64,000 nucleotides of DNA from Natronospira bacteriovora (lineage in GTDB: Bacteria; Pseudomonadota; Gammaproteobacteria; Natronospirales; Natronospiraceae), in NCBI RefSeq assembly GCF_030848495.1, contig NZ_JAVDDT010000008.1:1-64000 (forward strand), read 5' to 3'. The translations under genes were made by a program, and so were the position numbers. This document shows positions 1-64,000 of the stretch, one piece after another (within the stretch, counting starts at the first letter, position 1; each line of letters starts with the position of its first letter). Below the pieces are notes generated by a model. That model saw only the letters and a program-made list of their open reading frames with translations. It ran no database searches and had not been told where the DNA came from.

Positions 1-28
1 CTGAGTGCTGAGTGCTGAGTGCTGAGTG
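1..28. repeat. Heptamer tandem array (CTGAGTG)x4
   Basis: Four perfect direct copies of CTGAGTG start at the window edge, so the array may extend further left. The same heptamer, or its complement CACTCAG, recurs at 4343-4395 and 12146-12187. In all three places it lies near a large palindromic element. There are no spacers, so it is not CRISPR-like. Confidence 0.9.
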
Positions 29-75
29 GGGCGGTAGCGGGTGCCGGGGCGTCTGGGAGTGTTGCGGCTCCGAGA

Positions 76-219
76 GTGAGGTGTGAGGCGTGAGGAGTGA
101 GGGGAAATGCCGAAGCCTTCGGCTTCCGCGCTTCGCGCGTGCCAGGCCGGCCGGCGGCCGGCCGTTGGGCGCCGTAGGCGCCCCGCCTTTCACCTCACAC
201 CTTACGCCTCACTCCTCAC
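76..219. repeat. Multi-hairpin palindromic element, copy A
   Basis: Two imperfect 27-base arms built from GTGAGG-type words (76-102 and 193-219) are inverted relative to each other. They enclose four short hairpins in a row: GAAGCC/GGCTTC, a GCGC-rich stem, GGCCGGCC-type and GGCGCC/GGCGCC. Copies B (4017-4154) and C (12308-12451) have the same parts in the opposite orientation. No coding potential is evident. The rest of 1-535 holds only REP-like palindromes. Confidence 0.8.
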
Positions 220-410
220 ATTCGGAGCCGGCGAACGTGCGGTGGCATCGGCGCAGCTAACGGCTCCGAAAAACGCTGATCGAGGCTGAAGCCTCTCCCA
301 CAGGCAAGGCTTCGACCGAGGCCGCCTTCCGATTCACGATTCACTCGTCAATCGCGGCGGACGCCGCTCCCACAGAGTGTCGTCAGGAAAATACGAGGCC
401 AGAAACGAAT

Positions 411-477
411 GTGGGAGAGGCTTTAGCCTCGATGGTTGCCATCCGAAGGCAGCAATCGAGGCTAAAGCCTCTCCCAC
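411..477. repeat. Perfect 23-bp inverted repeat of a REP-like unit
   Basis: The arms 411-433 and 455-477 are exact reverse complements with a 21-base loop, each beginning or ending with the GTGGGAG word. Each arm is itself palindromic around GGCT/AGCC. Related single units lie at 281-300 and around 351-373. The pair sits just downstream of the minus-strand desaturase stop, so it could cap that transcript, but there is no U-tract for an intrinsic terminator. Confidence 0.85.
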
Positions 478-535
478 AACAATCTGCCCGAAGCTTGCTT
501 GCTCCTTGCTCCTTGCTCCTGCCGCCGCAGGCGGC

Positions 536-1726
536 CTAGGCGGCCTGAGGGAGCTGGTAGCTGCGGAGGCTGCGGGCGAAGTCCTGCAGGTAGCGGATGC
601 CGGACTGTTCGGCTTCCCAGCACCATTCCTTGAAGCGCTTGAGCAGCTGGTCGTTCTGGGCGGTGGTTTCCCAGATCTCGCGCAGGCGCTCGCGGTAGTC
701 GTAGATGGTCTGCAGTTCGTCGTGCTGCTTGAGCAGGTTGATCAGGTGCTTGCGCTCGCCGGTGTCGAGCAGTTCCGGTTCGCGGATGAGGAGCTTGCGG
801 GCGCGGCGCATGACGCGGCGGCCACGGTCCTGCAGGGACTCGCGCAGCATGGGCACGGTCACGGTGCGGCTGTAGTGGCGCAGCACGTGCAGGCGGTTCT
901 GGATCACCGCGCGCACGGTCTCCAGGTCCAGGTGCTGGGGGTCGGCGGCTTCCTTGGCCAGGATGGGCTTGGGCGCCACGCGGCGGATCCTGGCCAGGCC
1001 CACGGCGCTCAGGGCCTTGAGCCACACCCAGCCGATGTCGAACTCCCAGGGGCGCAGATTGAACTTGGCCGAGCTGGGGAAGGCGTGGTGGTTGTTGTGC
1101 AGCTCTTCACCGCCCAGCAGGATGCCCACGGGGGAGACGTTGGTGGCGGCGTCGCGGCATTCGAAGTTGCGATAGCCCCAGAAATGGCCGATGCCGTTGA
1201 CCACACCGGCGGCCAGCAGGGGAATGGTGATCATCTGGATGGCCCAGATGGTCAGGCCCAGGGCGCCCAGCAGGGCGACATTGAGCACCAGCAGCAGGCT
1301 AACGCCGAGGATGGGGAAGCGGCTGTAGACATTGCGCTCGACCCAGTCATCCACGGTGCCGCGGCCATACTTCTCGACCGTCTCCGGCTTGGCGGCTTCC
1401 TGCTTGTAGAGTTCGGCGCCCTGGAAGAAGACCTTGCGCAGGCCCAGCACCTGGGGGCTGTGGGGGTCTTCCTCGGTTTCGCAGCGGGCGTGGTGCTTGC
1501 GATGCACGGCCACCCATTCCTTGGTCTTCATGCCGGTGGTCAGCCACAGCCAGAAACGGAAGACATGGCGCACCGCCGGGTGCAGGTCCACGCCCCGGTG
1601 GGTCTGGTCGCGGTGCAGGAACAGCGTGACGGCCATGACGGTGAAGTGGGTGGCGAGAACGGCATACAGCACATAGGCCCAGGCGGGCAGGCCCAGCAGG
1701 CCCTGACTCAGGAATTCGGACAACAT
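536..1726 (-). CDS. Membrane fatty acid desaturase (acyl-CoA/acyl-lipid delta-9 type)
   Basis: This is a 396-residue integral membrane di-iron desaturase that would introduce a double bond into acyl chains and so tune membrane fluidity. The three histidine boxes of the family are intact: HRDQTH at 38-43, HRKHH at 75-79 and HNNHH at 210-214. Hydrophobic segments lie near 14-36 and 138-180. The catalytic core ends near residue 250. The remaining roughly 145 residues are charged and probably helical, an extension I cannot assign. A GGGGAG sequence lies about 12 bases upstream of the ATG, and a TACAAT at 1770-1775 on the minus strand is a possible -10 without a convincing -35. The family call is firm; the regiospecificity is inferred. 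Confidence 0.9.
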   Translation of the reverse strand: MLSEFLSQGLLGLPAWAYVLYAVLATHFTVMAVTLFLHRDQTHRGVDLHPAVRHVFRFWLWLTTGMKTKEWVAVHRKHHARCETEEDPHSPQVLGLRKVFFQGAELYKQEAAKPETVEKYGRGTVDDWVERNVYSRFPILGVSLLLVLNVALLGALGLTIWAIQMITIPLLAAGVVNGIGHFWGYRNFECRDAATNVSPVGILLGGEELHNNHHAFPSSAKFNLRPWEFDIGWVWLKALSAVGLARIRRVAPKPILAKEAADPQHLDLETVRAVIQNRLHVLRHYSRTVTVPMLRESLQDRGRRVMRRARKLLIREPELLDTGERKHLINLLKQHDELQTIYDYRERLREIWETTAQNDQLLKRFKEWCWEAEQSGIRYLQDFARSLRSYQLPQAA

Positions 1727-1811
1727 CGGAAAAAGTTACTCCCCGTGAAAAGAATCTTGCTTGCAACTCATTGTACGCACAAAGCCGGGGGCGGCATCAC
1801 CTCCCGTCGGC

Positions 1812-3776
1812 TCAATGAGCACCATTCAACCGTGAAAGACGGATATTGCCCAGGGCATCCCGCCGGGCCTGCCAGCCCGCCGCCACCCAGGTGGTGCCGA
1901 CGGCATCGGTTATGCGAAGCGGGCCCGGTCGGCTCTCCGTTGTGGGCAATGCTTCCCTGCTGATACTCAGACCCGGCGCCCCCCCGGCGGGTTCCCGTGC
2001 GCCCTGCCCCGATTCAGCCGCCGCCGGGAGGGCCTCGGGCAAAGCGGGCGCCGGGCCGCGGGCGGACAGGCGCAGATTGACCAGTTCCACCGGCATGTCC
2101 AGGGCATGGCCGTAGGCGCGGCGGTGGGCCTGGTGAAAGGCCGCGTCCGAGGTGGATGCCTGCCAGGGCAGATTGAGGGCGTGGGACTGGCCCTGGTAGC
2201 GCAGGTCCAGATGATGTTCGAAGCGAATGTCGGCCGCGGCCACGCCGTCCTGCACCAGGGCCTCCCGGGCCTGCCCTTCCAGGGTTTCAAAAGCCGTGGT
2301 CAGCTCATCGGCCGAGAGGGTTTCCAGGGGCTGCAGGATGGAACGGGAGAGTTCGCGGGCGGGGGCGGTGACGGTCATGCCCAGGGCAGAAAGTACCCCG
2401 GCGTGAATGGGCACCAGGGCCTCGTTCATGCCCAGTTTTTCGGCCAGGGCGCAGACATGCAGGCCGCCGGCACCGCCGAATGAGACCAGCACGAACTCAC
2501 GAGGGTCCTGGCCGCGCTCGACACTGATCAGGCGCAGGGCCCCGGCCATGGCCTCCTCCACCACCGCCAGCACGCCCTCGGCGGCGGCCTCGATGTCGCG
2601 GTTCATGGCCTCGGCCAGGGGCTGCATGGCGCGCCGGGCCGCGTCCACATCCAGGGTCAGGCCGCCGCCGAAGCCGGCCTCGGGAATGCGCCCGAGGATG
2701 AGGTTGGCGTCGGTGACGGTGGCGGCCGTACCGCCCCGCCCGTAACAGGCCGGGCCGGGATCGGCCCCGGCGGACTGCGGGCCCACCCGCAGCACCCCGC
2801 CCTCGTCCAGGCGAGCAATGGAGCCGCCGCCGGCGCCGATGGTGTGCAGGTCCACCATGGGCACGGGCACCGGCAGGCGGCCCTCGCCGGCGGTGATGTA
2901 GCCGGCATCGCTCAGGCGGATGTCGCCATCCAGCATGCTGACGTCGGTGGAGGTGCCGCCCATGTCGAAACTCATCAGGCGCTCACAGCCGGCCCGGCGC
3001 CCGGCTTCCAGCGCCCCGCGCAGGCCCCCGGCCGGGCCGGACAGCAGCAGGTGCACGGCGCGCTGGTGGGCCACGGCGGCATCCATCAGGCCGCCGCTGC
3101 TCTGCATGATCTGCAGGCGGCTCTCGCCCACGCCCTCGGCCAGGCGGCCGATGTAATCGGCCACCTTCGGGCCCACGTAGGCATTGAGCCAGGTGGCCAT
3201 GCCGCGCTCGTATTCCCGGTGCTCGGGCAGCACATCGGAGGACAGGGAAATGAAGAGATCGTCCGGCAGGGCCGCGCGCACGGCCTGTTCATGCGCCGGG
3301 TCGCGGAAGGAAAAGAGCAGGTTCACCGCCACCACCTCGACCCCGGACTCCCGGAGCTTTTGAGCCAGCCCGGCCAGTTCCTCCCCGTCCACCGGGCTGA
3401 GCTCCCGCCCCTGGTGATCCATCCGGGCCGAGACCCCGAAGCGGGGCAGATCGGTGAGCGGGCCGCGATCCACCGGCGGGGTAAGGTCATACAGGCGGGC
3501 CCGGTTCTGCCGCCCCAGCAGCAGCACATCCTCGAGCCCGGCATTGCCCACGTAGGCGGTCTTCGCGCCCCGCCCTTCCAGCACCGCATTGGTGGCCACG
3601 GTGGAACCATGGGCAATGCGCAGCCGCCGCCCCGCCAGGCCCATTTCCTCCAGCCCCTGCAGAATGGCCCGCTCCGGGGCCTCGGGCGTGGACAGCACCT
3701 TGTGCGCCCGCAGGCGCCCCTCGTCGAGGAGGACGAAGTCGGTGAAGGTGCCGCCGGTGTCGATGCCCAGGATCAT
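1812..3776 (-). CDS. Hydantoinase A / 5-oxoprolinase N-terminal-type protein (HyuA-like)
   Basis: The 654-residue protein begins with the ATP-binding motif of the HyuA/oxoprolinase family, GIDTGGTFTDF at 4-14. Near residues 270-276 it carries the second phosphate-binding loop, DMGGTSTDV. Family members use ATP to open hydantoin or 5-oxoproline rings, or act as acetone-carboxylase beta-type subunits. The usual partner, HyuB/oxoprolinase B, is not adjacent on either strand, so the substrate is unknown. Length is normal for a stand-alone A subunit. It lies upstream of the desaturase on the same strand with an 85-base gap, which leaves room for a separate promoter. Confidence 0.88.
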   Translation of the reverse strand: MILGIDTGGTFTDFVLLDEGRLRAHKVLSTPEAPERAILQGLEEMGLAGRRLRIAHGSTVATNAVLEGRGAKTAYVGNAGLEDVLLLGRQNRARLYDLTPPVDRGPLTDLPRFGVSARMDHQGRELSPVDGEELAGLAQKLRESGVEVVAVNLLFSFRDPAHEQAVRAALPDDLFISLSSDVLPEHREYERGMATWLNAYVGPKVADYIGRLAEGVGESRLQIMQSSGGLMDAAVAHQRAVHLLLSGPAGGLRGALEAGRRAGCERLMSFDMGGTSTDVSMLDGDIRLSDAGYITAGEGRLPVPVPMVDLHTIGAGGGSIARLDEGGVLRVGPQSAGADPGPACYGRGGTAATVTDANLILGRIPEAGFGGGLTLDVDAARRAMQPLAEAMNRDIEAAAEGVLAVVEEAMAGALRLISVERGQDPREFVLVSFGGAGGLHVCALAEKLGMNEALVPIHAGVLSALGMTVTAPARELSRSILQPLETLSADELTTAFETLEGQAREALVQDGVAAADIRFEHHLDLRYQGQSHALNLPWQASTSDAAFHQAHRRAYGHALDMPVELVNLRLSARGPAPALPEALPAAAESGQGAREPAGGAPGLSISREALPTTESRPGPLRITDAVGTTWVAAGWQARRDALGNIRLSRLNGAH

Positions 3777-4016
3777 GGTTGTGCATGGTACCGGGAAATT
3801 TGGAGTTATGAGTGCTGAGTGCTTAGTGGGTGCTGGTCGGAGGGGGCGGCGGTTCTCGGAGGGGCGGGGCGTTCGGTTGGCATCCCGTGAATCGTGAATC
3901 GGAAGGCGGCCTCGATCGAAGCCGTGCCATCTTCTGTGGGAGCGGCGTCCGCCGCGATTGGGGTGGTTGGAGTCGTTAGCGGGTGGCGTGGCACCGCGAG
4001 CCTACCGGCTCCGAAA

Positions 4017-4154
4017 GTGAGGTGTGAGGCGTGAGGTGGAAGGCGGGGCGCCTTTGGCGCCCAACAGCCGGCCGTCGGCCGGCCTGGTTCGCGCGCAGCG
4101 CGGAAGCCACAAGGCTTCGGGGTTTCACCTCACGCCTCACGCCTTACACCTCAC
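4017..4154. repeat. Multi-hairpin palindromic element, copy B
   Basis: The outer arms of GTGAGG-type repeats (4017-4036 and 4128-4154) surround GGGCGCC/GGCGCCC, GCCGGCC/GGCCGGC, CGCGC/GCGCG and GAAGCC/GGCTTC hairpins. The order is the reverse of copy A. The whole 3777-4455 spacer is non-coding: it also has partial heptamers near 3810-3830, a CCGCGATT REP-like unit near 3935-3960 and direct CGATTCACG words near 4267-4294. Confidence 0.8.
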
Positions 4155-4305
4155 TCTCGAAGCCGGCGAACGTGCGGTGGTAGCGGCACGGCTAACGGCT
4201 CCGGCCAAGCGTTGATCGCGGCAGGAATACCGCTCCCACAGGCAGGGCTCCGATCAACGCCGCCTTCCGATTCACGTTTTACGATTCACGATTCACTCGA
4301 AAGGC

Positions 4306-4395
4306 CGATTACGACTACGACTACGATTACGAGGGCACTGCCCACTCAGCACTCAGCACTCAGCACTCAGCACTCAGCACTCAGCACTCAGCACT
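4306..4395. repeat. Hexamer (CGACTA/CGATTA) run followed by (CACTCAG)n heptamer array
   Basis: A run of hexamers of the type TACGAC/TACGAT at 4308-4332 is followed by the linker GAGGGCACTGCC and about seven and a half CACTCAG units (4343-4395). The same composite, reverse-complemented, follows the aminopeptidase gene at 12146-12240. It ends about 60 bases upstream of the ABC ATPase start, so it lies in that gene's promoter region. Confidence 0.9.
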
Positions 4396-4455
4396 AGCCA
4401 CATTTTCCGGGTGTGCTATACACTCCGATCAACTTCCTGCACACCAAGGACAAGC

Positions 4456-5412
4456 ATGCAGAGCGCGTCGGAAACCCTGGTGGAATGTCACGATCTGGGT
4501 CGGGATTACGGGCAGCATACGGCCGTGGACAAGGTGAGTTTTTCCCTGTCCCGGGGTGAGGTGCTGGCCTTTCTCGGGCCCAATGGGGCGGGCAAGTCGA
4601 GCACCATGAACATGCTGACCGGTTGCCTGGCGCCGAGCCGGGGGTCGGTGCGGATTGCGGGGATTGATCTGCTGGAGTCGCCGAAGTCGGCCAAGGCCCA
4701 TGTGGGTTATCTGCCGGAACATCCGCCCCTGTATCCCGAGCTGACGGTGAACGAGTACCTGGCCTTCACCGCGCGCCTGCGCGGGCTTCGGCGGGAGAAG
4801 GTGCGCCAGGCGGTGGCGCGGGCACGGGCGCGCTGCGGCCTGGAGGCGCAGGGCAAGCGACTGATCGGACATCTGTCACGGGGTTACCAGCAGCGGGTGG
4901 GCATTGCCCAGGCCATCATCCATGAGCCGGCGCTGGTGATTCTGGATGAACCCACCGTGGGGCTCGATCCCATCCAGGTGCGCGAGATCCGGGCGCTGAT
5001 TCGCGAGCTGGGCCAGGATCACGGCGTGATCCTCTCCACTCACATCCTGCCGGAAGTCACCGCCACCTGTTCGCGGGTGCAGATCATGTTCCGCGGCCGC
5101 CTGGTCTATGAAGATCACATGGCGGCAATCAACCGCGGCCACAGCCGCCAGCTGCGCCTGACCCTCAGCTACCCCATCGACCCCAGTGCCCTGTGGGAGC
5201 TGCCCGGGGTGGAGAGCGTGGAGAAACTGGACGAGCAGGATTTCCGCATTCAGCACGCCGGGCGCGAAGAGCTCGCGCCCATGGCCGCCGAGCTGGCGGT
5301 GAAACAGGGCTGGGGCCTGAAGCGCCTGGAGCCCGAGCAGGCCAGCCTGGAGCAGATATTCGTTGCCCTCACCGGTCAGGACAACGCCCCGGCGGAAGGA
5401 GCGGCGGCATGA
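4456..5412 (+). CDS. Gld-like ABC transporter ATP-binding protein
   Basis: This is a 318-residue ABC-2 type ATPase, resembling GldA/NatA-type subunits. Walker A GPNGAGKS is at 41-48, the signature is LSRGYQQ at 140-146 (variant of LSGGQ) and Walker B VILDEP is at 161-166, followed by the STH switch. The C-terminal 90 residues are a typical accessory domain. I chose the ATG at 4456 because AAGGA lies five bases upstream and the 15 preceding in-frame residues look non-coding. It overlaps the permease gene by ATGA, so the two are translationally coupled. It powers export or membrane remodelling by the next two products; the substrate is unknown. Confidence 0.92.
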   Translation: MQSASETLVECHDLGRDYGQHTAVDKVSFSLSRGEVLAFLGPNGAGKSSTMNMLTGCLAPSRGSVRIAGIDLLESPKSAKAHVGYLPEHPPLYPELTVNEYLAFTARLRGLRREKVRQAVARARARCGLEAQGKRLIGHLSRGYQQRVGIAQAIIHEPALVILDEPTVGLDPIQVREIRALIRELGQDHGVILSTHILPEVTATCSRVQIMFRGRLVYEDHMAAINRGHSRQLRLTLSYPIDPSALWELPGVESVEKLDEQDFRIQHAGREELAPMAAELAVKQGWGLKRLEPEQASLEQIFVALTGQDNAPAEGAAA

Positions 5413-6161
5413 CCCTTACCATTGCCGGGCGTGAACTGCGCAGTCTTTTCCTGTCGCCGCTGGCCTGGGCCATTCTGGCGGTAACCACCTTCATCCATGC
5501 CTGGATATTCCTGGTGCAGCTGGACATGTGGACCGACCAGCTGCAGCCGGCCTTTGCCGGGCAGCCGGAAGCCCCCGGTGTTACCGACATGGTGGCCACG
5601 CCCCTGTTCGGCAGTGCCGCGCTGATCCTGCTGCTGGTGGTGCCGCTGCTGACCATGCGCCTGATCAGCGAAGAGCGTCGCAGCGGCAGCCTGCGCCTGC
5701 TGCAGTCCTCGCCTGTGGGCACGGCCCAGATCGTGCTGGGGAAATTCCTGGCCGTGATGACCCTGCTGGGAGCGATGGTGCTGGTGGTGGGCCTGATGCC
5801 GCTGAGTCTTTCCGTGGGCACCACCCTGGACCTGGGCAAGTGGGCGGCGGGGTTGATGGGCCTGCTGCTGCTCACCGGGGCCTTCGCCGCCGCCGGCCTT
5901 TATCTGTCTTCCCTGACGCGCCAGCCGGTGGTGGCCGCCATCACCACCTTCGGGCTCCTGCTGCTGCTGTGGATGATCGACTGGACGGCGGACGCCGCCG
6001 ACGGGCCGGGCATCATGCAGTGGCTGTCGGTCATCAGCCATTTCCAGAACCTGAGCCGGGGCCAGGTGTTCACCGGCGACATTGCCTATTACCTGCTGTT
6101 CATGGCCACCTTTCTCGGCCTGGGCATTCACCGTCTCGACAGTGAAAGACTGAAACCATGA
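5409..6161 (+). CDS. ABC-2 type permease (GldF-like)
   Basis: The 250-residue polytopic membrane protein has about six hydrophobic segments and is the permease partner of the ATPase encoded just upstream. The start at 5409 is fixed by the ATGA overlap with that gene. The longer open frame upstream is out of phase with the ATPase coding sequence and is discarded. The early ISEERRSGS sequence after the second hydrophobic segment is typical of ABC-2 permeases of the GldF/NosY group. Its 3' end overlaps the auxiliary gene by ATGA. Confidence 0.9.
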   Translation: MTLTIAGRELRSLFLSPLAWAILAVTTFIHAWIFLVQLDMWTDQLQPAFAGQPEAPGVTDMVATPLFGSAALILLLVVPLLTMRLISEERRSGSLRLLQSSPVGTAQIVLGKFLAVMTLLGAMVLVVGLMPLSLSVGTTLDLGKWAAGLMGLLLLTGAFAAAGLYLSSLTRQPVVAAITTFGLLLLLWMIDWTADAADGPGIMQWLSVISHFQNLSRGQVFTGDIAYYLLFMATFLGLGIHRLDSERLKP

Positions 6162-7483
6162 AGATGGATCGCCGTACCCAATGGCAGAACCGCCTGCAAC
6201 GCTGGCTGACGGTGATGCTGCTGCTGGCCATCGTGGGCGCCCTGGCGGTGGCCAGCCAGCGTTTCGCCACCACCTTCGACTGGACCCACGGGGCACGCGG
6301 CAGCCTGTCGGAGGCCAGCCGGCATCTCTTGCAGGAGATCGATGAACCGTTGGAATTCATCGTCTTTCTGGGCGATCAGGAAGAACTGCGCAGCCGGGTG
6401 CGGACGGCGGTGGACCGCTACCAGGCCATCAAGCCGGCCATCCAGCTGACCTTCATCAACCCGGATCTGGAGCCCCAGCGCAGCCGCGAATTCGGGGTGA
6501 CCCAGATGGGCGAGATTTTCGTGCGCGTCGGCGAGCAGCGCCAGCGGGTGGAGCGCTTTACCGAGGCCGGCATCACCAATGCCCTGGCCCGGGCGGCCCG
6601 CGCCGAGGACCGCTTCGTGGTCTTCACCCGCGGCCATGGCGAGCCCGACCCCCTGGGCCAGGCCAATCATGACCTGGGCCAGCTGGGCGAGCAGTTGCGT
6701 GAACGGGGCCTGCGCCTGCAACGCAGCAACATCGCCGAGCGGGGCATCCCCGACAACACCGCCGCCGTGGTGATCGCCGGCAATCGCACGGGCTGGCTGC
6801 CCGGGGAAATCGACCGCCTGAAGGCGTATCTCGAGGACGGCGGCAATCTGATCTGGCTGATCGACCCCCACGGCCAGCCACCGGGCGGGCTTGCCGATCA
6901 TCTCGGCCTCGGCCTGCCGGAAGCCACGGTGAAAGATCCCACCGGACAGATGCTGGGTATCGACGACCCGGGCCTGGTGCTGATCTTCCAGTACGAGGAA
7001 AACCCGGTCACCGGCCCGCTGGATGCCGTCACCCTCTTCCCCCATGTGACGATGGTGGACGCCGCCGGCATGGACGACTGGACACGCCAGCCCATCCTGC
7101 GCACCTCGGGTGAGGCCTGGCTGGAAGACCATGACCGCGAACGCCTGGCCGGCGGCCCCTTCCACCTTGGCCTGCTCATGACCCGCACGCTGGAAGTGGG
7201 AGAAGGCATTGAGCAGGAACAGCGCATTGCCGTCATCGGCAGCACCGCCTTTCTGAGCAATGCCTTCATCGGCAACGGCGTGAACCTGGAACTGGGCACC
7301 CGCCTGTTCAACTGGGCCTCCGCCGACCCCCTGAGCCTGGCCGTGCCCGTGCGCAGTGCCCCGGACCGGGAACTGGACCTCGGCCGCACCGGCTACACGG
7401 TCATCGGCAGCTTCTTCCTGCTCATCCTCCCGGGCCTCTTCCTCGCCACCGGGGTGTTCTTCTGGTGGTGGCGCCGGCGGTAG
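6158..7483 (+). CDS. GldG-like auxiliary ABC transport protein (ABC_transp_aux)
   Basis: This 441-residue protein has an N-terminal anchor (about 17-33), a large extracytoplasmic region and a C-terminal transmembrane segment ending in WWWRRR. This is the layout of the GldG/ABC_transp_aux family, whose members accompany GldA/GldF-type ABC-2 exporters. Conserved landmarks include the FTRGHGEPD stretch and the IAGNRTGWLPGEID stretch. It is translationally coupled to the permease. In related genomes the next gene is often a DUF4340 protein, as here, but 406 bases of repeat DNA intervene. Its biochemical role is not established. Confidence 0.88.
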   Translation: MKMDRRTQWQNRLQRWLTVMLLLAIVGALAVASQRFATTFDWTHGARGSLSEASRHLLQEIDEPLEFIVFLGDQEELRSRVRTAVDRYQAIKPAIQLTFINPDLEPQRSREFGVTQMGEIFVRVGEQRQRVERFTEAGITNALARAARAEDRFVVFTRGHGEPDPLGQANHDLGQLGEQLRERGLRLQRSNIAERGIPDNTAAVVIAGNRTGWLPGEIDRLKAYLEDGGNLIWLIDPHGQPPGGLADHLGLGLPEATVKDPTGQMLGIDDPGLVLIFQYEENPVTGPLDAVTLFPHVTMVDAAGMDDWTRQPILRTSGEAWLEDHDRERLAGGPFHLGLLMTRTLEVGEGIEQEQRIAVIGSTAFLSNAFIGNGVNLELGTRLFNWASADPLSLAVPVRSAPDRELDLGRTGYTVIGSFFLLILPGLFLATGVFFWWWRRR

Positions 7484-7503
7484 AACGCTCGGCTGAAGAA
7501 CTT

Positions 7504-7870
7504 TTTAGCCACAGATAAACACAGATAAACGCAGATTTTGGCCGTGCATGGGTTGAGGACGTGCTGCTTCGGAGGGACCTCCGGCGAGGATCAGCAGAGC
7601 CCGTATAGCCTGGAATTGATTAGCCACAGATGAACACGGATGAACGCAGATGTGGGCCGTGCGGGTGCTGAGGGTGTTGGGGTCTGGAGAGGTTGATCGC
7701 GGCGGACGCCACTCCTACAGAAAATATTGAGCGGCGTGCCAGGGGGCGGATTGTTATCGCGGATAAATCCGCTCCTACGGTGCCATTAGATGAATCGGCA
7801 TTTCGTCCGGCACGGCATTCGTCCCCGCCAGGGCCAACATCTGTGTCCATCTGTGTTCATCTGTGGCCAA
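7504..7870. repeat. Repeat block with inverted CCACAGATGAACACAGATG-type ends
   Basis: Copies of the word AGCCACAGATAAACACAGAT at 7506-7525 and 7621-7640 face inverted copies at about 7830-7870 (ATCTGTGTTCATCTGTGGCC). Between them lie GGCCGTGC/GGAGGGACC segments and REP-like units, including GCGGCGGACGCC near 7700 and TCGCGGATAAATCCGC near 7757. No reading frame in this 406-base spacer looks coding. The block separates two genes that are usually neighbours in Gld-type clusters. Confidence 0.8.
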
Positions 7871-7889
7871 TACAATCATTGAGAGTGGT

Positions 7890-8744
7890 ATGCAGACGCG
7901 AACTCGAATGAACATTTTTCTGCTCGGTGGGCTGGCGGTGATCGGGCTGCTGTTCTGGCTGGCCATGGATGAAGAGGCCGGGGATGAGCCCTTGCTGGAT
8001 ATTCCCGTCGGGGAGATCCGGGAGGTGAGTGCGCGCGATGACGGTGGCCTGCTGTGGCGCCTGGTGCCCACGGAAACCGGCTGGCGCCTGACGGGCGAGA
8101 TGGCTGCGCCGGCCCATCCGGAACGGGTGCGGCAGATGCTGGTGTTGCTGCGGGCGCCAGTGCACGGGCGTTATTCCGTCGATGATCTGGATCCGGCCCG
8201 AGTGGGCCTGGATCAACCCGTGCTGCGCATTGAAGTGAATGGGCAGGCGCTGACCGTGGGCGACAGTGAGCCGGTGCAGCGGCGGCGCTATGTGCAGCGT
8301 GGGGATGAGATCCTGCTGGTGGATGAGCTGGTGTATCTCCAGTTGGCCCGGTCGGGCATCGTGCTGGTGGACAATCGCCTGCTACCCGGTGGCGGGCCGG
8401 TGGAGGCCATCGAGTTCCCCGGCCAGACCCTGGCCCGGGGCGAGGCCGGGCGCTGGACCCTGACACCGGGTGGCGAGGCTGTGGCCCAGCTGGACGAGGA
8501 TGACCTGGCCCGCCTGGCCCGCAACTGGGAGACGGCCCAGAGCCGCGAGGCCATGGGCTGGATGGGCGAGACCGTGGATGTGCCCCTGATTCGCGTGCAT
8601 CAGCGCGACGGCCGGACCCGGGTCTTTCACGTGGTGGAGGACAGTGCCGCCGCCGTGACCCTGGCCAGCCCGGAGACCGGCCTGCGCTACCGCTTCCCGG
8701 CCGGGCAACGCCCCGCCCTGCTGCTGCCGGACGACGATGCCTGA
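7890..8744 (+). CDS. DUF4340 domain-containing membrane-anchored protein
   Basis: The 284-residue protein has one N-terminal hydrophobic anchor (about 8-24) and a mainly hydrophilic, probably periplasmic body. The composition and the repeated short beta-type segments match DUF4340 proteins found beside GldG-like genes. I chose 7890 because GAGAGTGG precedes that ATG; a second ATG at 7908 would also leave an intact anchor. It ends inside mutM with an eight-base overlap, so the two are co-translated. It probably belongs functionally with the ABC genes upstream; the mechanism is unknown. Confidence 0.8.
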
Positions 8745-9552
8745 ACTGCCCGAGGTGGAAACCACACGGCGCGGCGTGGCGCCGTTTCTGGAGGGCAATG
8801 CCATTGCCGGCCTGGTGGTGCGTGAATCGCGCCTGCGCTGGCCCGTGGAGGCGGGCCTGGATGCCCGCCTGCGTGGCGCCACCGTGGAGCAGGTCAGCCG
8901 GCGCGCCAAGTACCTCCTGATCCAGACCGGGGCCGGCTGTCTGATCTGGCACCTGGGCATGTCCGGCAGCCTGCGCATCGTCACCGACGGCCGCCCGCCC
9001 CGGAAGCATGATCATGTGGACCTGGTGCTGGCCAATGGTCACTGCCTGCGCTTCAACGATCCACGCCGCTTCGGCTTTGTGCTGTTCACGGAATTGCCCG
9101 TGGGTGAACACCCGCGGCTGGCCGGGCTTGGCCCCGAACCCCTGTCGGGGGATTTCGACGGCAGTCATCTTTATCTTGCCTCGCGGGGACGACGCGCCCC
9201 GGTCAAGAGCTTCCTGATGGATTCGGCCGTGGTGGTGGGCGTGGGCAACATCTACGCCTCGGAGGCCCTTTATCTCAGCGGCATTCACCCCCGCCGCCCC
9301 GCCGGGCGCATCGCCCTGCCCCGCTACCAGCGCCTGGCGGAAAACGTGAAGGCGGTTCTTGCCGCCGCCATCGCCCAGGGCGGCACCACCCTGCGCGACT
9401 TCCGCGACAGCGACGGCATGCCCGGTTACTTCAGCCAGTCATTGCGGGTGTACGGGCGAGAGGGCGAAGCCTGCGAGGGCTGCGGGGGAACCATCCGCCG
9501 CGAGGTGATCGGGCAAAGGTCGACGTTTTTTTGTGGGCGGTGTCAGCGGTAG
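8737..9552 (+). CDS. mutM: Formamidopyrimidine-DNA glycosylase
   Basis: The 271-residue enzyme removes 8-oxoguanine and formamidopyrimidines and nicks the abasic site. It has the invariant N-terminal PELPEVE, with Pro2 as the Schiff-base nucleophile and Glu3 as the catalytic acid. The helix-two-turn-helix region carries [12 protein letters not shown]. The C-terminal zinc finger has CEGCGG and CGRC cysteine pairs. Length matches E. coli MutM (269). It overlaps the DUF4340 gene, an arrangement that probably reflects co-transcription rather than shared function. Confidence 0.97.
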
Positions 9553-9558
9553 GAATTC

Positions 9559-9582
9559 CCGGATAAAATCCGCTCCTACGGT
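9559..9582. repeat. REP-like palindrome
   Basis: The sequence GGATAAAATCCGCTCCTAC is a slightly degenerate copy of the GCGGATAAATCCGC..CTAC unit scattered through other spacers. It lies between the convergent mutM and SRPBCC genes and may help end transcription. Confidence 0.6.
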
Positions 9583-9595
9583 GCCGCAATCTACC

Positions 9596-10147
9596 CTATT
9601 GTTCGAACGGTGAATCCGCCGCTTCCACCCGCATCTTCAGGTAGGTGAGGCCGTTGAGGAAATCCGGGCCGATCATGGTGTCGAGGAAGAGGCCAATGTA
9701 GCGCCAGTGGATGGCGTCGAGCTGGGCGGTCATGGACCAGGTGACGCGCTGACGGTGGCCTTCGGGCTCGATTTCGAAGCGGCCACGGGCCGGCTGGCCG
9801 GCGCCGAAGTCAATCTCATAGATGATGAAGGCGCCGGGCTCGGCCTGCAGAATCTCCAGGCGGCCGGAACCCTCGCTCTCGCTGTCCCAGTACATGATGG
9901 CCCCGGCCCCCTTGTCCTCTCCTTCGAAGCTCACCTCCATGTTGGGGTCGCGGTAGGCCCAGGGGGACCATTCATGGAACTCACGCAAATCAGCGATGTG
10001 GTCGTAGATCACCGATGCCGGGGCCTGCATGGCCAGCGACCGGGAGACAGTGCGCTCGGATGGCAGCAGCAGGCCGATCAGTGCAAGCAAGACAAGCAGG
10101 CCCGCCAGGCCGGCCAGGCCGGCGGCGATGGTGCTGGCAATGCGCAT
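9596..10147 (-). CDS. SRPBCC (START-like) family protein with N-terminal membrane anchor
   Basis: The 183-residue protein has an N-terminal hydrophobic segment (about 6-28) followed by an SRPBCC/polyketide-cyclase-like fold, with the sequence FHEWSPWAYRDP near 60-71 typical of this family. The start at 10147 is supported by GGAG six bases upstream. The same frame stays open through the opposite strand of the aminopeptidase gene and gives an unrealistic 669-residue product, which I reject. Ligand and role are unknown. It is divergent from the aminopeptidase gene. Confidence 0.85.
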   Translation of the reverse strand: MRIASTIAAGLAGLAGLLVLLALIGLLLPSERTVSRSLAMQAPASVIYDHIADLREFHEWSPWAYRDPNMEVSFEGEDKGAGAIMYWDSESEGSGRLEILQAEPGAFIIYEIDFGAGQPARGRFEIEPEGHRQRVTWSMTAQLDAIHWRYIGLFLDTMIGPDFLNGLTYLKMRVEAADSPFEQ

Positions 10148-10288
10148 GGCGATCTCCTCATTCCGTGACAGGCCTATTCTGCGCCCGTCACGACGGGAAT
10201 GGAAAGGCCAAAAGAATGCGGTCCATTGAATCGCCCGCAACATGTAGAATCCGGGAATCCGCCAATCGTTTCCAGGGAGATCATGATC

Positions 10289-12148
10289 ATGGTCCGCAAA
10301 CTCATTGCCTGTCTTCTTCTTGCCGGCTTCGCCCTGTCGGGCTGCGAACGGGAGGCGCCCCATCCGCCGGCGGTGCCGGATCCCCATTCCCATGCCAACC
10401 CGGAACAGGTGCGGGTTAGCCATGTGCACATGGATCTGGACGTGGACTTTGATCGCCAGGTACTGGATGGCTGGGCCCGCCTTGATCTGAACTGGGTGGA
10501 TCGCCGGGCAAGCCGCCTGGTGCTGGATACCCGGGACCTGGAAATCCACCGGGTGGAGTTCAAGAGCGGTGAAGACTGGCTGGAGACGGAGTTCACCCTG
10601 GCCGAGGCCGAGCAACACCTGGGCTCGGCCCTGACCATCGAACTCACCGGCCAGCCGGATACGGTGCGCGTGCATTACACCACCAGCCCCGATGCCTCGG
10701 GCCTGCAGTGGCTGACGCCCGAACAGACCGCCGGTGGCGAGCACCCCTTCCTGTTCAGCCAGGGCCAGCCGACCCATGCCCGCAGCTATGTGCCCTTGCA
10801 GGATGCCCCGCAGGTGCGCATCACCTACAGCGCCGTCCTGCGTCCGCCCCAGGGCCTGTTTGCGGTGATGAGCGCGGAGAACGATCCCCACGCCGAGCGT
10901 GACGGGCGCTTCCTCTTCAACATGCCGGAGGCGGTGCCGCCCTATCTGATCGCCCTGGCCGTGGGGGATCTCTACTTCGAGCCCATCAGCGACCGGGTGG
11001 GCGTGTACGCCGAACCGCGTTACCTGGAAGCCGCGGTGGAAGAGTTTGCCGTGACCCAGCGCATGCTGGAGAAGGCCGAGGCGCGTTTCGGCGACTACGA
11101 CTGGGGCCGCTATGACCTGCTGGTGCTGCCGCCGAGCTTCCCCTATGGCGGCATGGAGAACCCGCGGGTGTCTTTCGTGACGCCGACCATCATTGCCGGT
11201 GATGAAAGCCTGGTGTCCCTGATCTCCCATGAGCTGGTGCATTCCTGGGCCGGCAACCTGGTCAACAACGCCGCCTGGCGTGACCTGTGGCTGAACGAAG
11301 GCGTCACCGTGTACATGGAATACCGCAACATGGAAGACGTCTATGACCGTGAGCGGGCGGACATGCAGTCCGTGATCGGTTATCAGGGCCTGCTGGCGGC
11401 GCTGGACAGCCTGCCGCCGGAGCGCCAGATCCTGGCCGTGGATCTCAGCGGACGACCGGCCGACGATGTCTTTACCCTGATCCCCTATCAGAAGGGGCGC
11501 CTGTTCATTACCGAGATCGAGGAACGCTTCGGCCGCGAGCGAACCGATGATTTCCTGCGCCGTTATTTCGAACGCTTTGCCTTCCAGGCCATTACCACCG
11601 AGCACTTCAGGGAGTTCCTGCTGGAGAACCTGATCAAGGGCAACGAGGACATCATGTCACCGGAGCGGGTGCATGAATGGATCTACGAGCCCGGCATGCC
11701 CGAGGGCTACCCCGTGCCCCGCTCGACCGCCTTCGAGCGGGTGGATGAGATGAGCGAGCGCTGGCTGGCCGACGAGATCGGCATCAGCGACATCCGCCGG
11801 GATGACTGGCATGCCCTGCAGTGGGTGTACTTCCTGAACAATCTGCCGGATGAACTCTCCCGCGCCCGCCTGGATGCCCTGGACGAGGCCTTCGACCTGA
11901 CCCATTCGGCCAACTACGAAGTTGCCGCCGCCTGGCTGGAGATCGCCATTCGCAATCGCTATGAACCGGCCATGGAACGGGTACGCGAGTTCCTGCTGGA
12001 AGTGGGCCGCATGAAGTTCCTGCGACCGCTGTATGCCGCCCTGGTGGAAACGGATCGGGAACTGGCCGAAGCGATCTATCTCGAAGCCCGCGCGGGGTAT
12101 CACCCCCTGGGCCGGGATACGGTGGAGCGGTTGTTGGATGAGGATTGA
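10289..12148 (+). CDS. M1 family zinc metallopeptidase, predicted lipoprotein
   Basis: This 619-residue protein starts with a lipoprotein signal whose lipobox LSGC places the acylated cysteine at 19. The M1 exopeptidase motif appears as GGMEN (287-291, variant of GAMEN). The zinc site is HELVH (314-318) with the third ligand Glu337 in LNEG. The C-terminal helical part resembles leukotriene-A4-hydrolase-type members. It should trim N-terminal residues from peptides in the periplasm or at the outer membrane. Two ATGs compete at 10283 and 10289; I prefer 10289 because AGGGAG is then about nine bases away. The stop codon coincides with the first unit of a heptamer array. Confidence 0.92.
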   Translation: MVRKLIACLLLAGFALSGCEREAPHPPAVPDPHSHANPEQVRVSHVHMDLDVDFDRQVLDGWARLDLNWVDRRASRLVLDTRDLEIHRVEFKSGEDWLETEFTLAEAEQHLGSALTIELTGQPDTVRVHYTTSPDASGLQWLTPEQTAGGEHPFLFSQGQPTHARSYVPLQDAPQVRITYSAVLRPPQGLFAVMSAENDPHAERDGRFLFNMPEAVPPYLIALAVGDLYFEPISDRVGVYAEPRYLEAAVEEFAVTQRMLEKAEARFGDYDWGRYDLLVLPPSFPYGGMENPRVSFVTPTIIAGDESLVSLISHELVHSWAGNLVNNAAWRDLWLNEGVTVYMEYRNMEDVYDRERADMQSVIGYQGLLAALDSLPPERQILAVDLSGRPADDVFTLIPYQKGRLFITEIEERFGRERTDDFLRRYFERFAFQAITTEHFREFLLENLIKGNEDIMSPERVHEWIYEPGMPEGYPVPRSTAFERVDEMSERWLADEIGISDIRRDDWHALQWVYFLNNLPDELSRARLDALDEAFDLTHSANYEVAAAWLEIAIRNRYEPAMERVREFLLEVGRMKFLRPLYAALVETDRELAEAIYLEARAGYHPLGRDTVERLLDED

Positions 12149-12240
12149 GTGCTGAGTGCTGAGTGCTGAGTGCTGAGTGCTGAGTGGGCAGTGCCCTCGT
12201 TGTCGTAATCGTAGTCGTAGTCGTAGTCGTAATCGGCATT
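12146..12240. repeat. Heptamer (TGAGTGC)n array and hexamer (CGTAGT)n run
   Basis: About six TGAGTGC units run from the stop codon of the aminopeptidase gene to 12187. They are followed by the linker GGCAGTGCCCTC and a run of CGTAAT/CGTAGT hexamers (about 12200-12236). This is the reverse complement of the composite at 4306-4395, linker included. Confidence 0.9.
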
Positions 12241-12307
12241 TCGAGTAAATCGTGAATCGGAGGGCGCTGGATGGTGCCGGGGCACTTGGAGTGTTGCGGC
12301 CTCGAGG

Positions 12308-12451
12308 GTGAGGAGTGAGGCGTAAGGTGTGAGGGGAAAGGCGGGGCGCCTTTGGCGCCCAACGGCCGGCCGTCGGCCGGCCTGGTTCGCGCGCAGCGCG
12401 GAAGCCGAAGGCTTCGGGTTTTCACCTCACGCCTCACGCCTCACACCTCAC
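12308..12451. repeat. Multi-hairpin palindromic element, copy C
   Basis: The 27-base GTGAGG-type arms (12308-12334 and 12425-12451) enclose the same four hairpins in the same order as copy B. The inner sequence is nearly identical to copy B over about 90 bases, while the outer arms vary in the exact order of GTGAGG words. The 12149-12651 spacer has no plausible gene. Confidence 0.8.
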
Positions 12452-12560
12452 TTTCTAGGCCGCTCAGCAACGAGCACCCCGGCATCCGCTAACGCCCCCC
12501 TCCGATTCACGTTTCACGATTCACTCGTTCAAACCAGTGGAACGGCGGATTCCGGCCATT

Positions 12561-12588
12561 GCGCGGATAAATCCGCGCCTACAGGGGG
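12561..12588. repeat. REP-like palindrome
   Basis: The unit GCGCGGATAAATCCGCGC is followed by CTACAGGGGG. It matches units near 17649 and 34155, including the CTACAGGGGG tail. It lies just downstream of the minus-strand channel gene. Confidence 0.7.
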
Positions 12589-12651
12589 CATTAGGTAGGG
12601 TCGTGCCAACCGCACGATTGTAATAGCGGACAATGATGGCGCCTTCCCGTT

Positions 12652-13476
12652 TCATCGCCGTTCCATGCGATCCACCTTCGCATGCAGTTCCTCGATCAGG
12701 CGCAGCATGCGTTCGCGTTCCAGGCGGGCCTTTTCTTCCCGTTCCGATTGCTTGGCTTCTTCTTCCGTCCAGTGCAGTTCCTGCATGGAATTCACGATGA
12801 TGCCGATGAACAGGTTCAGCACCGTGAAGGACGACATCAGGATGAAGACGATGAAGTACACCCAGGCGTAGGGATAGACATCCATTACCGGGCGGGCGAT
12901 GTCTTCGGACCAGCCTTCCAGGGTCATGATCTGGAACAGGCTGTACATGCTTGCGCCCACGTTGCCGAACTGGCGCGGGAAGGCGTCGCCGAAGAGTTCG
13001 GTGCCCATGACGCCGAAGACGTAGAAGACGATCAGCAGCAGCAGGCCGATCCAGCCGATGCCGGGGATGGCCTTGAGCAGGGATTCGGTGACCACCCGCA
13101 GATGGCCCACGGTGGACAGCAGGCGCAGCACGCGCAGGATGCGCAGGGCACGCAGGACGGACAGGCCGGCCGAATCGGGGACCAGGGAGACGGCCACGAT
13201 CAGGAAATCGAAGACATTCCAGCCATTGCGGAAGAAACGCGGACCCCAGGCAATGAGCTTGATCAGGATCTCGACCACGAAGACGGCCACGATCAGGGTA
13301 TTGGCCAGGCGCATCCAGTCACCCACGGCCGCCACCACCGTTTCGGAGGTCTGCAGACCCAGCAGCGCGGCGTTGATGACGATCAGCGCAATGATGAAAT
13401 TGCGCGGGATCGAACTCTCGATCCATAGACCAAGGCGATCCCGCCAGGGAGCCGTGGGCATACCCAGTACTGCCAT
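12652..13476 (-). CDS. Voltage-gated cation channel (BacNav/CavMr-like), filter TLEGWSE
   Basis: The 274-residue protein has the single-domain six-helix layout of bacterial voltage-gated channels: S1 about 26-42, S2 60-78, S3 86-100, S4 105-122, S5 140-160 and S6 205-230. Four gating arginines recur every third residue at 109, 112, 115 and 118. The selectivity filter is TLEGWSE (185-191); characterised bacterial sodium channels have TLESW. A charged, heptad-like C-terminal helix (about 233-274) is the usual tetramerising coiled coil. Gly at this filter position is known from the Ca-selective bacterial channel CavMr and from domains I and III of animal Cav channels, so calcium permeation is plausible but inferred. 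Confidence 0.93.
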   Translation of the reverse strand: MAVLGMPTAPWRDRLGLWIESSIPRNFIIALIVINAALLGLQTSETVVAAVGDWMRLANTLIVAVFVVEILIKLIAWGPRFFRNGWNVFDFLIVAVSLVPDSAGLSVLRALRILRVLRLLSTVGHLRVVTESLLKAIPGIGWIGLLLLIVFYVFGVMGTELFGDAFPRQFGNVGASMYSLFQIMTLEGWSEDIARPVMDVYPYAWVYFIVFILMSSFTVLNLFIGIIVNSMQELHWTEEEAKQSEREEKARLERERMLRLIEELHAKVDRMERR

Positions 13477-13589
13477 GATGATTCTCCGGGGAAGCCACCG
13501 CGCCGAGGGGCGGTGGCCGTTGTAATCGACTGACGCAAAGCGCCCATTATAACCGGCGAACCACCTGCCGGTGGGGGCGCTCAGGCCGG

Positions 13590-14684
13590 CTAGCGATTGC
13601 CGGCCGTTTCCCGTTCCACGCGATTACTGCCCAGACGCTGCGCCCGGTGGAGCGCGTCCTGGGCCCGCAGCAGGAGGCTGGCCAGGGATTCACCGTCACG
13701 ATATTCGGCAATGCCGACGGATGCGGTGCAACGAAGGGTGTCGCCCTCGACGCGGATGGGCAACTGCTCCATGGCATGGCGGATGCGGTTGGCGAAACTC
13801 ACCCCACCGGGCAATGGTGTCTCCGGCAACACGGCGATGAATTCCAGGCCGCTGTAATCACCGATCGCCTCGTCCGTGGCGCTGCGCCGCCCCACCACGT
13901 CCAGTTGCCGGGCGCGGGCCAGCAGACACTTGCCGAAGGCCAGATTGAGCCGTTCGCACATGGCTTCCCCGCGTTCCAGGTGAATCCGGCTCAGGCCGTC
14001 GAGGGCAAGCAGGCAGACACTGAAGGGCACCTGACTGCGGCGATGCCGCACCGCTTCCCGCTGCATCACGGCCAGCAGGGCACCCTGATCCAGCAACTGC
14101 GCGGGGGGCTTGCTCTCCGTTTCGTCGCCACGCACCCTGGATGGCGAGGTCGAAGCACGCGGCAGCGCCAACATCAGCGCCAGGACGGGTAACAGGAAGA
14201 GCACGGCCTGATAGACCGTGACGGACTCGGCCAGCGGCGCCATTGAGGCGGCCCCACCGAGGGGCAAGGCGAGATAGAGGGCGAGCAACAGGAGGCTGAC
14301 CACCCCCAGGCGGCCAGGACCCAGCGCCTGCGCGTGAACGGCGAGCCAGGGCAGTGCCGACAGCAGCAGGAGCAGCCGAGCCTGTTCCGGCTGGGTCAGC
14401 GCCAGCAGGACGATCAGTATGCCACCGGCCAGTGCCTGCGGGAACCACAGGCCCGGGTCACGCCGCGACTGTGCCCAGGGCAGCAGACGCAGACAGAGAA
14501 AGATCAGGGTAAGCGCCAGGATGGCCGACAGGGCAACGGCGAGGGCCAGCACATCCAGCGCCGGCAGAGGCGGCGGCGGCACGGTGCCCAGCCACAGCAT
14601 GACGGCAATGAATGGCAGCCAGCCCAGCAGGGCGGCGAACAGCGGGCGCTGCGAACGAACAAAGGATGACGGTGTGCCAGGCAA
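13590..14684 (-). CDS. Membrane protein with degenerate GGDEF domain
   Basis: This 364-residue product has about six hydrophobic segments in its first 190 residues, then a C-terminal domain that follows the GGDEF fold. The active-site loop reads YSGLEF where GGDEF is expected, and the first metal-binding motif reads ALDGLSR rather than DIDxFK. It is therefore probably catalytically inactive and may bind nucleotide or partner proteins. The start is taken as TTG at 14684, with AGGGGAG about seven bases upstream. The upstream in-frame extension is arginine-rich and unlikely. It is divergent from the next GGDEF/EAL gene across a 365-base spacer. Confidence 0.78.
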   Translation of the reverse strand: MPGTPSSFVRSQRPLFAALLGWLPFIAVMLWLGTVPPPPLPALDVLALAVALSAILALTLIFLCLRLLPWAQSRRDPGLWFPQALAGGILIVLLALTQPEQARLLLLLSALPWLAVHAQALGPGRLGVVSLLLLALYLALPLGGAASMAPLAESVTVYQAVLFLLPVLALMLALPRASTSPSRVRGDETESKPPAQLLDQGALLAVMQREAVRHRRSQVPFSVCLLALDGLSRIHLERGEAMCERLNLAFGKCLLARARQLDVVGRRSATDEAIGDYSGLEFIAVLPETPLPGGVSFANRIRHAMEQLPIRVEGDTLRCTASVGIAEYRDGESLASLLLRAQDALHRAQRLGSNRVERETAGNR

Positions 14685-14851
14685 GTGCTTTCTCCCCTCT
14701 TGAAAACCGCTCGCCTCCCCTTCCCCCCGAAGGACCTGCCCTGGCTGGCGAGGCTTCCGACTGTGATGTCGCCCGCTCAGCTTACCGGCAGTTGTCGCAG
14801 GCGCCAATACCCGACGGCCACCCCGGAACAAAACAATATCGACACCGTGAC

Positions 14852-14880
14852 TTGACCATTGCAGACCTTGCGGCCATGAT
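14852..14880 (+). promoter_or_regulatory. Candidate sigma70 promoter for the GGDEF/EAL gene at 15050
   Basis: TTGACC (14852-14857) and CATGAT (14875-14880) are separated by 17 bases. This would give a leader of about 160 bases. The remainder of the 14685-15049 spacer has AT-rich stretches near 14926-14950 but no repeat or gene that I can support. It is the only large spacer in the first 40 kb without the repeat families. Confidence 0.4.
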
Positions 14881-15049
14881 CAGATGACGTGTGAAGGGCG
14901 TGCCCCAGGGAGTGGAGCTCGACGAATAGATAACATAATCACGATATTCACTCCCAGACAATGACACTCTATACACAGCAGACAAGCTCGGCCCAGAATC
15001 CGGAATGCCCCGCCAGACGCCTGCAGGCCAGGCACCGGAGGGCTGATCG

Positions 15050-17029
15050 GTGAATCCGGATATCCAGCGCCGCTCCCGGGCGGAACTGTTACGGTCGGCG
15101 TTCAGCAACCACCGCGCCGCCTACCTGGCCTCCCTTCTGACCATGGGACTGATCGCCCTCAGCCTGAGGGATATCAGCGACACGGCGCTGATGGGCGTCT
15201 TCATCGCCTGGCTGTTGCTGGCCGAGCTCGGTCGCATCGGCATCCACCTTGCCTTCAGTTACCACGGCGATAGCCGACTGTCACTGCAACTGCAGCGCTG
15301 GGAGTGGCTGTTCCTGGGTGGCGGCGCCGTCACGGCCGCCGGCTGGGGTTTTGGCGCCTGGGCCCTGTTTCCGGCCGAAGGCACCGGCCATCAGCTGGCC
15401 CTGTCCGCGCTGGTCATCGGTGTCACCAGCATTACCACGCTGGCGGCATCCTCGCATTTTCGTTTCGCCGCCGGTTTCATCGTACTGGCTTTGACCCCCC
15501 TGGCTCTGGCTCAGATGTTCATGGCCACGGAACTGTCCCTGTTGATGGCGGCGTTCACCCTTGCCATTGGCGGTCTGCTGGCCAGCATTGCCCTGGTGAA
15601 CAGCCGCAGCCTGCAGGAATTGCTGGAGCTGCGCTTTTCCTATTCCAACATGGCCCAGGATCTGGCGGACGAAATTTTCGCCAAGCAGGAGACCGAATCC
15701 CGCCTGGATGAACTGGCCCATTACGACCCGCTGACCGGCCTGGCCAATCGCAGCATGTTCCGCGATGCCCTGAGCCGCGAGTTGCGCATCATGGATCGCA
15801 GTGGCCGGCGCCTGGCGGTGGTGTTCCTGGACATCGACCGTTTCAAGGCCATCAACGATTCCCTCGGCCATGAGGTGGGCGACAACATTCTCAAGGAAGT
15901 GGCGTCCCGGTTGACACAACAGGTCACCGAAAGGGAACTGGTGGCGCGCCAGAGCAGCGACGAATTCCTGCTCTTCCTGCGCCTCAATGGCCGCACCAAC
16001 AAGCTTTCCCAGCGCCTCCAGGACATCATCGAGAGCCTCAATGACACCATCGAGGTGGGGGACAGTGAATTGCGTGTCACTGCCTGTGCGGGGGTGGCCC
16101 TGTTCCCCGACGACGGCCACTCGCCGGAGGCACTGATCCAGCATGCCGACATTGCCATGGCGCGGGCCAAGCAGCTGGGGGGCAACGGGCACCAGTTCTT
16201 CCAGCAGGAGATGCATGATCAGGCCATGCAGCGCCTGGCCATGGAGACGGCCCTGCGCAAGGCCATTCAGAATAACGGCTTGCACCTGCACTATCAGCCG
16301 CAGGTGGATGCCTTGAGCGGCCGGATCGTCGGTCTGGAAGCCCTCGCCCGCTGGCGGGATCCGGATTACGGCGATGTCTCGCCCGCGGACTTCATCCCCC
16401 TCGCCGAGCAGACCGGGCTGATCGTTCCCCTGGGCAGCTGGGTGCTGACCGAGGCCTGCCAGCAGGCCCGGCGATGGCATGACCGCACGGACAGCGATTT
16501 CTATATTTCGGTCAACCTCTCCGTGGGGCAGTTCGCGGATGAGGGGCTGGTGGACAATATCCACGCCACGCTGGAAGCCACCGGGGTTCGGCCGGAACAA
16601 CTGGTGCTGGAGATCACCGAAAGCCTGGTGATGAGCGAGCCGGAATACCACATCCACATTCTGGAGACGATCCGGAACCTGGGCATCCGCCTGGCCCTGG
16701 ACGACTTTGGCACGGGCTACAGCTCACTGAGCTATCTGCGTAACCTGCCCATCGACATCCTCAAGCTGGACCGCCAGTTCCTCAGTAATCTGGCCCACAA
16801 CAGCGAGGACGCCGCCATCGCCCGGGCCACCATCACCATGGCAGCCGACATCGGTCTCAAGGTAGTAGCCGAAGGGGTGGAAACGGCAGACCAGCTGCGC
16901 TGGCTGCTGTCCCAGGATTGCCATCTGGTGCAAGGCTATTTCTTCAGCCGCCCTCTCAGCGACGAGCAGATCAGCGAGCTGATTCAACTGCCGCCAGCGG
17001 AGCTCTCCGGGCGCTGGCCAAAGTACTGA
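15050..17029 (+). CDS. Membrane GGDEF/EAL protein with degenerate GGDEF site (probable c-di-GMP phosphodiesterase)
   Basis: The 659-residue protein has six or more N-terminal transmembrane segments (about 25-185), a GGDEF domain (about 225-385) and an EAL domain (about 395-655). The GGDEF loop reads SSDEF at 302-306, although the DIDRFKAIND metal site (261-270) is present. The EAL motif (430-432), the DDFGTGYSS loop and AEGVET are intact. The simplest reading is a phosphodiesterase whose GGDEF domain is regulatory. The start is GTG, with GGAGGG about seven bases upstream. An intrinsic terminator follows directly. Confidence 0.92.
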   Translation: MNPDIQRRSRAELLRSAFSNHRAAYLASLLTMGLIALSLRDISDTALMGVFIAWLLLAELGRIGIHLAFSYHGDSRLSLQLQRWEWLFLGGGAVTAAGWGFGAWALFPAEGTGHQLALSALVIGVTSITTLAASSHFRFAAGFIVLALTPLALAQMFMATELSLLMAAFTLAIGGLLASIALVNSRSLQELLELRFSYSNMAQDLADEIFAKQETESRLDELAHYDPLTGLANRSMFRDALSRELRIMDRSGRRLAVVFLDIDRFKAINDSLGHEVGDNILKEVASRLTQQVTERELVARQSSDEFLLFLRLNGRTNKLSQRLQDIIESLNDTIEVGDSELRVTACAGVALFPDDGHSPEALIQHADIAMARAKQLGGNGHQFFQQEMHDQAMQRLAMETALRKAIQNNGLHLHYQPQVDALSGRIVGLEALARWRDPDYGDVSPADFIPLAEQTGLIVPLGSWVLTEACQQARRWHDRTDSDFYISVNLSVGQFADEGLVDNIHATLEATGVRPEQLVLEITESLVMSEPEYHIHILETIRNLGIRLALDDFGTGYSSLSYLRNLPIDILKLDRQFLSNLAHNSEDAAIARATITMAADIGLKVVAEGVETADQLRWLLSQDCHLVQGYFFSRPLSDEQISELIQLPPAELSGRWPKY

Positions 17030-17050
17030 CGGAAAGAAAGAAACAAAAAA

Positions 17051-17078
17051 AACGCCCCGGCGACCGCCGGGGCGTTTT
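17051..17078 (+). terminator. Intrinsic terminator after the GGDEF/EAL gene
   Basis: A nine-base GC-rich stem CGCCCCGGC/GCCGGGGCG (17053-17061, 17066-17074) with a four-base loop is flanked by an A-tract and TTTT. It begins 21 bases after the stop codon. Confidence 0.85.
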
Positions 17079-17332
17079 CCGCCCATCATGAGCCCTTCCC
17101 GGACCCGGCCCTCTCGCGGGGCCTTCACAAGGGTCGGCGACGCCATCCAGCGCCCCGGGGCTACCCTTACTCCCCTCCGCTTTTCTGTTTCTGACGCTTT
17201 TCGCGCAATGCATGCTCGTTCGCAATGACGGTCGAGGCCACTTGCGGCTTCGCCTCTTCCGTCATGTATCAGGCTAGCTGAAGGGGAAATTTTCACCATC
17301 CCCCAAATGGGGGGCTCCGTGCCAGAACCGGA

Positions 17333-17903
17333 TTGGCCACAGATGAACACAGATGGACGCAGATGCGGGCCGTGCTGAGGGATGGGCCGTGCCTGGAGAT
17401 GGCGTAAAAGGGATTGACCACGAAATGAACACGAAATGGACACAAGATAGGGCTTGGAAGCACGGGTGCTGACCGCCCGCTGTGGGAGCGGCTTTCAGCC
17501 GCGATTTCAAATCATTGGTTGGCACGCCCGTCTGGTGAAACCCTCCATTATCCGCGCAATGGTTAGAATCTGACGTTTGATTCTCTAATGGGATCATTGC
17601 AATCCGTGGTGCACCTCAATGAATGGTGGGACGTCGGATTCCGGCCATTGCGCGGATGAATCCGCGCCTACAGGGGGTGCCGGTTCAGCGGCGTGCCAAC
17701 CGAGAGATTGTCATCGCGGATAAATCCGCTCCCACGGTGCCGATAGCCAGCCCACCGCCGACATTCGGCACGGCCCCTCCGAACCAGCACGGCATCACCC
17801 CAACCACGGCCCAAAAATCTGCGTCCATCCGTGTTCATCTGTGGCCAATATTCTTTTCGTCTTTTATCTCGTGTCCATTTCGCGTGCATTTCGCGGCTAA
17901 ATG
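17333..17903. repeat. Composite repeat block with inverted CCACAGATG/CCACGAAATG ends and REP-like units
   Basis: Copies of GGCCACAGATGAACACAGAT (about 17334) and GACCACGAAATGAACACGAA (about 17416) are matched by inverted copies at about 17819-17849 and 17866-17900. Inside lie REP-like units at 17482-17505, 17649-17671 and 17713-17735. A GGCACGGCCCCTCCGAA segment near 17767 recurs in the blocks at 33868 and 48895. The block ends five bases from the histidine kinase stop. The 17080-17332 part shows no gene. Confidence 0.8.
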
Positions 17904-17907
17904 TTTT

Positions 17908-20109
17908 TCAGCCCTCAATGGGCAGCTGAAACAGCACTTCCATGCAGTGATGGGGCGGGATTCCCACGATGCGGGTTTCGAAGCGCCCGCCCAGTTCACC
18001 AACCCGGGTCTTCATGTGATGCAGGCCGCGGCCGGGGCGCAGTTGCTCGGCGGCGGTGAGGGTTTCGGGCAGACCATCGTTGGTGATGCGGCAACGCAGG
18101 ATACCGTCACCATCCTCGACGCGGACACAGACCGAGGTCGGACGGGCGTGTCGCAGGGCATTGGTGAGGGCCTCGTCCATGACCCGGCGCAGGTTGATGC
18201 GACGGCGGGGGGTCATGAACCAGCCCGAGAGATCCCGACTGGCGTTTTCCCACACCAGCTGGACGCCGGCGGCTTCGGCCCGCTGTTCCGCCTCCTCATG
18301 CCATTCCAGCAGGGCGTCTTCCAGGCAGATTTCCTGCTTGTCATCCAGGGCTTCCATGGTATCCCTGAGGGCACCGAGGGCCTTGCGGGCCAGATCGGCC
18401 TGACGCTCGGTCTGGGCCGAGTGGATCAGGGCCAGCACGCGGCCGCCTACATCGTCATGCAGGTCGCGGATGATTCTTGCCCGTTCACCGCGCGCGCCCT
18501 GGGCCTCGGCCTCGCGGATGTGGAACAGGCGCCGGGCGATGTTCAGCAGTGACGCGACGGTCTTGCGGTCTCGGGTGCTGAAGAGGCGGCTGCCGCCATC
18601 GGCGTGATGCAGGCACAGGGATGAATTTCCGCCCAGGCCCGGCACCCGCATCTCGGCGCCACTGGCGAGGATGGCGGGGCGCTCGGCCGGCACCTCCACG
18701 CGCTCGACGCTGAGCGGGTGGAACAGGGCCCGCAGGGTCTGCTCCCAGGCCGCATCGGCGCTGACGCTGCCCCGGGCCCGCACGATATCTTCTGCCAGCG
18801 CCGGCAGGGCCTCGTCCACCGCGCTGCGACTGCGGCCGGTGAGTTGGCGCCAGATCCAGTTACGCAGGGGCAGATAGCCCCAGGCCACGATCAGAACCGC
18901 CAGGCCCACGGCTTCCACATGCCCAAGCCCCAGGAAGGCCACCAGAGCGAGATCCAGAGCGATGACCGCAATGCCCCCGAAGAACCAGAGCCAGGCCAGG
19001 AACCACCAGTGATCCAGGTCGAAGAGACGGTAACGCAGAACCCCCAGGGCAAAGCCCACATACAGGGTGCAGCCGAATCCGGCCAGGAAGATCTGCGACA
19101 GGTCGCTGTCGTAGCCCAGCAGTGTGGGCAGGAAATACACCACCACCCCCACACCCATGCTCAGGAACACCGACAGGAAGATCCATTTCAGGCTGGCCCG
19201 GTTGACCGGATCATGACGGGACAGGCGCCACTGATTCATCGCCAGGATGGCGGCGCTGGCGTAGGCCAGCAGTATGGGCAGATAGAAGGTGTGCCAGGGC
19301 AGATCGAAGAGCTGGAGGTTCTCGTTGATCTGATACAGCAGCAGTGCCACCAGCACCCAGGTGAGCCCGCGCAGGCTGGGCAGGGGGCGCGGATAGTGGG
19401 CCAGCAGGGCAATGATGGTGCCCAGCAGCAGCGTCAGGCCCAGATGATTGATTCGCAGCAGGGCGTCGAAGAAACCGGCGGGAAGGGCCAGCTCGCGACC
19501 GATCCACACCGAATGGGCGGCGGTGGCGATGTAGAAGCCAATCCCGGACATCGCCAGGAAGCGGGGTGGCCACTCGCCCCGTCGAAACACCCAGACCGCC
19601 ACGCTGATGGTGAGCGCGATCAGGCCAAAGAGGTGGAAAAGCCAGAATTCCATCGGCAGCTTGTGCAGCGGCCGCTGGGCGGCCGGGCGGACCGAAACGC
19701 TGCCCTGATCGGTCTGGAACACCACCAATTCCGCCTGCAAGGCCTGGTGCAGACGTCCCTGCTCGCCGAGAAAGCGGTTGTAAGCCGCAAAGGTGGGCAG
19801 GGTATGGGGTTCCAGTGCCGGATCGTGATCGCGCAGGGAATAGACGTAGCCGTCCATGGTTCTGAGCGCGATCAGCTCCTGACCGGGCTGCAGCTGGCCG
19901 GCGGCCGGCCCGCGGGGATAGACCCGCTCCACCATCAGGCGGCCGCCCGCCTCGCTGGTCAGGGTGAGCCCCAGCCAGGGGCCGCGCATGGCCAGCACGG
20001 TGGTGAGCACAACCCCGGCCAGGCCAATCAGCAGTACCAGGGAAAGCAGGTGAAGTGGTGCGATGGGCAGCTGGCGCGCTGGCTCGGCCGCCCTGGCTGA
20101 TGAGGCCAT
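17908..20109 (-). CDS. NarL-family sensor histidine kinase, polytopic membrane type
   Basis: The 733-residue kinase has an N-terminal helix (about 17-40), a short PDZ-like stretch (about 48-85), then about eight transmembrane segments (180-440). The C-terminal half carries a HisKA_3 box with RDLHDD, phosphoacceptor His551, followed by an ATPase domain with N-box DEALTNALRHA (645-655) and G-box GRGLHHM (693-699). The start at 20109 lies eight bases after the response regulator stop; an upstream ATG would overlap that gene by 68 bases and encodes an atypical leader. With the next gene it forms a two-component system. The stimulus is unknown. Confidence 0.92.
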   Translation of the reverse strand: MASSARAAEPARQLPIAPLHLLSLVLLIGLAGVVLTTVLAMRGPWLGLTLTSEAGGRLMVERVYPRGPAAGQLQPGQELIALRTMDGYVYSLRDHDPALEPHTLPTFAAYNRFLGEQGRLHQALQAELVVFQTDQGSVSVRPAAQRPLHKLPMEFWLFHLFGLIALTISVAVWVFRRGEWPPRFLAMSGIGFYIATAAHSVWIGRELALPAGFFDALLRINHLGLTLLLGTIIALLAHYPRPLPSLRGLTWVLVALLLYQINENLQLFDLPWHTFYLPILLAYASAAILAMNQWRLSRHDPVNRASLKWIFLSVFLSMGVGVVVYFLPTLLGYDSDLSQIFLAGFGCTLYVGFALGVLRYRLFDLDHWWFLAWLWFFGGIAVIALDLALVAFLGLGHVEAVGLAVLIVAWGYLPLRNWIWRQLTGRSRSAVDEALPALAEDIVRARGSVSADAAWEQTLRALFHPLSVERVEVPAERPAILASGAEMRVPGLGGNSSLCLHHADGGSRLFSTRDRKTVASLLNIARRLFHIREAEAQGARGERARIIRDLHDDVGGRVLALIHSAQTERQADLARKALGALRDTMEALDDKQEICLEDALLEWHEEAEQRAEAAGVQLVWENASRDLSGWFMTPRRRINLRRVMDEALTNALRHARPTSVCVRVEDGDGILRCRITNDGLPETLTAAEQLRPGRGLHHMKTRVGELGGRFETRIVGIPPHHCMEVLFQLPIEG

Positions 20110-20116
20110 GGGCGGC

Positions 20117-20773
20117 TTATCCGTCGTCGTTGCCACCGGCACTGACCAGACCGTAGCCGATGGCCTCGCGAATGGCCTCGGCACGCCCCGAGACGTGCAG
20201 CTTGCGGTAGATGGATTTCACGTAGCCGGCCGCCGTGTTGGCGGTAATGTCCAGCGCCTTGCCGATCTCGTGGCGGTTGAAGCCACGAGAGAGCAGGCTC
20301 AGCACTTCCATTTCCCGGTCCGTCAGGCGGGGGGCATCCGGTTCGGTACGTCGGGCGCCGCCCGCCAGATAACGCAGGATGCGGCGTGACACCCCGGGGG
20401 ACAGGGGCGGGTCGCCGCGGGCGATACCCTTGAGCTGGGCCACCAGCCGCTCCCGGGGCTGATCCTTGAGCAGATAGCCCTTGGCGCCGGCACGAATGGA
20501 ATCGAAGAGATGGCGGTCGTCATCGTAGATGGTGGTCACCACCGCGAAGGTATCCGGGTAATCGCTCTGGATGTCTATCAGCAGGTCAACGCCGCTGCCA
20601 TCCGGCAGACTCAGATCCACCAGGGCCAGGTTGTAACCCGAGGGCAGGCGACCCCGCCCGCCCTGCAGCGTCGCCTCCTGATCCACCGCCGCGCCGGGAA
20701 AGGCTTCCTCGGCAAGACTGTAGAGCCATTCCCGGGTATCCGGGTTGTCCTCGATGACGAGAATGGATTCCAT
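20117..20773 (-). CDS. LuxR/NarL-family response regulator
   Basis: The 218-residue regulator has a receiver domain with the acidic pair Glu8/Asp9, phosphoacceptor Asp53 in VDLSLPDGSG and Lys103 in LLKD. A LuxR-type helix-turn-helix follows at about 150-205 (LTDREMEVLSLLSRG). It is the first gene of a two-gene operon with the histidine kinase. The target genes are unknown; the surrounding c-di-GMP genes are plausible candidates by position only. Confidence 0.94.
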   Translation of the reverse strand: MESILVIEDNPDTREWLYSLAEEAFPGAAVDQEATLQGGRGRLPSGYNLALVDLSLPDGSGVDLLIDIQSDYPDTFAVVTTIYDDDRHLFDSIRAGAKGYLLKDQPRERLVAQLKGIARGDPPLSPGVSRRILRYLAGGARRTEPDAPRLTDREMEVLSLLSRGFNRHEIGKALDITANTAAGYVKSIYRKLHVSGRAEAIREAIGYGLVSAGGNDDG

Positions 20774-20910
20774 GCACAGACCCCTTTCCTGTCGAATCCT
20801 GAGAATCGCCCTGTGAGCCGATCATCCCTGATCCCTGACGACAGGTGAGCATTCAGACCCTAGTCTAATCTGCCCGGCAGAAATCTGCACCCCCGGGCAG
20901 CAATGGACCA

Positions 20911-23900
20911 TCAGAGCGTGGCGAAGGGGGCACTCGCGGATTCGAGCAGGGACTGGAAATCCCGGGCCGGGAGAGGCCGGCTGTAGAAGTAACCCTGGGC
21001 GATGTGACAGCCCATGGCCAGCAGGGCGTCGCGCTCTTCGGCCGTTTCCACCCCTTCCGCCACCACGTCGGCACCAATGAGTCCGGCCACGCCGATCACC
21101 GTACGCACGATTTCATGGCTGTAGTGCTCCCTGAGCATATGGCTGACGAATCCGCGATCAATCTTGATCTCGTCAAAGGGGTATTTCTGGATGTAGAGCA
21201 AGGAGGAATAACCGGTGCCGAAATCATCCAGGGACAGGCGGATACCCATATCGGTCAGCTCGGCCATCTGCTCGCCCAGCAAATGCCCCTCGCTTTCGAA
21301 CACGGACTCGGTAATCTCGAGTGACAGGGCATCCGGCCGGATGCCGTGGGTTCGCAGAAAGGTGCTCACCTTCCTGGAAAAGCGCTGATCACTGAACTGT
21401 TGCAGGGACACGTTGACCGCGATACGGACATCCTCCAGGCCCGATGCCTGCCATTGGGCCGCGGTTCGGCAGGCTTCCGCGAGCACCCACTCGCCGATGG
21501 GCCGAATCAGCTGGCTCTGCTCGGCCACGGGGATGAACTCGGCCGGCGAGACCGGCCCCTGTTCCGGATGCTGCCAGCGGAGCAGGGCCTCGGCGGCCAC
21601 CACCTGGCCGGTTCTCATGTCCACCTTGGGCTGGAAATTGAGGGTGAACTCATCCCGCTCCAGGGCGCGGCGGAGATCCTTCGCCATGCCCACCCGGCTG
21701 CGGGTTTCCCGATCGAGTGCTTCGGTGTAGGCCGACCAGTGCTGTCCATGCTCGCGACCGGCGCCCTGAAACAGGGCCAGCTCGGCCTCCCTCAGCAGTG
21801 CTTCAGCCGAACGCGATACCTTGCGGAACTGGGTGTAGCCGTAGCGCGCCTGCACCTCGATGGTGAATCCGTGAACGGCGAACGGCTCCTGGACGATGCG
21901 CTCCAGGGCACGCCGACGCTGCTGCTTGGACTCACCCTTGCGGGAGGCGAGATAGACCATGAACTCATCACCCCCGGCCCGCCCCGCAAAACCGGTTTCG
22001 CCCGTCAGTCGCATCAGCCTTTCACCCAGCAGGCGAATCAGCTCATCCCCCACCGCATAGCCGTGCGCATCATTCACATGCCGCAGGCTGAGAATGTCGA
22101 GCATCACCACCATGCCCTGCTCGTCCCAGCCCCGGGCCACCATGGTTTCGTCCAGGGCGCGTGTAAAGCCGGTGCGGGAGAGTACCGGCGCCAGGGGGTC
22201 CTCGAAGGCCAGGCGGTTCAGTTCCCGTTCGGCCTGCTTGCGCTCCGTGATATCCAGGTGCATGACCACTGCCCCCGTGCCCGTGACGCCATCGGCCTCC
22301 GACGCCAGACGGTTGACCATGACCCGGAACCAGCGCTCCTCCGAGGGGGAATGGCAGGGGTACTCCATGAAGAAGGAAGGTCTGGCGCCGTCCAGCACTT
22401 CCCGCAGGGCGGCGGCAATTCGGCGCGCATCGTCCGCGCCCTCGCCTTCCGCCCGTTCACAGGCTTCCAGGTAATTGATCCCCAGGCCGTGGCGTTGTGC
22501 ATCAAGACCATTGTCTTCGGCGAATCGACGCCAGTAGTCGTTTACATCACGGATGAAGCCCTTGCCGTCAAGCAGAGCGATATGGGCCGGCAGGGAGTTA
22601 ATGAGCACCTTGCGCAGCGCCAGGCCTTCCGCCAGCTCATCCCGGGATGCACGCAGATCCTGTTCCTGTGCCTGGAGGCGGCTGATCAGGCGATGTCGCT
22701 CACTCACATCCTCGAAGAAGACGGACAAGCCGCCTTCGAAGGCATACGCCCGGATATCGAACCAGGCGTCCAGCGGCTCATAGAAGAAGTCATTGACGCG
22801 ACGCGGAACCTGATGAGCCATGCAGTAACGATAGATGTCACCCACCGGGCCCTTTTCCAGATCCGGATAGACATCCCAGATCCGGCATCCAAGCAGACTG
22901 GACGCCGGTTTCTGCAGCAAGCGGATCGCCTCGGTATTGAGATAGGAAAAACGCCAGTTCTCATCCAGCGTGAAGAAGGCCTCGTTCAGGTTTTCAAGCA
23001 CGGACTGGAAACGATGCCCCAGCTGGGCCGCCCGCTTCTGGGCTCGCTTGAAATCGGAAATGTCCTGCAAAGCCCCCTGGACCGTCACCACCACCCCGGA
23101 ACGGTCATACACCGCCTCACCGGTTGCCCGCACCCAGATGCGGCGCCCCTTGGCGGTGATCACCTCAAGCTCTTCGTCAAAGGGTTCGCCACCAAAGACA
23201 CAGTTCTCGTAGCGCCGGGCGATGATGTCCTGGTACTCGGGGGCGTAGTAAGCAATGCCTTCATCCACGGAAAAGCGGGTGCCATGGGGCACTTCGAAGA
23301 TTTCGCAGACCACCTCCGACCAGTAGACCCGCGCCTCCGCCACGTCCACCGACCAGCTGCCGAAGCGGGCGAGGCGACCGGCCATCTCGAGCAGCCGCTG
23401 CTGTTCGGCCAGGGCATGCGCCGTGACTCGTTGATCAGTGATGTCCTGCAAGGTGCCCACCAGGTACTCGGGCTCGCCATTGGCATCCCGTCGCACGATA
23501 GCCCGCTGACGAATATGGCGCTGTGCGCCATCGGGCCGGGTGATGCGGTACTCCACATCCAGGTCGCCCTCACCGGCCAGTGCTTTCGACCGTTTTCGAA
23601 CAAAATCCGCATAATCATCACCATGGATCAGGCGGATGAAATCCTGCGGCGCACCCGACCAGGTGGACGGATCAAGACCAAAGATTCGGAAACTTTCTTC
23701 CGACCAGGCCAGGTGTTCGGTAGGAATATGCAGGCGCAAGCTGCCCACATGGGCAATCTGCTGCGATTCGGCAAGCCAGCGGTGACTTTGCTCCAGGCTC
23801 TCCTCGTAATCCCGCAACTCCTGCTCGGTGGCCTGCTGCCGATCCAGAAGATGATTGAAGGCATCGGCAAGCTTCGCCATTTCGTCACGGCCGGGCAGCC

Positions 23901-24552
23901 TGGCTCTTGCGGTGCGCTCGCCACCTTCCAGGCGCCGAATGACATCCGTGAGGTGATTGACCGGCTGCCCCAGGCGACGGTGCAGTGTCATGAAGGCCAT
24001 CACACAGAGCAGCGCGAAGAAGGACGCGGAAACGGCCAGGGCGGAGACCGCGACATTACCCTGCTCCGCCGCCACGGCCTGGCGCTCCCGGATCATGCCG
24101 GCCAGGGCACTGTGCAGCGCCATGTTGTGCCCGGCCAGCTGACTCAGGATGTCGCGGCTTCGCTGATCCAGGCCGAGCATTCCCTCCCCCGGCCCCGATT
24201 GCCCCGCAAGGGCCCGGGCCTGTTCCACCTCCACCAGTTCCAGCGTCAGATCGATGTAACGCCCCATTCGCATTGCGCCCGGGTGATTCTGTTCCAGCTC
24301 CCTGAACGCGGCCTGTAATGCCTGACCTTCTGACTTGAGCGCGTCAAGCAATGCCGCGTCCGGCTCGAACAGCAACATGCTTTCACTCACCATCGACAGC
24401 ATGTCAACGCGCTGCTGCAGAGACAGGAGGCGATCGGTATCCACCCGCGCCTGGCGGAGATCATTGATTACCACATAGCCAAAACCCGCAATCAGAATCA
24501 GGCCGGCCAGGCACAGGATCGTGATGCTCTGTGAGAGGTAGCGCAGGCGCAT
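20911..24552 (-). CDS. Multi-PAS GGDEF/EAL membrane protein, coupled to a substrate-binding protein
   Basis: The 1213-residue protein has TM1 (9-28), a periplasmic helical region (30-165), TM2 (168-190), a HAMP domain (192-245) and about four PAS-like domains (260-375, 390-500, 510-620, 645-770). Then come GGDEF (775-940) and EAL (955-1205). The cyclase loop AGGDEF (859-864) is intact. The EAL residues (988-990), the DDFGTGYSS loop and AEGVET are also present, so both activities are possible. Its ATG overlaps the stop of the upstream binding-protein gene as TAATG, which implies translational coupling. I infer that the periplasmic region receives a signal from that protein. Confidence 0.93.
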   Translation of the reverse strand: MRLRYLSQSITILCLAGLILIAGFGYVVINDLRQARVDTDRLLSLQQRVDMLSMVSESMLLFEPDAALLDALKSEGQALQAAFRELEQNHPGAMRMGRYIDLTLELVEVEQARALAGQSGPGEGMLGLDQRSRDILSQLAGHNMALHSALAGMIRERQAVAAEQGNVAVSALAVSASFFALLCVMAFMTLHRRLGQPVNHLTDVIRRLEGGERTARARLPGRDEMAKLADAFNHLLDRQQATEQELRDYEESLEQSHRWLAESQQIAHVGSLRLHIPTEHLAWSEESFRIFGLDPSTWSGAPQDFIRLIHGDDYADFVRKRSKALAGEGDLDVEYRITRPDGAQRHIRQRAIVRRDANGEPEYLVGTLQDITDQRVTAHALAEQQRLLEMAGRLARFGSWSVDVAEARVYWSEVVCEIFEVPHGTRFSVDEGIAYYAPEYQDIIARRYENCVFGGEPFDEELEVITAKGRRIWVRATGEAVYDRSGVVVTVQGALQDISDFKRAQKRAAQLGHRFQSVLENLNEAFFTLDENWRFSYLNTEAIRLLQKPASSLLGCRIWDVYPDLEKGPVGDIYRYCMAHQVPRRVNDFFYEPLDAWFDIRAYAFEGGLSVFFEDVSERHRLISRLQAQEQDLRASRDELAEGLALRKVLINSLPAHIALLDGKGFIRDVNDYWRRFAEDNGLDAQRHGLGINYLEACERAEGEGADDARRIAAALREVLDGARPSFFMEYPCHSPSEERWFRVMVNRLASEADGVTGTGAVVMHLDITERKQAERELNRLAFEDPLAPVLSRTGFTRALDETMVARGWDEQGMVVMLDILSLRHVNDAHGYAVGDELIRLLGERLMRLTGETGFAGRAGGDEFMVYLASRKGESKQQRRRALERIVQEPFAVHGFTIEVQARYGYTQFRKVSRSAEALLREAELALFQGAGREHGQHWSAYTEALDRETRSRVGMAKDLRRALERDEFTLNFQPKVDMRTGQVVAAEALLRWQHPEQGPVSPAEFIPVAEQSQLIRPIGEWVLAEACRTAAQWQASGLEDVRIAVNVSLQQFSDQRFSRKVSTFLRTHGIRPDALSLEITESVFESEGHLLGEQMAELTDMGIRLSLDDFGTGYSSLLYIQKYPFDEIKIDRGFVSHMLREHYSHEIVRTVIGVAGLIGADVVAEGVETAEERDALLAMGCHIAQGYFYSRPLPARDFQSLLESASAPFATL

Positions 24553-25685
24553 TACTCCGCCCTCCCCGCAACCGGCGGATTTCCGGGAAGCAGTACCAGC
24601 GTGGGCGCCATGCGCTGCAAGGGGCGACGTTCAATCAGGGAAAAGACATCAAGGCGGGAATCGACAGAAGCCAGGCCATTGGCTCGTGCCCATTCCGCCT
24701 GCTGCCGGATGCCGGTCACCAGCGCCCAGTTGAGGGTCAGGCCATAGATGAGCCCGTCCCACTGCCGACGCACCAGATCCGGGCTTAACTCGGCATGCCG
24801 CGCATAGATGGCAATGGCCTCGTCCTGGTTGCGCTCGATGAAATTCACGGTATTCAGATAGGCCCGCAACAGACCTTCCGCCGCTTCCGGATCGGCGTCC
24901 ATCACGCCCCTTCGCGCCACCAGCACCCAGCGGGCGGTATAGACCTGGCGGACGGGGAAACGCACCAGGGCCTCACCCAGCCTGCTTTCCAGCTGGGAGG
25001 CCCAGGGTTCCCACAACACGCCGGCCTCCAGCGACCCCTCAAGCAGCGCATCATGCACTTCGGGCGTGGGCATGGGCCGAATGTCTTTCTCGTCAATCCG
25101 GATTCCGTGGTATCGGGCAAACCGGGACAGCAGAAACTCGGCATTGGTGCCCGGCATCACGCCAAAGGGCCGCCCGGGGAGATCGGCCGGTGATTCGATG
25201 CCACTGTCCGGGCGGGCAACCACGTAATTGAGCCCCAGGGAATGAGAGACATTGGCCAGAATCAATGGTGCGTTGGCGTCATCCGTGGGGGACTGATTGA
25301 GCACATCAAGCACCAGCGGGGTCAGCGCCATCAACGCGAAGTCCAGTTCCCCCGCCCGCAGGCGAGCCAGATTGTCCTTCCCGGAAACACCGAATTCCAC
25401 ATCGAGTTCGAGACCCTGGGCACGAAAAAAGCCCTTCTCATGCGCAATCAGGGTCGGCAGATCACCCAGGTAGATGACACCACTGAGCCGCAACGGGCGC
25501 TGATCCTCGTCGGCCGCAACGGCAGCGGGGAGGAGGAGGAAAAGAAGGGCGAAGCACACGGACAACCAGTGGCGACAGGATCGCTCAGGTGACGATGGGA
25601 ACAGCAGCCCGAAGGGGAGGGTCGCCACCGGAAGCGGCAGCGAAGGAAGAAAGCCTTTTGCCCCGATTCGGGGACACCTTCTCAT
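24552..25685 (-). CDS. Periplasmic substrate-binding protein (SsuA/THI5/NMT1-like)
   Basis: The protein is about 377 residues with a signal peptide (hydrophobic core 41-57, probable cleavage after AVAA near 58). The mature part is a type II periplasmic binding fold of the NMT1/SsuA group, with ARLRAGELDFALMA near 107-120 and a LWEPWASQLE segment. The chosen ATG leaves an unusually long 40-residue n-region, so an internal non-ATG start is possible; a further in-frame ATG lies upstream at 25730. No ABC permease or ATPase gene is nearby. It is translationally coupled to the PAS/GGDEF/EAL gene, which points to sensing. Confidence 0.85.
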   Translation of the reverse strand: MRRCPRIGAKGFLPSLPLPVATLPFGLLFPSSPERSCRHWLSVCFALLFLLLPAAVAADEDQRPLRLSGVIYLGDLPTLIAHEKGFFRAQGLELDVEFGVSGKDNLARLRAGELDFALMALTPLVLDVLNQSPTDDANAPLILANVSHSLGLNYVVARPDSGIESPADLPGRPFGVMPGTNAEFLLSRFARYHGIRIDEKDIRPMPTPEVHDALLEGSLEAGVLWEPWASQLESRLGEALVRFPVRQVYTARWVLVARRGVMDADPEAAEGLLRAYLNTVNFIERNQDEAIAIYARHAELSPDLVRRQWDGLIYGLTLNWALVTGIRQQAEWARANGLASVDSRLDVFSLIERRPLQRMAPTLVLLPGNPPVAGRAE

Positions 25686-25878
25686 GTGATCACATCCCTG
25701 CCCACCGTCTTTGGTGACACCGCAAGGCATGGCGCCCGGGTGCAGGCTCCCTGTTCACTGATCGTCGCCGCACAGCTTAAAGGAACATGGATGCCCCGCC
25801 GGGGCAGAAGGAGGATCGAAGGCGTTAAAGGAGCGACAGACGGGTGAACTGTAATGTTATGCATCAAATTAAAGCAGT

Positions 25879-28158
25879 TCAGGCGTGATTTTCCAGCCGT
25901 TTTCGCAAGCCGCTCAATAACCGCGACAGGTCGATATCCTTGCCCCACAGGGGCCGGGCAAGCAAGAAGCCCTGCGCTTCACTGCAGGCCCATTGCCGAA
26001 GCAGCCTGAGCTGACCGTTCTTTTCGACACCCTCGGCCACAACCTTGAGGCCCAGCTCCCGAGCCAGGGTGATCACTGCCCGGGTTATGGCGGCATCATC
26101 TCCGTCCTCCTCAATGCGGGCAACGAAACGTCGATCCACCTTGAGCACATCCAGCGGGAATTGCCGAAGATAGGCCAGTGAACTGTATCCAGTGCCGAAA
26201 TCATCCACGGCGATGGAAATGCCGACTCGCCGGAGCGAACCCAGCACTTCCTGCGCCAGCTCCGGATCCGAGGCCAGAGTGCTCTCGGTCACTTCCAGAC
26301 ACAGTCGCCCGGGCGGGATACCGGTTTCCGCCAGGATACCCACGATGCGACTGACCAGGTTGCTGTCGCGGAACTGCGCCACGGACAGGTTCACCGACAC
26401 CCTCGGACAACACTGCCCGGCCTCCTCCCAGGCCAGCAGTTGGCGACAGGCCTCGCGCAACACCCACTCGCCGATGGGAATGATCAGGCCCGTGTCCTCG
26501 GCCAGGGGAATGAAGCGATCCGGTGCCACCTCCCCCAGGTCCGGATGCTGCCAGCGCAACAGTGCCTCCACGCCAGCAACTCCGAGTGTTCCCAGGCAGA
26601 TGATCGGTTGATAGGCCACACGCAACTGATTCATCGCCAGTGCATTGACCAGTTCCTGGCTGAGGAACAGTTCCTCCTCCACCCGTTCGTTCATGTCCGC
26701 CTGGGTGAACTGGATGCGGTTGCGGCCCTTCTGCTTGGCCACGGCCAGGGCAATGTCCGCCGCGCGCAGGATGGTTTCCGGTTCGTCGCCGTCATCGGGA
26801 AAGCAGGCCACCCCGGCACTGGCTGTCATGTAGAGCTGATGACCGGCAATTTCCAGCGGTTCCGACAACAGCCGCAACAGGGACTGCACCGGCAGGCGTA
26901 CCTGACCGGCGCCGCGCCCCTCCAGCCACAGGGCGAATTCGTCTCCGGCCAGCCGTGCCAGCGACCAGCGGGCTTCGGCGAAGGCCCGCAAGCGCTCCGC
27001 GGCCATGCGCAGTACCTGGTCACCGATGGCGTGCCCCAGCGATTCATTGATGGGTTGCAGGCGATCCATGCCGATCAGAACCAGCGCCCCCCGTCGATCC
27101 TTCATCAGCGGGTTCATGGCCTCGGTCAGGACTTCTTCGAGGTGGCGCCGATTGGGGAGACCCGTGATCTCGTCGTGGTAGGCAAGGTAATCAATGCGCG
27201 CCTGATAGGCCTCGAACCGGGAGAGATCCGTCACCGTGGCCACCACGAGACTGTCCACCTCGTCCGCATTGCGCACCCGGGCCAGGCTGACATGGGCCCG
27301 AACCGGCACGCCCCCGGCTCCGGTCAAGGCGCAATCGCTGCGCCAGCGGCCCTGGTCATCCAGGATGGGCTCTTCTCCGTCAAGATCGCCAAGCGGCAAG
27401 GGGTTGCCGGGCAGATCCTCCCGACCCAGCAACCGGGCCAGCGCCTCATTGACCCGAAGCACCCGCAACTCGCTGTCACACACGGCCATGCCCTCACCGG
27501 CATTGGCAAAGGCAGCCTCGCTCAGACGCTGCGCCTCCACACCCAGCAGAGCGTCGGTGACCTCCGTGTGCACCACCAGCGCACCCGGCCACCCGGGCAG
27601 GCCCGATATCCCCACCTGAAACCAACGCCGACGCGCTCCCCAGTGGCAGGCATTGATCAGTGTCGGAGGTGCCGGGGATCCGGCCATCACGGCGCGAATG
27701 CCTTGCGCCACCGGCTCGGCACCGTCGGCCCCCTGACGCCGGCCCAGCTCGCAGACCGCCAGGTAATCCACCCCCACCCCCACTGACGCCAACGGCACGC
27801 CGGCCGCCTCCGCAAAATGCTGCCACTCGCGGTTCACGAGAACGATACACCCCTCGCCATCCAGCACACAGACTTGCGCCGGCAAGAGATCGATCATGGC
27901 CTGCAGCTCATCCAGCCGCAGCGGTGGCGAGGGCCGCCAGCGACGATACAGCAAGGCGAGCGCGGCCAGGCCGCCGGTCATCACGGCCAGCATGCCCAGC
28001 ATGAGGGGCGGCTCAAGGCCCGAAGCAGCATGCAGATGGAGCGAGCCATCGAGGAACAACAGGGCGAGAAGGAAGAACAGAACCAGGAAGAGGCCCAGGT
28101 TTCGGAGCTGGCGAACCGCCAGGCGACGCAAGATCGAGCGCAAGGACAGAAACCCCAA
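25879..28158 (-). CDS. Membrane PAS/GGDEF/EAL protein
   Basis: The 759-residue protein has two N-terminal transmembrane segments (about 21-38 and 50-71), PAS-like domains at about 82-205 and 210-320, then GGDEF (325-490) and EAL (500-750). The cyclase loop reads AGDEF (404-408), a variant seen in some active enzymes, but the first metal site reads GMDRLQPINE, so cyclase activity is uncertain. The EAL residues (531-533), DDFGTGYSS and AEGVE are present, which supports phosphodiesterase activity. It is transcribed in the same direction as the two genes after it, across a gap of about 190 bases. Confidence 0.92.
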   Translation of the reverse strand: MGFLSLRSILRRLAVRQLRNLGLFLVLFFLLALLFLDGSLHLHAASGLEPPLMLGMLAVMTGGLAALALLYRRWRPSPPLRLDELQAMIDLLPAQVCVLDGEGCIVLVNREWQHFAEAAGVPLASVGVGVDYLAVCELGRRQGADGAEPVAQGIRAVMAGSPAPPTLINACHWGARRRWFQVGISGLPGWPGALVVHTEVTDALLGVEAQRLSEAAFANAGEGMAVCDSELRVLRVNEALARLLGREDLPGNPLPLGDLDGEEPILDDQGRWRSDCALTGAGGVPVRAHVSLARVRNADEVDSLVVATVTDLSRFEAYQARIDYLAYHDEITGLPNRRHLEEVLTEAMNPLMKDRRGALVLIGMDRLQPINESLGHAIGDQVLRMAAERLRAFAEARWSLARLAGDEFALWLEGRGAGQVRLPVQSLLRLLSEPLEIAGHQLYMTASAGVACFPDDGDEPETILRAADIALAVAKQKGRNRIQFTQADMNERVEEELFLSQELVNALAMNQLRVAYQPIICLGTLGVAGVEALLRWQHPDLGEVAPDRFIPLAEDTGLIIPIGEWVLREACRQLLAWEEAGQCCPRVSVNLSVAQFRDSNLVSRIVGILAETGIPPGRLCLEVTESTLASDPELAQEVLGSLRRVGISIAVDDFGTGYSSLAYLRQFPLDVLKVDRRFVARIEEDGDDAAITRAVITLARELGLKVVAEGVEKNGQLRLLRQWACSEAQGFLLARPLWGKDIDLSRLLSGLRKRLENHA

Positions 28159-28273
28159 CCGCCGTCAGGGCGACCGTGGCCGACCCGGCCCGCAACCCCA
28201 TGCTGTGGCTACCGGATCGTTTTCAGAAGATTAGATGAGAATCCGTGGAAACGGTTCGGCAACAGTCATCTTT

Positions 28274-28894
28274 TTATCCATTATCGCCCTGACCGGCAGC
28301 GGGCACTTCGGGCGCCGCCGCCAGACCACCACTGAGAATCAGGCTCATGGCCTCGTCGACGCTCATGTCGCAGTCCACCAGGCGATCCGACGGATAGAAC
28401 AGCAGCTCGCCGCCCGGCTGGAAGGGGGCCGGGAAATACACCGCCACCAGTGCCCGCCCGGCCACCCCGCAGGCCACCGGCTGACGCTCGGCCACCAGGC
28501 CGAGACGACCGCCCGCCGCCGGATCGTCGGACTCCGGCACGAACACCACGGCGGAAAAGCCGGTGGGCCGCTCCCCGGAAAAACGACGGGCCACATCCCG
28601 CACGGTGAGATACAGGCGCCCGATCAGGGGAATGCGGCCAATACGCCGCGATAAGCAGCGCCCCACCGGCGGCCCGATCCAGCTGCGCGCCAGCACCCCC
28701 GTCAACAGAACCAGCAGCACCCCCGCAATAAGACCCATGCCCGGTAGATACCACCCCGCCGGCAACCACACAGCCAGCCACTGCCCCAGCAGATGCTCGG
28801 CCCAGAACAGGAGCCCCAGCATCAGATAGAGAAGGAATACCGCTGGCAAGAGCGTGGCCAGGCCAAGAAAGAACAGTTTCGTCAGACGCTTCAT
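28274..28894 (-). CDS. DUF502 family membrane protein
   Basis: The 206-residue protein has two N-terminal hydrophobic helices (about 6-30 and 48-72) followed by a soluble domain. The segment IPLIGRLYLTVRDVARRF near 90-107 and the FVPESDDP stretch are typical of DUF502 proteins. The start at 28894 is preferred because GGGG lies about six bases upstream; ATGs at 28900 and 28909 and a longer frame are alternatives. The family has no established biochemical function that I know of. Confidence 0.85.
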   Translation of the reverse strand: MKRLTKLFFLGLATLLPAVFLLYLMLGLLFWAEHLLGQWLAVWLPAGWYLPGMGLIAGVLLVLLTGVLARSWIGPPVGRCLSRRIGRIPLIGRLYLTVRDVARRFSGERPTGFSAVVFVPESDDPAAGGRLGLVAERQPVACGVAGRALVAVYFPAPFQPGGELLFYPSDRLVDCDMSVDEAMSLILSGGLAAAPEVPAAGQGDNG

Positions 28895-29057
28895 CACCAT
28901 CCCCAACATGGACGTCCCGGAATGGCCCCAGCTTACGCTACCGAGATAAGGAAAGGGTCGCGACACCATCCAGGCCGCGATGGGTAGGACCGCCGACACA
29001 ACAAGTAAGGTTCTTCGCGGAAAAGCGGGGAGGAAATTCGGGCGTGGTGGCCAAATC

Positions 29058-29159
29058 GGGTCTTGGTGGCCCTGCCCAGAACACGCCGTGAATACATCCC
29101 TGTAGGCTCGAGGGAAACATCCCTGTTTCCCACGGTTCTGGTCAGGGCCACCAAGACCC
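29058..29159. repeat. 25-bp inverted repeat (24/25) around CATCCCTGT direct repeats
   Basis: The arms 29058-29082 and 29135-29159 are reverse complements with one mismatch. The 52-base loop holds two ACATCCCTGT words. It lies inside the tRNA-tail array and could form a long hairpin or mark a small mobile palindrome. Confidence 0.85.
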
Positions 29160-29365
29160 TTTCCAGAGCGGTGATTCGGCGGGTTGGCCGGCGCGCCAGG
29201 GACGGGTACCCCGCATGGTCCATCTCACGGTCGCAACACGACCCATGCCGTCAACGGCTGAACCGCCGACACAATAATGAGGGGTTCGATTCCAATAAAG
29301 CTGGCACCGAAAGGAGCCTGGCGGCAACGATCAACAAACGAGGAAAAATGGTGGCCAGGGATGGG

Positions 29366-29432
29366 CGAACTGAGACCGAAATGCCGGTGGCATTTCGCAG
29401 CTCAGTTCGCGGCCGCACAGGGAAGTGCGGCC
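29366..29432. repeat. Two adjacent strong hairpins
   Basis: The first hairpin pairs CGAACTGAG (29366-29374) with CTCAGTTCG (29401-29409), with an inner GAAATGCC/GGCATTTC stem. The second pairs GGCCGCAC (29411-29418) with GTGCGGCC (29425-29432). They directly follow the near-copy of the tRNA tail. Confidence 0.8.
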
Positions 29433-29595
29433 TGGCCTGGGCGCCAGGGACGGGTTCCGGCAGGACGGCTCTCACGGTCGCAACACGATCCACGCCGCGA
29501 ACGGCTGAACCGCCGACACAATAGAAAATGGGTTCGATTCCTCTGACGCAGCAACAATGGCCAGTGGAAGCAACGATAACCGGATGGGGAGAAAA

Positions 29596-29671
29596 TGGTG
29601 GCCAGGGACGGAATCGAACCGCCGACACGGGGATTTTCAATCCCCTGCTCTACCGACTGAGCTACCTGGCC
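29596..29671 (-). tRNA. tRNA-Phe(GAA)
   Basis: The 76-base minus-strand gene folds as a standard cloverleaf: the acceptor stem is GGCCAGG/CCTGGCC, the D arm has GCTC/GAGC, the anticodon stem GGGGA/TCCCC holds loop TTGAAAA with anticodon GAA, and the T arm contains GGTTCGATTCC. CCA is encoded at 29596-29598. A T-rich stretch follows the 3' end. Confidence 0.97.
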
Positions 29672-29731
29672 GCCGGATGGTCTGACTGTTCCCGCCGGAG
29701 GATGCGGAACCGCATTGACGGGAAGACGCGT

Positions 29732-29760
29732 ATTAAACCGGTCCGGGCGGCTTGCGTCAA
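29732..29760 (-). promoter_or_regulatory. Promoter of tRNA-Phe
   Basis: On the minus strand TTGACG (29755-29760) and TTTAAT (29732-29737) are separated by exactly 17 bases. A GC-rich discriminator follows the -10, as is typical of stringently controlled stable-RNA promoters. The tRNA begins about 60 bases downstream. Confidence 0.75.
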
Positions 29761-29827
29761 GGGATGGGGCGGAAATGGCGGCGAAAACACGGGGTTTTTC
29801 CCGCTCACGGCGGCTATTCTAGTAGCC

Positions 29828-31537
29828 ATGAAACGCCAGCCCCCCACACTCGGCCTGCTGCTCGCCCTGCTGCTCAGTCTGCCGGCCGACGCCAACCCCC
29901 TGGTCGAAGCCTTCGAGCGTCTGGAGGCCTGGGGCTTCTCGGGTGCCGTGGCCGCCGGTACCGGAACGGAGGCAGGTCTGCTGCGCGGTTTTGGACAGGC
30001 GGATCGGTCCGCAGACCTTGCCTTCACCGCGGACACCGCCTTCCCCTGGCTGTCCGTCAGCAAGCCACTGACTGCCGCGCTGGCCCTGCGCCTGGAAGCC
30101 GACGGCATCATTCGCCTGGATGCGCCCCTGCAGCGCTTGCTGGACGATGTGCCCGGCAATAAGCACGACATTCAGATCAGACATCTGCTCAGCCATCAAT
30201 CAGGTTTGGCCGCCCAGCTTGCCCATCCGGGCTTCGACGGCCCGCCGGAGTTCGAGCCAATCGACCGGGACACGCTCATTGACCGCGCCCTGCGCAGCCG
30301 CCCGCTGCATGAACCCGGCCAGGGCTTTGTCTATTCCAACCTGGGTTTCAATCTGGCCGCCGCCCTGCTCTCGGTCGCGGCGGAAACGGCCTTCGAGACG
30401 CTGATGCGCGAAGAACTCTTGATCCCGGCCGACCTGCGGGGCGCTTCGGTTGGCGGGCTCGCACCGGATGAAGCGGTGGGCTATGACGGTGGCCTGCGCT
30501 GGGGCCGTTTCTCGGAACGGGCCTGGCCCCGGGGCATACCGGGCTGGAACCTGATGGGGGCCGGGGCGCTCATGGGGAACATGCGCGACATGGCCGGGAT
30601 CGTCCCCCTGCTGCGCGGGGCGGCACCCATGGATGAGGGCCTCGCCCGGCGCTGGCGAGAACCTCAGCTCCGGCTCAGCCCGGAAGAGGCCTATGGCCTG
30701 GGTCTTGCGGTCAGCCGCGACGAACGCGGGCGGCGCATCGGCCACGATGGTGGCTTTGGCCCCTTTTCCACGGAACTGGCCTGGTGGCCCGGCGACGATG
30801 AATGGTTGCTGCTGGCCAGCAACAGTGAACATTTTCGGGCCTGGGAGCTGCGCCAGACCGTGGTCAGCCTCCTGGCCAGGGACAGGCCGATTCCCGCAGC
30901 CCCCGGTGAAGCCCTGCCCACGGTACTTCAGGCCTTGCCGTCAGGGCCCGTTCGGATTTCCCACCCGGAGGGAGGCCATTGGCAGATCTCGCGCATCGAT
31001 CAACGGCTGGAGATCGTCGCCAGCGGGCTGGCGGCCAGCCTGCCTTTGCTGGGCCAGGACGCCGAAGCGGCCTCGGTGCATGGTCGGTCCGTGATGGACC
31101 GGGTGCGCGGGCTGCTGGGTGACAGCCGCCACCGACCCTCCCCGGCCGACCACCGGGAGGCCGCCGTCATGGTGCGCTTGCGGGAACAGGCAGGTGCACG
31201 TATGACGGATGGCATCGAGGGCATGGAACTGCTGGGCGTGCGCCCGCGCCTGACGGGTGAGGACGGCTGGCTGGCGGATGTGCAACTGCATTCGGCCGCT
31301 CAGACCACCAGTGTCCGGATCCGCCTGGACGCCAACGGCCAGTGGCGCTCGCTGGACTGGTCACCCGCCGACCCGGGCCTGCGGGCGATTCTGCGTCACG
31401 CCGGCGACGGACACCTCAAGGGCCTGCGGATGGGCGTACTGAAGGAAACTGCCGTGCTGCAGGTGGACGAAAACGGCCGGCTTCACCACGGACAAGCCTG
31501 GACAATGCCCCTGCTGAGGCCGCCGGCCGCTCTTTGA
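29828..31537 (+). CDS. Exported serine hydrolase of the beta-lactamase / class C fold
   Basis: The 569-residue protein has a signal peptide (hydrophobic 9-18, probable cleavage after DAN near 23). The three active-site motifs of the penicillin-binding/class C family are present: SVSK with Ser76 and Lys79, YSN at 168-170 and HDG at 305-307. The C-terminal 230 residues form a separate domain seen in some stand-alone hydrolases. Substrates cannot be told from sequence; a peptidase or esterase is as likely as a beta-lactamase. The ATG at 29828 is the only in-frame start after the tRNA-Phe gene. Confidence 0.88.
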   Translation: MKRQPPTLGLLLALLLSLPADANPLVEAFERLEAWGFSGAVAAGTGTEAGLLRGFGQADRSADLAFTADTAFPWLSVSKPLTAALALRLEADGIIRLDAPLQRLLDDVPGNKHDIQIRHLLSHQSGLAAQLAHPGFDGPPEFEPIDRDTLIDRALRSRPLHEPGQGFVYSNLGFNLAAALLSVAAETAFETLMREELLIPADLRGASVGGLAPDEAVGYDGGLRWGRFSERAWPRGIPGWNLMGAGALMGNMRDMAGIVPLLRGAAPMDEGLARRWREPQLRLSPEEAYGLGLAVSRDERGRRIGHDGGFGPFSTELAWWPGDDEWLLLASNSEHFRAWELRQTVVSLLARDRPIPAAPGEALPTVLQALPSGPVRISHPEGGHWQISRIDQRLEIVASGLAASLPLLGQDAEAASVHGRSVMDRVRGLLGDSRHRPSPADHREAAVMVRLREQAGARMTDGIEGMELLGVRPRLTGEDGWLADVQLHSAAQTTSVRIRLDANGQWRSLDWSPADPGLRAILRHAGDGHLKGLRMGVLKETAVLQVDENGRLHHGQAWTMPLLRPPAAL

Positions 31538-31601
31538 TCTTTAGCCACTGACGTTCTAATCTGGTTGCCCGACCATTAGCGCCTGGCGCCTGGAGGTTGA
31601 G

Positions 31602-32876
31602 ATGGGTATCACCCGCGAAACCGGGCAGGCCGCTGTCACGTCTTCCGCGGCCCTGATGGCGCGCTACCGCGCGGTTCGGAAGCAGAGCGAGGCCCTGGCG
31701 GCTCCTCTCAGCGCGGAGGACATGACCGTCCAGACCATGCCGGACGTGAGCCCCACCAAATGGCATCTGGCCCATACCACCTGGTTCTTCGAACGCTTCC
31801 TGCTGCAGGAACAGCTGCCCGGCTACCGCGTCTTTCACCCCGGCTTCGACTACCTGTTCAACTCCTACTATTTCACCCTCGGACAGATGTATCAGCGCCC
31901 GGATCGGGGGCTGATCAGCCGGCCCGGCGTCGAGGAGATCATGGCCTGGCGCCGGCATGTGGACACGGCCATGGAGGCACTGATCGAACAGGGGGGCGAG
32001 GACGAGAAGCTGGGCCCGCTGATCCTGCTGGGCACCCATCACGAACAGCAGCATCAGGAACTGATCCTCACCGACATCAAGCATGTGCTGTCGGCCAATC
32101 CCTTGCGACCGGCCTACCATGAACGCACGCCCGGTCGCGCCGCCATGCCGGGGCCCATCGAATTCATTGCGGGTTCAGAAGGCATTCATGAGCTCGGCTT
32201 CGATGGCGGCGGCTTCGCCTTCGACAATGAAGGCCCGCGCCACCGAACCCTGCTCCAGCCCCATGCCATTGCCAACCGCCTGATCACAAATGCCGAGTAC
32301 CGGGATTTCATTCGCGATGGCGGCTACCGGGATCCGGCCCTGTGGCTGTCGGATGGCTGGGCCACCGTCCAGCAGGCGGGCTGGGATCGCCCCTTCTACT
32401 GGGACGAGGAGCTGGAAAGCGAATTCACGCTCGCCGGCCAGCGTGCCCTCGACCCCTATGCTCCCGTCAGTCACGTGAGCTTCTACGAGGCCGATGCCTT
32501 TGCCCGCTGGGCCGGGCACCGCCTGCCCACGGAAGCGGAATGGGAAGTCACCGCCCGGGAACAGCCCACGGAGGGACACTTCGTCGATAGCGGTTTCTAT
32601 CATCCCGGTGGCACCGGGCAGCAACAGCGCCGCTTCTATCAGCTGTTTGGCGATGTGTGGGAGTGGACCGCCAGTCCCTATGCCCCCTACCCCGGCTTCA
32701 GGGCAGCCGCGGGGGCCGTGGGGGAATACAACGGCAAGTTCATGTGCAACCAGATGGTGCTGCGCGGTGGCTCCTGCGTCACCCCCGCCGATCATATCCG
32801 CGTCACCTATCGAAACTTCTTCTATCCGCCCAGCCGATGGCAGTTCACGGGTATTCGGCTGGCGAAGGATTTATAA
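31602..32876 (+). CDS. egtB: Ergothioneine biosynthesis protein EgtB (iron-dependent sulfoxide synthase)
   Basis: The 424-residue enzyme joins hercynine to a thiol donor (gamma-glutamylcysteine or cysteine) to form the sulfoxide intermediate of ergothioneine. An N-terminal DinB-like domain provides the iron ligands: His55 in KWHLAH and the HX3HXE motif His147/His151. A C-terminal FGE-sulfatase domain follows, with WEWTASPYAPYP and the closing RGGSCVTP and NFFYPPSRW. A perfect GGAGGT ribosome site precedes the ATG. It forms a two-gene operon with egtD, 18 bases downstream. No egtA, egtC or egtE is nearby. Confidence 0.95.
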   Translation: MGITRETGQAAVTSSAALMARYRAVRKQSEALAAPLSAEDMTVQTMPDVSPTKWHLAHTTWFFERFLLQEQLPGYRVFHPGFDYLFNSYYFTLGQMYQRPDRGLISRPGVEEIMAWRRHVDTAMEALIEQGGEDEKLGPLILLGTHHEQQHQELILTDIKHVLSANPLRPAYHERTPGRAAMPGPIEFIAGSEGIHELGFDGGGFAFDNEGPRHRTLLQPHAIANRLITNAEYRDFIRDGGYRDPALWLSDGWATVQQAGWDRPFYWDEELESEFTLAGQRALDPYAPVSHVSFYEADAFARWAGHRLPTEAEWEVTAREQPTEGHFVDSGFYHPGGTGQQQRRFYQLFGDVWEWTASPYAPYPGFRAAAGAVGEYNGKFMCNQMVLRGGSCVTPADHIRVTYRNFFYPPSRWQFTGIRLAKDL

Positions 32877-32894
32877 CAACAAGGATCAATAAGG

Positions 32895-33857
32895 ATGTCA
32901 GTCAGCGACGAACAGGAGCTGCAGGATCAGCAGCCGACGAAGAAGGACTTCATGGCCGACGTAAAGGACGGCCTGTCGGCGAAGCAGAAGTGGATCTCTT
33001 CCATGTACTTCTACGACGCGGAAGGCTCCATGCTGTTCGATCGCATCTGTGAGCTGACCGAGTACTACCCCACGCGCACCGAGCTGCAGATCCTCAATGA
33101 ACACATGGACGATATCGCGGCGGTCACCGGGCCGCAGGCCATGGTCATCGAACCGGGCAGTGGCTCCAGCCTGAAAACCCGACGGCTGCTGGCCGCCCTC
33201 AGGGAACCGGCCGCCTATGTGCCAGTGGAAATCTCCAGGGAGCATTTGCTGGATGCTGTCCAGGGCCTGCGGCAGGACTTTCCCGCTCTCCCCATCTTGC
33301 CCGTCTGCGCTGACTTCACCAGCGAATTCGATATTCCCGAGCCGGAAACAGCGGAGAAACGACGTGTGGTCTACTTCCCCGGCTCCACCATCGGCAATTT
33401 TGATCCGGCAGATGCAGTCGACCTGTTAAAGATCATGAAAAAGAAAGTGGGACGCGAGGGTGGCCTGATCATTGGCGTGGATCTGCGCAAGGATCGGGTG
33501 ACCCTGGAGAAGGCCTACAACGATCGGGACGGGATCACTGCCCTGTTCAACCTCAATCTGCTGCACCGCATCAACCGGGAACTGGGCGGGAACTTCGATG
33601 TGAGCAACTTCAGTCACCGGGCCGAGTGGAACGACGAGGAGAGCCGCATCGAAATGCACCTGGTGAGCGAGATCGAACAGGATGTCACCATCGGCGGAGA
33701 CACTTTTCACTTCGACAAGGGCGAATACATCCTCAGCGAATGCAGCTACAAGTTCACCTTCCGTGCCTTCGAAGAACTGGCCGGCAAGGCGGGATGGACG
33801 GTCAAGCAGGTATGGACGGATAACCGGGAGTGGTTCTCGGTGCAGTATCTTGAATGA
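32895..33857 (+). CDS. egtD: L-histidine N(alpha)-methyltransferase EgtD
   Basis: The 320-residue enzyme trimethylates histidine to hercynine using SAM, the first step of ergothioneine synthesis. It has the family motif EYYPTRTE (56-63) and the SAM loop IEPGSGSS (85-92), plus FPGSTIGNF near 160. Length matches the mycobacterial enzyme. AAGG lies directly before the ATG. It is probably co-transcribed with egtB. Ergothioneine protects against oxidative stress; nothing here shows how the operon is regulated. Confidence 0.95.
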   Translation: MSVSDEQELQDQQPTKKDFMADVKDGLSAKQKWISSMYFYDAEGSMLFDRICELTEYYPTRTELQILNEHMDDIAAVTGPQAMVIEPGSGSSLKTRRLLAALREPAAYVPVEISREHLLDAVQGLRQDFPALPILPVCADFTSEFDIPEPETAEKRRVVYFPGSTIGNFDPADAVDLLKIMKKKVGREGGLIIGVDLRKDRVTLEKAYNDRDGITALFNLNLLHRINRELGGNFDVSNFSHRAEWNDEESRIEMHLVSEIEQDVTIGGDTFHFDKGEYILSECSYKFTFRAFEELAGKAGWTVKQVWTDNREWFSVQYLE

Positions 33858-33867
33858 GGCGAAAAGA

Positions 33868-34509
33868 TTAGCCGCGAGATGGACGCGAAATGGACGCTAG
33901 ATGTTGGGCCGTGCGTGAAGTGGTGCCGTGCTGCTTCGGAGGGGCCGTGCTTGGGGATGGCGGTGGGTTGGCTATAGGCAGCGTGGGAGCGGATTTATCC
34001 GCGATGACAATCCCTGATCTTGCATGCCACCCTCTATGGCCTCGCTGTAGGCGCGGATTTATCCGCGCAATGGCCGGAATCCGACGTCCCGCCATTCATT
34101 GAGGTGCATCACGGATTGCAACGATCCCTTTAGAGAATCAAACGGCGAATTCAAGCCATTGCGCGGATGAATCCGCGCCTACAGGGGGCGTCGGTTTAGT
34201 GGCGTGCCAACCGATAAATTGTCATCGCGGATAAATCCGCTCCCACGCTGCCTATAGCCAACCCACTGCCAACATCCGGCACGGCCCTTCCGAAGCCGCA
34301 CGTCATCACCCATGGCACGGCCCACATCTGCGTCCATCCGTGTTCATCTGTGGCCAATATTCTTTTGTCTTTTATCTTGTGTCCATTTCGTGTTCATTTC
34401 GTGATCCAGCTTCCCTGCCATCCGCAGGCAGGGCCCCTCCGAATCAGCACGGCACCACTTCACGCACGGCCCCAATCCAGCGTCCATTTAGCGTGCATTT
34501 CGCGGCTAA
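33868..34509. repeat. 642-bp repeat block with 35-bp terminal inverted repeats (31/35)
   Basis: The ends at 33868-33902 and 34475-34509 are inverted copies with four mismatches, containing TTAGCCGCGA and the GCGTCCATTT word. Inside are REP-like units near 33985, 34047, 34160 and 34225, inverted CATCTGTGGCC words near 34340 and a second GTGTCCATTTCGTG copy near 34380. There is no plausible gene or transposase. The block fills the spacer between the convergent egtD and uvrA. Confidence 0.8.
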
Positions 34510-34522
34510 ATGTTTTCGCCTT

Positions 34523-37378
34523 TCACCCCTTGGCATCAGCCGCCTGGCGTTGGGTCTGTTCCAGGATGTCGGCGAGGAAGCGGCCGGTGTGGGAGGTGGG
34601 GTGTCGGGCCACGTCTTCCGGGGTACCGGTGCAGACGACGCTACCGCCGCCACTGCCGCCTTCGGGGCCCATGTCGATGATCCAGTCGGCGGTCTTGATC
34701 ACGTCCAGGTTGTGCTCGATCACCAGCACGGTGTTGCCGTTCTCGCGCAGACGGCGCAGCACACCCAGCAGCTGGTTGATGTCGTGGAAATGCAGGCCGG
34801 TGGTGGGCTCGTCGAGAATGTAGAGGGTCTTGCCGGTGTCGCGCTTGGACAGTTCCCGGGCGAGCTTCACGCGCTGGGCCTCGCCGCCGGAGAGGGTGGT
34901 GGCGTTCTGGCCCAGACGCACATAGCTCAGGCCCACGTCCATGAGGGTCTGCAGCTTGCGTTTGAGGACCGGCACGGCATCGAAGAAGTCCAGGGCATCC
35001 TCGATGGTGAGATCCAGCACTTCGGAGATGGTCAGGCCCTTGTAACGGATATCCAGGGTCTCGCGGTTGTAGCGGGCACCATGACAGACATCGCAGGGTA
35101 CGTAGACATCCGGCAGGAAGTGCATCTCCACCTTGATCACACCGTCGCCCTGGCAGGCCTCGCAGCGGCCACCCTTGACGTTGAAGCTGAAACGGCCGGG
35201 CTTGTAACCGCGTGAACGGGATTCCTGGGTACCGGCAAACAGCTCGCGAATGGGTGTGAACAGGCCCGTGTAGGTGGCCGGGTTGGAACGCGGCGTACGG
35301 CCGATGGGGCTCTGGTCGATATCGATGACCTTGTCGATGTGTTCCAGGCCATCCACCGCCTCACAGGGGGCCGGTGTGGTGGTGGCGCGATTGATCTCCC
35401 GCGCCAGGTACTTGTAGAGGGTCTCGTTGATCAGGGTGGACTTGCCGGAGCCGGACACGCCGGTGACGCAGGTCATCACGCCCAGGGGCAGTGTCACGTC
35501 CACGTTGCGCAGATTATTGCCGCGGGCGCCGCGCACCACCAGTTCCCGGCCCTTTTCCACCGGCTTGCGCTTTTCCGGTACATCGATGCGGCGGCGGCCG
35601 GAGAGATACTGGCCGGTGAGGGAGGCGCTGTTGCCTTCCACGTCCGCCGGCTTGCCCTGGGCCACGACCTGGCCGCCGTGCACACCCGCGCCGGGGCCCA
35701 TGTCCAGGACATGATCGGCGCTGCGGATGGCGTCTTCATCATGCTCCACCACGATCACGGTATTGCCCAGGTCGCGCAGGCGGAACAGGGTGTTGAGCAG
35801 GCGGCGGTTATCCCGCTGATGCAGGCCGATGGAGGGTTCATCCAGGATGTACATCACCCCCACCAGGCCGGAACCGATCTGGCTGGCCAGGCGAATGCGC
35901 TGGGCCTCGCCGCCGGACAGGGTTTCGGCGCTGCGTTCCAGGGTGAGGTACTCCAGGCCCACATCCACCAGGAAGCCAAGGCGTTCGATGATCTCCTTGA
36001 GGATCTTCTCGGCGATCTTGCCGCGCTTGCCGGGCAGATTCATGCCGCGGAAGAAGGCATTGGCTTCGGCCACCGACAGGCGAGAGATCTCCGGCAGGGT
36101 GCGTTCGGCCACGAAGACATGGCGGGCCGAGCGATTCAGGCGGCTGCCGTTGCAGTCGGGGCAGGAACGGCTGCTGACATAGCGCGCCAGTTCCTCACGC
36201 ACCATGCTCGACTCGGTCTCACGGTATCGCCGCTGCATGTTCGGCAGCACGCCCTCGAAGGGATGATGCCGGGTGACGGTGCCACCGGAGGCGCTGGGGT
36301 ACTCGAATCCGATCTCTTCCTCGCCACTGCCCCAGAGCAGCGCGTCCCGGGTGGCCTCGGGCAGCTCGTTGAAGGGTGTGTCCGGGTCGAAGCCGTAATG
36401 GGCGGCCAGGGTCTTGATCAGGCGCCAGTAGTAGGGGTTGCGGCGATCCCAGCCGCGCACGGCACCACCGGCCAGGCTGAGCTCCGGGTCGCGCACCACG
36501 CGCTCCGGGTCAAAGAACTGGTTCACGCCCAGGCCGTCACAGCTGGGGCAGGCCCCATTGGGGTTGTTGAAGGAGAACAGGCGCGGCTCCAGCTCGGAGA
36601 GGCTGTATCCGCATTCCGGGCAGGCGAACTTCTCGGAGAACACCAGCGCTTCCCGCTCGGGCTCGTCCATGAAGGCCACCCGGGCGCTGCCCTCGGCCAG
36701 GCGCAGGGCCGTCTCGAAGGATTCCGACAGGCGCAGGGCCAGGTCATCGCGCACCTTGAAGCGATCCACCACCACTTCGATGGTGTGCTTCTTGCGCAGG
36801 TCCAGCTTGGGCGGGTCGTCCAGCTCCCAGACTTCGCCGTTGATACGGGCACGGATGAAGCCCTGGGCGCGCAGCTCCTGGATGAGCTGCACGTGCTCGC
36901 CCTTGCGATTGTCCACCACCGGCGCCAGCAGCATGCACTTGGTCCCCTCGGGCAGGGCCAGCACCTGATCCACCATCTGACTGATGGTCTGGGCATCCAG
37001 GGTGATGTCGTGATCGGGACAGCGGGGCTGGCCGGCGCGGGCGTAGAGCAGGCGCAGGTAATCGTAGATCTCGGTCACCGTGCCCACGGTGGAACGGGGG
37101 TTGTGGGAGGTGGACTTCTGCTCGATGGAAATGGCCGGCGACAGACCCTCGATGTCGTCAATGTCCGGCTTTTCCATCATGGACAGGAACTGGCGCGCGT
37201 AGGTGGACAGGGATTCCACATAGCGTCGCTGACCCTCGGCATAGATGGTATCGAAGGCGAGCGAGGACTTGCCGGAACCGGACAGGCCGGTGATCACGAT
37301 CAGCTGATCGCGCGGCAGCTCGACATCAATGTTCTGGAGATTGTGGGTGCGGGCACCCTGCACTCGAATGGACGCCAT
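34523..37378 (-). CDS. uvrA: UvrABC excinuclease subunit A
   Basis: The 951-residue ATPase recognises DNA damage in nucleotide excision repair and loads UvrB. It has two ABC modules: Walker [10 protein letters not shown] at 31-39 and a second GVSGSGKST near 650, each with an LSGGEAQR signature. Zinc-binding cysteine sets are visible near 256 (CPEC) and near 740 (CEAC). Length is close to E. coli UvrA (940). A 13-base palindrome AACAGGACCTGTT lies just upstream of the ATG at 37384-37396. No standard LexA box is visible. Confidence 0.98.
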
Positions 37379-37383
37379 GGGGC

Positions 37384-37396
37384 AACAGGACCTGTT
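37384..37396. promoter_or_regulatory. Palindrome upstream of uvrA
   Basis: AACAGG-A-CCTGTT is a perfect 6+6 palindrome starting six bases from the uvrA start codon. It could be an operator, but it does not fit the CTG-N10-CAG LexA consensus and covers the place where a ribosome site should be. Confidence 0.25.
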
Positions 37397-37665
37397 TGCG
37401 CGGATGAACAGGCCATTTTAACGCCCTTGGCTGGCTCGAGGCCAGCTGAATACCAGGGGCCGGTCTTGTGCCCCTGTAGGCGCGGTCTGCTTCCTGAGGA
37501 ATCGCTGCCGAGGTTGGGCCGGAGGGTGTTTCGACTTCGCTTAGCGCCGGACCCTTCGGCTCGGCGCTTGGGGGGCGTCCCGGCCCATTACCTTCTAACA
37601 CCTGCCCACCATTGACTGAACCTATCCATCCGATGGCAGGAAACAGGCGCCACCCCCACAAGGTA

Positions 37666-37777
37666 GGTTTGGGTATTGCATGCGCTGATCAGGGCTGTGA
37701 GCGACAAGGATGTCGCGGCCAGAGCCTCCAAGGATGGACTCACGGCGTCCCTGAGCAGCGCATGCAACACCCAAACC
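37666..37777. repeat. 29-bp inverted repeat (27/29) enclosing GACAAGGATGTCG
   Basis: The arms 37666-37694 and 37749-37777 (GGTTTGGGTATTGCATGCGC and its inverse) have two mismatches. The 54-base interior has small palindromes, including CGACAAGGATGTCG. It lies in the 37379-37864 spacer between the uvrA start and the gamma-glutamyltransferase stop. The rest of that spacer shows GC-rich imperfect stems near 37504-37565 but no gene. Confidence 0.8.
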
Positions 37778-37864
37778 GGAATGCTCCCTCAGCGCCAAGC
37801 CGAAAGGTCCAACGGCCAATCGAAGTCCAAGAAGACAGCGAATCTTTCGTCCGAGCCCATTCGC

Positions 37865-39508
37865 TCAATAACCGCTGGCCTGGCCGTCCTTGCGGTATTC
37901 GGAGGCGCCGCGCCAGATGCGGTCCACCGGGTTCCAGGCGATGGCCTGGAAGCCGCCGTAATGGCCGTGGCCGATCTGCACGGTGTGGCCGCGGTCATTG
38001 AGGGCCTCGGCGGTTCCCTCCGGGAAGCCTGGCTCCAGGTGAACCACGCCGCCGTTCTCGTCGGCGGACTTACCGGTGGGGCCGGGGCTGCCGTCGTGGC
38101 GAATGCGGGGGGCATCACCGGCCGCCTGCAGGTTCATGCCGAAGGCCAGCAGATTGATCAGCACCTGGACCTGGCCCTGGGGCTGCATGGCACCGCCCAT
38201 GACGCCAAAGCTCAGCCAGGGTTCGCCGTCGCGGGTGACAAAGCCGGGCATGATGGTGTGGAAGGGGCGCTTGCCGGGGGCAATGACATTGGGGTGGCCG
38301 GCTTCCAGGCTGAACAGGCAGCCCCGGTTCTGCAGGCTGAAGCCCAGGCCGACGGGGACCACGCCCGAACCCATGCCCATGTAATTGCTCTGGATGAGCG
38401 AGACCATCATGCCCTCGGAATCCGCCGTGGTGAGGTAGACGGTGTCACCCCCATCCAGTTTCGGCTCGCCGGCGGGAATGTCACGAACGGCCTTGTTCGC
38501 GTCCAGCAGGCGCCGGCGCTCGTCATTGTAAGCCTTGGAGATGAGCTCTTCGGCCGGTACCTTGGCGAAGGACGGGTCGGCGTAATAGCGGGCGCGATCG
38601 GCGAAGGCCAGTTTCTTGGCCTCCACCAGCAGATGCACGTGCTCGGGGCTGCCGAAGCCGGCCTTCTTGAGATCCCAGGGCTCCAGCAGGCGCAGCATCT
38701 GCAGGGCGGCAATGCCCTGGCCATTGGGCGGCAGCTGCCACACGGTCTTGCCGTGGAAATCCACCGACAGGGGCTCGACCCATTCCGGCTTGTAGGCGGC
38801 CAGATCCTGCTCCGAAAGCAGGCCGCCGGCTTGCTGCACGGTCTCCGACATGCTGCGGGCGGCCGGCCCCTGATAGAAGACCTGCTCGCCATCCTGGGCC
38901 ATGCCGGCCAGCAGGCGGGCCAGGCCGGGGTTGCGGAAGCGCTCACCCTTTCGCGGAGCGCGGCCGGCGGGCAGGAAGGTGGTGGCGAAACCCGGCTCAT
39001 CGGCCAGGCGCTGGGCATTGGCGGCCCATTCCGTGGCGATGATCTCGCTGACCGGGAAGCCGTCGCGGGCGTAGGCCACCGCGGGCTCGAGCAGGCGGGA
39101 CATGGGCAGACGCCCGTACTGACGGTGCAGCTCGTACCAGCCGCCCACGGCGCCGGGCACACTCACCGACAGGGCCCCCTTGTCAGGGATGGCCTTGTAA
39201 CCCTTGCCCTCGAACCAGCTGCGGCCGGCCGCCCCCGGCGCTCCGCCGCTGGCATTCATGCCCTTGAGCTTCTTCTCTGCGGGATCCCAGACCATGGCGA
39301 AGAGATCACCGCCCAGCCCGGCGCCGGTGGGCTCCACCACACACAGCACGGCATTGGCGGCAATCGCGGCATCCACCGCCGAACCACCCTCGCGAAGGAC
39401 CGATACCGCGGCCTCGGTGGCGAGTGGCTGGGAGGTGGCGGCCATGCCGTTGCAGGAAAAGACTTCGGACCGGGTGGCCCAGGAATCACGGGGATAGCGA
39501 GCGCTCAT
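37865..39508 (-). CDS. Gamma-glutamyltransferase family protein without signal peptide
   Basis: The 547-residue Ntn-hydrolase precursor should self-cleave before Thr356 (GGDTVYLTTAD); Asp363 sits at the expected +7 position and GSG at 380-382 forms the oxyanion region. The motif lacks the TTHYS form of classical glutathione-cleaving enzymes, so acyl donors may differ. There is no N-terminal signal peptide, so it is probably cytoplasmic. It lies 214 bases downstream of an exported paralogue on the same strand, separated by a hexanucleotide-repeat hairpin. I would not call it a glutathione hydrolase with confidence. Confidence 0.9.
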   Translation of the reverse strand: MSARYPRDSWATRSEVFSCNGMAATSQPLATEAAVSVLREGGSAVDAAIAANAVLCVVEPTGAGLGGDLFAMVWDPAEKKLKGMNASGGAPGAAGRSWFEGKGYKAIPDKGALSVSVPGAVGGWYELHRQYGRLPMSRLLEPAVAYARDGFPVSEIIATEWAANAQRLADEPGFATTFLPAGRAPRKGERFRNPGLARLLAGMAQDGEQVFYQGPAARSMSETVQQAGGLLSEQDLAAYKPEWVEPLSVDFHGKTVWQLPPNGQGIAALQMLRLLEPWDLKKAGFGSPEHVHLLVEAKKLAFADRARYYADPSFAKVPAEELISKAYNDERRRLLDANKAVRDIPAGEPKLDGGDTVYLTTADSEGMMVSLIQSNYMGMGSGVVPVGLGFSLQNRGCLFSLEAGHPNVIAPGKRPFHTIMPGFVTRDGEPWLSFGVMGGAMQPQGQVQVLINLLAFGMNLQAAGDAPRIRHDGSPGPTGKSADENGGVVHLEPGFPEGTAEALNDRGHTVQIGHGHYGGFQAIAWNPVDRIWRGASEYRKDGQASGY

Positions 39509-39580
39509 TGCCGGTTTCCTTTCTTATTGTCACCAGAAGGTCTGCTGGCATTGTGCCATAAAGGATTGTTCACAATCGTA

Positions 39581-39704
<124 letters not shown>

Positions 39705-39722
39705 GGCCGGGGTAGCTGGGGG

Positions 39723-41429
39723 CTAATACCCCGCGGCATAACCATCCTTTCTCGGCTCCGAGGCGCCGTACCAGACGCCGGTTTCCGGGTCGCGCATGAT
39801 GGCCTGGTAGCCGCCGAAGCCGGCGCCGCCGATTTCCACTTTGTGGCCCTTTCGTCTCAGGGCGCGCAGCGTGGATTCGGAGAAGCCGCTCTCCAGGTGG
39901 ACGGTGCCGCCGTCGCGCATGACGTCGCCTTCGGGCTGGGAGCTGCCGATGTGGGAGATGCGCGGGGCGTCACCGGCGCCCTGCAGGCTCATGCCGAAAT
40001 CCACCATGTTGATGATGATCTGGGCATGGGCCTGGGGCTGCATGGCACCGCCCATGACGCCAAAGCTCATGAAGGGTTCGCCATTACGGGTGACAAAGGC
40101 CGGAATGATGGTGTGGAAGGGGCGCTTGCCCGGCTCAAGGCTGTTGGGGTGATCCGGGTCCAGGTTGAACATCTCGGCGCGGTTCTGAAGAACGAAGCCG
40201 AGGCCATCCGGCGTCATGCCCGACCCCATGCCCCGGTAGTTGCTCTGAATCAGGGACACCATGTTGCCGTCCTCATCCGCCGTGGTCAGGTAGATGGTGT
40301 CGGCGTTGTCCAGGCGCGGGTCGCCGGCCGGGAACTCCCGGGCGGCGCGTCGGCGGTCGATCCGCTTGCGGCGTTCCTCCGCGTATTCCTTTGAAACAAG
40401 TTGCGAAACGGGAACGTCGGCAAACTCCGGGTCGGCATAGAAGCGGGCCCGATCCTCGAAGGCCAGTTTCTTGGCCTCCACGAAGAGGTGAATGTATTCC
40501 GGATCATCCAGGCTCATCTCCGACAGGTCCCAGTGCTCGAGGATATTGAGAATCTGCAGGGCGGCGATGCCCTGGGTGTTGGGTGGCAGCTGCCAGACAT
40601 CGAAGCCGCGATAGTTGCTGGCGACCGGATCGATCCAGGTGGATTCGTGGGCGGCCATGTCATCGGCGGTGAGGAAACCGCCCTGACGTTCCATGTAGTC
40701 GCCAATGGTCTCGGCGATCTCGCCGCGGTAGAAGACATCCCGCCCTTTCTCCGCCAGCAGGCGGTAGGTGTGGCCCAGGTCCGGGTTGCGAAAGATCTCG
40801 CCCTTTTTCGGGGCGCGGCCCTCGGGCATGAAGGTCTCGGGGAAGTTTTCGTACTCTTCAAGCACCTCGGCATTGCGCGCCCAGAAATAGGCAATCACCT
40901 CGGTGACGGGAAAGCCGTTCTCGGCGTAGTGGATGGCCGGCGCCAGGATGTCCTCCATGCTGACGCGGCCGAAGCGCTCATGCAGCTCGAACCAGCCGTC
41001 CACGGCGCCGGGTACCGAGACCGGCAGGGGGCCACGCTGGGGAATGCGGTCGTAATCGTTCTCGCTGAACCATTCGCGGGTCATGCTCATGGGAGCCCGG
41101 CCGCTGGCATTGAGGCCGTACAGTTGCTCGCTTTCGGCATCCCAGACAATGGCGAAGAGATCGCCGCCGATGCCGTTGCCAGTGGGCTCGGTCAGGCCCA
41201 GCATGGCATTGGCGGCGATGGCGGCATCAATGGCGTTGCCGCCGTTGCGCATGACTTCCAGGGCCATCTGGGTGGCCAGGGGCTGGCTGGTGGCAGCCAT
41301 GGCGCCGGTGGCGAGCACATCGGAGCGGCTGAGCTTCTCGTCGGTCTCCACCCGATCCCAGGCCAGGGCGGTGGTGGCGACCGCCACGAGCAGACTCGTC
41401 ATCAGGGCGGCAAATGCAGTGCGGAACAT
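39723..41429 (-). CDS. Gamma-glutamyltransferase family protein, exported
   Basis: The 568-residue precursor has a clear signal peptide (hydrophobic 6-22, cleavage near ALAW at 24). Self-cleavage is expected before Thr378 (ADTIYLTTAD), with Asp385 at +7 and GSG downstream. It is a close paralogue of the next gene, sharing long stretches such as QLPPN-QGIAALQ. The ATG at 41429 has GGAG seven bases upstream; a GTG at 41435 is an alternative. Being periplasmic, it would act on gamma-glutamyl compounds outside the cytoplasm. The exact substrate is unknown. Confidence 0.92.
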   Translation of the reverse strand: MFRTAFAALMTSLLVAVATTALAWDRVETDEKLSRSDVLATGAMAATSQPLATQMALEVMRNGGNAIDAAIAANAMLGLTEPTGNGIGGDLFAIVWDAESEQLYGLNASGRAPMSMTREWFSENDYDRIPQRGPLPVSVPGAVDGWFELHERFGRVSMEDILAPAIHYAENGFPVTEVIAYFWARNAEVLEEYENFPETFMPEGRAPKKGEIFRNPDLGHTYRLLAEKGRDVFYRGEIAETIGDYMERQGGFLTADDMAAHESTWIDPVASNYRGFDVWQLPPNTQGIAALQILNILEHWDLSEMSLDDPEYIHLFVEAKKLAFEDRARFYADPEFADVPVSQLVSKEYAEERRKRIDRRRAAREFPAGDPRLDNADTIYLTTADEDGNMVSLIQSNYRGMGSGMTPDGLGFVLQNRAEMFNLDPDHPNSLEPGKRPFHTIIPAFVTRNGEPFMSFGVMGGAMQPQAHAQIIINMVDFGMSLQGAGDAPRISHIGSSQPEGDVMRDGGTVHLESGFSESTLRALRRKGHKVEIGGAGFGGYQAIMRDPETGVWYGASEPRKDGYAAGY

Positions 41430-41595
41430 GGACACACTCCGTCAACAGGGGGCTGAGTCCCCCAAGATAGCAGAGGCGAATACCGCCGGGCTGTCATTGG
41501 CCGCCCGGCTCCTCTATTCTTGGAGGCATTCGCCCGCCGCGACCGGACATAATCCGGCCACGGCACAGACACGCCATACACTGCGGGGACAGACT

Positions 41596-44016
41596 GTGCT
41601 GGATCGCGCACGCCGTCGGGACGGACTCGTTGGACTGCTGATCGGCCTTTTGGTGGCCATGGCCGGCCTCACCGGAGGCTGGCAGCCCCTGAACGACCGC
41701 ATCAGCAGCTGGGGCATGCAACTGTCTTCAGATCGACCGCTGAGCGCGGACATCAGCCTGGTGGAAGTTGACCCGGGGCGGCTGCCTGGCGTGGCGGATG
41801 ACGCGGCTCTCGCCACGGCCCTGGGCGAAGCCCTGCTGGCGGCGGATCAGGCCCGCCCGACCGCGCTGGCGCTGCTGTTGCCACCGGGCTGGCCGCTGCC
41901 GGCCCTGGGCGACGACGAGGCGCTGCGGACGCCGCTGCTGCTCGGTCTGGCCGGGGACCGTGTCGGCCAGCACCCCTTCTCGCCGCGCCGCCAGGCGCCA
42001 CTGCCCGACTATCTGCTTGCCAGCACCCTGCCGCTGCCGCGCCATGAAGAAAGCCTGATGGTGAGCCTCGGGCGCCAGAGTGGCCTGCTGAGGGGCCAGC
42101 CACCGCGTCGTTATCTGGCCAGCCTGCCGACGCTTCACGGGGTGCAGGCCGCCGGCCTGCTGCCGGAACCCGGCCATGGCAGCAGCCTGGCCCTGGCGCG
42201 GGTCGGTGAAGCCGCGGCGGGACTGCCGGCCCTGTCACTGCAGCTGGCGGCCCTGCTTGAAGGCCAGACCGCGGACGCCATCCAACTGGATGCTGATGGT
42301 CTGCGTGTGGCGGGCCGGTCTCTGGCCGTGGACAATCGCTTCCACTATCGCCCCTTCCCCTACCGCGGGCAGGATGAGGCTTTCCCGCGACTGGACTTCC
42401 AGCGCCTGCAAGCGGGTGAAGTCGCCACAGCGGATCTCGCCGGGCAGTTGATCATCATCGCCCCGACCCATGACGAGCGGCACCACCTGGCGGCGTTGAC
42501 GGCAAGCCATGCCAGCGCCATCCACGCCGGGCATGTCTATGCCCAGCCTGCCTGGGGCCCGGCACTGCCGTGGGCGGCGCTGGTCGCCGTGCTGCTGTGG
42601 TTGACCCTGGTGCTGCCACGACTGAATGTCACCAGCGGCCTCTATCTGGGCCTGTTGTTGGCCGTGGGGCTGTTCGGCCTGCAGTTTCTGCTGCCGACCA
42701 TCCGCCTGATGCACCTGGAGCTGGCCATGCCGCTGGTGGCTCTGGTCGGGGGCCAGGCCGGTCTGCTGATCAAGCGGGTGCTGGATATCCGCCAGGAGGG
42801 CCTGTACGGCGCCCTGAGCGAAGCCAATCGCCAGTTGGCCGAATCCCTGCGCCGACAGGGCCAGACGGACGCCGCCTTCGAGCGCCTGAAGCGCTGCCCG
42901 GCCACCGGGCCAGTGCTGGAAAGCCTGTATGAACTGGGCCTGGATCTGGAGCGCCGGCGGGAGTTCGCCCGCGCCCAGGGCGTGCACCGGCACATCGAGT
43001 CCCTGTCGCCGGGTTTCCGGGACAGCCGTGATCGCATCCGTAAACTGGCCGAGCTGGAGACGCGAACGGCCCTGGGCAACCGCAGTGCGGGCGGCGGCAC
43101 ACTGGTGATGCCGGACGAGGACATGCAGAAACCCATGCTCGGCCGCTACGAAATCGAGCGTGAGCTGGGCCGGGGGGCCATGGGTGTGGTCTATCTCGGC
43201 CATGATCCGCGCATCGGCCGGACCGTGGCCATCAAGACCATGGCCCTGTCACAGGAATTCGAAGGCTCGGATCTTGAACAGGTGACCGAGCGCTTCTTCC
43301 GCGAAGCGGAAACCGCCGGGCGGCTGCAGCACCCCGGCATCGTCACCATCTACGACGTGGGCGAGGAAGCGGACCTGGCCTATATCGCCATGGACTATCT
43401 GGATGGCAAGGGCCTGCAGCACTACACCGACCCGGGTCGCCTGCTGCCACCCATCACCGCCTGCGACATCGTCATCCAGGTGGCCGAGGCCCTGGACTAT
43501 GCCCACGGCCGCAATGTGGTTCACCGCGACATCAAGCCGGCCAACATGATCTACCTGCCGGAATCCCGGCGCGTGGTGCTGACCGATTTCGGTGTCGCCT
43601 GCCTGACCGATTCCCGCCGGACCAAGACCGGTACCATCCTCGGCACGCCCTCCTACATGTCACCCGAGCAGGTATTGGGACGGAAAGTGGACGGCCGCTC
43701 GGATCTGTTCAGCCTGGGCGTAACCCTGTACCAGATGCTGCGCGGCGAGCTGCCCTTTGAAGGTGAGCCACTGGCAACCCTGCTGTACAAGATCGCCAAC
43801 GACAAGACCCCCAATGTGCGGCGCGGCCGCAGTGACCTGCCGCCCTGCCTCGACCGTTTCATCAAGCGCGCCCTGGCCAAGAAGCCGGACGAGCGCTTCG
43901 CGAGCGGGGCGGAAATGGCGACGGCCCTGCGCCGCTGTCGCAAGGAAGTGGCGGCCCGCCAGCCTTCAAAGTCCGAGGAGGCCGGAGCCACCGCCGACAA
44001 TCGGGGGGAAAAGTGA
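41596..44016 (+). CDS. CHASE2 sensor domain / Ser-Thr protein kinase fusion
   Basis: The 806-residue protein has an N-terminal anchor (about 10-26), a periplasmic CHASE2-type domain (about 45-315), two or three transmembrane segments (320-395), a helical TPR-like linker (410-500) and a C-terminal Hanks-type kinase (514-790). Kinase motifs are intact: GRGAMG loop, VAIK lysine, HRDIKPAN near 642, DFG near 663 and GTPSYMSPEQ. The start is GTG at 41596, with CGGGGAC upstream; the longer open frame runs antisense through the gamma-glutamyltransferase gene. It lacks an obvious phosphatase partner. The signal and substrates are unknown. Confidence 0.92.
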   Translation: MLDRARRRDGLVGLLIGLLVAMAGLTGGWQPLNDRISSWGMQLSSDRPLSADISLVEVDPGRLPGVADDAALATALGEALLAADQARPTALALLLPPGWPLPALGDDEALRTPLLLGLAGDRVGQHPFSPRRQAPLPDYLLASTLPLPRHEESLMVSLGRQSGLLRGQPPRRYLASLPTLHGVQAAGLLPEPGHGSSLALARVGEAAAGLPALSLQLAALLEGQTADAIQLDADGLRVAGRSLAVDNRFHYRPFPYRGQDEAFPRLDFQRLQAGEVATADLAGQLIIIAPTHDERHHLAALTASHASAIHAGHVYAQPAWGPALPWAALVAVLLWLTLVLPRLNVTSGLYLGLLLAVGLFGLQFLLPTIRLMHLELAMPLVALVGGQAGLLIKRVLDIRQEGLYGALSEANRQLAESLRRQGQTDAAFERLKRCPATGPVLESLYELGLDLERRREFARAQGVHRHIESLSPGFRDSRDRIRKLAELETRTALGNRSAGGGTLVMPDEDMQKPMLGRYEIERELGRGAMGVVYLGHDPRIGRTVAIKTMALSQEFEGSDLEQVTERFFREAETAGRLQHPGIVTIYDVGEEADLAYIAMDYLDGKGLQHYTDPGRLLPPITACDIVIQVAEALDYAHGRNVVHRDIKPANMIYLPESRRVVLTDFGVACLTDSRRTKTGTILGTPSYMSPEQVLGRKVDGRSDLFSLGVTLYQMLRGELPFEGEPLATLLYKIANDKTPNVRRGRSDLPPCLDRFIKRALAKKPDERFASGAEMATALRRCRKEVAARQPSKSEEAGATADNRGEK

Positions 44017-44089
44017 CGTTCCAATCGTGAGAGGCCTGGGTGTGACGGCTTGACAATCCACCGCGACTGGCCCAACCTGAAGATCAGAA

Positions 44090-44141
44090 AGCGCCGATTT
44101 GATACCAGCTTGCGGGCGCTCAATAAATGCAGCTAAAGAGG
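44090..44141 (+). ncRNA. SAM-II (SAM-alpha) riboswitch
   Basis: A 6-bp P1 helix pairs AGCGCC (44090-44095) with GGCGCT (44115-44120) around a 19-base loop beginning GATTT. It is followed by the conserved tail AATAAATGCAGCTAAAGAGG (44122-44141). Loop length, the GATTT and AATAAATG-AGCTAAA elements and the terminal purine run match the SAM-II consensus as I remember it. It sits 78 bases upstream of metF, the first gene of a methionine operon, where SAM repression makes sense. A TTGACA at 44050-44055 is a likely -35 element. The expression platform is not obvious because AGAGG is not adjacent to a start codon. Confidence 0.85.
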
Positions 44142-44219
44142 TTCCCGCCTTTTCAGAACCCCCGCTGCAGTACCGCAAGTGATCAGAACGGCGCCGTCAT
44201 CAGGACAGGAGCGCCGAGC

Positions 44220-45167
44220 ATGCAAGAAGTCCCCTGTAGCCGCTGGAAGAAAGACGACGATGCCCGTCTGAAGGTGTCCTTTGAATTCTTCCCTCCCCGC
44301 ACTGAAGCCATGGAAAAACGCCTGTGGGAGGCCGTGACCACTCTGGCACCCCTGGGCCCGCGTTTCATGTCCGTGACCTACGGGGCCGGTGGCTCCACCC
44401 GGGAACGCACCCACAACACCGTGCGTCGCATCCTGCATGAAACCAACGTCACCCCGGCCGCCCATCTGACCTGCGTGGGCGCCAGCCGCGATGAGGTGGA
44501 TGCCGTGGCACGGGATTACTGGGCCGCCGGGGTGCGCCACCTGGTGGCCCTGCGCGGTGATCCGCCGGAAGGGGTTGGCCAGGGCTTTCAGCCCCACCCG
44601 GAAGGCTATGCCAATGCCGCCGAGCTGGTGGCCGGCTTGAAGGCCATTGCCGATTTCGACATCAGCGTGGCGGCCTATCCCGAGGTGCATCCGGAAGCCG
44701 TCTCCCCCGAGGCCGATCTGGACAATCTGCGGCGCAAGGTGGACGCCGGGGCCAATCGCCTGATCACCCAATACTTCTTTGACGTGGCCGATTTCCTGCG
44801 CTTTCGCGACCGGGTGAGTGATGCGGGCATCACCACGCCGCTGGTGCCGGGCATTCTCCCGGTCAGCAACTTCGACACCGTGGCCCGTTTCAGTGCCGCC
44901 TGCGGGGCGCGCATCCCCCTCTGGCTGGAGCGCCTGTTCGAGGGCCTGGATGATGACCCGGCCACCCGGCAGCTGGTGGCCGCGACGGTGGCCTCGGAAC
45001 AGTGCCTGGCCCTGCAGGGCGAAGGCATCGATGAATTTCATTTCTACACCCTGAACCGGGCCGAACTGGTCAAGGCCATCTGCCGCATGCTGGGCGTCTG
45101 CCCCGACCGGCAAGAGCGCGTACGCCAGGCACCGGCCCGGCCGGCCGCCCTGCAGGAGTCCGTCTGA
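44220..45167 (+). CDS. metF: 5,10-methylenetetrahydrofolate reductase
   Basis: The 315-residue flavoenzyme reduces methylene-THF to methyl-THF, the methyl donor for the methionine synthase encoded next. It starts with FEFFPPRT (catalytic Glu in the FEFxPP motif), has YGAGGSTR and the LVALRGD segment near 118-124, and ITQYFFD near 195. The ATG at 44220 has GGAG eight bases upstream; the frame opens further up inside the riboswitch, which I reject as coding. It is two bases upstream of the first metH gene. Confidence 0.96.
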
Positions 45168-45169
45168 AC

Positions 45170-46186
45170 ATGAATGAGGCACTGCATCAGGCACTGGCGG
45201 AACGCATCCTGGTTCTGGACGGGGGCATGGGCACCATGATTCAGAACCTGTCCCTGAATGAGGCCCAGTTCCGGGGTGAGGCCTTTGCCGATCATCCCCA
45301 GGACCTGGCCGGCAACAATGACCTGCTCAATCTCAGCCAGCCGGACCGCATCCGCCGGCTGCACCGGGATTACCTGGAAGCCGGTGCGGATCTGATCGAG
45401 ACCAATACCTTCAACGCCAACCGCATTTCCCAGGCCGACTACGGGCTGGAGGAAGAGACCCGCGCCATCAATCTGGCCGGCGCCCGCCTGGCCCGTGAAG
45501 CGGCGGATGCGGTGGCCGAGGAAAGTGGCCGACCACGCTGGGTGATTGGTGTGCTGGGACCCACCAACCAGACCACCTCCATGTCGCCGGACGTGAATGA
45601 TCCGGGCAAGCGCAACGTACGCTTTGCGGATCTGGTGGCGGTCTACCGGGAAGCCGGTGAAGCCCTGCTGGACGGTGGCTCGGATCTGCTGATGGTGGAA
45701 ACCATCTTCGACACCCTCAATGCCAAGGCGGCCCTGTTCGCCCTGGATGAACTGTTCGAGGCCCGTGGCCAGCGCTGGCCATTGATGATCTCGGCCACCA
45801 TCACCGATGCCAGCGGGCGCACCCTCTCCGGCCAGACGGTGGAGGCCTTCTGGCATTCAGTGATGCATGCCCGCCCCTTCAGCGTGGGCCTGAACTGCGC
45901 CCTGGGGGCCGAGCAGCTGCGACCCTATGTGGCGGAACTGGGCCGGGTGGCCAATGTGGCCATCAGTGCCCATCCCAATGCCGGCCTGCCCAATGATCTG
46001 GGCGAATACGATCAGGGGCCGGAGGAGATGGCGGGCCTGATTCAGGAATGGGCGGAAGCTGGCCTGCTCAACATCATCGGTGGCTGCTGTGGCACCACCC
46101 CGGAACATATCGCCGCCATCGCCCGGGCCGTTGACGGCCGGCGCCCACGCCCATTGTCCGCCGTACAGGAGCGACTCGCCTCATGA
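45170..46186 (+). CDS. metH: Methionine synthase, homocysteine-binding module (split MetH, part 1)
   Basis: The 338-residue protein corresponds to the N-terminal homocysteine S-methyltransferase barrel of cobalamin-dependent MetH. It has [10 protein letters not shown] (17-26) and the zinc ligands Cys243 (NCALG) and Cys306/Cys307 (GGCCGTT). The other MetH modules are encoded by the next gene, whose ATG overlaps this stop by four bases. The split lies at the natural boundary between the homocysteine and folate domains, so it is a true two-gene enzyme rather than a frameshift. Confidence 0.95.
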
Positions 46187-48888
46187 GCAGAGAGCCCGCA
46201 CCGCGCCTGAGACTGTCCGGCCTGGAACCCTTGAACGTGGGCCCGGAGACCGGCTTCGTGAACATCGGCGAGCGCACCAACGTCACCGGCTCGGCCCGCT
46301 TCCGCAAGCTGATCGAAGCGGAGGACTATGAGGCGGCTTTGGAAGTGGCCCGTCAGCAAGTGGAAGGTGGCGCCCAGATCATCGATGTGAACATGGATGA
46401 CGGCCTGCTGGATGGCGCTGACTGCATGCGCCGCTTCCTGGACCTGATTGCCACCGAACCGGACATCGCCCGGGTGCCGGTGATGATCGATTCCTCCAAA
46501 TGGGAGGTCATCGAGGCCGGCCTTCAGTGCGTGCAGGGACGCGCCGTGGTCAACTCCATCAGCCTCAAGGAAGGGGAAGCGGCCTTCCTGGAGCAGGCGC
46601 GGCTGGTGCGCCGCTATGGTGCCGCCGTGGTGGTCATGGCCTTCGACGAGAACGGCCAGGCGGAGACCGTGGACCACAAGGTGGCGATTGCCAAACGCGC
46701 GGTTCGCCTGCTGACCGAGGAGGCGGGCTTTGCCCCCAATGACATCATCATTGATCCCAACATCTTTGCCGTGGCCACGGGCATCGAGGAGCACAATGCC
46801 TACGGGGTGGCCTTCATCGAGGCGGTGCGGCGCATCAAGCAGGAACTGCCTGGGGTGTTCACCAGCGGCGGCCTGTCCAATGTCTCCTTCTCCTTTCGCG
46901 GCAACAACCCGGTGCGCGAGGCCATGCACTCGGTGTTTCTCTATCACGCCATCGCCGCCGGCCTGGACATGGCCATCGTCAATGCGGGGCAGCTGACGGT
47001 CTATGCAGACATTCCCGACGATCTGCGGGAACGGGTGGAAGACGTCATTCTCAATCGCCGCCCGGATGCCACCGAGCGCCTGCTGACCATTGCCGATGAT
47101 TACCGGGACCAGGGCGAGCGCCAGGTGGTCAATCAGGCCTGGCGGGATGAGGTGGTGGAGAAGCGCCTGGAACACGCTCTGGTACACGGCATCGTCGAGC
47201 ATATCGAGACCGACGTGGAAGAAGCCCGCCTGGCGGCCGACCACCCCCTGGACGTGATCGAGGGGCCCCTGATGGACGGCATGAATGTGGTGGGTGAGCT
47301 GTTTGGCTCCGGCCGCATGTTCCTGCCCCAGGTGGTGAAGTCCGCACGGGTGATGAAGAAGGCCGTGGCCTGGCTGATCCCCCATATCGAGGCGGAGAAG
47401 GATGACCGTCAGGGCGCCAAGGGCAAGGTGCTGATGGCCACCGTCAAGGGCGATGTGCATGACATCGGCAAGAACATCGTCTCGGTGATTCTCCAGTGCA
47501 ACAACTACGAGGTGGTGGATCTGGGCGTGATGGTGCCGGCGGAGCGCATCCTGGAAGAGGCGCGCGCCCATCAGGTGGACATCATCGGCCTGTCCGGCCT
47601 GATCACCCCTTCCCTGGATGAGATGACGCGGGTGGCCGCCGAGATGGAACGTCAGCAGTTTCGTCTGCCCCTGCTGATCGGGGGGGCCACCACCTCCCCC
47701 ACCCACACGGCCCTGCGCGTAGCGCCGGAGTACGGTGCGCCGGTGGTGCATGTAAAGGACGCGTCCCGTGCGGTGGGCGTGGTGGCCCGTCTGGTCAATC
47801 GCGAACAACGCACAGCCTTTGCCGATGAAGTGGCCGCCGAGCAGGAGCGCCTGCGCCACAAGCGCGCCCAACGGGAAAAGCGCCGACGCATCGTTTCCCT
47901 GGCCGACGCCCGAAAGCGACGCTTTCAGCCGGAACAGGACTGGTCACCGATGACACCGAATCAGCCGGGGGTGGAAACCGTCACCGCGGATATTGCGACC
48001 CTTCGCCCCTATATCGACTGGACGCCCTTCTTTCATGCCTGGCAGCTGAAAGCCAGCTACCCGCGCATTCTGAAGGACGCGGCCATGGGCGAGGCGGCGA
48101 GCAAGCTATTCGACGAGGCCCAGGCCATGCTGAATCGCATGCAGGCCGAGGACTGGCTGCAGCCACGCGGTGTGGCCGGCCTCTACCCGGCACGCCGGGA
48201 AGGTGACTCGGTGCGTGTGTTGTCAGTGGAAGACCGCCAACAGACGCTCTGCCATCTGCATTTCCTGCGCCAGCAAAGCGAACGACCCAGCGGCAAACCC
48301 TATCTCTGTCTGGCCGACTTCATTGCCGATGGCGAAGCGGGCGACTGGATCGGCGGCTTTGCCGTGACCGCCGGCGCGGAAGTCAGCCAGCGCAGCGAGG
48401 CCTTCAAGGCCGCCGGCGACGACTACAACGCCATCATGGTCGAGGCCCTGGGCGATCGCCTGGCCGAGGCCTTCGCCGAGTACCTGCATGAAAAGGTGCG
48501 GCGGGAGCTGTGGGGCTACGCCAGTGACGAAGCCCTCGACAACGGCGAACTGATCCGGGAAGCCTACCAGGGCATCCGCCCGGCCCCCGGCTACCCGGCC
48601 TGCCCGGAACACAGCGAGAAGGCCAGCCTGTGGGACTGGCTCGAAGTGGAGCGCCGCACCGGCATTCAGCTTACCGAGAACTTCGCCATGAGCCCGGGCG
48701 CCGCCGTGTCCGGCTTCTACTTCGCCCACCCCGACGCCCGCTACTTCGGCCTCGGACAGATCGGCCGTGACCAGGTGGAAGACTACGCCCGACGCAAGGG
48801 CTGGACGCTGGAAGAAGCCGAACGCTGGCTGGCACCCAACCTGGCTTACGACCCGGCTAAACGGGGGCTGCGGGAGACCGGGTCTTGA
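46183..48888 (+). CDS. metH: Methionine synthase, folate-cobalamin-activation modules (split MetH, part 2)
   Basis: The 901-residue protein carries the pterin-binding barrel (about 25-300, with [11 protein letters not shown] near 26-36), a cobalamin cap and B12 domain (about 310-550), and a SAM-dependent activation domain (about 580-895). The axial histidine lies in DVHDIG (His425 by my count) with GLSGLITPS and the GGATTS loop downstream. With part 1 it transfers the methyl group from methyl-THF to homocysteine. The ATGA overlap with part 1 should give equal synthesis. All MetH modules are accounted for between the two genes. Confidence 0.96.
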
Positions 48889-48894
48889 AGGAGA

Positions 48895-49383
48895 TTGGGA
48901 CCACGAAATGGACACGAAATAAGGCTTGCTATATCGGGTACTGACGGCCCCCTGTGGGAGCGGCTTTCAGCCGCGATCAAGTCATCTAAGGCCAACCCGC
49001 CCTCAGTGACACGCGGAATCCATCGGAGCCTTCACAAACATCCCGCTCCGTGTTCTCTGTGTCCAATCACCCCGGCCAAGCCTCGGCACCGATTTCTCAG
49101 GAAACACCCGGCGTGCCAACCGAGTAATCGCAATCGCGGCTGAAAGCCGCTCCCACAAAGAGTTAGAGGGCAACCTGCCAACCTCGAGATTGTCATCGCG
49201 GATAAATCCGCTCCCACGGCGCCAGTCGAATTGCCGCGCCATCTTTTGGCACGGCCCCTCCGAATCAGCACGGCGGCTCCTCAAGCACGGCCCAAGTATC
49301 TGCGTTCATCCGTGTCCATCTGTGGCCAATTATCTTTTTGCCTTTCATCTCGTGTGCATTTCGTGTCCATTTCGTGGTCCCAA
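48895..49383. repeat. 489-bp block with perfect 26-bp terminal inverted repeats
   Basis: The ends TTGGGACCACGAAATGGACA.. (48895-48920) and the inverse at 49358-49383 match at all 26 positions. A second perfect inverted pair of 24-base REP-like units lies inside at 48954-48977 and 49133-49156, and another unit at 49195-49217. There is no reading frame that looks coding. It fills the spacer between metH and the ribosomal operon terminator. Confidence 0.88.
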
Positions 49384-49398
49384 CTTTCATTCAGGCAC

Positions 49399-49426
49399 AA
49401 AAAAGCCGGGCACTGGGCCCGGCTTT
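49399..49426 (-). terminator. Intrinsic terminator of the ribosomal super-operon
   Basis: Read on the minus strand, AAAGCCGGGC pairs with GCCCGGCTTT around a five-base loop, followed by a run of T. It begins about 24 bases after the rplQ stop codon. Confidence 0.92.
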
Positions 49427-49449
49427 CTGGTCTTGCCTGAAGCGACCGA

Positions 49450-49839
49450 TTATTCGGCGGCGGCTTCTTCTTCCTGCGGTTCGGCGCGGCCCACCAGCTG
49501 CACGATGGCCATGGGGGCGTTGTCGCCGTCACGGAAACCGCACTTCAGGATGCGGGTGTAGCCACCCGGGCGCTCCTTGTATTCCGGGCCCAGCTCATTG
49601 AAGAGCTTGGTGACCAGCTCGCGATCGCGCAGCTTGTCGAAGGCACGGCGGCGGCCGGCCACGCTGTCATTCTTGGCCAGCGTGATGAGCGGCTCCACGA
49701 CCTTGCGAAGTTCCTTCGCCTTGGGCACGGTGGTCTTGATCTGTTCGTGACGCAGCAGCGAGGCCGCCATGTTACGGAACATGGCCTTGCGGTGGCTGCT
49801 GTTACGATTGAGCTTTCTTCCTGCCTTGCGATGACGCAT
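49450..49839 (-). CDS. rplQ: 50S ribosomal protein L17
   Basis: The 129-residue protein begins [20 protein letters not shown], the L17 hallmark. E. coli L17 has 127 residues. Here the C-terminus ends in an acidic EEEAAAE tail. It lines the peptide exit region of the large subunit. It is the last gene of the operon and follows rpoA by 35 bases. Confidence 0.98.
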
Positions 49840-49874
49840 GACTCTATCCTGACTAGGTTATCGGAACCGGCCGA

Positions 49875-50870
49875 TCAGGCCGATGCCTGCTTTTTTTCCT
49901 GCAGGCTGGCCGGCGGCCAACCCTCGAGCTTCATGCCGAGCGACAGTCCGTGCTGAGCCAGCACGTCCTTGATCTCGGTGAGCGATTTCTTGCCCAGGTT
50001 CGGCGTCTTCAGCAGTTCCACTTCGGTGCGCTGAACCAGGTCACCGATGTAATGGATGCTTTCGGCCTTCAGGCAGTTGGCCGAGCGAACCGTCAGTTCC
50101 AGCTCATCCACCGGACGCAGCAGGATCGGATCGATCTGGCTGTCGTCTTCCTTGCCGGCATCCTCGCTATCTTCCAGGTCCACGAACACGGACAACTGGT
50201 CGTTGAGGATGGTGGCCGCGCGACGGATGGCCTCTTCCGGGTCAATGCCGCCATTGGTCTCGAGATCAATGATCAGCTTGTCCAGGTCGGTGCGCTGATC
50301 CACACGGGCGGCTTCCACGCTGTAGCTGACGCGACGAACCGGGCTGTAGGTGGCATCCACCAGCAGGCGACCCACCGGACGACTTTCGTCGTCGGCTTCG
50401 GCGCGCTGGGAAGCCGGCTCGTAGCCTCGGCCACGGCGGGCCTTGATCTTCATGTTCAGCTCGCCGCTTTCGTTCACATGGGCCAGCACCAAATCCGGGT
50501 TCATGATTTCCAGCTCATGATCGGTCTGGAGATCACCGGCAGTGACCACACCCTTGCCCTTCTGACTGACCGTCAGAACGGCTTCTTCCCGGGAGTGCAT
50601 GCGCATGGCGACCTGCTTGAGGTTCAGCAGGATTTCCAGCACGTCTTCCTGCACACCCTCAACGGTGCTGTACTCGTGCACGACGCCGTCAATCTCGGCC
50701 TCGACGATGGAAGCGCCAGGCATGGAAGACAGCAGTACACGACGCAGGGCGTTACCCAGGGTGTGGCCGAAACCGCGCTCGAGCGGCTCCAGCGTCACAC
50801 GCGCACGGGTCGCACTGATTTCTTTAACGTCAATATGACGCGGCTTGAGAAACTCACCGACAGATGACAT
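49875..50870 (-). CDS. rpoA: RNA polymerase alpha subunit
   Basis: The 331-residue subunit has an assembly domain ([23 protein letters not shown] near 27-49) and a C-terminal domain (about 250-325, with [15 protein letters not shown]) that contacts UP elements and activators. E. coli RpoA has 329 residues. Its place after rpsD and before rplQ is the usual alpha-operon order. The linker near 233-245 is rich in acidic residues. Confidence 0.98.
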
Positions 50871-50887
50871 CAGTTCAGACCCCGCAA

Positions 50888-51508
50888 TTACTTGGAGTAA
50901 AGCTCGACCACCAGGTTCTCGTTGATGTCCGGATGGATGTCTGTCCGATCCGGAGCCGACTTGAACACGCCGGCCATCTTCTTCTCATCAACTTCGATCC
51001 AGGACGGGAAACCGGATTCCTTGGCCAGGTCCAGAGCGGACTGGATCCGCAGCTGCTTTCTGGCCTTTTCACGGACGGAAACCTCGTCATCAGCCTTGAC
51101 CTGGTAGGAAGGCACGTTAACCAGCTCACCATTCACCATGATGCCCTTGTGGGACACCAGCTGACGGGCTTCAGCGCGAGTGGACGCAAAGCCCATGCGG
51201 TAAACGACGTTATCAAGGCGGCATTCCAGCAGGGTCAGCAGGTTTTCACCCGTGGAACCCTTGCGGCGCGCGGCCTCTTTGTAATAGCGGCGGAACTGGC
51301 GTTCCAGTACGCCGTACATGCGGCGCAGCTTCTGCTTCTCGCGCAGCTGCAGGCCGAAATCCGACAGGCGGCCGCGACGGTTGCCGTGCTGACCCGGAAC
51401 GGAGTCGATCTTGCACTTGGACTCCAGGGGACGCACACCGCTCTTGAGGAACAGATCGGTTCCTTCACGACGGGCCAGTTTACAGGTTGGTCCGATGTAT
51501 CTTGCCAT
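50888..51508 (-). CDS. rpsD: 30S ribosomal protein S4
   Basis: The 206-residue protein has the same length as E. coli S4 and carries the [20 protein letters not shown] segment near its N-terminus and an S4-type RNA-binding domain at about 96-160. In related bacteria S4 represses the alpha operon by binding the leader RNA. It is a primary 16S rRNA binder and assembly nucleator. Confidence 0.98.
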
Positions 51509-51576
51509 TTGCTCTTACTCTCCGAGGCTGTCTGCTTCCGCCGACCGGCCTGATCGGCGGTGGCTCAGCAAGGCCT

Positions 51577-51966
51577 TTAAACGCGGCGCTTCTTGGGCGG
51601 ACGACATCCGTTGTGCGGGATGGGCGTCACGTCCGTGATATTGGTGATGCGAAAACCGGCATTGTTCAGGGAACGCACGGCGGACTCGCGGCCGGGACCC
51701 GGGCCCTTGACCCGAACTTCCAGGTTCTTCACACCGTAATCCTGGGCAGCCTGCCCGGCGCGCTCTGCCGCCACCTGGGCAGCAAAGGGGGTGCTCTTGC
51801 GCGAACCACGGAAACCGGAACCACCAGCGGTGGCCCAGGACAGGGCGTTACCCTGACGATCCGTGATCATCACGATGGTGTTGTTGAAGGACGCCTGAAT
51901 ATGGGCGATACCGTCAACGACTGTCTTCTTGACCTTCTTGCGAGTACGGGTGCCAGCTTTGGCCAT
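51577..51966 (-). CDS. rpsK: 30S ribosomal protein S11
   Basis: The 129-residue protein matches E. coli in length, with [18 protein letters not shown] near 19-36 and the conserved C-terminus [11 protein letters not shown]. It forms part of the platform near the mRNA exit of the small subunit. A 68-base gap separates it from rpsD. Confidence 0.98.
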
Positions 51967-51996
51967 CTCGATCTACCCTTGTCTATTGCGGTGCGC

Positions 51997-52353
51997 TTAA
52001 CGCGTAATCGGACGACGCTTGCCCTTGCGGGTGCGTGCATTCGTCTGCGTCTGCTGACCACGCACGGGCAGGCCCCGGCGATGGCGAATGCCCCGGTTAC
52101 AACCCAGGTCCATCAGACGCTTGATGTTCATGGCAGTTTCACGGCGAAGATCACCTTCGACCACGAATTTGCCGACCAGACCACGAATGGTCTCCACTTC
52201 GCCTTCCGTCAGGTCACGGACCTTGGTGTCTGGGCGAATGTTCGCCGCCTCACAGATCTGCTGAGACCGCGTCCGACCAATCCCGAAGATCGAGGTCAGG
52301 GCGATCACCACATGCTTCTGCGGCGGAATGTTGATTCCTGCTATACGGGCCAT
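51997..52353 (-). CDS. rpsM: 30S ribosomal protein S13
   Basis: The 118-residue protein starts [19 protein letters not shown] and ends with the basic tail [10 protein letters not shown] that reaches the P-site tRNA. I chose the internal ATG at 52353 over one 24 bases upstream because all S13 proteins begin here and the length equals E. coli S13. It opens the alpha-operon segment. Confidence 0.97.
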
Positions 52354-52438
52354 GCAGCTAAACTCCAGATTCAGCATTCGCGCGCGAAACGCGACAATAT
52401 ACCTCAGATCGCCTCAGCGATCAATGAAACCAGACCGA

Positions 52439-52555
52439 TCAGCCCTGCCGCTGTTTATGACGGGGGTCGGTGGTGCAGATCACCCGAACGGTACCGTTCC
52501 GGCGGATGATCTTGCAGTTCCGGCAAATCTTCTTGACCGAAGCTCGAACTTTCAT
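52439..52555 (-). CDS. rpmJ: 50S ribosomal protein L36
   Basis: This 38-residue gene encodes [19 protein letters not shown].. with the zinc ribbon ligands Cys11, Cys14, Cys27 and His33. The C+ form is the zinc-binding type. E. coli L36 also has 38 residues. It sits between secY and rpsM, its standard location. Confidence 0.97.
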
Positions 52556-52604
52556 GGTTCAGTCTCCTGCGTCGCCCGGAGGCGGCTCAAACCGTTATTG
52601 ACTA

Positions 52605-53942
52605 TTAGCGGGGACGGCCAGCGCGGCCGTAGCCCTTCAGATTCGCTTTCTTCAGCAGACCGTCGTACTGATGGGACATCATGTGGGCCTGCAACTGGGA
52701 CATGAAGTCCATGGAGACGATCACGATAATCAGCAGGGACGTACCGCCGAAATAAAACGGCACGTTCCAGTTCATGATCAGAAACTCCGGCATCAGACAG
52801 ACTGCCGTGATGTAGATCGCGCCCCACAGGGTCAGCCGTGAAAGCACGGAATCCACATAATCGGCCGTCTGACGGCCAGGACGGATACCCGGAATGAAGG
52901 CACCGGAGCGCTTCAGGTTGTCCGCCGTGTCACGGCTGTTGAACACCAGCGCCGTGTAGAAAAAGCAGAAGAACATGATCATGCCGGCATAGAACAGCGT
53001 GTATACCGGCTGCCCGGGCTGCAGCGACTGCACCAGGGTCTGGATCCACAGCGGTCCCTGGTCCTGGGTCCAGCCGATCAGCGTCGACGGGAACAGGATG
53101 ATCGAGGACGCGAAGATCGGCGGAATCACACCCGCCATGTTCAGCTTCAGCGGCAGGTGGCTGGTCTGACCACCGTACATGCGCCGGCCTTGCTGCCGCT
53201 TGGCGTAGTTCACCGTAATCCGGCGCTGGCCGCGCTCGATAAAGACCACGAACGCCGTCACACCCAGGGCCAGGAAGAACAGGATGATGGCAAACATGGT
53301 CGCCAACTCACCCGTGCGCACCAGCTCAAGCGTGCCGCCCAGGGCGGAAGGCAGGCCGGCAACGATCCCGCCGAAAATGATCAGCGAAATACCGTTACCG
53401 ATGCCACGCTCGGTGATCTGCTCACCCAGCCACATCAGGAACATCGTGCCGGTTACCAGGGTCACCGCACAAACGAAAGTGAACTGGGCCGGCGGGATGA
53501 TCGACACCCCCTGATTTGCCAGGGCAATGGACGCCCCGATGGACTGGAATGTCGCCAGCACGACCGTACCGTAGCGGGTGTACTGGGTGATCTTGCGCCG
53601 ACCGGCTTCGCCTTCCTTCTTCAGCTCGGAGAGCTTAGGAATCACGGCCGTCATCAGCTGCATGATAATGGCCGCGGAAATGTAGGGCATGATCCCGAGG
53701 GCAAAGAGACTGAAGCGTTCCAGCGCCCCGCCGGAGAACATGTTGAACATTTCCAGAATGGTGCCGCGCTGGGCCTCGAATACGCGCGCCATTTCCACCG
53801 GGTCGATGCCCGGCACCGGAATATGCGCGCCAATCCGGAACACGACCATGGCACCGAGGACAAACAGCAGCCGCTGCTTGATCTCGGTTGCCTTGCCGAG
53901 ACTGCCCAGATTGCTCGGGACTGCGCCGCCACCAGCCGCCAT
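52605..53942 (-). CDS. secY: Protein translocase subunit SecY
   Basis: The 445-residue ten-helix channel protein is the core of the SecYEG translocon. Typical segments are [13 protein letters not shown] near 44-56, the plug region with [23 protein letters not shown] near 65-87, and the cytoplasmic ribosome-binding loop with [14 protein letters not shown] near 244-257. E. coli SecY has 443 residues. The C-terminus ends GYGRAGRPR. It follows rplO by three bases. Confidence 0.98.
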
Positions 53943-53945
53943 GGA

Positions 53946-54383
53946 TTACTCCTCGACCTTTCCGCCAGCTTCTTCGATCGCCTTGCGGGCGCCCTTGGTC
54001 GGCACCACACCCTTGAGGGTGAGGGATTTACCGCCCAGGTCACCGCTGGCGATCACTTTCACGCGCTCGGCGCGACTGTGTACCAGCCCGGCCTTCTTGA
54101 GCACGTCCAGATCGATCACGTCGGCATCCACGTTGGCCAGCTGATCCAGCCGAACTTCATCGGCAAAAGCCGCCTTGCGGGAGCGGAAGCCCACCTTCGG
54201 CAGGCGACGCTGCAGCGGCATCTGACCGCCTTCGAAACCAACCTGCACGGTGCCGCCGGAACGAGCCAGCTGGCCCTTGTGGCCTTTACCGGAAGTCTTG
54301 CCGAGCCCGGAACCGGCGCCACGGCCGAGGCGTTTGCCCTCGGGGCGGCTGCCCTCCGCCGGCTTGAGTTCATTGAGTCGCAT
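53946..54383 (-). CDS. rplO: 50S ribosomal protein L15
   Basis: The 145-residue protein has the glycine-rich, basic N-terminal region [23 protein letters not shown] (17-39), characteristic of L15. E. coli L15 has 144 residues. It is a late-assembly protein of the large subunit. Its start lies three bases after the rpmD stop. Confidence 0.98.
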
Positions 54384-54385
54384 AA

Positions 54386-54580
54386 TCAGGCTTCCTCTAC
54401 CTGCAGCAGATACGCCACGCGATTGATCATGCCGCGATTCTCGGGCGTATCCTGCACGGTGACAGTGTGGTGCATACGACGAAGACCCAGCCCACGCACA
54501 CAGGCCTGATGGTTCTTCAGCCGCCCATGAACGCTGCGGACCAGCGTCACCTTGATCTGATTCTTGTCGTTGTCAGCCAT
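54386..54580 (-). CDS. rpmD: 50S ribosomal protein L30
   Basis: The 64-residue protein has the L30 core [20 protein letters not shown] and ends in the segment [14 protein letters not shown]. It is five residues longer than the E. coli protein. I chose the ATG at 54580 (MADNDKNQ) over one three codons upstream because that ATG would overlap the end of rpsE. Confidence 0.95.
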
Positions 54581-54585
54581 CGGTC

Positions 54586-55089
54586 TCAACCCGTGATCTC
54601 TTCTACGGACTTGCCGCGCTTGGCCGCCACTTCCTCAGGGGAGCGGGCCTGCGTCAGCGCATTCATGGTTGCACGCACCACGTTGATGGGGTTGCGCGAA
54701 CCATAGCTCTTGGCCAGCACGTTCTTCACACCGGCAACCTCACAGACCGCACGCATGGCACCACCGGCAATGACGCCGGTACCATCAGATGCCGGCTGCA
54801 TGAGCACCCGGGTGGCGCCGTGATTGGCGCGCAGCGGGTACTGCAGGGTGCCGTCCTTCAGGTGGACGGACTTCATGTCCTTGCGGGCCTTTTCCATGGC
54901 CTTCTGGATGGCCAGGGGCACTTCGCGAGCCTTGCCGTAACCAAAGCCCACCTTGCCGTTGCCGTCGCCCACCACAGCCAGGGCGGTGAAGCCGAACTTG
55001 CGGCCACCCTTGACCACCTTGGCCACACGGTTGATCGCAACCAGCTTTTCCTGGAGGTCGTCCGTCTGATTCTGTGCGGTTGTTGCCAT
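54586..55089 (-). CDS. rpsE: 30S ribosomal protein S5
   Basis: The 167-residue protein equals E. coli S5 in length. It has the loop [19 protein letters not shown] near 24-42, associated in other bacteria with spectinomycin and accuracy phenotypes, and the glycine-rich [12 protein letters not shown] near 47-58. I chose the ATG at 55089; the upstream in-frame extension overlaps the rplR end. Confidence 0.97.
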
Positions 55090-55102
55090 GATAGATACCT
55101 GT

Positions 55103-55456
55103 TCAGAATTCCAAACCGCTTTCGCGCGCTGCATCGGCCAGCGCCTTCACGCGACCGTGATAGCGGAAACCGGAACGATCAAAAGCCACTTCACTGATAC
55201 CGGCAGCCTTTGCCTTTTCGGCAATGGCCTTGCCCACGGCTTCCGCCGCCGAGATATTGCCGGTGCCTTTCAGCGACTTGCGCAGATCCGGTTCCACCGT
55301 GGAAGCCGCAGCCACCACACGATCGCCCTCAGGTGCAATAACCTGTGCATATATGTGCCGCGGGGTCCGATGGATGCTCAGGCGATGAGCACCGATGTGC
55401 CGGATCCTGGCGCGGGCTTTCCGCGCACGACGCATGCGAGCCGTCTTCTTATCCAT
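55103..55456 (-). CDS. rplR: 50S ribosomal protein L18
   Basis: The 117-residue protein is the same length as E. coli L18. It has a very basic N-terminus ([19 protein letters not shown]), the L18 segment [16 protein letters not shown] and the C-terminal [20 protein letters not shown]. It binds 5S rRNA together with L5 and attaches it to the central protuberance. Confidence 0.98.
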
Positions 55457-55469
55457 TGCTCACCTACCG

Positions 55470-56006
55470 TTATTTCTTCTTGGCCTCTTTACGGACCACG
55501 CGTTCATCCGAATATCGGATACCCTTGCCCTTATAGGGCTCCGGCGGACGGAAGGCGCGGATTTCAGCCGCAACCTGGCCCACCTTCTGCTTGTCAACGC
55601 CCTTGATCACCACTTCGGTGTTGCTGGGCGTTTCAATGGTGATGCCTTCCGGCACCGGGTAGTCCACCGGATGGGACAGACCCAGCGTCAGGTTCAGGGA
55701 CTTGCCCTTGCTCTGAGCGCGGTAGCCCACCCCGATCAGTTCGAGCTTGCGCTCGAAACCCTGGGACACACCCACCACCATGTTGTTCAAAAGCGCACGG
55801 GTCGTACCCGCCATCGCCACCTGCTTGCGGTCGCCCGCCGTGCGGACAGCCACTTTCAGGCTCTTGTCCTCTTGCTCCACAGTCACATCCGGATGGAGCG
55901 GAGTCTTCAGTTCACCCTTGGGGCCCTTGATGGCGAGATTTCCGCCATCCAGCTTGAACTCCACGCCAGCGGGCAGGGTGACCGGTGCATTTGCAATCCT
56001 GGACAT
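55470..56006 (-). CDS. rplF: 50S ribosomal protein L6
   Basis: The 178-residue protein starts [17 protein letters not shown] and has the two-repeat L6 fold, with the C-terminal signature [14 protein letters not shown] near 154-167. E. coli L6 has 177 residues. It lies near the sarcin-ricin loop and helps the factor-binding region. Confidence 0.98.
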
Positions 56007-56025
56007 CGCTAAAACCCTGCGTCAG

Positions 56026-56424
56026 TTACGAGACGAAACAGATTACTTCACCACCGTTGCCGGCCTCGCGGGCGACACGGTCGCTTACCACCCCCTTGGA
56101 GGTGGAAACAATGGCCACGCCCAGACCGCCGTCCACTCGGGGCAGTTCGTCGCGACCACGGAAAACTCGAAGACCGGGGCGGGATACCCGCTCAATGCGG
56201 GAAATCACCGGCTCTCCCTCGTAATACTTGAGGGTCACTTCCATGGTCTTCTTGTTGCCGGCCTCTTCACTGACGGCAAAGCCAGCGATATAGCCTTCAT
56301 CCTTGAGCACCTGAGCAACCGCGCTCTTCTGCTTGGACGACGGCATGCTGACGGTGGCCTTGCCGGCACGCTGGGCGTTCCGGATCCGGGTCAGCATGTC
56401 AGCGATAGGATCAGTCATACTCAT
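56026..56424 (-). CDS. rpsH: 30S ribosomal protein S8
   Basis: The 132-residue protein begins [17 protein letters not shown] and ends [16 protein letters not shown], both S8 hallmarks. The first ATG (56424) has AGGAAG six bases upstream; the second, two codons later, would give the E. coli length of 130. In E. coli S8 represses the spc operon by binding mRNA near rplE; no such site was confirmed here. Confidence 0.97.
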
Positions 56425-56448
56425 TGCGTTCTTCCTCGTTCCAAGCGC

Positions 56449-56754
56449 TTACCAGCTGGACTTGACCAGGCCCGGAATATCACCGCGCATGGCGGCTTCA
56501 CGGAGCTTGTTGCGACCAAGACCGAACTTGCGGTAGTAGCCATTGGGGCGGCCGGTGACACGGCAGCGATTGCGAATTCGCACCGGGCTGCTGTTACGCG
56601 GCAGTTTGGCCAGCTTCTCAACAGCGGCTTCCCGCTCTTCCTCGCTGGCATTCTGATCACGAATGATCCGCTTCAGTTCGGCGCGTTTGGCGGCGTACTG
56701 CTCCACCAGCTTGGCGCGGCGGCGTTCGCGTTCGATCATGGACTTCTTGGCCAT
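56449..56754 (-). CDS. rpsN: 30S ribosomal protein S14 (zinc-independent long form)
   Basis: The 101-residue protein is the long C-minus type, as in E. coli (101 residues). It has [19 protein letters not shown] near 61-79 without paired CxxC zinc motifs, and ends [10 protein letters not shown]. It binds the head of the small subunit. Confidence 0.98.
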
Positions 56755-56768
56755 CTCTCAGCCCCTAC

Positions 56769-57308
56769 TCAGTTCTTGAACGGGAAGTTGAAGGCAGACA
56801 GCAGGGCGCGGCCCTGTTCGTCGTTCTCGGCAGTGGTGGTAATGGTGATGTCCATACCACGCACGGCGTCGACCTTGTCGTACTCGACTTCCGGGAAAAT
56901 AATCTGTTCGCGCACGCCGAGGCTGTAGTTGCCGCGACCATCAAAGGCCTTGGCATTCAGACCACGGAAGTCACGAATACGCGGAATCGCCACATTGATG
57001 AGACGGTCCAGGAATTCGTACATGCGCTCGCGACGCAGCGTCACCTTGGCGCCGATCGGCCAGCCATCACGGATCTTGAACCCGGCGACCGACTTTCGGG
57101 ACTTGGTGATAATCGCCTTCTGACCGGTAATCTTGGCCAGGTCGTCAACGGCGTGCTCCAGCACCTTGCGGTCGCCAACGGCTTCACCCAGACCCATGTT
57201 GATGGTGATCTTGGTGACCCGGGGAACCTGCATTGGGTTCTCGAGGCCCAGATCCTTCTGGATCTGTTCCCGGAGCTTCTCGTTGTAAAGCTGTTTCAAT
57301 CTCGCCAT
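56769..57308 (-). CDS. rplE: 50S ribosomal protein L5
   Basis: The 179-residue protein starts [16 protein letters not shown] and equals E. coli L5 in length. It carries [20 protein letters not shown] near 26-45 and [20 protein letters not shown] near 75-95. The ATG at 57308 is preferred; an in-frame ATG seven codons upstream lies at the rplX stop. It contacts 5S rRNA and the P-site tRNA. Confidence 0.97.
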
Positions 57309-57321
57309 CGGGTTCACCTGC

Positions 57322-57639
57322 TCAGACATCGACCACTTCGTTGGTGGACTTGAAAATCCGCACCTTGCGCCCGTCTTCCAGGGTCTTGATGCCGATCCGG
57401 TCACCCTTCTTGGTCACCGGGTTGAACACCATGACGTTGGAAATATGAATCGGCATTTCCTTGTCAATGATGCCACCACCCTGACCGCGGTTCGGATCCG
57501 CCTTCTGGTGCTTTTTCGCGACATTCACGCCTTCGACCACGAGGCGTTCGTCATCAACGACGCGCAGAACGGTGCCCTGACGGCCCTTGTCCTTGCCCGC
57601 AATGACGATCACATCGTCGCCTTTCTTGATACGCTTCAT
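57322..57639 (-). CDS. rplX: 50S ribosomal protein L24
   Basis: The 105-residue protein has the KOW motif [21 protein letters not shown] near 7-27 and starts [10 protein letters not shown]. coli L24 has 104 residues. The longer frame upstream runs into the end of rplN and is rejected. It is an early assembly initiator of the large subunit. Confidence 0.97.
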
Positions 57640-57658
57640 CGTCAAACTCTCCGTTCGC

Positions 57659-58027
57659 TCACAGTACTTCGGGGGCAAGCGAGACAATACGCATGAACTG
57701 GTCAGTACGCAGCTCGCGGGTCACCGGCCCGAAGATACGGGTGCCGATCGGCTCGAGGCGTGCGTTAAGCAGCACCGCCGCATTCGTGTCAAAGCGGATC
57801 AGCGAACCGTCAGGACGACGCACACCCTTACGGGTACGGACGACAACGGCGTTGTAAACCTCACCTTTCTTCACGCGACCACGCGGAATGGCTTCCTTGA
57901 CACTCACCTTGATGATGTCACCGATCCGCGCGTAGCGACGCTTGGAACCGCCCAGCACCTTGATGCAGCGAAGGCTACGTGCCCCGCTGTTGTCTGCGGC
58001 GTCCAGCAGTGTCTGCATCTGGATCAT
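57659..58027 (-). CDS. rplN: 50S ribosomal protein L14
   Basis: The 122-residue protein starts [20 protein letters not shown] and has the [23 protein letters not shown] region near 48-70. E. coli L14 has 123 residues. It opens the spc part of the cluster; the 64-base gap to rpsQ is the longest in this stretch, so a promoter or processing site could lie there. Confidence 0.98.
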
Positions 58028-58091
58028 TGCTCTATCCCCTACTCAGTCGGCCTATTGCCCAGGCCAGCCGGCCAACTCGACACGCCTCGGA

Positions 58092-58358
58092 TCAGTCCGA
58101 AGCCTTTTCCACGATTTCGTGCAGCCGCCAGCTCTTCCGCTTGGAGAGCGGCCGGCATTCCGCGATGGAGACCAGGTCACCCTCACGGCACGCGTTTTCT
58201 TCATCATGCGCCAGCAGCTTGGTGCTGCGGCGAATGTACTTGCCATACAGCGGATGAGCCACGCGACGCTCGATGTAGACGGTAATCGTCTTGTCCGCCT
58301 TGGAGCTAACGACGCGACCAGTCACGGTACGCGGAGTCTGTGCGGTGTTCTCGCTCAT
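58092..58358 (-). CDS. rpsQ: 30S ribosomal protein S17
   Basis: The 88-residue protein has [31 protein letters not shown] near 11-41 and the following S17 segment [17 protein letters not shown]. It is four residues longer than E. coli S17. Its ATG overlaps the rpmC stop as TAATG, implying coupling. Confidence 0.97.
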
Positions 58359-58555
58359 TACTGTTCACCCGCCTTCTGTTCGTTCAGCACAGTCTTGATC
58401 CGCGCAATGTTGCGGCGGACCTTGCCGACCTGATCGGGACGACTCAGCTGACCGGTAGCCTGCTGCATGCGCAGATTGAACTGCTCCTTGCGCAGCTCCA
58501 TGAGCTCTTTGGCCAGCTCTTCCGAATTCTTGTTCCGCAGTTCAGAGACTTTCAT
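58358..58555 (-). CDS. rpmC: 50S ribosomal protein L29
   Basis: The 65-residue protein starts [20 protein letters not shown] and has [12 protein letters not shown] and [12 protein letters not shown], all typical of L29. It is two residues longer than in E. coli. The rplP stop codon directly abuts its ATG. It sits near the exit tunnel, where signal recognition particle and trigger factor dock. Confidence 0.97.
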
Positions 58556-58969
58556 TTACATCACCTGCCGGGTCACGAAGGTGGTCTGCACCGGAAGCTT
58601 GGCCGCAGCCAGGCGGAACGCCTCGCGGGCCAGCTCTTCGCTCACACCTTCCATCTCGTAGAGCACACGACCGGGTTGGATCTGGGCCACCCAGTACTCC
58701 ACATTACCCTTACCCTTACCCATGCGAACTTCCAGGGGCTTGTTGGTAATGGGCTTGTCCGGAAAAATCCGGATCCAGATCTTGCCGCCACGTTTCACGT
58801 GACGCGTAATCGCACGACGAGCCGCCTCGATCTGGCGAGCGGTAATGCGGCCGCGCGTGGTGGCCTTGAGACCAAACTCACCAAACGAAACCGCGTTGCC
58901 GGCCTGGGCTACGCCCCGGTTGCGGCCTTTGTGCTGTTTTCGAAACTTTGTCCGCTTCGGCTGCAACAT
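58556..58969 (-). CDS. rplP: 50S ribosomal protein L16
   Basis: The 137-residue protein starts [19 protein letters not shown] and has [24 protein letters not shown] near 55-78. E. coli L16 has 136 residues. It lies beside the peptidyl-transferase and A site. A 10-base gap separates it from rpsC. Confidence 0.98.
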
Positions 58970-58980
58970 GACAGCGTCTC

Positions 58981-59655
58981 CTACTTACGAGCCTTGTCAT
59001 CGGCCGGGGCCTGTCCGATCGTACTCGGATCCAGAACCTCGCCTTTGAAAATCCAGGTCTTCACGCCGATGATGCCGTAGGTGGTCTTCGCCTCGGCGAA
59101 GCCGTAGTCAATCTCGGCACGCATCGTGTGCAGCGGCACACGGCCTTCCCGGTACCATTCGCTACGCGCAATCTCGGCGCCGTTGAGACGGCCGGCCACG
59201 CGTACCTTGATCCCTTCCGCACCCAGGCGCATGGCATTGCCCACGGCGCGCTTCATGGCGCGACGGAACATGATGCGGCGCTCAAGCTGCTGGGCGATGC
59301 TTTCCGCCACCAGCTGGGCATCCAGCTCGGGCTTGCGAACTTCGGAGATGTTCACGCGCACGTCCATGCCCATCATGTCGGACAGTTCCTTGCGCAGCTT
59401 CTCGATGTCCTCACCCTTCTTGCCGATCACGATGCCCGGACGTGCGGTGTGAATGGTCACACGCGCACTTTTCGCCGGGCGTTCGATCTGAATCCGGCTG
59501 ACGGAGGCATGCGACAGCTTCTTCTTGATGTAGTCGCGCAGCTTCAGATCGTCGAGCAGCGTATCAGCGAACTCACCACCTTCCGCGTACCACTTGGCCG
59601 TCCAGTCGGTAGCGACGCCAAGACGGAAGCCTGTTGGATGAACCTTATGACCCAT
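58981..59655 (-). CDS. rpsC: 30S ribosomal protein S3
   Basis: The 224-residue protein starts [18 protein letters not shown] and has a type II KH domain with the motif [18 protein letters not shown] near 73-90, then [21 protein letters not shown] in the C-terminal domain. It is nine residues shorter than E. coli S3 at the C-terminus. It forms part of the mRNA entry channel. Confidence 0.98.
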
Positions 59656-59667
59656 GTCAAATCACCT

Positions 59668-60000
59668 TCACTCGTCAGCCACGGAAATCGTGATGTGGCT
59701 GGTACGCTTGAGAATCTGGTCGGCGCGGCCCTTGGCACGCGGCTTGAACCGCTTCATCGTCGGGCCCTCGTCCACCATGATGCGATCCACCTTCAGCTCA
59801 TCCACGTCGGCGCCTTCATTGTTCTCGGCATTGGCAATCGCCGATTCAAGCAGCTTGCGCACGATGTGCGACGCCTTCTTGGGGCTGAACTCCAGGATCT
59901 GAAGGGCCTGGGCGACGGGCTTACCCCGCACCTGGTCCGCAACCAGCCGGCATTTCTGCGGCGAGATCCTGGCGAACCGGAGTTTTGCGCTTACCTGCAT
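59668..60000 (-). CDS. rplV: 50S ribosomal protein L22
   Basis: The 110-residue protein equals E. coli L22 in length. It has [21 protein letters not shown] near 24-44 and the long tunnel hairpin region with [19 protein letters not shown] near 82-100. Its loop lines the exit tunnel at the constriction where macrolides bind. Confidence 0.98.
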
Positions 60001-60013
60001 GGCTCGCTACCTC

Positions 60014-60286
60014 TTATTTCGACTTCTTGTTCGCCGCATGACCCTTGTAGGTACGAGTCAGGGCGAATTCGCCGAGCTTATGCCCGACCATGTTTTCGGA
60101 GACCAGGACCGGCATATGCTGACGCCCGTTGTGGACCGCGATGGTCAGACCCACCATATCGGGAGTCACCATGGACCGACGGGACCAGGTCTTGATCGGG
60201 CGACGATCGTTGCTCGCAGCAGCCGCTTCGACCTTCTTGGCCAGATGCGGATCAACGAATGGACCTTTGCTGATTGAACGTGGCAC
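60014..60286 (-). CDS. rpsS: 30S ribosomal protein S19
   Basis: The 90-residue protein starts [20 protein letters not shown] and has the S19 signature [22 protein letters not shown] near 34-55. E. coli S19 has 92 residues. It forms a head complex with S13 near the A-site tRNA. Confidence 0.98.
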
Positions 60287-60307
60287 GTTCCTACCCTCTC
60301 GATTCGT

Positions 60308-61138
60308 TTATTTCTTGAGCTTGCGACGACGCACGATCATGTTGTCCGTACGCTTGTTATGCCGCGTCTTGTAACCCTTGGTGGGCTGACCCCACGGCGA
60401 CACCGGATGGCGACCACCAGAGGTTCGGCCTTCACCACCACCATGGGGGTGATCCACCGGGTTCATGGCTGCACCGCGAGTCTTCGGGCGGAAGCCGCGC
60501 CAGCGGTTGGCGCCGGCCTTGCCGAGCTGGCGGAGGCTGTGCTCCTGGTTCCCGACTTCGCCGATGGTGGCGCGGCACTCAATGTGCACCTTGCGCATTT
60601 CACCGGAACGCAGACGGATGGTGGCGTAGGCACCTTCCCGCGCCAACAGCTGCACCGCGGTACCGGCCGAGCGGGCGAGCTGAGCACCCTTGCCCGGGCG
60701 AAGCTCCACACAATGAACCGTGCTACCCACCGGGATATTGCGCAGCGGCAGCGTGTTGCCGGTCTTGATCGGAGCGCGATCGCCGGACTGGATCTCGTCA
60801 CCGGCCTTCAGACCACGGGGCGCGATGATGTAGCGCCGCTCGCCGTCCCGATACAGCACCAGCGCCAGATGGGCACTGCGGTTCGGGTCGTATTCCAGCC
60901 GCTCGATGCGAGCCGGAATATCGTCCTTGTTGCGACGAAAATCCACGACGCGGTAGCGGCGCTTGTGACCGCCACCCCGATGGCGCATGGTCGTACGGCC
61001 GGCGCTGTTGCGACCACCCGTGCTGTGCTTCTTCTCGACCAGCGGACCATAAGGCTCGCCTCGGTGCAGCTCGTCGTTCTTGACCTGAACAACAAAGCGG
61101 CGGCCGGGTGAAGTCGGTTTCGCTTTCTTAAGTGCCAT
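60308..61138 (-). CDS. rplB: 50S ribosomal protein L2
   Basis: The 276-residue protein has the RNA-binding N-terminal region with [19 protein letters not shown] near 45-63 and the conserved C-terminal [24 protein letters not shown] near 227-250, containing the histidine important for peptidyl transfer. E. coli L2 has 273 residues. Confidence 0.98.
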
Positions 61139-61171
61139 GACTTCGAATCCCTATCCGATTCGGGCAGCCGA

Positions 61172-61471
61172 TTACTCGGCGCCACCCATGAAATCAATAT
61201 CCTGACCAGGCTGGAGCGACACATAGGCCTTTTTCCAGTCCTGACGACGACCGTACTGGGTACCAAAGCGCTTGATCTTGCCCTTCTGTCTCACGACACG
61301 GACCTTGTCGACCTGCACTTCGAACAGCTTCTCGACCGCCTTGCGGATCTCTGTCTTGGTGGCATCACGGCGAACCTTGAAAACCACCTGATTGTGCGCG
61401 TCGGCCACATTGGTGCTCTTTTCAGAGACGTGCGGACCGAGCAGCACGGTCATAAGGCGTTCCTGATTCAT
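61172..61471 (-). CDS. rplW: 50S ribosomal protein L23
   Basis: The 99-residue protein starts [20 protein letters not shown] and has [20 protein letters not shown] near 30-49. E. coli L23 has 100 residues. The ATG at 61471 overlaps the rplD stop by ATGA; a GTG-like start three codons upstream is less likely. It is the main docking site for trigger factor and SRP. Confidence 0.97.
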
Positions 61472-62079
61472 GCCAACCACTCCTCGATACGACGCAGGGC
61501 GGGAACCGTCATCAGCACCTTGTCGAAACCGACCAGGGAGACGGGATCAACGGCTGCCGTGTCGCGCACATCCACCTTGGGCAGGTTGCGGGCGGAGAGG
61601 TAAAGCGCTTCAGTCACCTCATCCGTCACGATCAGCACGTTGTCGAGACCAAGCTCCTTCAACTTCGCCACCATGGCGCGGGTCTTGGGCTCTTCCAGAT
61701 TGAACTCTTCGGTCACCACCAGGCGTTCCTGACGCACCAGCTCCGACAGGATGGAGCGGATGGCGGCCCGGTACATTTTCTTGTTGACCTTCTGGCTGTG
61801 GTCCTGGGGCTCAGCCGCGAAAACCTTGCCACCGCTGCGCCACAGGGGACTGCGGATGGTGCCGGCACGGGCACGGCCGGTGCCCTTCTGGCGCCAGGGC
61901 TTGCGGCCACCGCCACGCACTTCGGCGCGGGTCTTCTGGGCGCGGGTGCCAGCACGGCCGGCGGCCAGATAGGCAACGACCACCTGATGGACCAGCGTTT
62001 CGTTGAACTCACGACCGAAAGCGGCTTCCGAAACGGTCAGCTTTTCCTGGCCGGAGGCTTTTTGTACCTGAAGTTCCAT
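61468..62079 (-). CDS. rplD: 50S ribosomal protein L4
   Basis: The 203-residue protein has the tunnel loop [33 protein letters not shown] near 51-84. E. coli L4 has 201 residues. In E. coli it also represses the S10 operon at transcription and translation through the leader; here any such leader would have to lie upstream of rplC or of tuf-rpsJ. Confidence 0.98.
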
Positions 62080-62088
62080 GAGACCTCC

Positions 62089-62733
62089 TTAGCTCGCCGA
62101 CTTGATCGCGGGGCGAATCAGCACATCCGAGCCCTTCGAGCCCGGGACGGCGCCCTTGACCAGGATCAGGTTGCGCTCGGCATCCACCCGAACCACTTCC
62201 AGGCTCTGGGTGGTGCGGCGCACATTACCCATGTGGCCGGACATCTTCTTGCCCTTGAACACGCGACCGGGGGTCTGGTTCTGACCGATGGAACCGGGAA
62301 CACGATGGGAAAGCGAGTTACCGTGGGTCTGGCGCTGGCCACGGAAGTTGTGGCGCTTGATGGTGCCCGCGTAACCCTTACCAATGGAGGTGCCGGTCAC
62401 ATCAACGGACTGACCTGCCTCGAAAATGTCGACGCGGATCTCACCACCCAGCTCCAGCTCTTCGCCTTCACCGTCAGCGAGGCGGAACTCCCACACGCCC
62501 CGGCCGGCCTCGGTATTCGCCTTGGCGAAGTGACCGGCCATGGGCTTGGTGACACGGCTGGCGCGACGGGTGCCGGTCGTGACCTGCACGCCGCGGTAGC
62601 CGTCGGAGTCGACCGACTTGATCTGGGTAATCCGGTTGGGCTCGACCTCGATCACCGTAACGGGCAGCGACGCGCCGTCGTCGGTGAAAACGCGGGTCAT
62701 GCCGCATTTCCGTCCTACAACACCAATAGCCAT
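62089..62733 (-). CDS. rplC: 50S ribosomal protein L3
   Basis: The 214-residue protein starts [20 protein letters not shown] and has the loop [31 protein letters not shown] near 140-170 with the conserved methylated-Gln position. E. coli L3 has 209 residues. It is preceded by a 201-base gap with its own candidate promoter, so it heads a transcription unit here. Confidence 0.98.
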
Positions 62734-62878
62734 CTTTCCTGTCCTCGTTCACCACGCCGATTACGATTGACCGACGCTGCACGCAAATTCACCCGCCAGT
62801 CGGCGGAATCCCCGGGGAAACCCCGGAAACACAGACCCGGCACAGGCTTGCCCTGCACCGGGCCCAAAAGAGCCCGCT

Positions 62879-62884
62879 ATCATA
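62879..62884 (-). promoter_or_regulatory. Candidate extended -10 promoter for the rplC operon
   Basis: On the minus strand TGG-TATGAT forms an extended -10 (hexamer 62879-62884) just downstream of a hairpin that ends rpsJ. No good -35 is visible at 16-18 bases, which extended -10 promoters tolerate. The transcript would have a leader of about 140 bases with several GC-rich hairpins, including CCGCCGACTGGCGG and GGGGTTTCCCC. Confidence 0.5.
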
Positions 62885-62900
62885 CCACCAAGCGGACCCC

Positions 62901-62938
62901 AATAAAACCCCTGAATGACGCGGATTTGCGTCGTTCAG
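62901..62938 (-). terminator. Terminator-like hairpin after rpsJ
   Basis: Read on the minus strand, CTGAACGACGC pairs with GCGTCATTCAG (62911-62938; one G-U pair, six-base loop), followed by GGGGTTTTATT. The stem overlaps the last codon of rpsJ. The U-run is short and delayed by four G residues, so it may be partial. Confidence 0.6.
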
Positions 62939-63246
62939 TTCAGCTGGATCTGCACGTCCACGCCGGCGGCCAAGTCCAGGCGCATCAGGGCATCCACCGT
63001 CTTGTCGGTGGGATCCACGATGTCCATCAGCCGCTTGTGGGTCCGGATCTCGTACTGATCCCGCGCCTTCTTGTTGACGTGGGGGGAGATCAGGATCGTG
63101 TGCTTTTCCTTGCGAGTCGGCAGCGGAATCGGGCCACGTACCTGGGCACCGGTACGCTTGGCCGTCTCGACGATTTCCTGGGCAGAGCGGTCGATCAGAC
63201 GATGATCGAAGCCCTTCAGCCGGATACGAATATTCTGGTTCGCCAT
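62935..63246 (-). CDS. rpsJ: 30S ribosomal protein S10
   Basis: The 103-residue protein equals E. coli S10 (NusE) in length. It has [21 protein letters not shown] near 6-26 and the segment [36 protein letters not shown]. Besides its ribosomal role it joins NusB in antitermination in other bacteria. It lies 52 bases after tuf, with a strong hairpin between, and is separated from rplC by a terminator-like stem. Confidence 0.98.
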
Positions 63247-63267
63247 CTTAATATTGCCTCAACGAGC

Positions 63268-63291
63268 AGGGCGGGCCCGAAGGCCCGCCCT
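63268..63291 (-). other. Very stable hairpin between tuf and rpsJ
   Basis: On the minus strand GGGCGGGCC-TTCG-GGCCCGCCC forms a ten-base stem with a UUCG tetraloop. No U-tract follows immediately, so I read it as an RNA processing, stability or partial attenuation site rather than a full terminator. Confidence 0.7.
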
Positions 63292-63298
63292 CGTTCGA

Positions 63299-64000
63299 TT
63301 AGTCGATGATCTTGGAGACGACGCCGGCACCCACGGTGCGGCCGCCTTCACGGATCGCAAAACGCAGACCGTCTTCCATGGCGATCGGCGCAATCAGGGT
63401 CACCGTCATCTTGACGTTGTCACCCGGCATCACCATCTCGGTGCCGCTCGGCAGTTCACAGGCACCGGTCACGTCCGTGGTGCGGAAGTAGAACTGCGGG
63501 CGATAGCCGTTGAAGAACGGGGTATGACGACCACCCTCGTCCTTGCTCAGCACATACACCTCACACTCGAACTTGGTGTGCGGGGTGATGGAACCCGGCT
63601 TCGACAGAACCTGGCCACGCTCAACGTCGTCACGCTTGGTGCCGCGCAGCAGCACGCCCACGTTGTCGCCCGCCATGCCCTGGTCCAGCAGCTTGCGGAA
63701 CATCTCAACGCCGGTCACGGTGGTCTTGGTGGTCTCGCGGATACCCACGATTTCCACTTCGTCACCCACGTTCACCACGCCGCGCTCGATACGGCCCGTC
63801 ACCACGGTGCCGCGGCCGGAAATGGAGAACACGTCTTCCACCGGCATCAGGAAGGTGCCGTCAATGGCACGCTCCGGCTCCGGAATGAACTCGTCCAGGG
63901 CGTCCAGCAGCTTGTTGATGGCCGGAATGCCGATGTCGGACTCGTCACCTTCCAGCGCCTTCAGCGCGGAACCGGTGATGATCGGGGTGTCGTCGCCAGG
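63299..64000 (-). CDS. tuf: Elongation factor Tu, C-terminal part (cut by window edge)
   Basis: The visible 233 residues cover the end of the G domain and domains 2 and 3 of EF-Tu; about 160 N-terminal residues lie outside the window. Landmarks include [10 protein letters not shown] at the edge, [26 protein letters not shown] and the C-terminal [17 protein letters not shown]. The gene brings aminoacyl-tRNA to the ribosome. A truncated start at an internal Met (63847) would be wrong; the frame is open to the window end. Confidence 0.97.

Follow-up and report, generated by a model that had tools for sequence, protein, structure and literature searches.

A NavMs/NavAb-type channel with a Cav-like TLEGWSE selectivity filter in Natronospira bacteriovora and a possible route to Ca2+ permeability

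The DNA analysed here (the window) is a stretch of 64,000 nucleotides from Natronospira bacteriovora (contig NZ_JAVDDT010000008.1, positions 1 to 64,000), which carries on its minus strand a gene for a single-domain voltage-gated cation channel. The channel gene, its main parts and the adjoining upstream gene are listed below, with the evidence in brackets.

12652-13476, minus strand: single-domain, six-helix voltage-gated cation channel gene (open reading frame, PF00520 match, sequence identity, AF2 model, Foldseek and tree)
13111-13170, minus strand: S4 voltage-sensor segment, residues 103-122 (alignment of 57 relatives)
12904-12924, minus strand: selectivity filter TLEGWSE, residues 185-191 (sequence, cross-species codon table, NavMs/NavAb alignment)
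12913-12915, minus strand: Gly188 codon GGC, filter position 4 (codon table; AGC, Ser, in the sister-genus locus L085)
12904-12906, minus strand: Glu191 codon, filter position 7 (Met in canonical relatives)
12901-12903, minus strand: Asp192 codon, first position past the filter (Gly in canonical relatives)
12655-12774, minus strand: acidic neck and C-terminal coiled-coil-like helix, about residues 235-274 (AF2 helix; acidic and heptad-like by eye)
13590-14831, minus strand: membrane-protein gene next upstream of the channel gene and in the same direction, with a degenerate GGDEF domain (SGLEF for GGDEF by eye)

The channel open reading frame is intact and encodes 274 residues from an ATG start. 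It matches Pfam Ion_trans (PF00520, E=5.5e-48) and is the sole PF00520 match in the 3.0-Mb genome, while an NCBIfam search of the protein gave no match. An open reading frame on the plus strand (12682-13428) was rejected as a gene, since it lies antisense to the conserved channel. BLASTP identity is 47% to NavMs of Magnetococcus marinus (query identical to locus L232) and 41% to NavAb of Arcobacter butzleri (query identical to PDB 5yua). With 274 residues and one domain, the protein lacks the fused four-domain architecture of Cav channels.

The structure was modelled with AF2 from a 57-sequence alignment (mean pLDDT 81, pTM 0.60), which was used in place of a poor single-sequence model (pLDDT 56). 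The model shows helices S1-S6, P1 (residues 173-184) and P2 (187-200), and a single continuous helix (204-273) that extends through the C-terminal region in this monomer model, and its top Foldseek matches are NavAb, NavMs and CavAb entries. One Ion_trans domain, an S4 segment with regularly spaced arginines and a P1-filter-P2 segment between S5 and S6 are all present, and the alignment of 57 relatives shows no variation at Arg109, Arg112, Arg115 and Arg118 of S4.

The filter is encoded by ACC CTG GAA GGC TGG TCC GAA, followed by GAC for Asp192. The BLASTP alignments to NavMs and NavAb are gapless across P1, the filter and P2, and therefore place Gly188 on NavAb Ser178 (the Ser of TLESW) and Glu191 on Met181, ruling out a position of Gly188 outside the filter. 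The original prediction, of a TLEGWSE filter at residues 185-191 with Gly following the high-field-strength Glu, is thus confirmed, Gly188 being the high-field-strength +1 position. That prediction overlooked Asp192, which stands where Gly is usual and gives a third acidic ring. The channel shares its clade, fold, single domain, S4 arginines and gapless pore alignment with NavMs and NavAb but differs from their TLESWSMG in having TLEGWSED, with Gly for Ser, Glu for Met and Asp for Gly. The canonical Na+-selective BacNav filter TLESWxxG (PMC4225499) is not matched, with Ser replaced by Gly at position 4 and Gly by Asp at position 8.

The closest named relative (81% identity) lies on a contig of a Natronospira sp. 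MAG (locus L002; L084 is the same 21,778-base contig), whose genome belongs to the same genus as N. bacteriovora, and the earlier placement of the host among the gammaproteobacteria is borne out. Members of the genus were isolated from hypersaline soda lakes, one of them in medium with 3 M Na+ (PMC7691419). TLEGWSED is invariant across the three genus genomes examined. The two other genomes encode channels of 80-82% protein identity with the same eight filter residues, despite synonymous differences in the filter codons across the three species (GAA/GAG, GGC/GGT, TCC/TCG, GAC/GAT), so the filter is not a product of chance or error. In the three-species comparison pS is ∼0.51-0.57 versus a pN of ∼0.11-0.13; the channel is under purifying selection in the genus, and the three species together with the low pN rule out a sequencing error or pseudogene. 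It could also be supposed that in a molar Na+ habitat the filter is free to vary under relaxed selection or drift, and that TLEGWSED has no specific role. Soda-lake relatives do vary at position 7 (TLESWSQ in L003, TLESWST in L007), but the fixation of eight residues in three species, near-saturated synonymous change with low nonsynonymous change, and the independent recurrence of similar filters make this very improbable.

The order of the filter changes can be followed among relatives. The only other sampled genome of the family, from a sister genus (L085), has the filter TLESWSEA, while near relatives at 55-63% identity usually have TLESWSMG (e.g. L086, L087 and L088). TLESWSE is also found in the near relatives L090, L092 and L102, and Glu7 arose elsewhere in the family too. 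Within the genus, Gly188 is encoded by GGC or GGT; the sister Ser codon AGC is one transition apart. Since TLESWSE occurs in the sister genus and TLESWSM in most of the surrounding group, Glu7 probably came first, and Gly4 and Asp8 second.

Descent was examined with a tree of 84 channels in which the filter columns were masked. The N. bacteriovora channel groups with L083 and L002 with a branch value of 96, and these with L085 with a value of 98, inside the NavAb-like clade; a branch with a value of 97 separates the AnclNav-like channels, which were so called by their E-D-W filter (the CavMr clade being taken as placed by its authors). These E-D-W channels are 32-40% identical to the N. bacteriovora channel and lie outside the NavAb-like clade. 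The channel is NavMs/NavAb-type by descent, and its membership of the CavMr/AnclNav group is ruled out by the masked-filter tree.

The recurrence of Gly4 was surveyed in 278 distinct channels (200 of them non-E-D-W), a sample drawn by similarity to the N. bacteriovora channel and not exhaustive. The original prediction that characterised BacNav channels have Ser at this position holds for the canonical ones; of the sampled non-E-D-W channels, 23/200 have Gly. Met7 is kept in none of these 23, versus 160 of the 177 non-E-D-W channels that lack Gly4, and an Asp or Glu occupies position 7 or 8 in 19 of the 23. No natural channel combining Gly4 and Met7 (LivAb-type) was found among the 278 sampled. 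On the 84-channel tree Gly4 needs 10 changes (∼10 gains among NavAb-like channels); a single origin of the Gly4 filters was rejected (AU p 1e-37), as was a joining of the Natronospira clade with L195 (AU p 5e-13). The association of Gly4 with loss of Met7 is suggestive, not proven, because phylogenetic pairing left 4 versus 0 well-supported independent pairs (p 0.125, not significant). The Gly4 homologues, NavAb-like or deeper-branching, include L238, L239, L236, L237, L248, L256, L133, L124 and L195, with the filters TLEGWPD, TLEGWVE, TLDGWSG, TMDGWRF, IFDGWSA, TLEGWST and TLEGWAD, none having Met7. No plasmid-borne homologue reaches 60% identity. A full-text search for TLEGW in the open-licence literature returned no description of a natural NavAb-like channel with this motif.

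The original prediction relied on an analogy with CavMr of Meiothermus ruber. This Ca-selective channel (filter TLEGWVD, PCa/PNa >200; PMC7041947) was the only native prokaryotic Ca channel recognised as of early 2026 (PMC12919392), and the stated dependence of CavMr on Gly at position 4 is correct: Gly4 is needed for Ca selectivity, Asp7 is not, and Val6 contributes, V6T lowering Ca selectivity (PMC7041947). The analogy itself stands in part. Both channels have TLEGW and an acid at position 7, but CavMr, whose selectivity is measured, has Val at position 6 where the N. bacteriovora channel has Ser, and was assigned by its authors to the separate AnclNav clade (PMC7041947), not to that of NavMs and NavAb. 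A review proposed Gly at position 4 as a predictor of Ca selectivity for channels of one domain (PMC10120453). This rule is limited by the 2026 result for NavAb S178G (LivAb, TLEGWSM), which stays Ca-impermeable with a PCa/PNa of <0.05 and a PLi/PNa of 2.18 (PMC12919392). The backbone matters, since Gly4 alone admits no Ca2+ in NavAb, and since exchanging filters between the CavMr and NavAb channels yielded no current (PMC7041947).

A native counterpart of CavMr could nevertheless have arisen independently in the NavMs-like clade, as a highly Ca2+-selective channel (PCa/PNa well >10) that would carry Na+ at very low Ca2+, as animal Ca channels do in the absence of divalents. TLEGWSE is nearly the TLEGWVD of CavMr and shares the T-x-E-G-W core of animal Cav domains I and III, although these belong to asymmetric four-domain proteins, and the N. 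bacteriovora channel has one domain and presumably four-fold symmetry. Its three acidic positions would give 12 carboxylates per tetramer, the number also found in the filter of CavAb, an engineered NavAb (TLDDWSD) that likewise has an acid at position 7; CavAb differs in having Asp at positions 3 and 4, where the N. bacteriovora channel has Glu3 and Gly4, and its third acid at position 8. Against this, CavMr also needs Val6, which is Ser here, and the effect of Gly in CavMr is not seen in the NavAb backbone. High Ca selectivity is possible on these analogies but rather unlikely, and selectivity like that of CavMr is one possibility among others.

The engineered LivAb is a precedent for the Ser-to-Gly change, which it carries in a same-clade backbone. 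It suggests a channel of altered but monovalent selectivity, in which Gly4 would widen the entrance, Na+ and Li+ would still pass, and Ca2+ would be excluded or only block. Such a channel might serve Na+ re-entry for pH homeostasis, a role suggested for the Nav channels of alkaliphilic Bacillus, which supply Na+ to antiporters (PMC4225499), and the haloalkaliphilic host genus and the status of the channel as the only Ion_trans gene of N. bacteriovora fit this role. NsvBa of Bacillus alcalophilus provides an alkaliphile BacNav precedent for a native filter that departs from Na+ selectivity, although its filter TLDSWGS is altered at positions 3 and 6 and it belongs to a different (Bacillus) clade (PMC4225499). 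LivAb, however, retains Met181, excludes Ca2+ and prefers Li+, whereas the N. bacteriovora channel has Glu at this Ca2+ barrier of NavAb. Removal of Met181 in NavAb lifts PCa/PNa to 0.36-0.47, the value for S178G/M181A being 0.47 (PMC12919392 Table 2). The N. bacteriovora channel, moreover, has two acidic residues added at the outer mouth. Purely monovalent selectivity is accordingly judged fairly improbable.

The same data make Ca permeability plausible, through the loss of Met7 (0.47 in the NavAb S178G/M181A precedent) and the presence of Glu191 and Asp192. A replacement of Ser by Asp at the NavAb site matching Gly188 raised Ca permeability ∼100-fold (PMC10120453). By analogy with these mutants the channel is likely to be Ca-permeable, and a native Ca-permeable channel, as first proposed, is a good hypothesis. 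The reading we favour, and hold to be reasonably probable, is that a NavMs-type homotetramer was converted stepwise to a Ca-permeable pore, between non-selective and moderately Ca-preferring. In the first step, Met7 would have been replaced by Glu (TLESWSE), removing the published Ca2+ barrier of the NavAb clade. In the second, Ser4 would have changed to Gly and position 8 to Asp (TLEGWSED). In the predicted tetramer, four copies of Glu187 would form the main ring and Glu191 and Asp192 would contribute eight more carboxylates at the outer mouth, raising cation density there, while Gly188, without a side chain to constrict the entrance, would leave it wider. Depolarisation would shift the four S4 arginines and open the S6 gate, allowing divalent and monovalent cations to pass.

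The soda-lake habitat of Natronospira is sodium-rich, and free Ca2+ should be scarce in it, so that a Ca2+ inlet would have no obvious benefit there. The dominant cation in the cell would depend on external Ca2+, and since this should be low in soda lakes, the channel may in practice carry Na+. Genes of the Na+/Ca2+-exchanger type (PF01699), of which the N. bacteriovora genome has two, say little, being common in control genomes (11/14).

Rather than being related to CavMr, the channel is of the NavMs type and lies on a repeatable route towards a Cav-like filter. This places a natural Cav-like filter inside the lineage of NavMs and NavAb, whose structures serve the field as standard models, while NavAb logic does not transfer to the CavMr lineage. 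The living intermediates TLESWSM, TLESWSE and TLEGWSE would make a path from Na+ to Ca2+ selectivity testable with few constructs. If the native channel excludes Ca2+, the T-x-E-G-W signature would not predict Ca selectivity, which would be equally useful.

Related filters were observed in the Magnetococcales, the order of the NavMs genome, where four genomes have two adjacent channel genes in the same direction:

L284, 5902-6720 and 6745-7608: Magnetococcales channel gene pair
L285, 53-871 and 868-1782: Magnetococcales channel gene pair
L286, 5091-5942 and 5946-6902: Magnetococcales channel gene pair
G466, contig 135 (L243 and L247): fourth Magnetococcales channel gene pair

The spacing in the three mapped pairs ranges from a gap of 25 bases to an overlap of 4. 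One member has the filter TMEGWPD (TSEGWPD in L286) and the other TTEGWPT or TTEGWPS, and the members of the pair compared are ∼61% identical to each other. From their sequences, the paired genes are candidates for a heteromeric bacterial channel whose filters resemble those of Cav domains I and III. More speculatively, and perhaps somewhat against the odds, NavAb-type channels may have become Ca-permeable some 10 times, through loss of Met7, an acid at position 7 or 8, and Gly4, with the steps preserved in relatives of Natronospira, and some Magnetococcales ending in a two-gene, probably heteromeric TMEGWPD and TTEGWPT channel that mimics the asymmetry of animal Cav.

The degenerate-GGDEF gene upstream of the N. 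bacteriovora channel is separated from it by ∼114 bases, and by 68 bases in L002, where the GGDEF domain is even more degenerate. In both it is flanked by a GGDEF-EAL gene. It is missing from this place in the third genus genome (L282) and is therefore not a fixed partner; a coupling of the channel to c-di-GMP was dropped for this reason. In N. bacteriovora and L282, the channel gene has an M1 peptidase gene as its neighbour on the opposite side. Promoter and terminator scans at the channel locus gave nothing above shuffles.

Several repeats were observed in the 64-kb window. A REP-like dispersed element, GCGGATAAATCCGCGCCTAC, occurs in 9 copies versus 0.01 expected (at 7759, 12563, 17652, 17716, 33983, 34047, 34163, 34227 and 49198). 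A second dispersed repeat, TCCGTGTTCATCTGTGGCC, has 8 matches versus 0.02 expected (at 7507, 7622, 7840, 7850, 17335, 17828, 34337 and 49309), mostly beside the REP-like element. Perfect heptamer tandem repeats (CACTCAG/TGAGTGC type) are present at 1-28, 4343-4395 and 12146-12186, one of them just past the peptidase gene that adjoins the channel.
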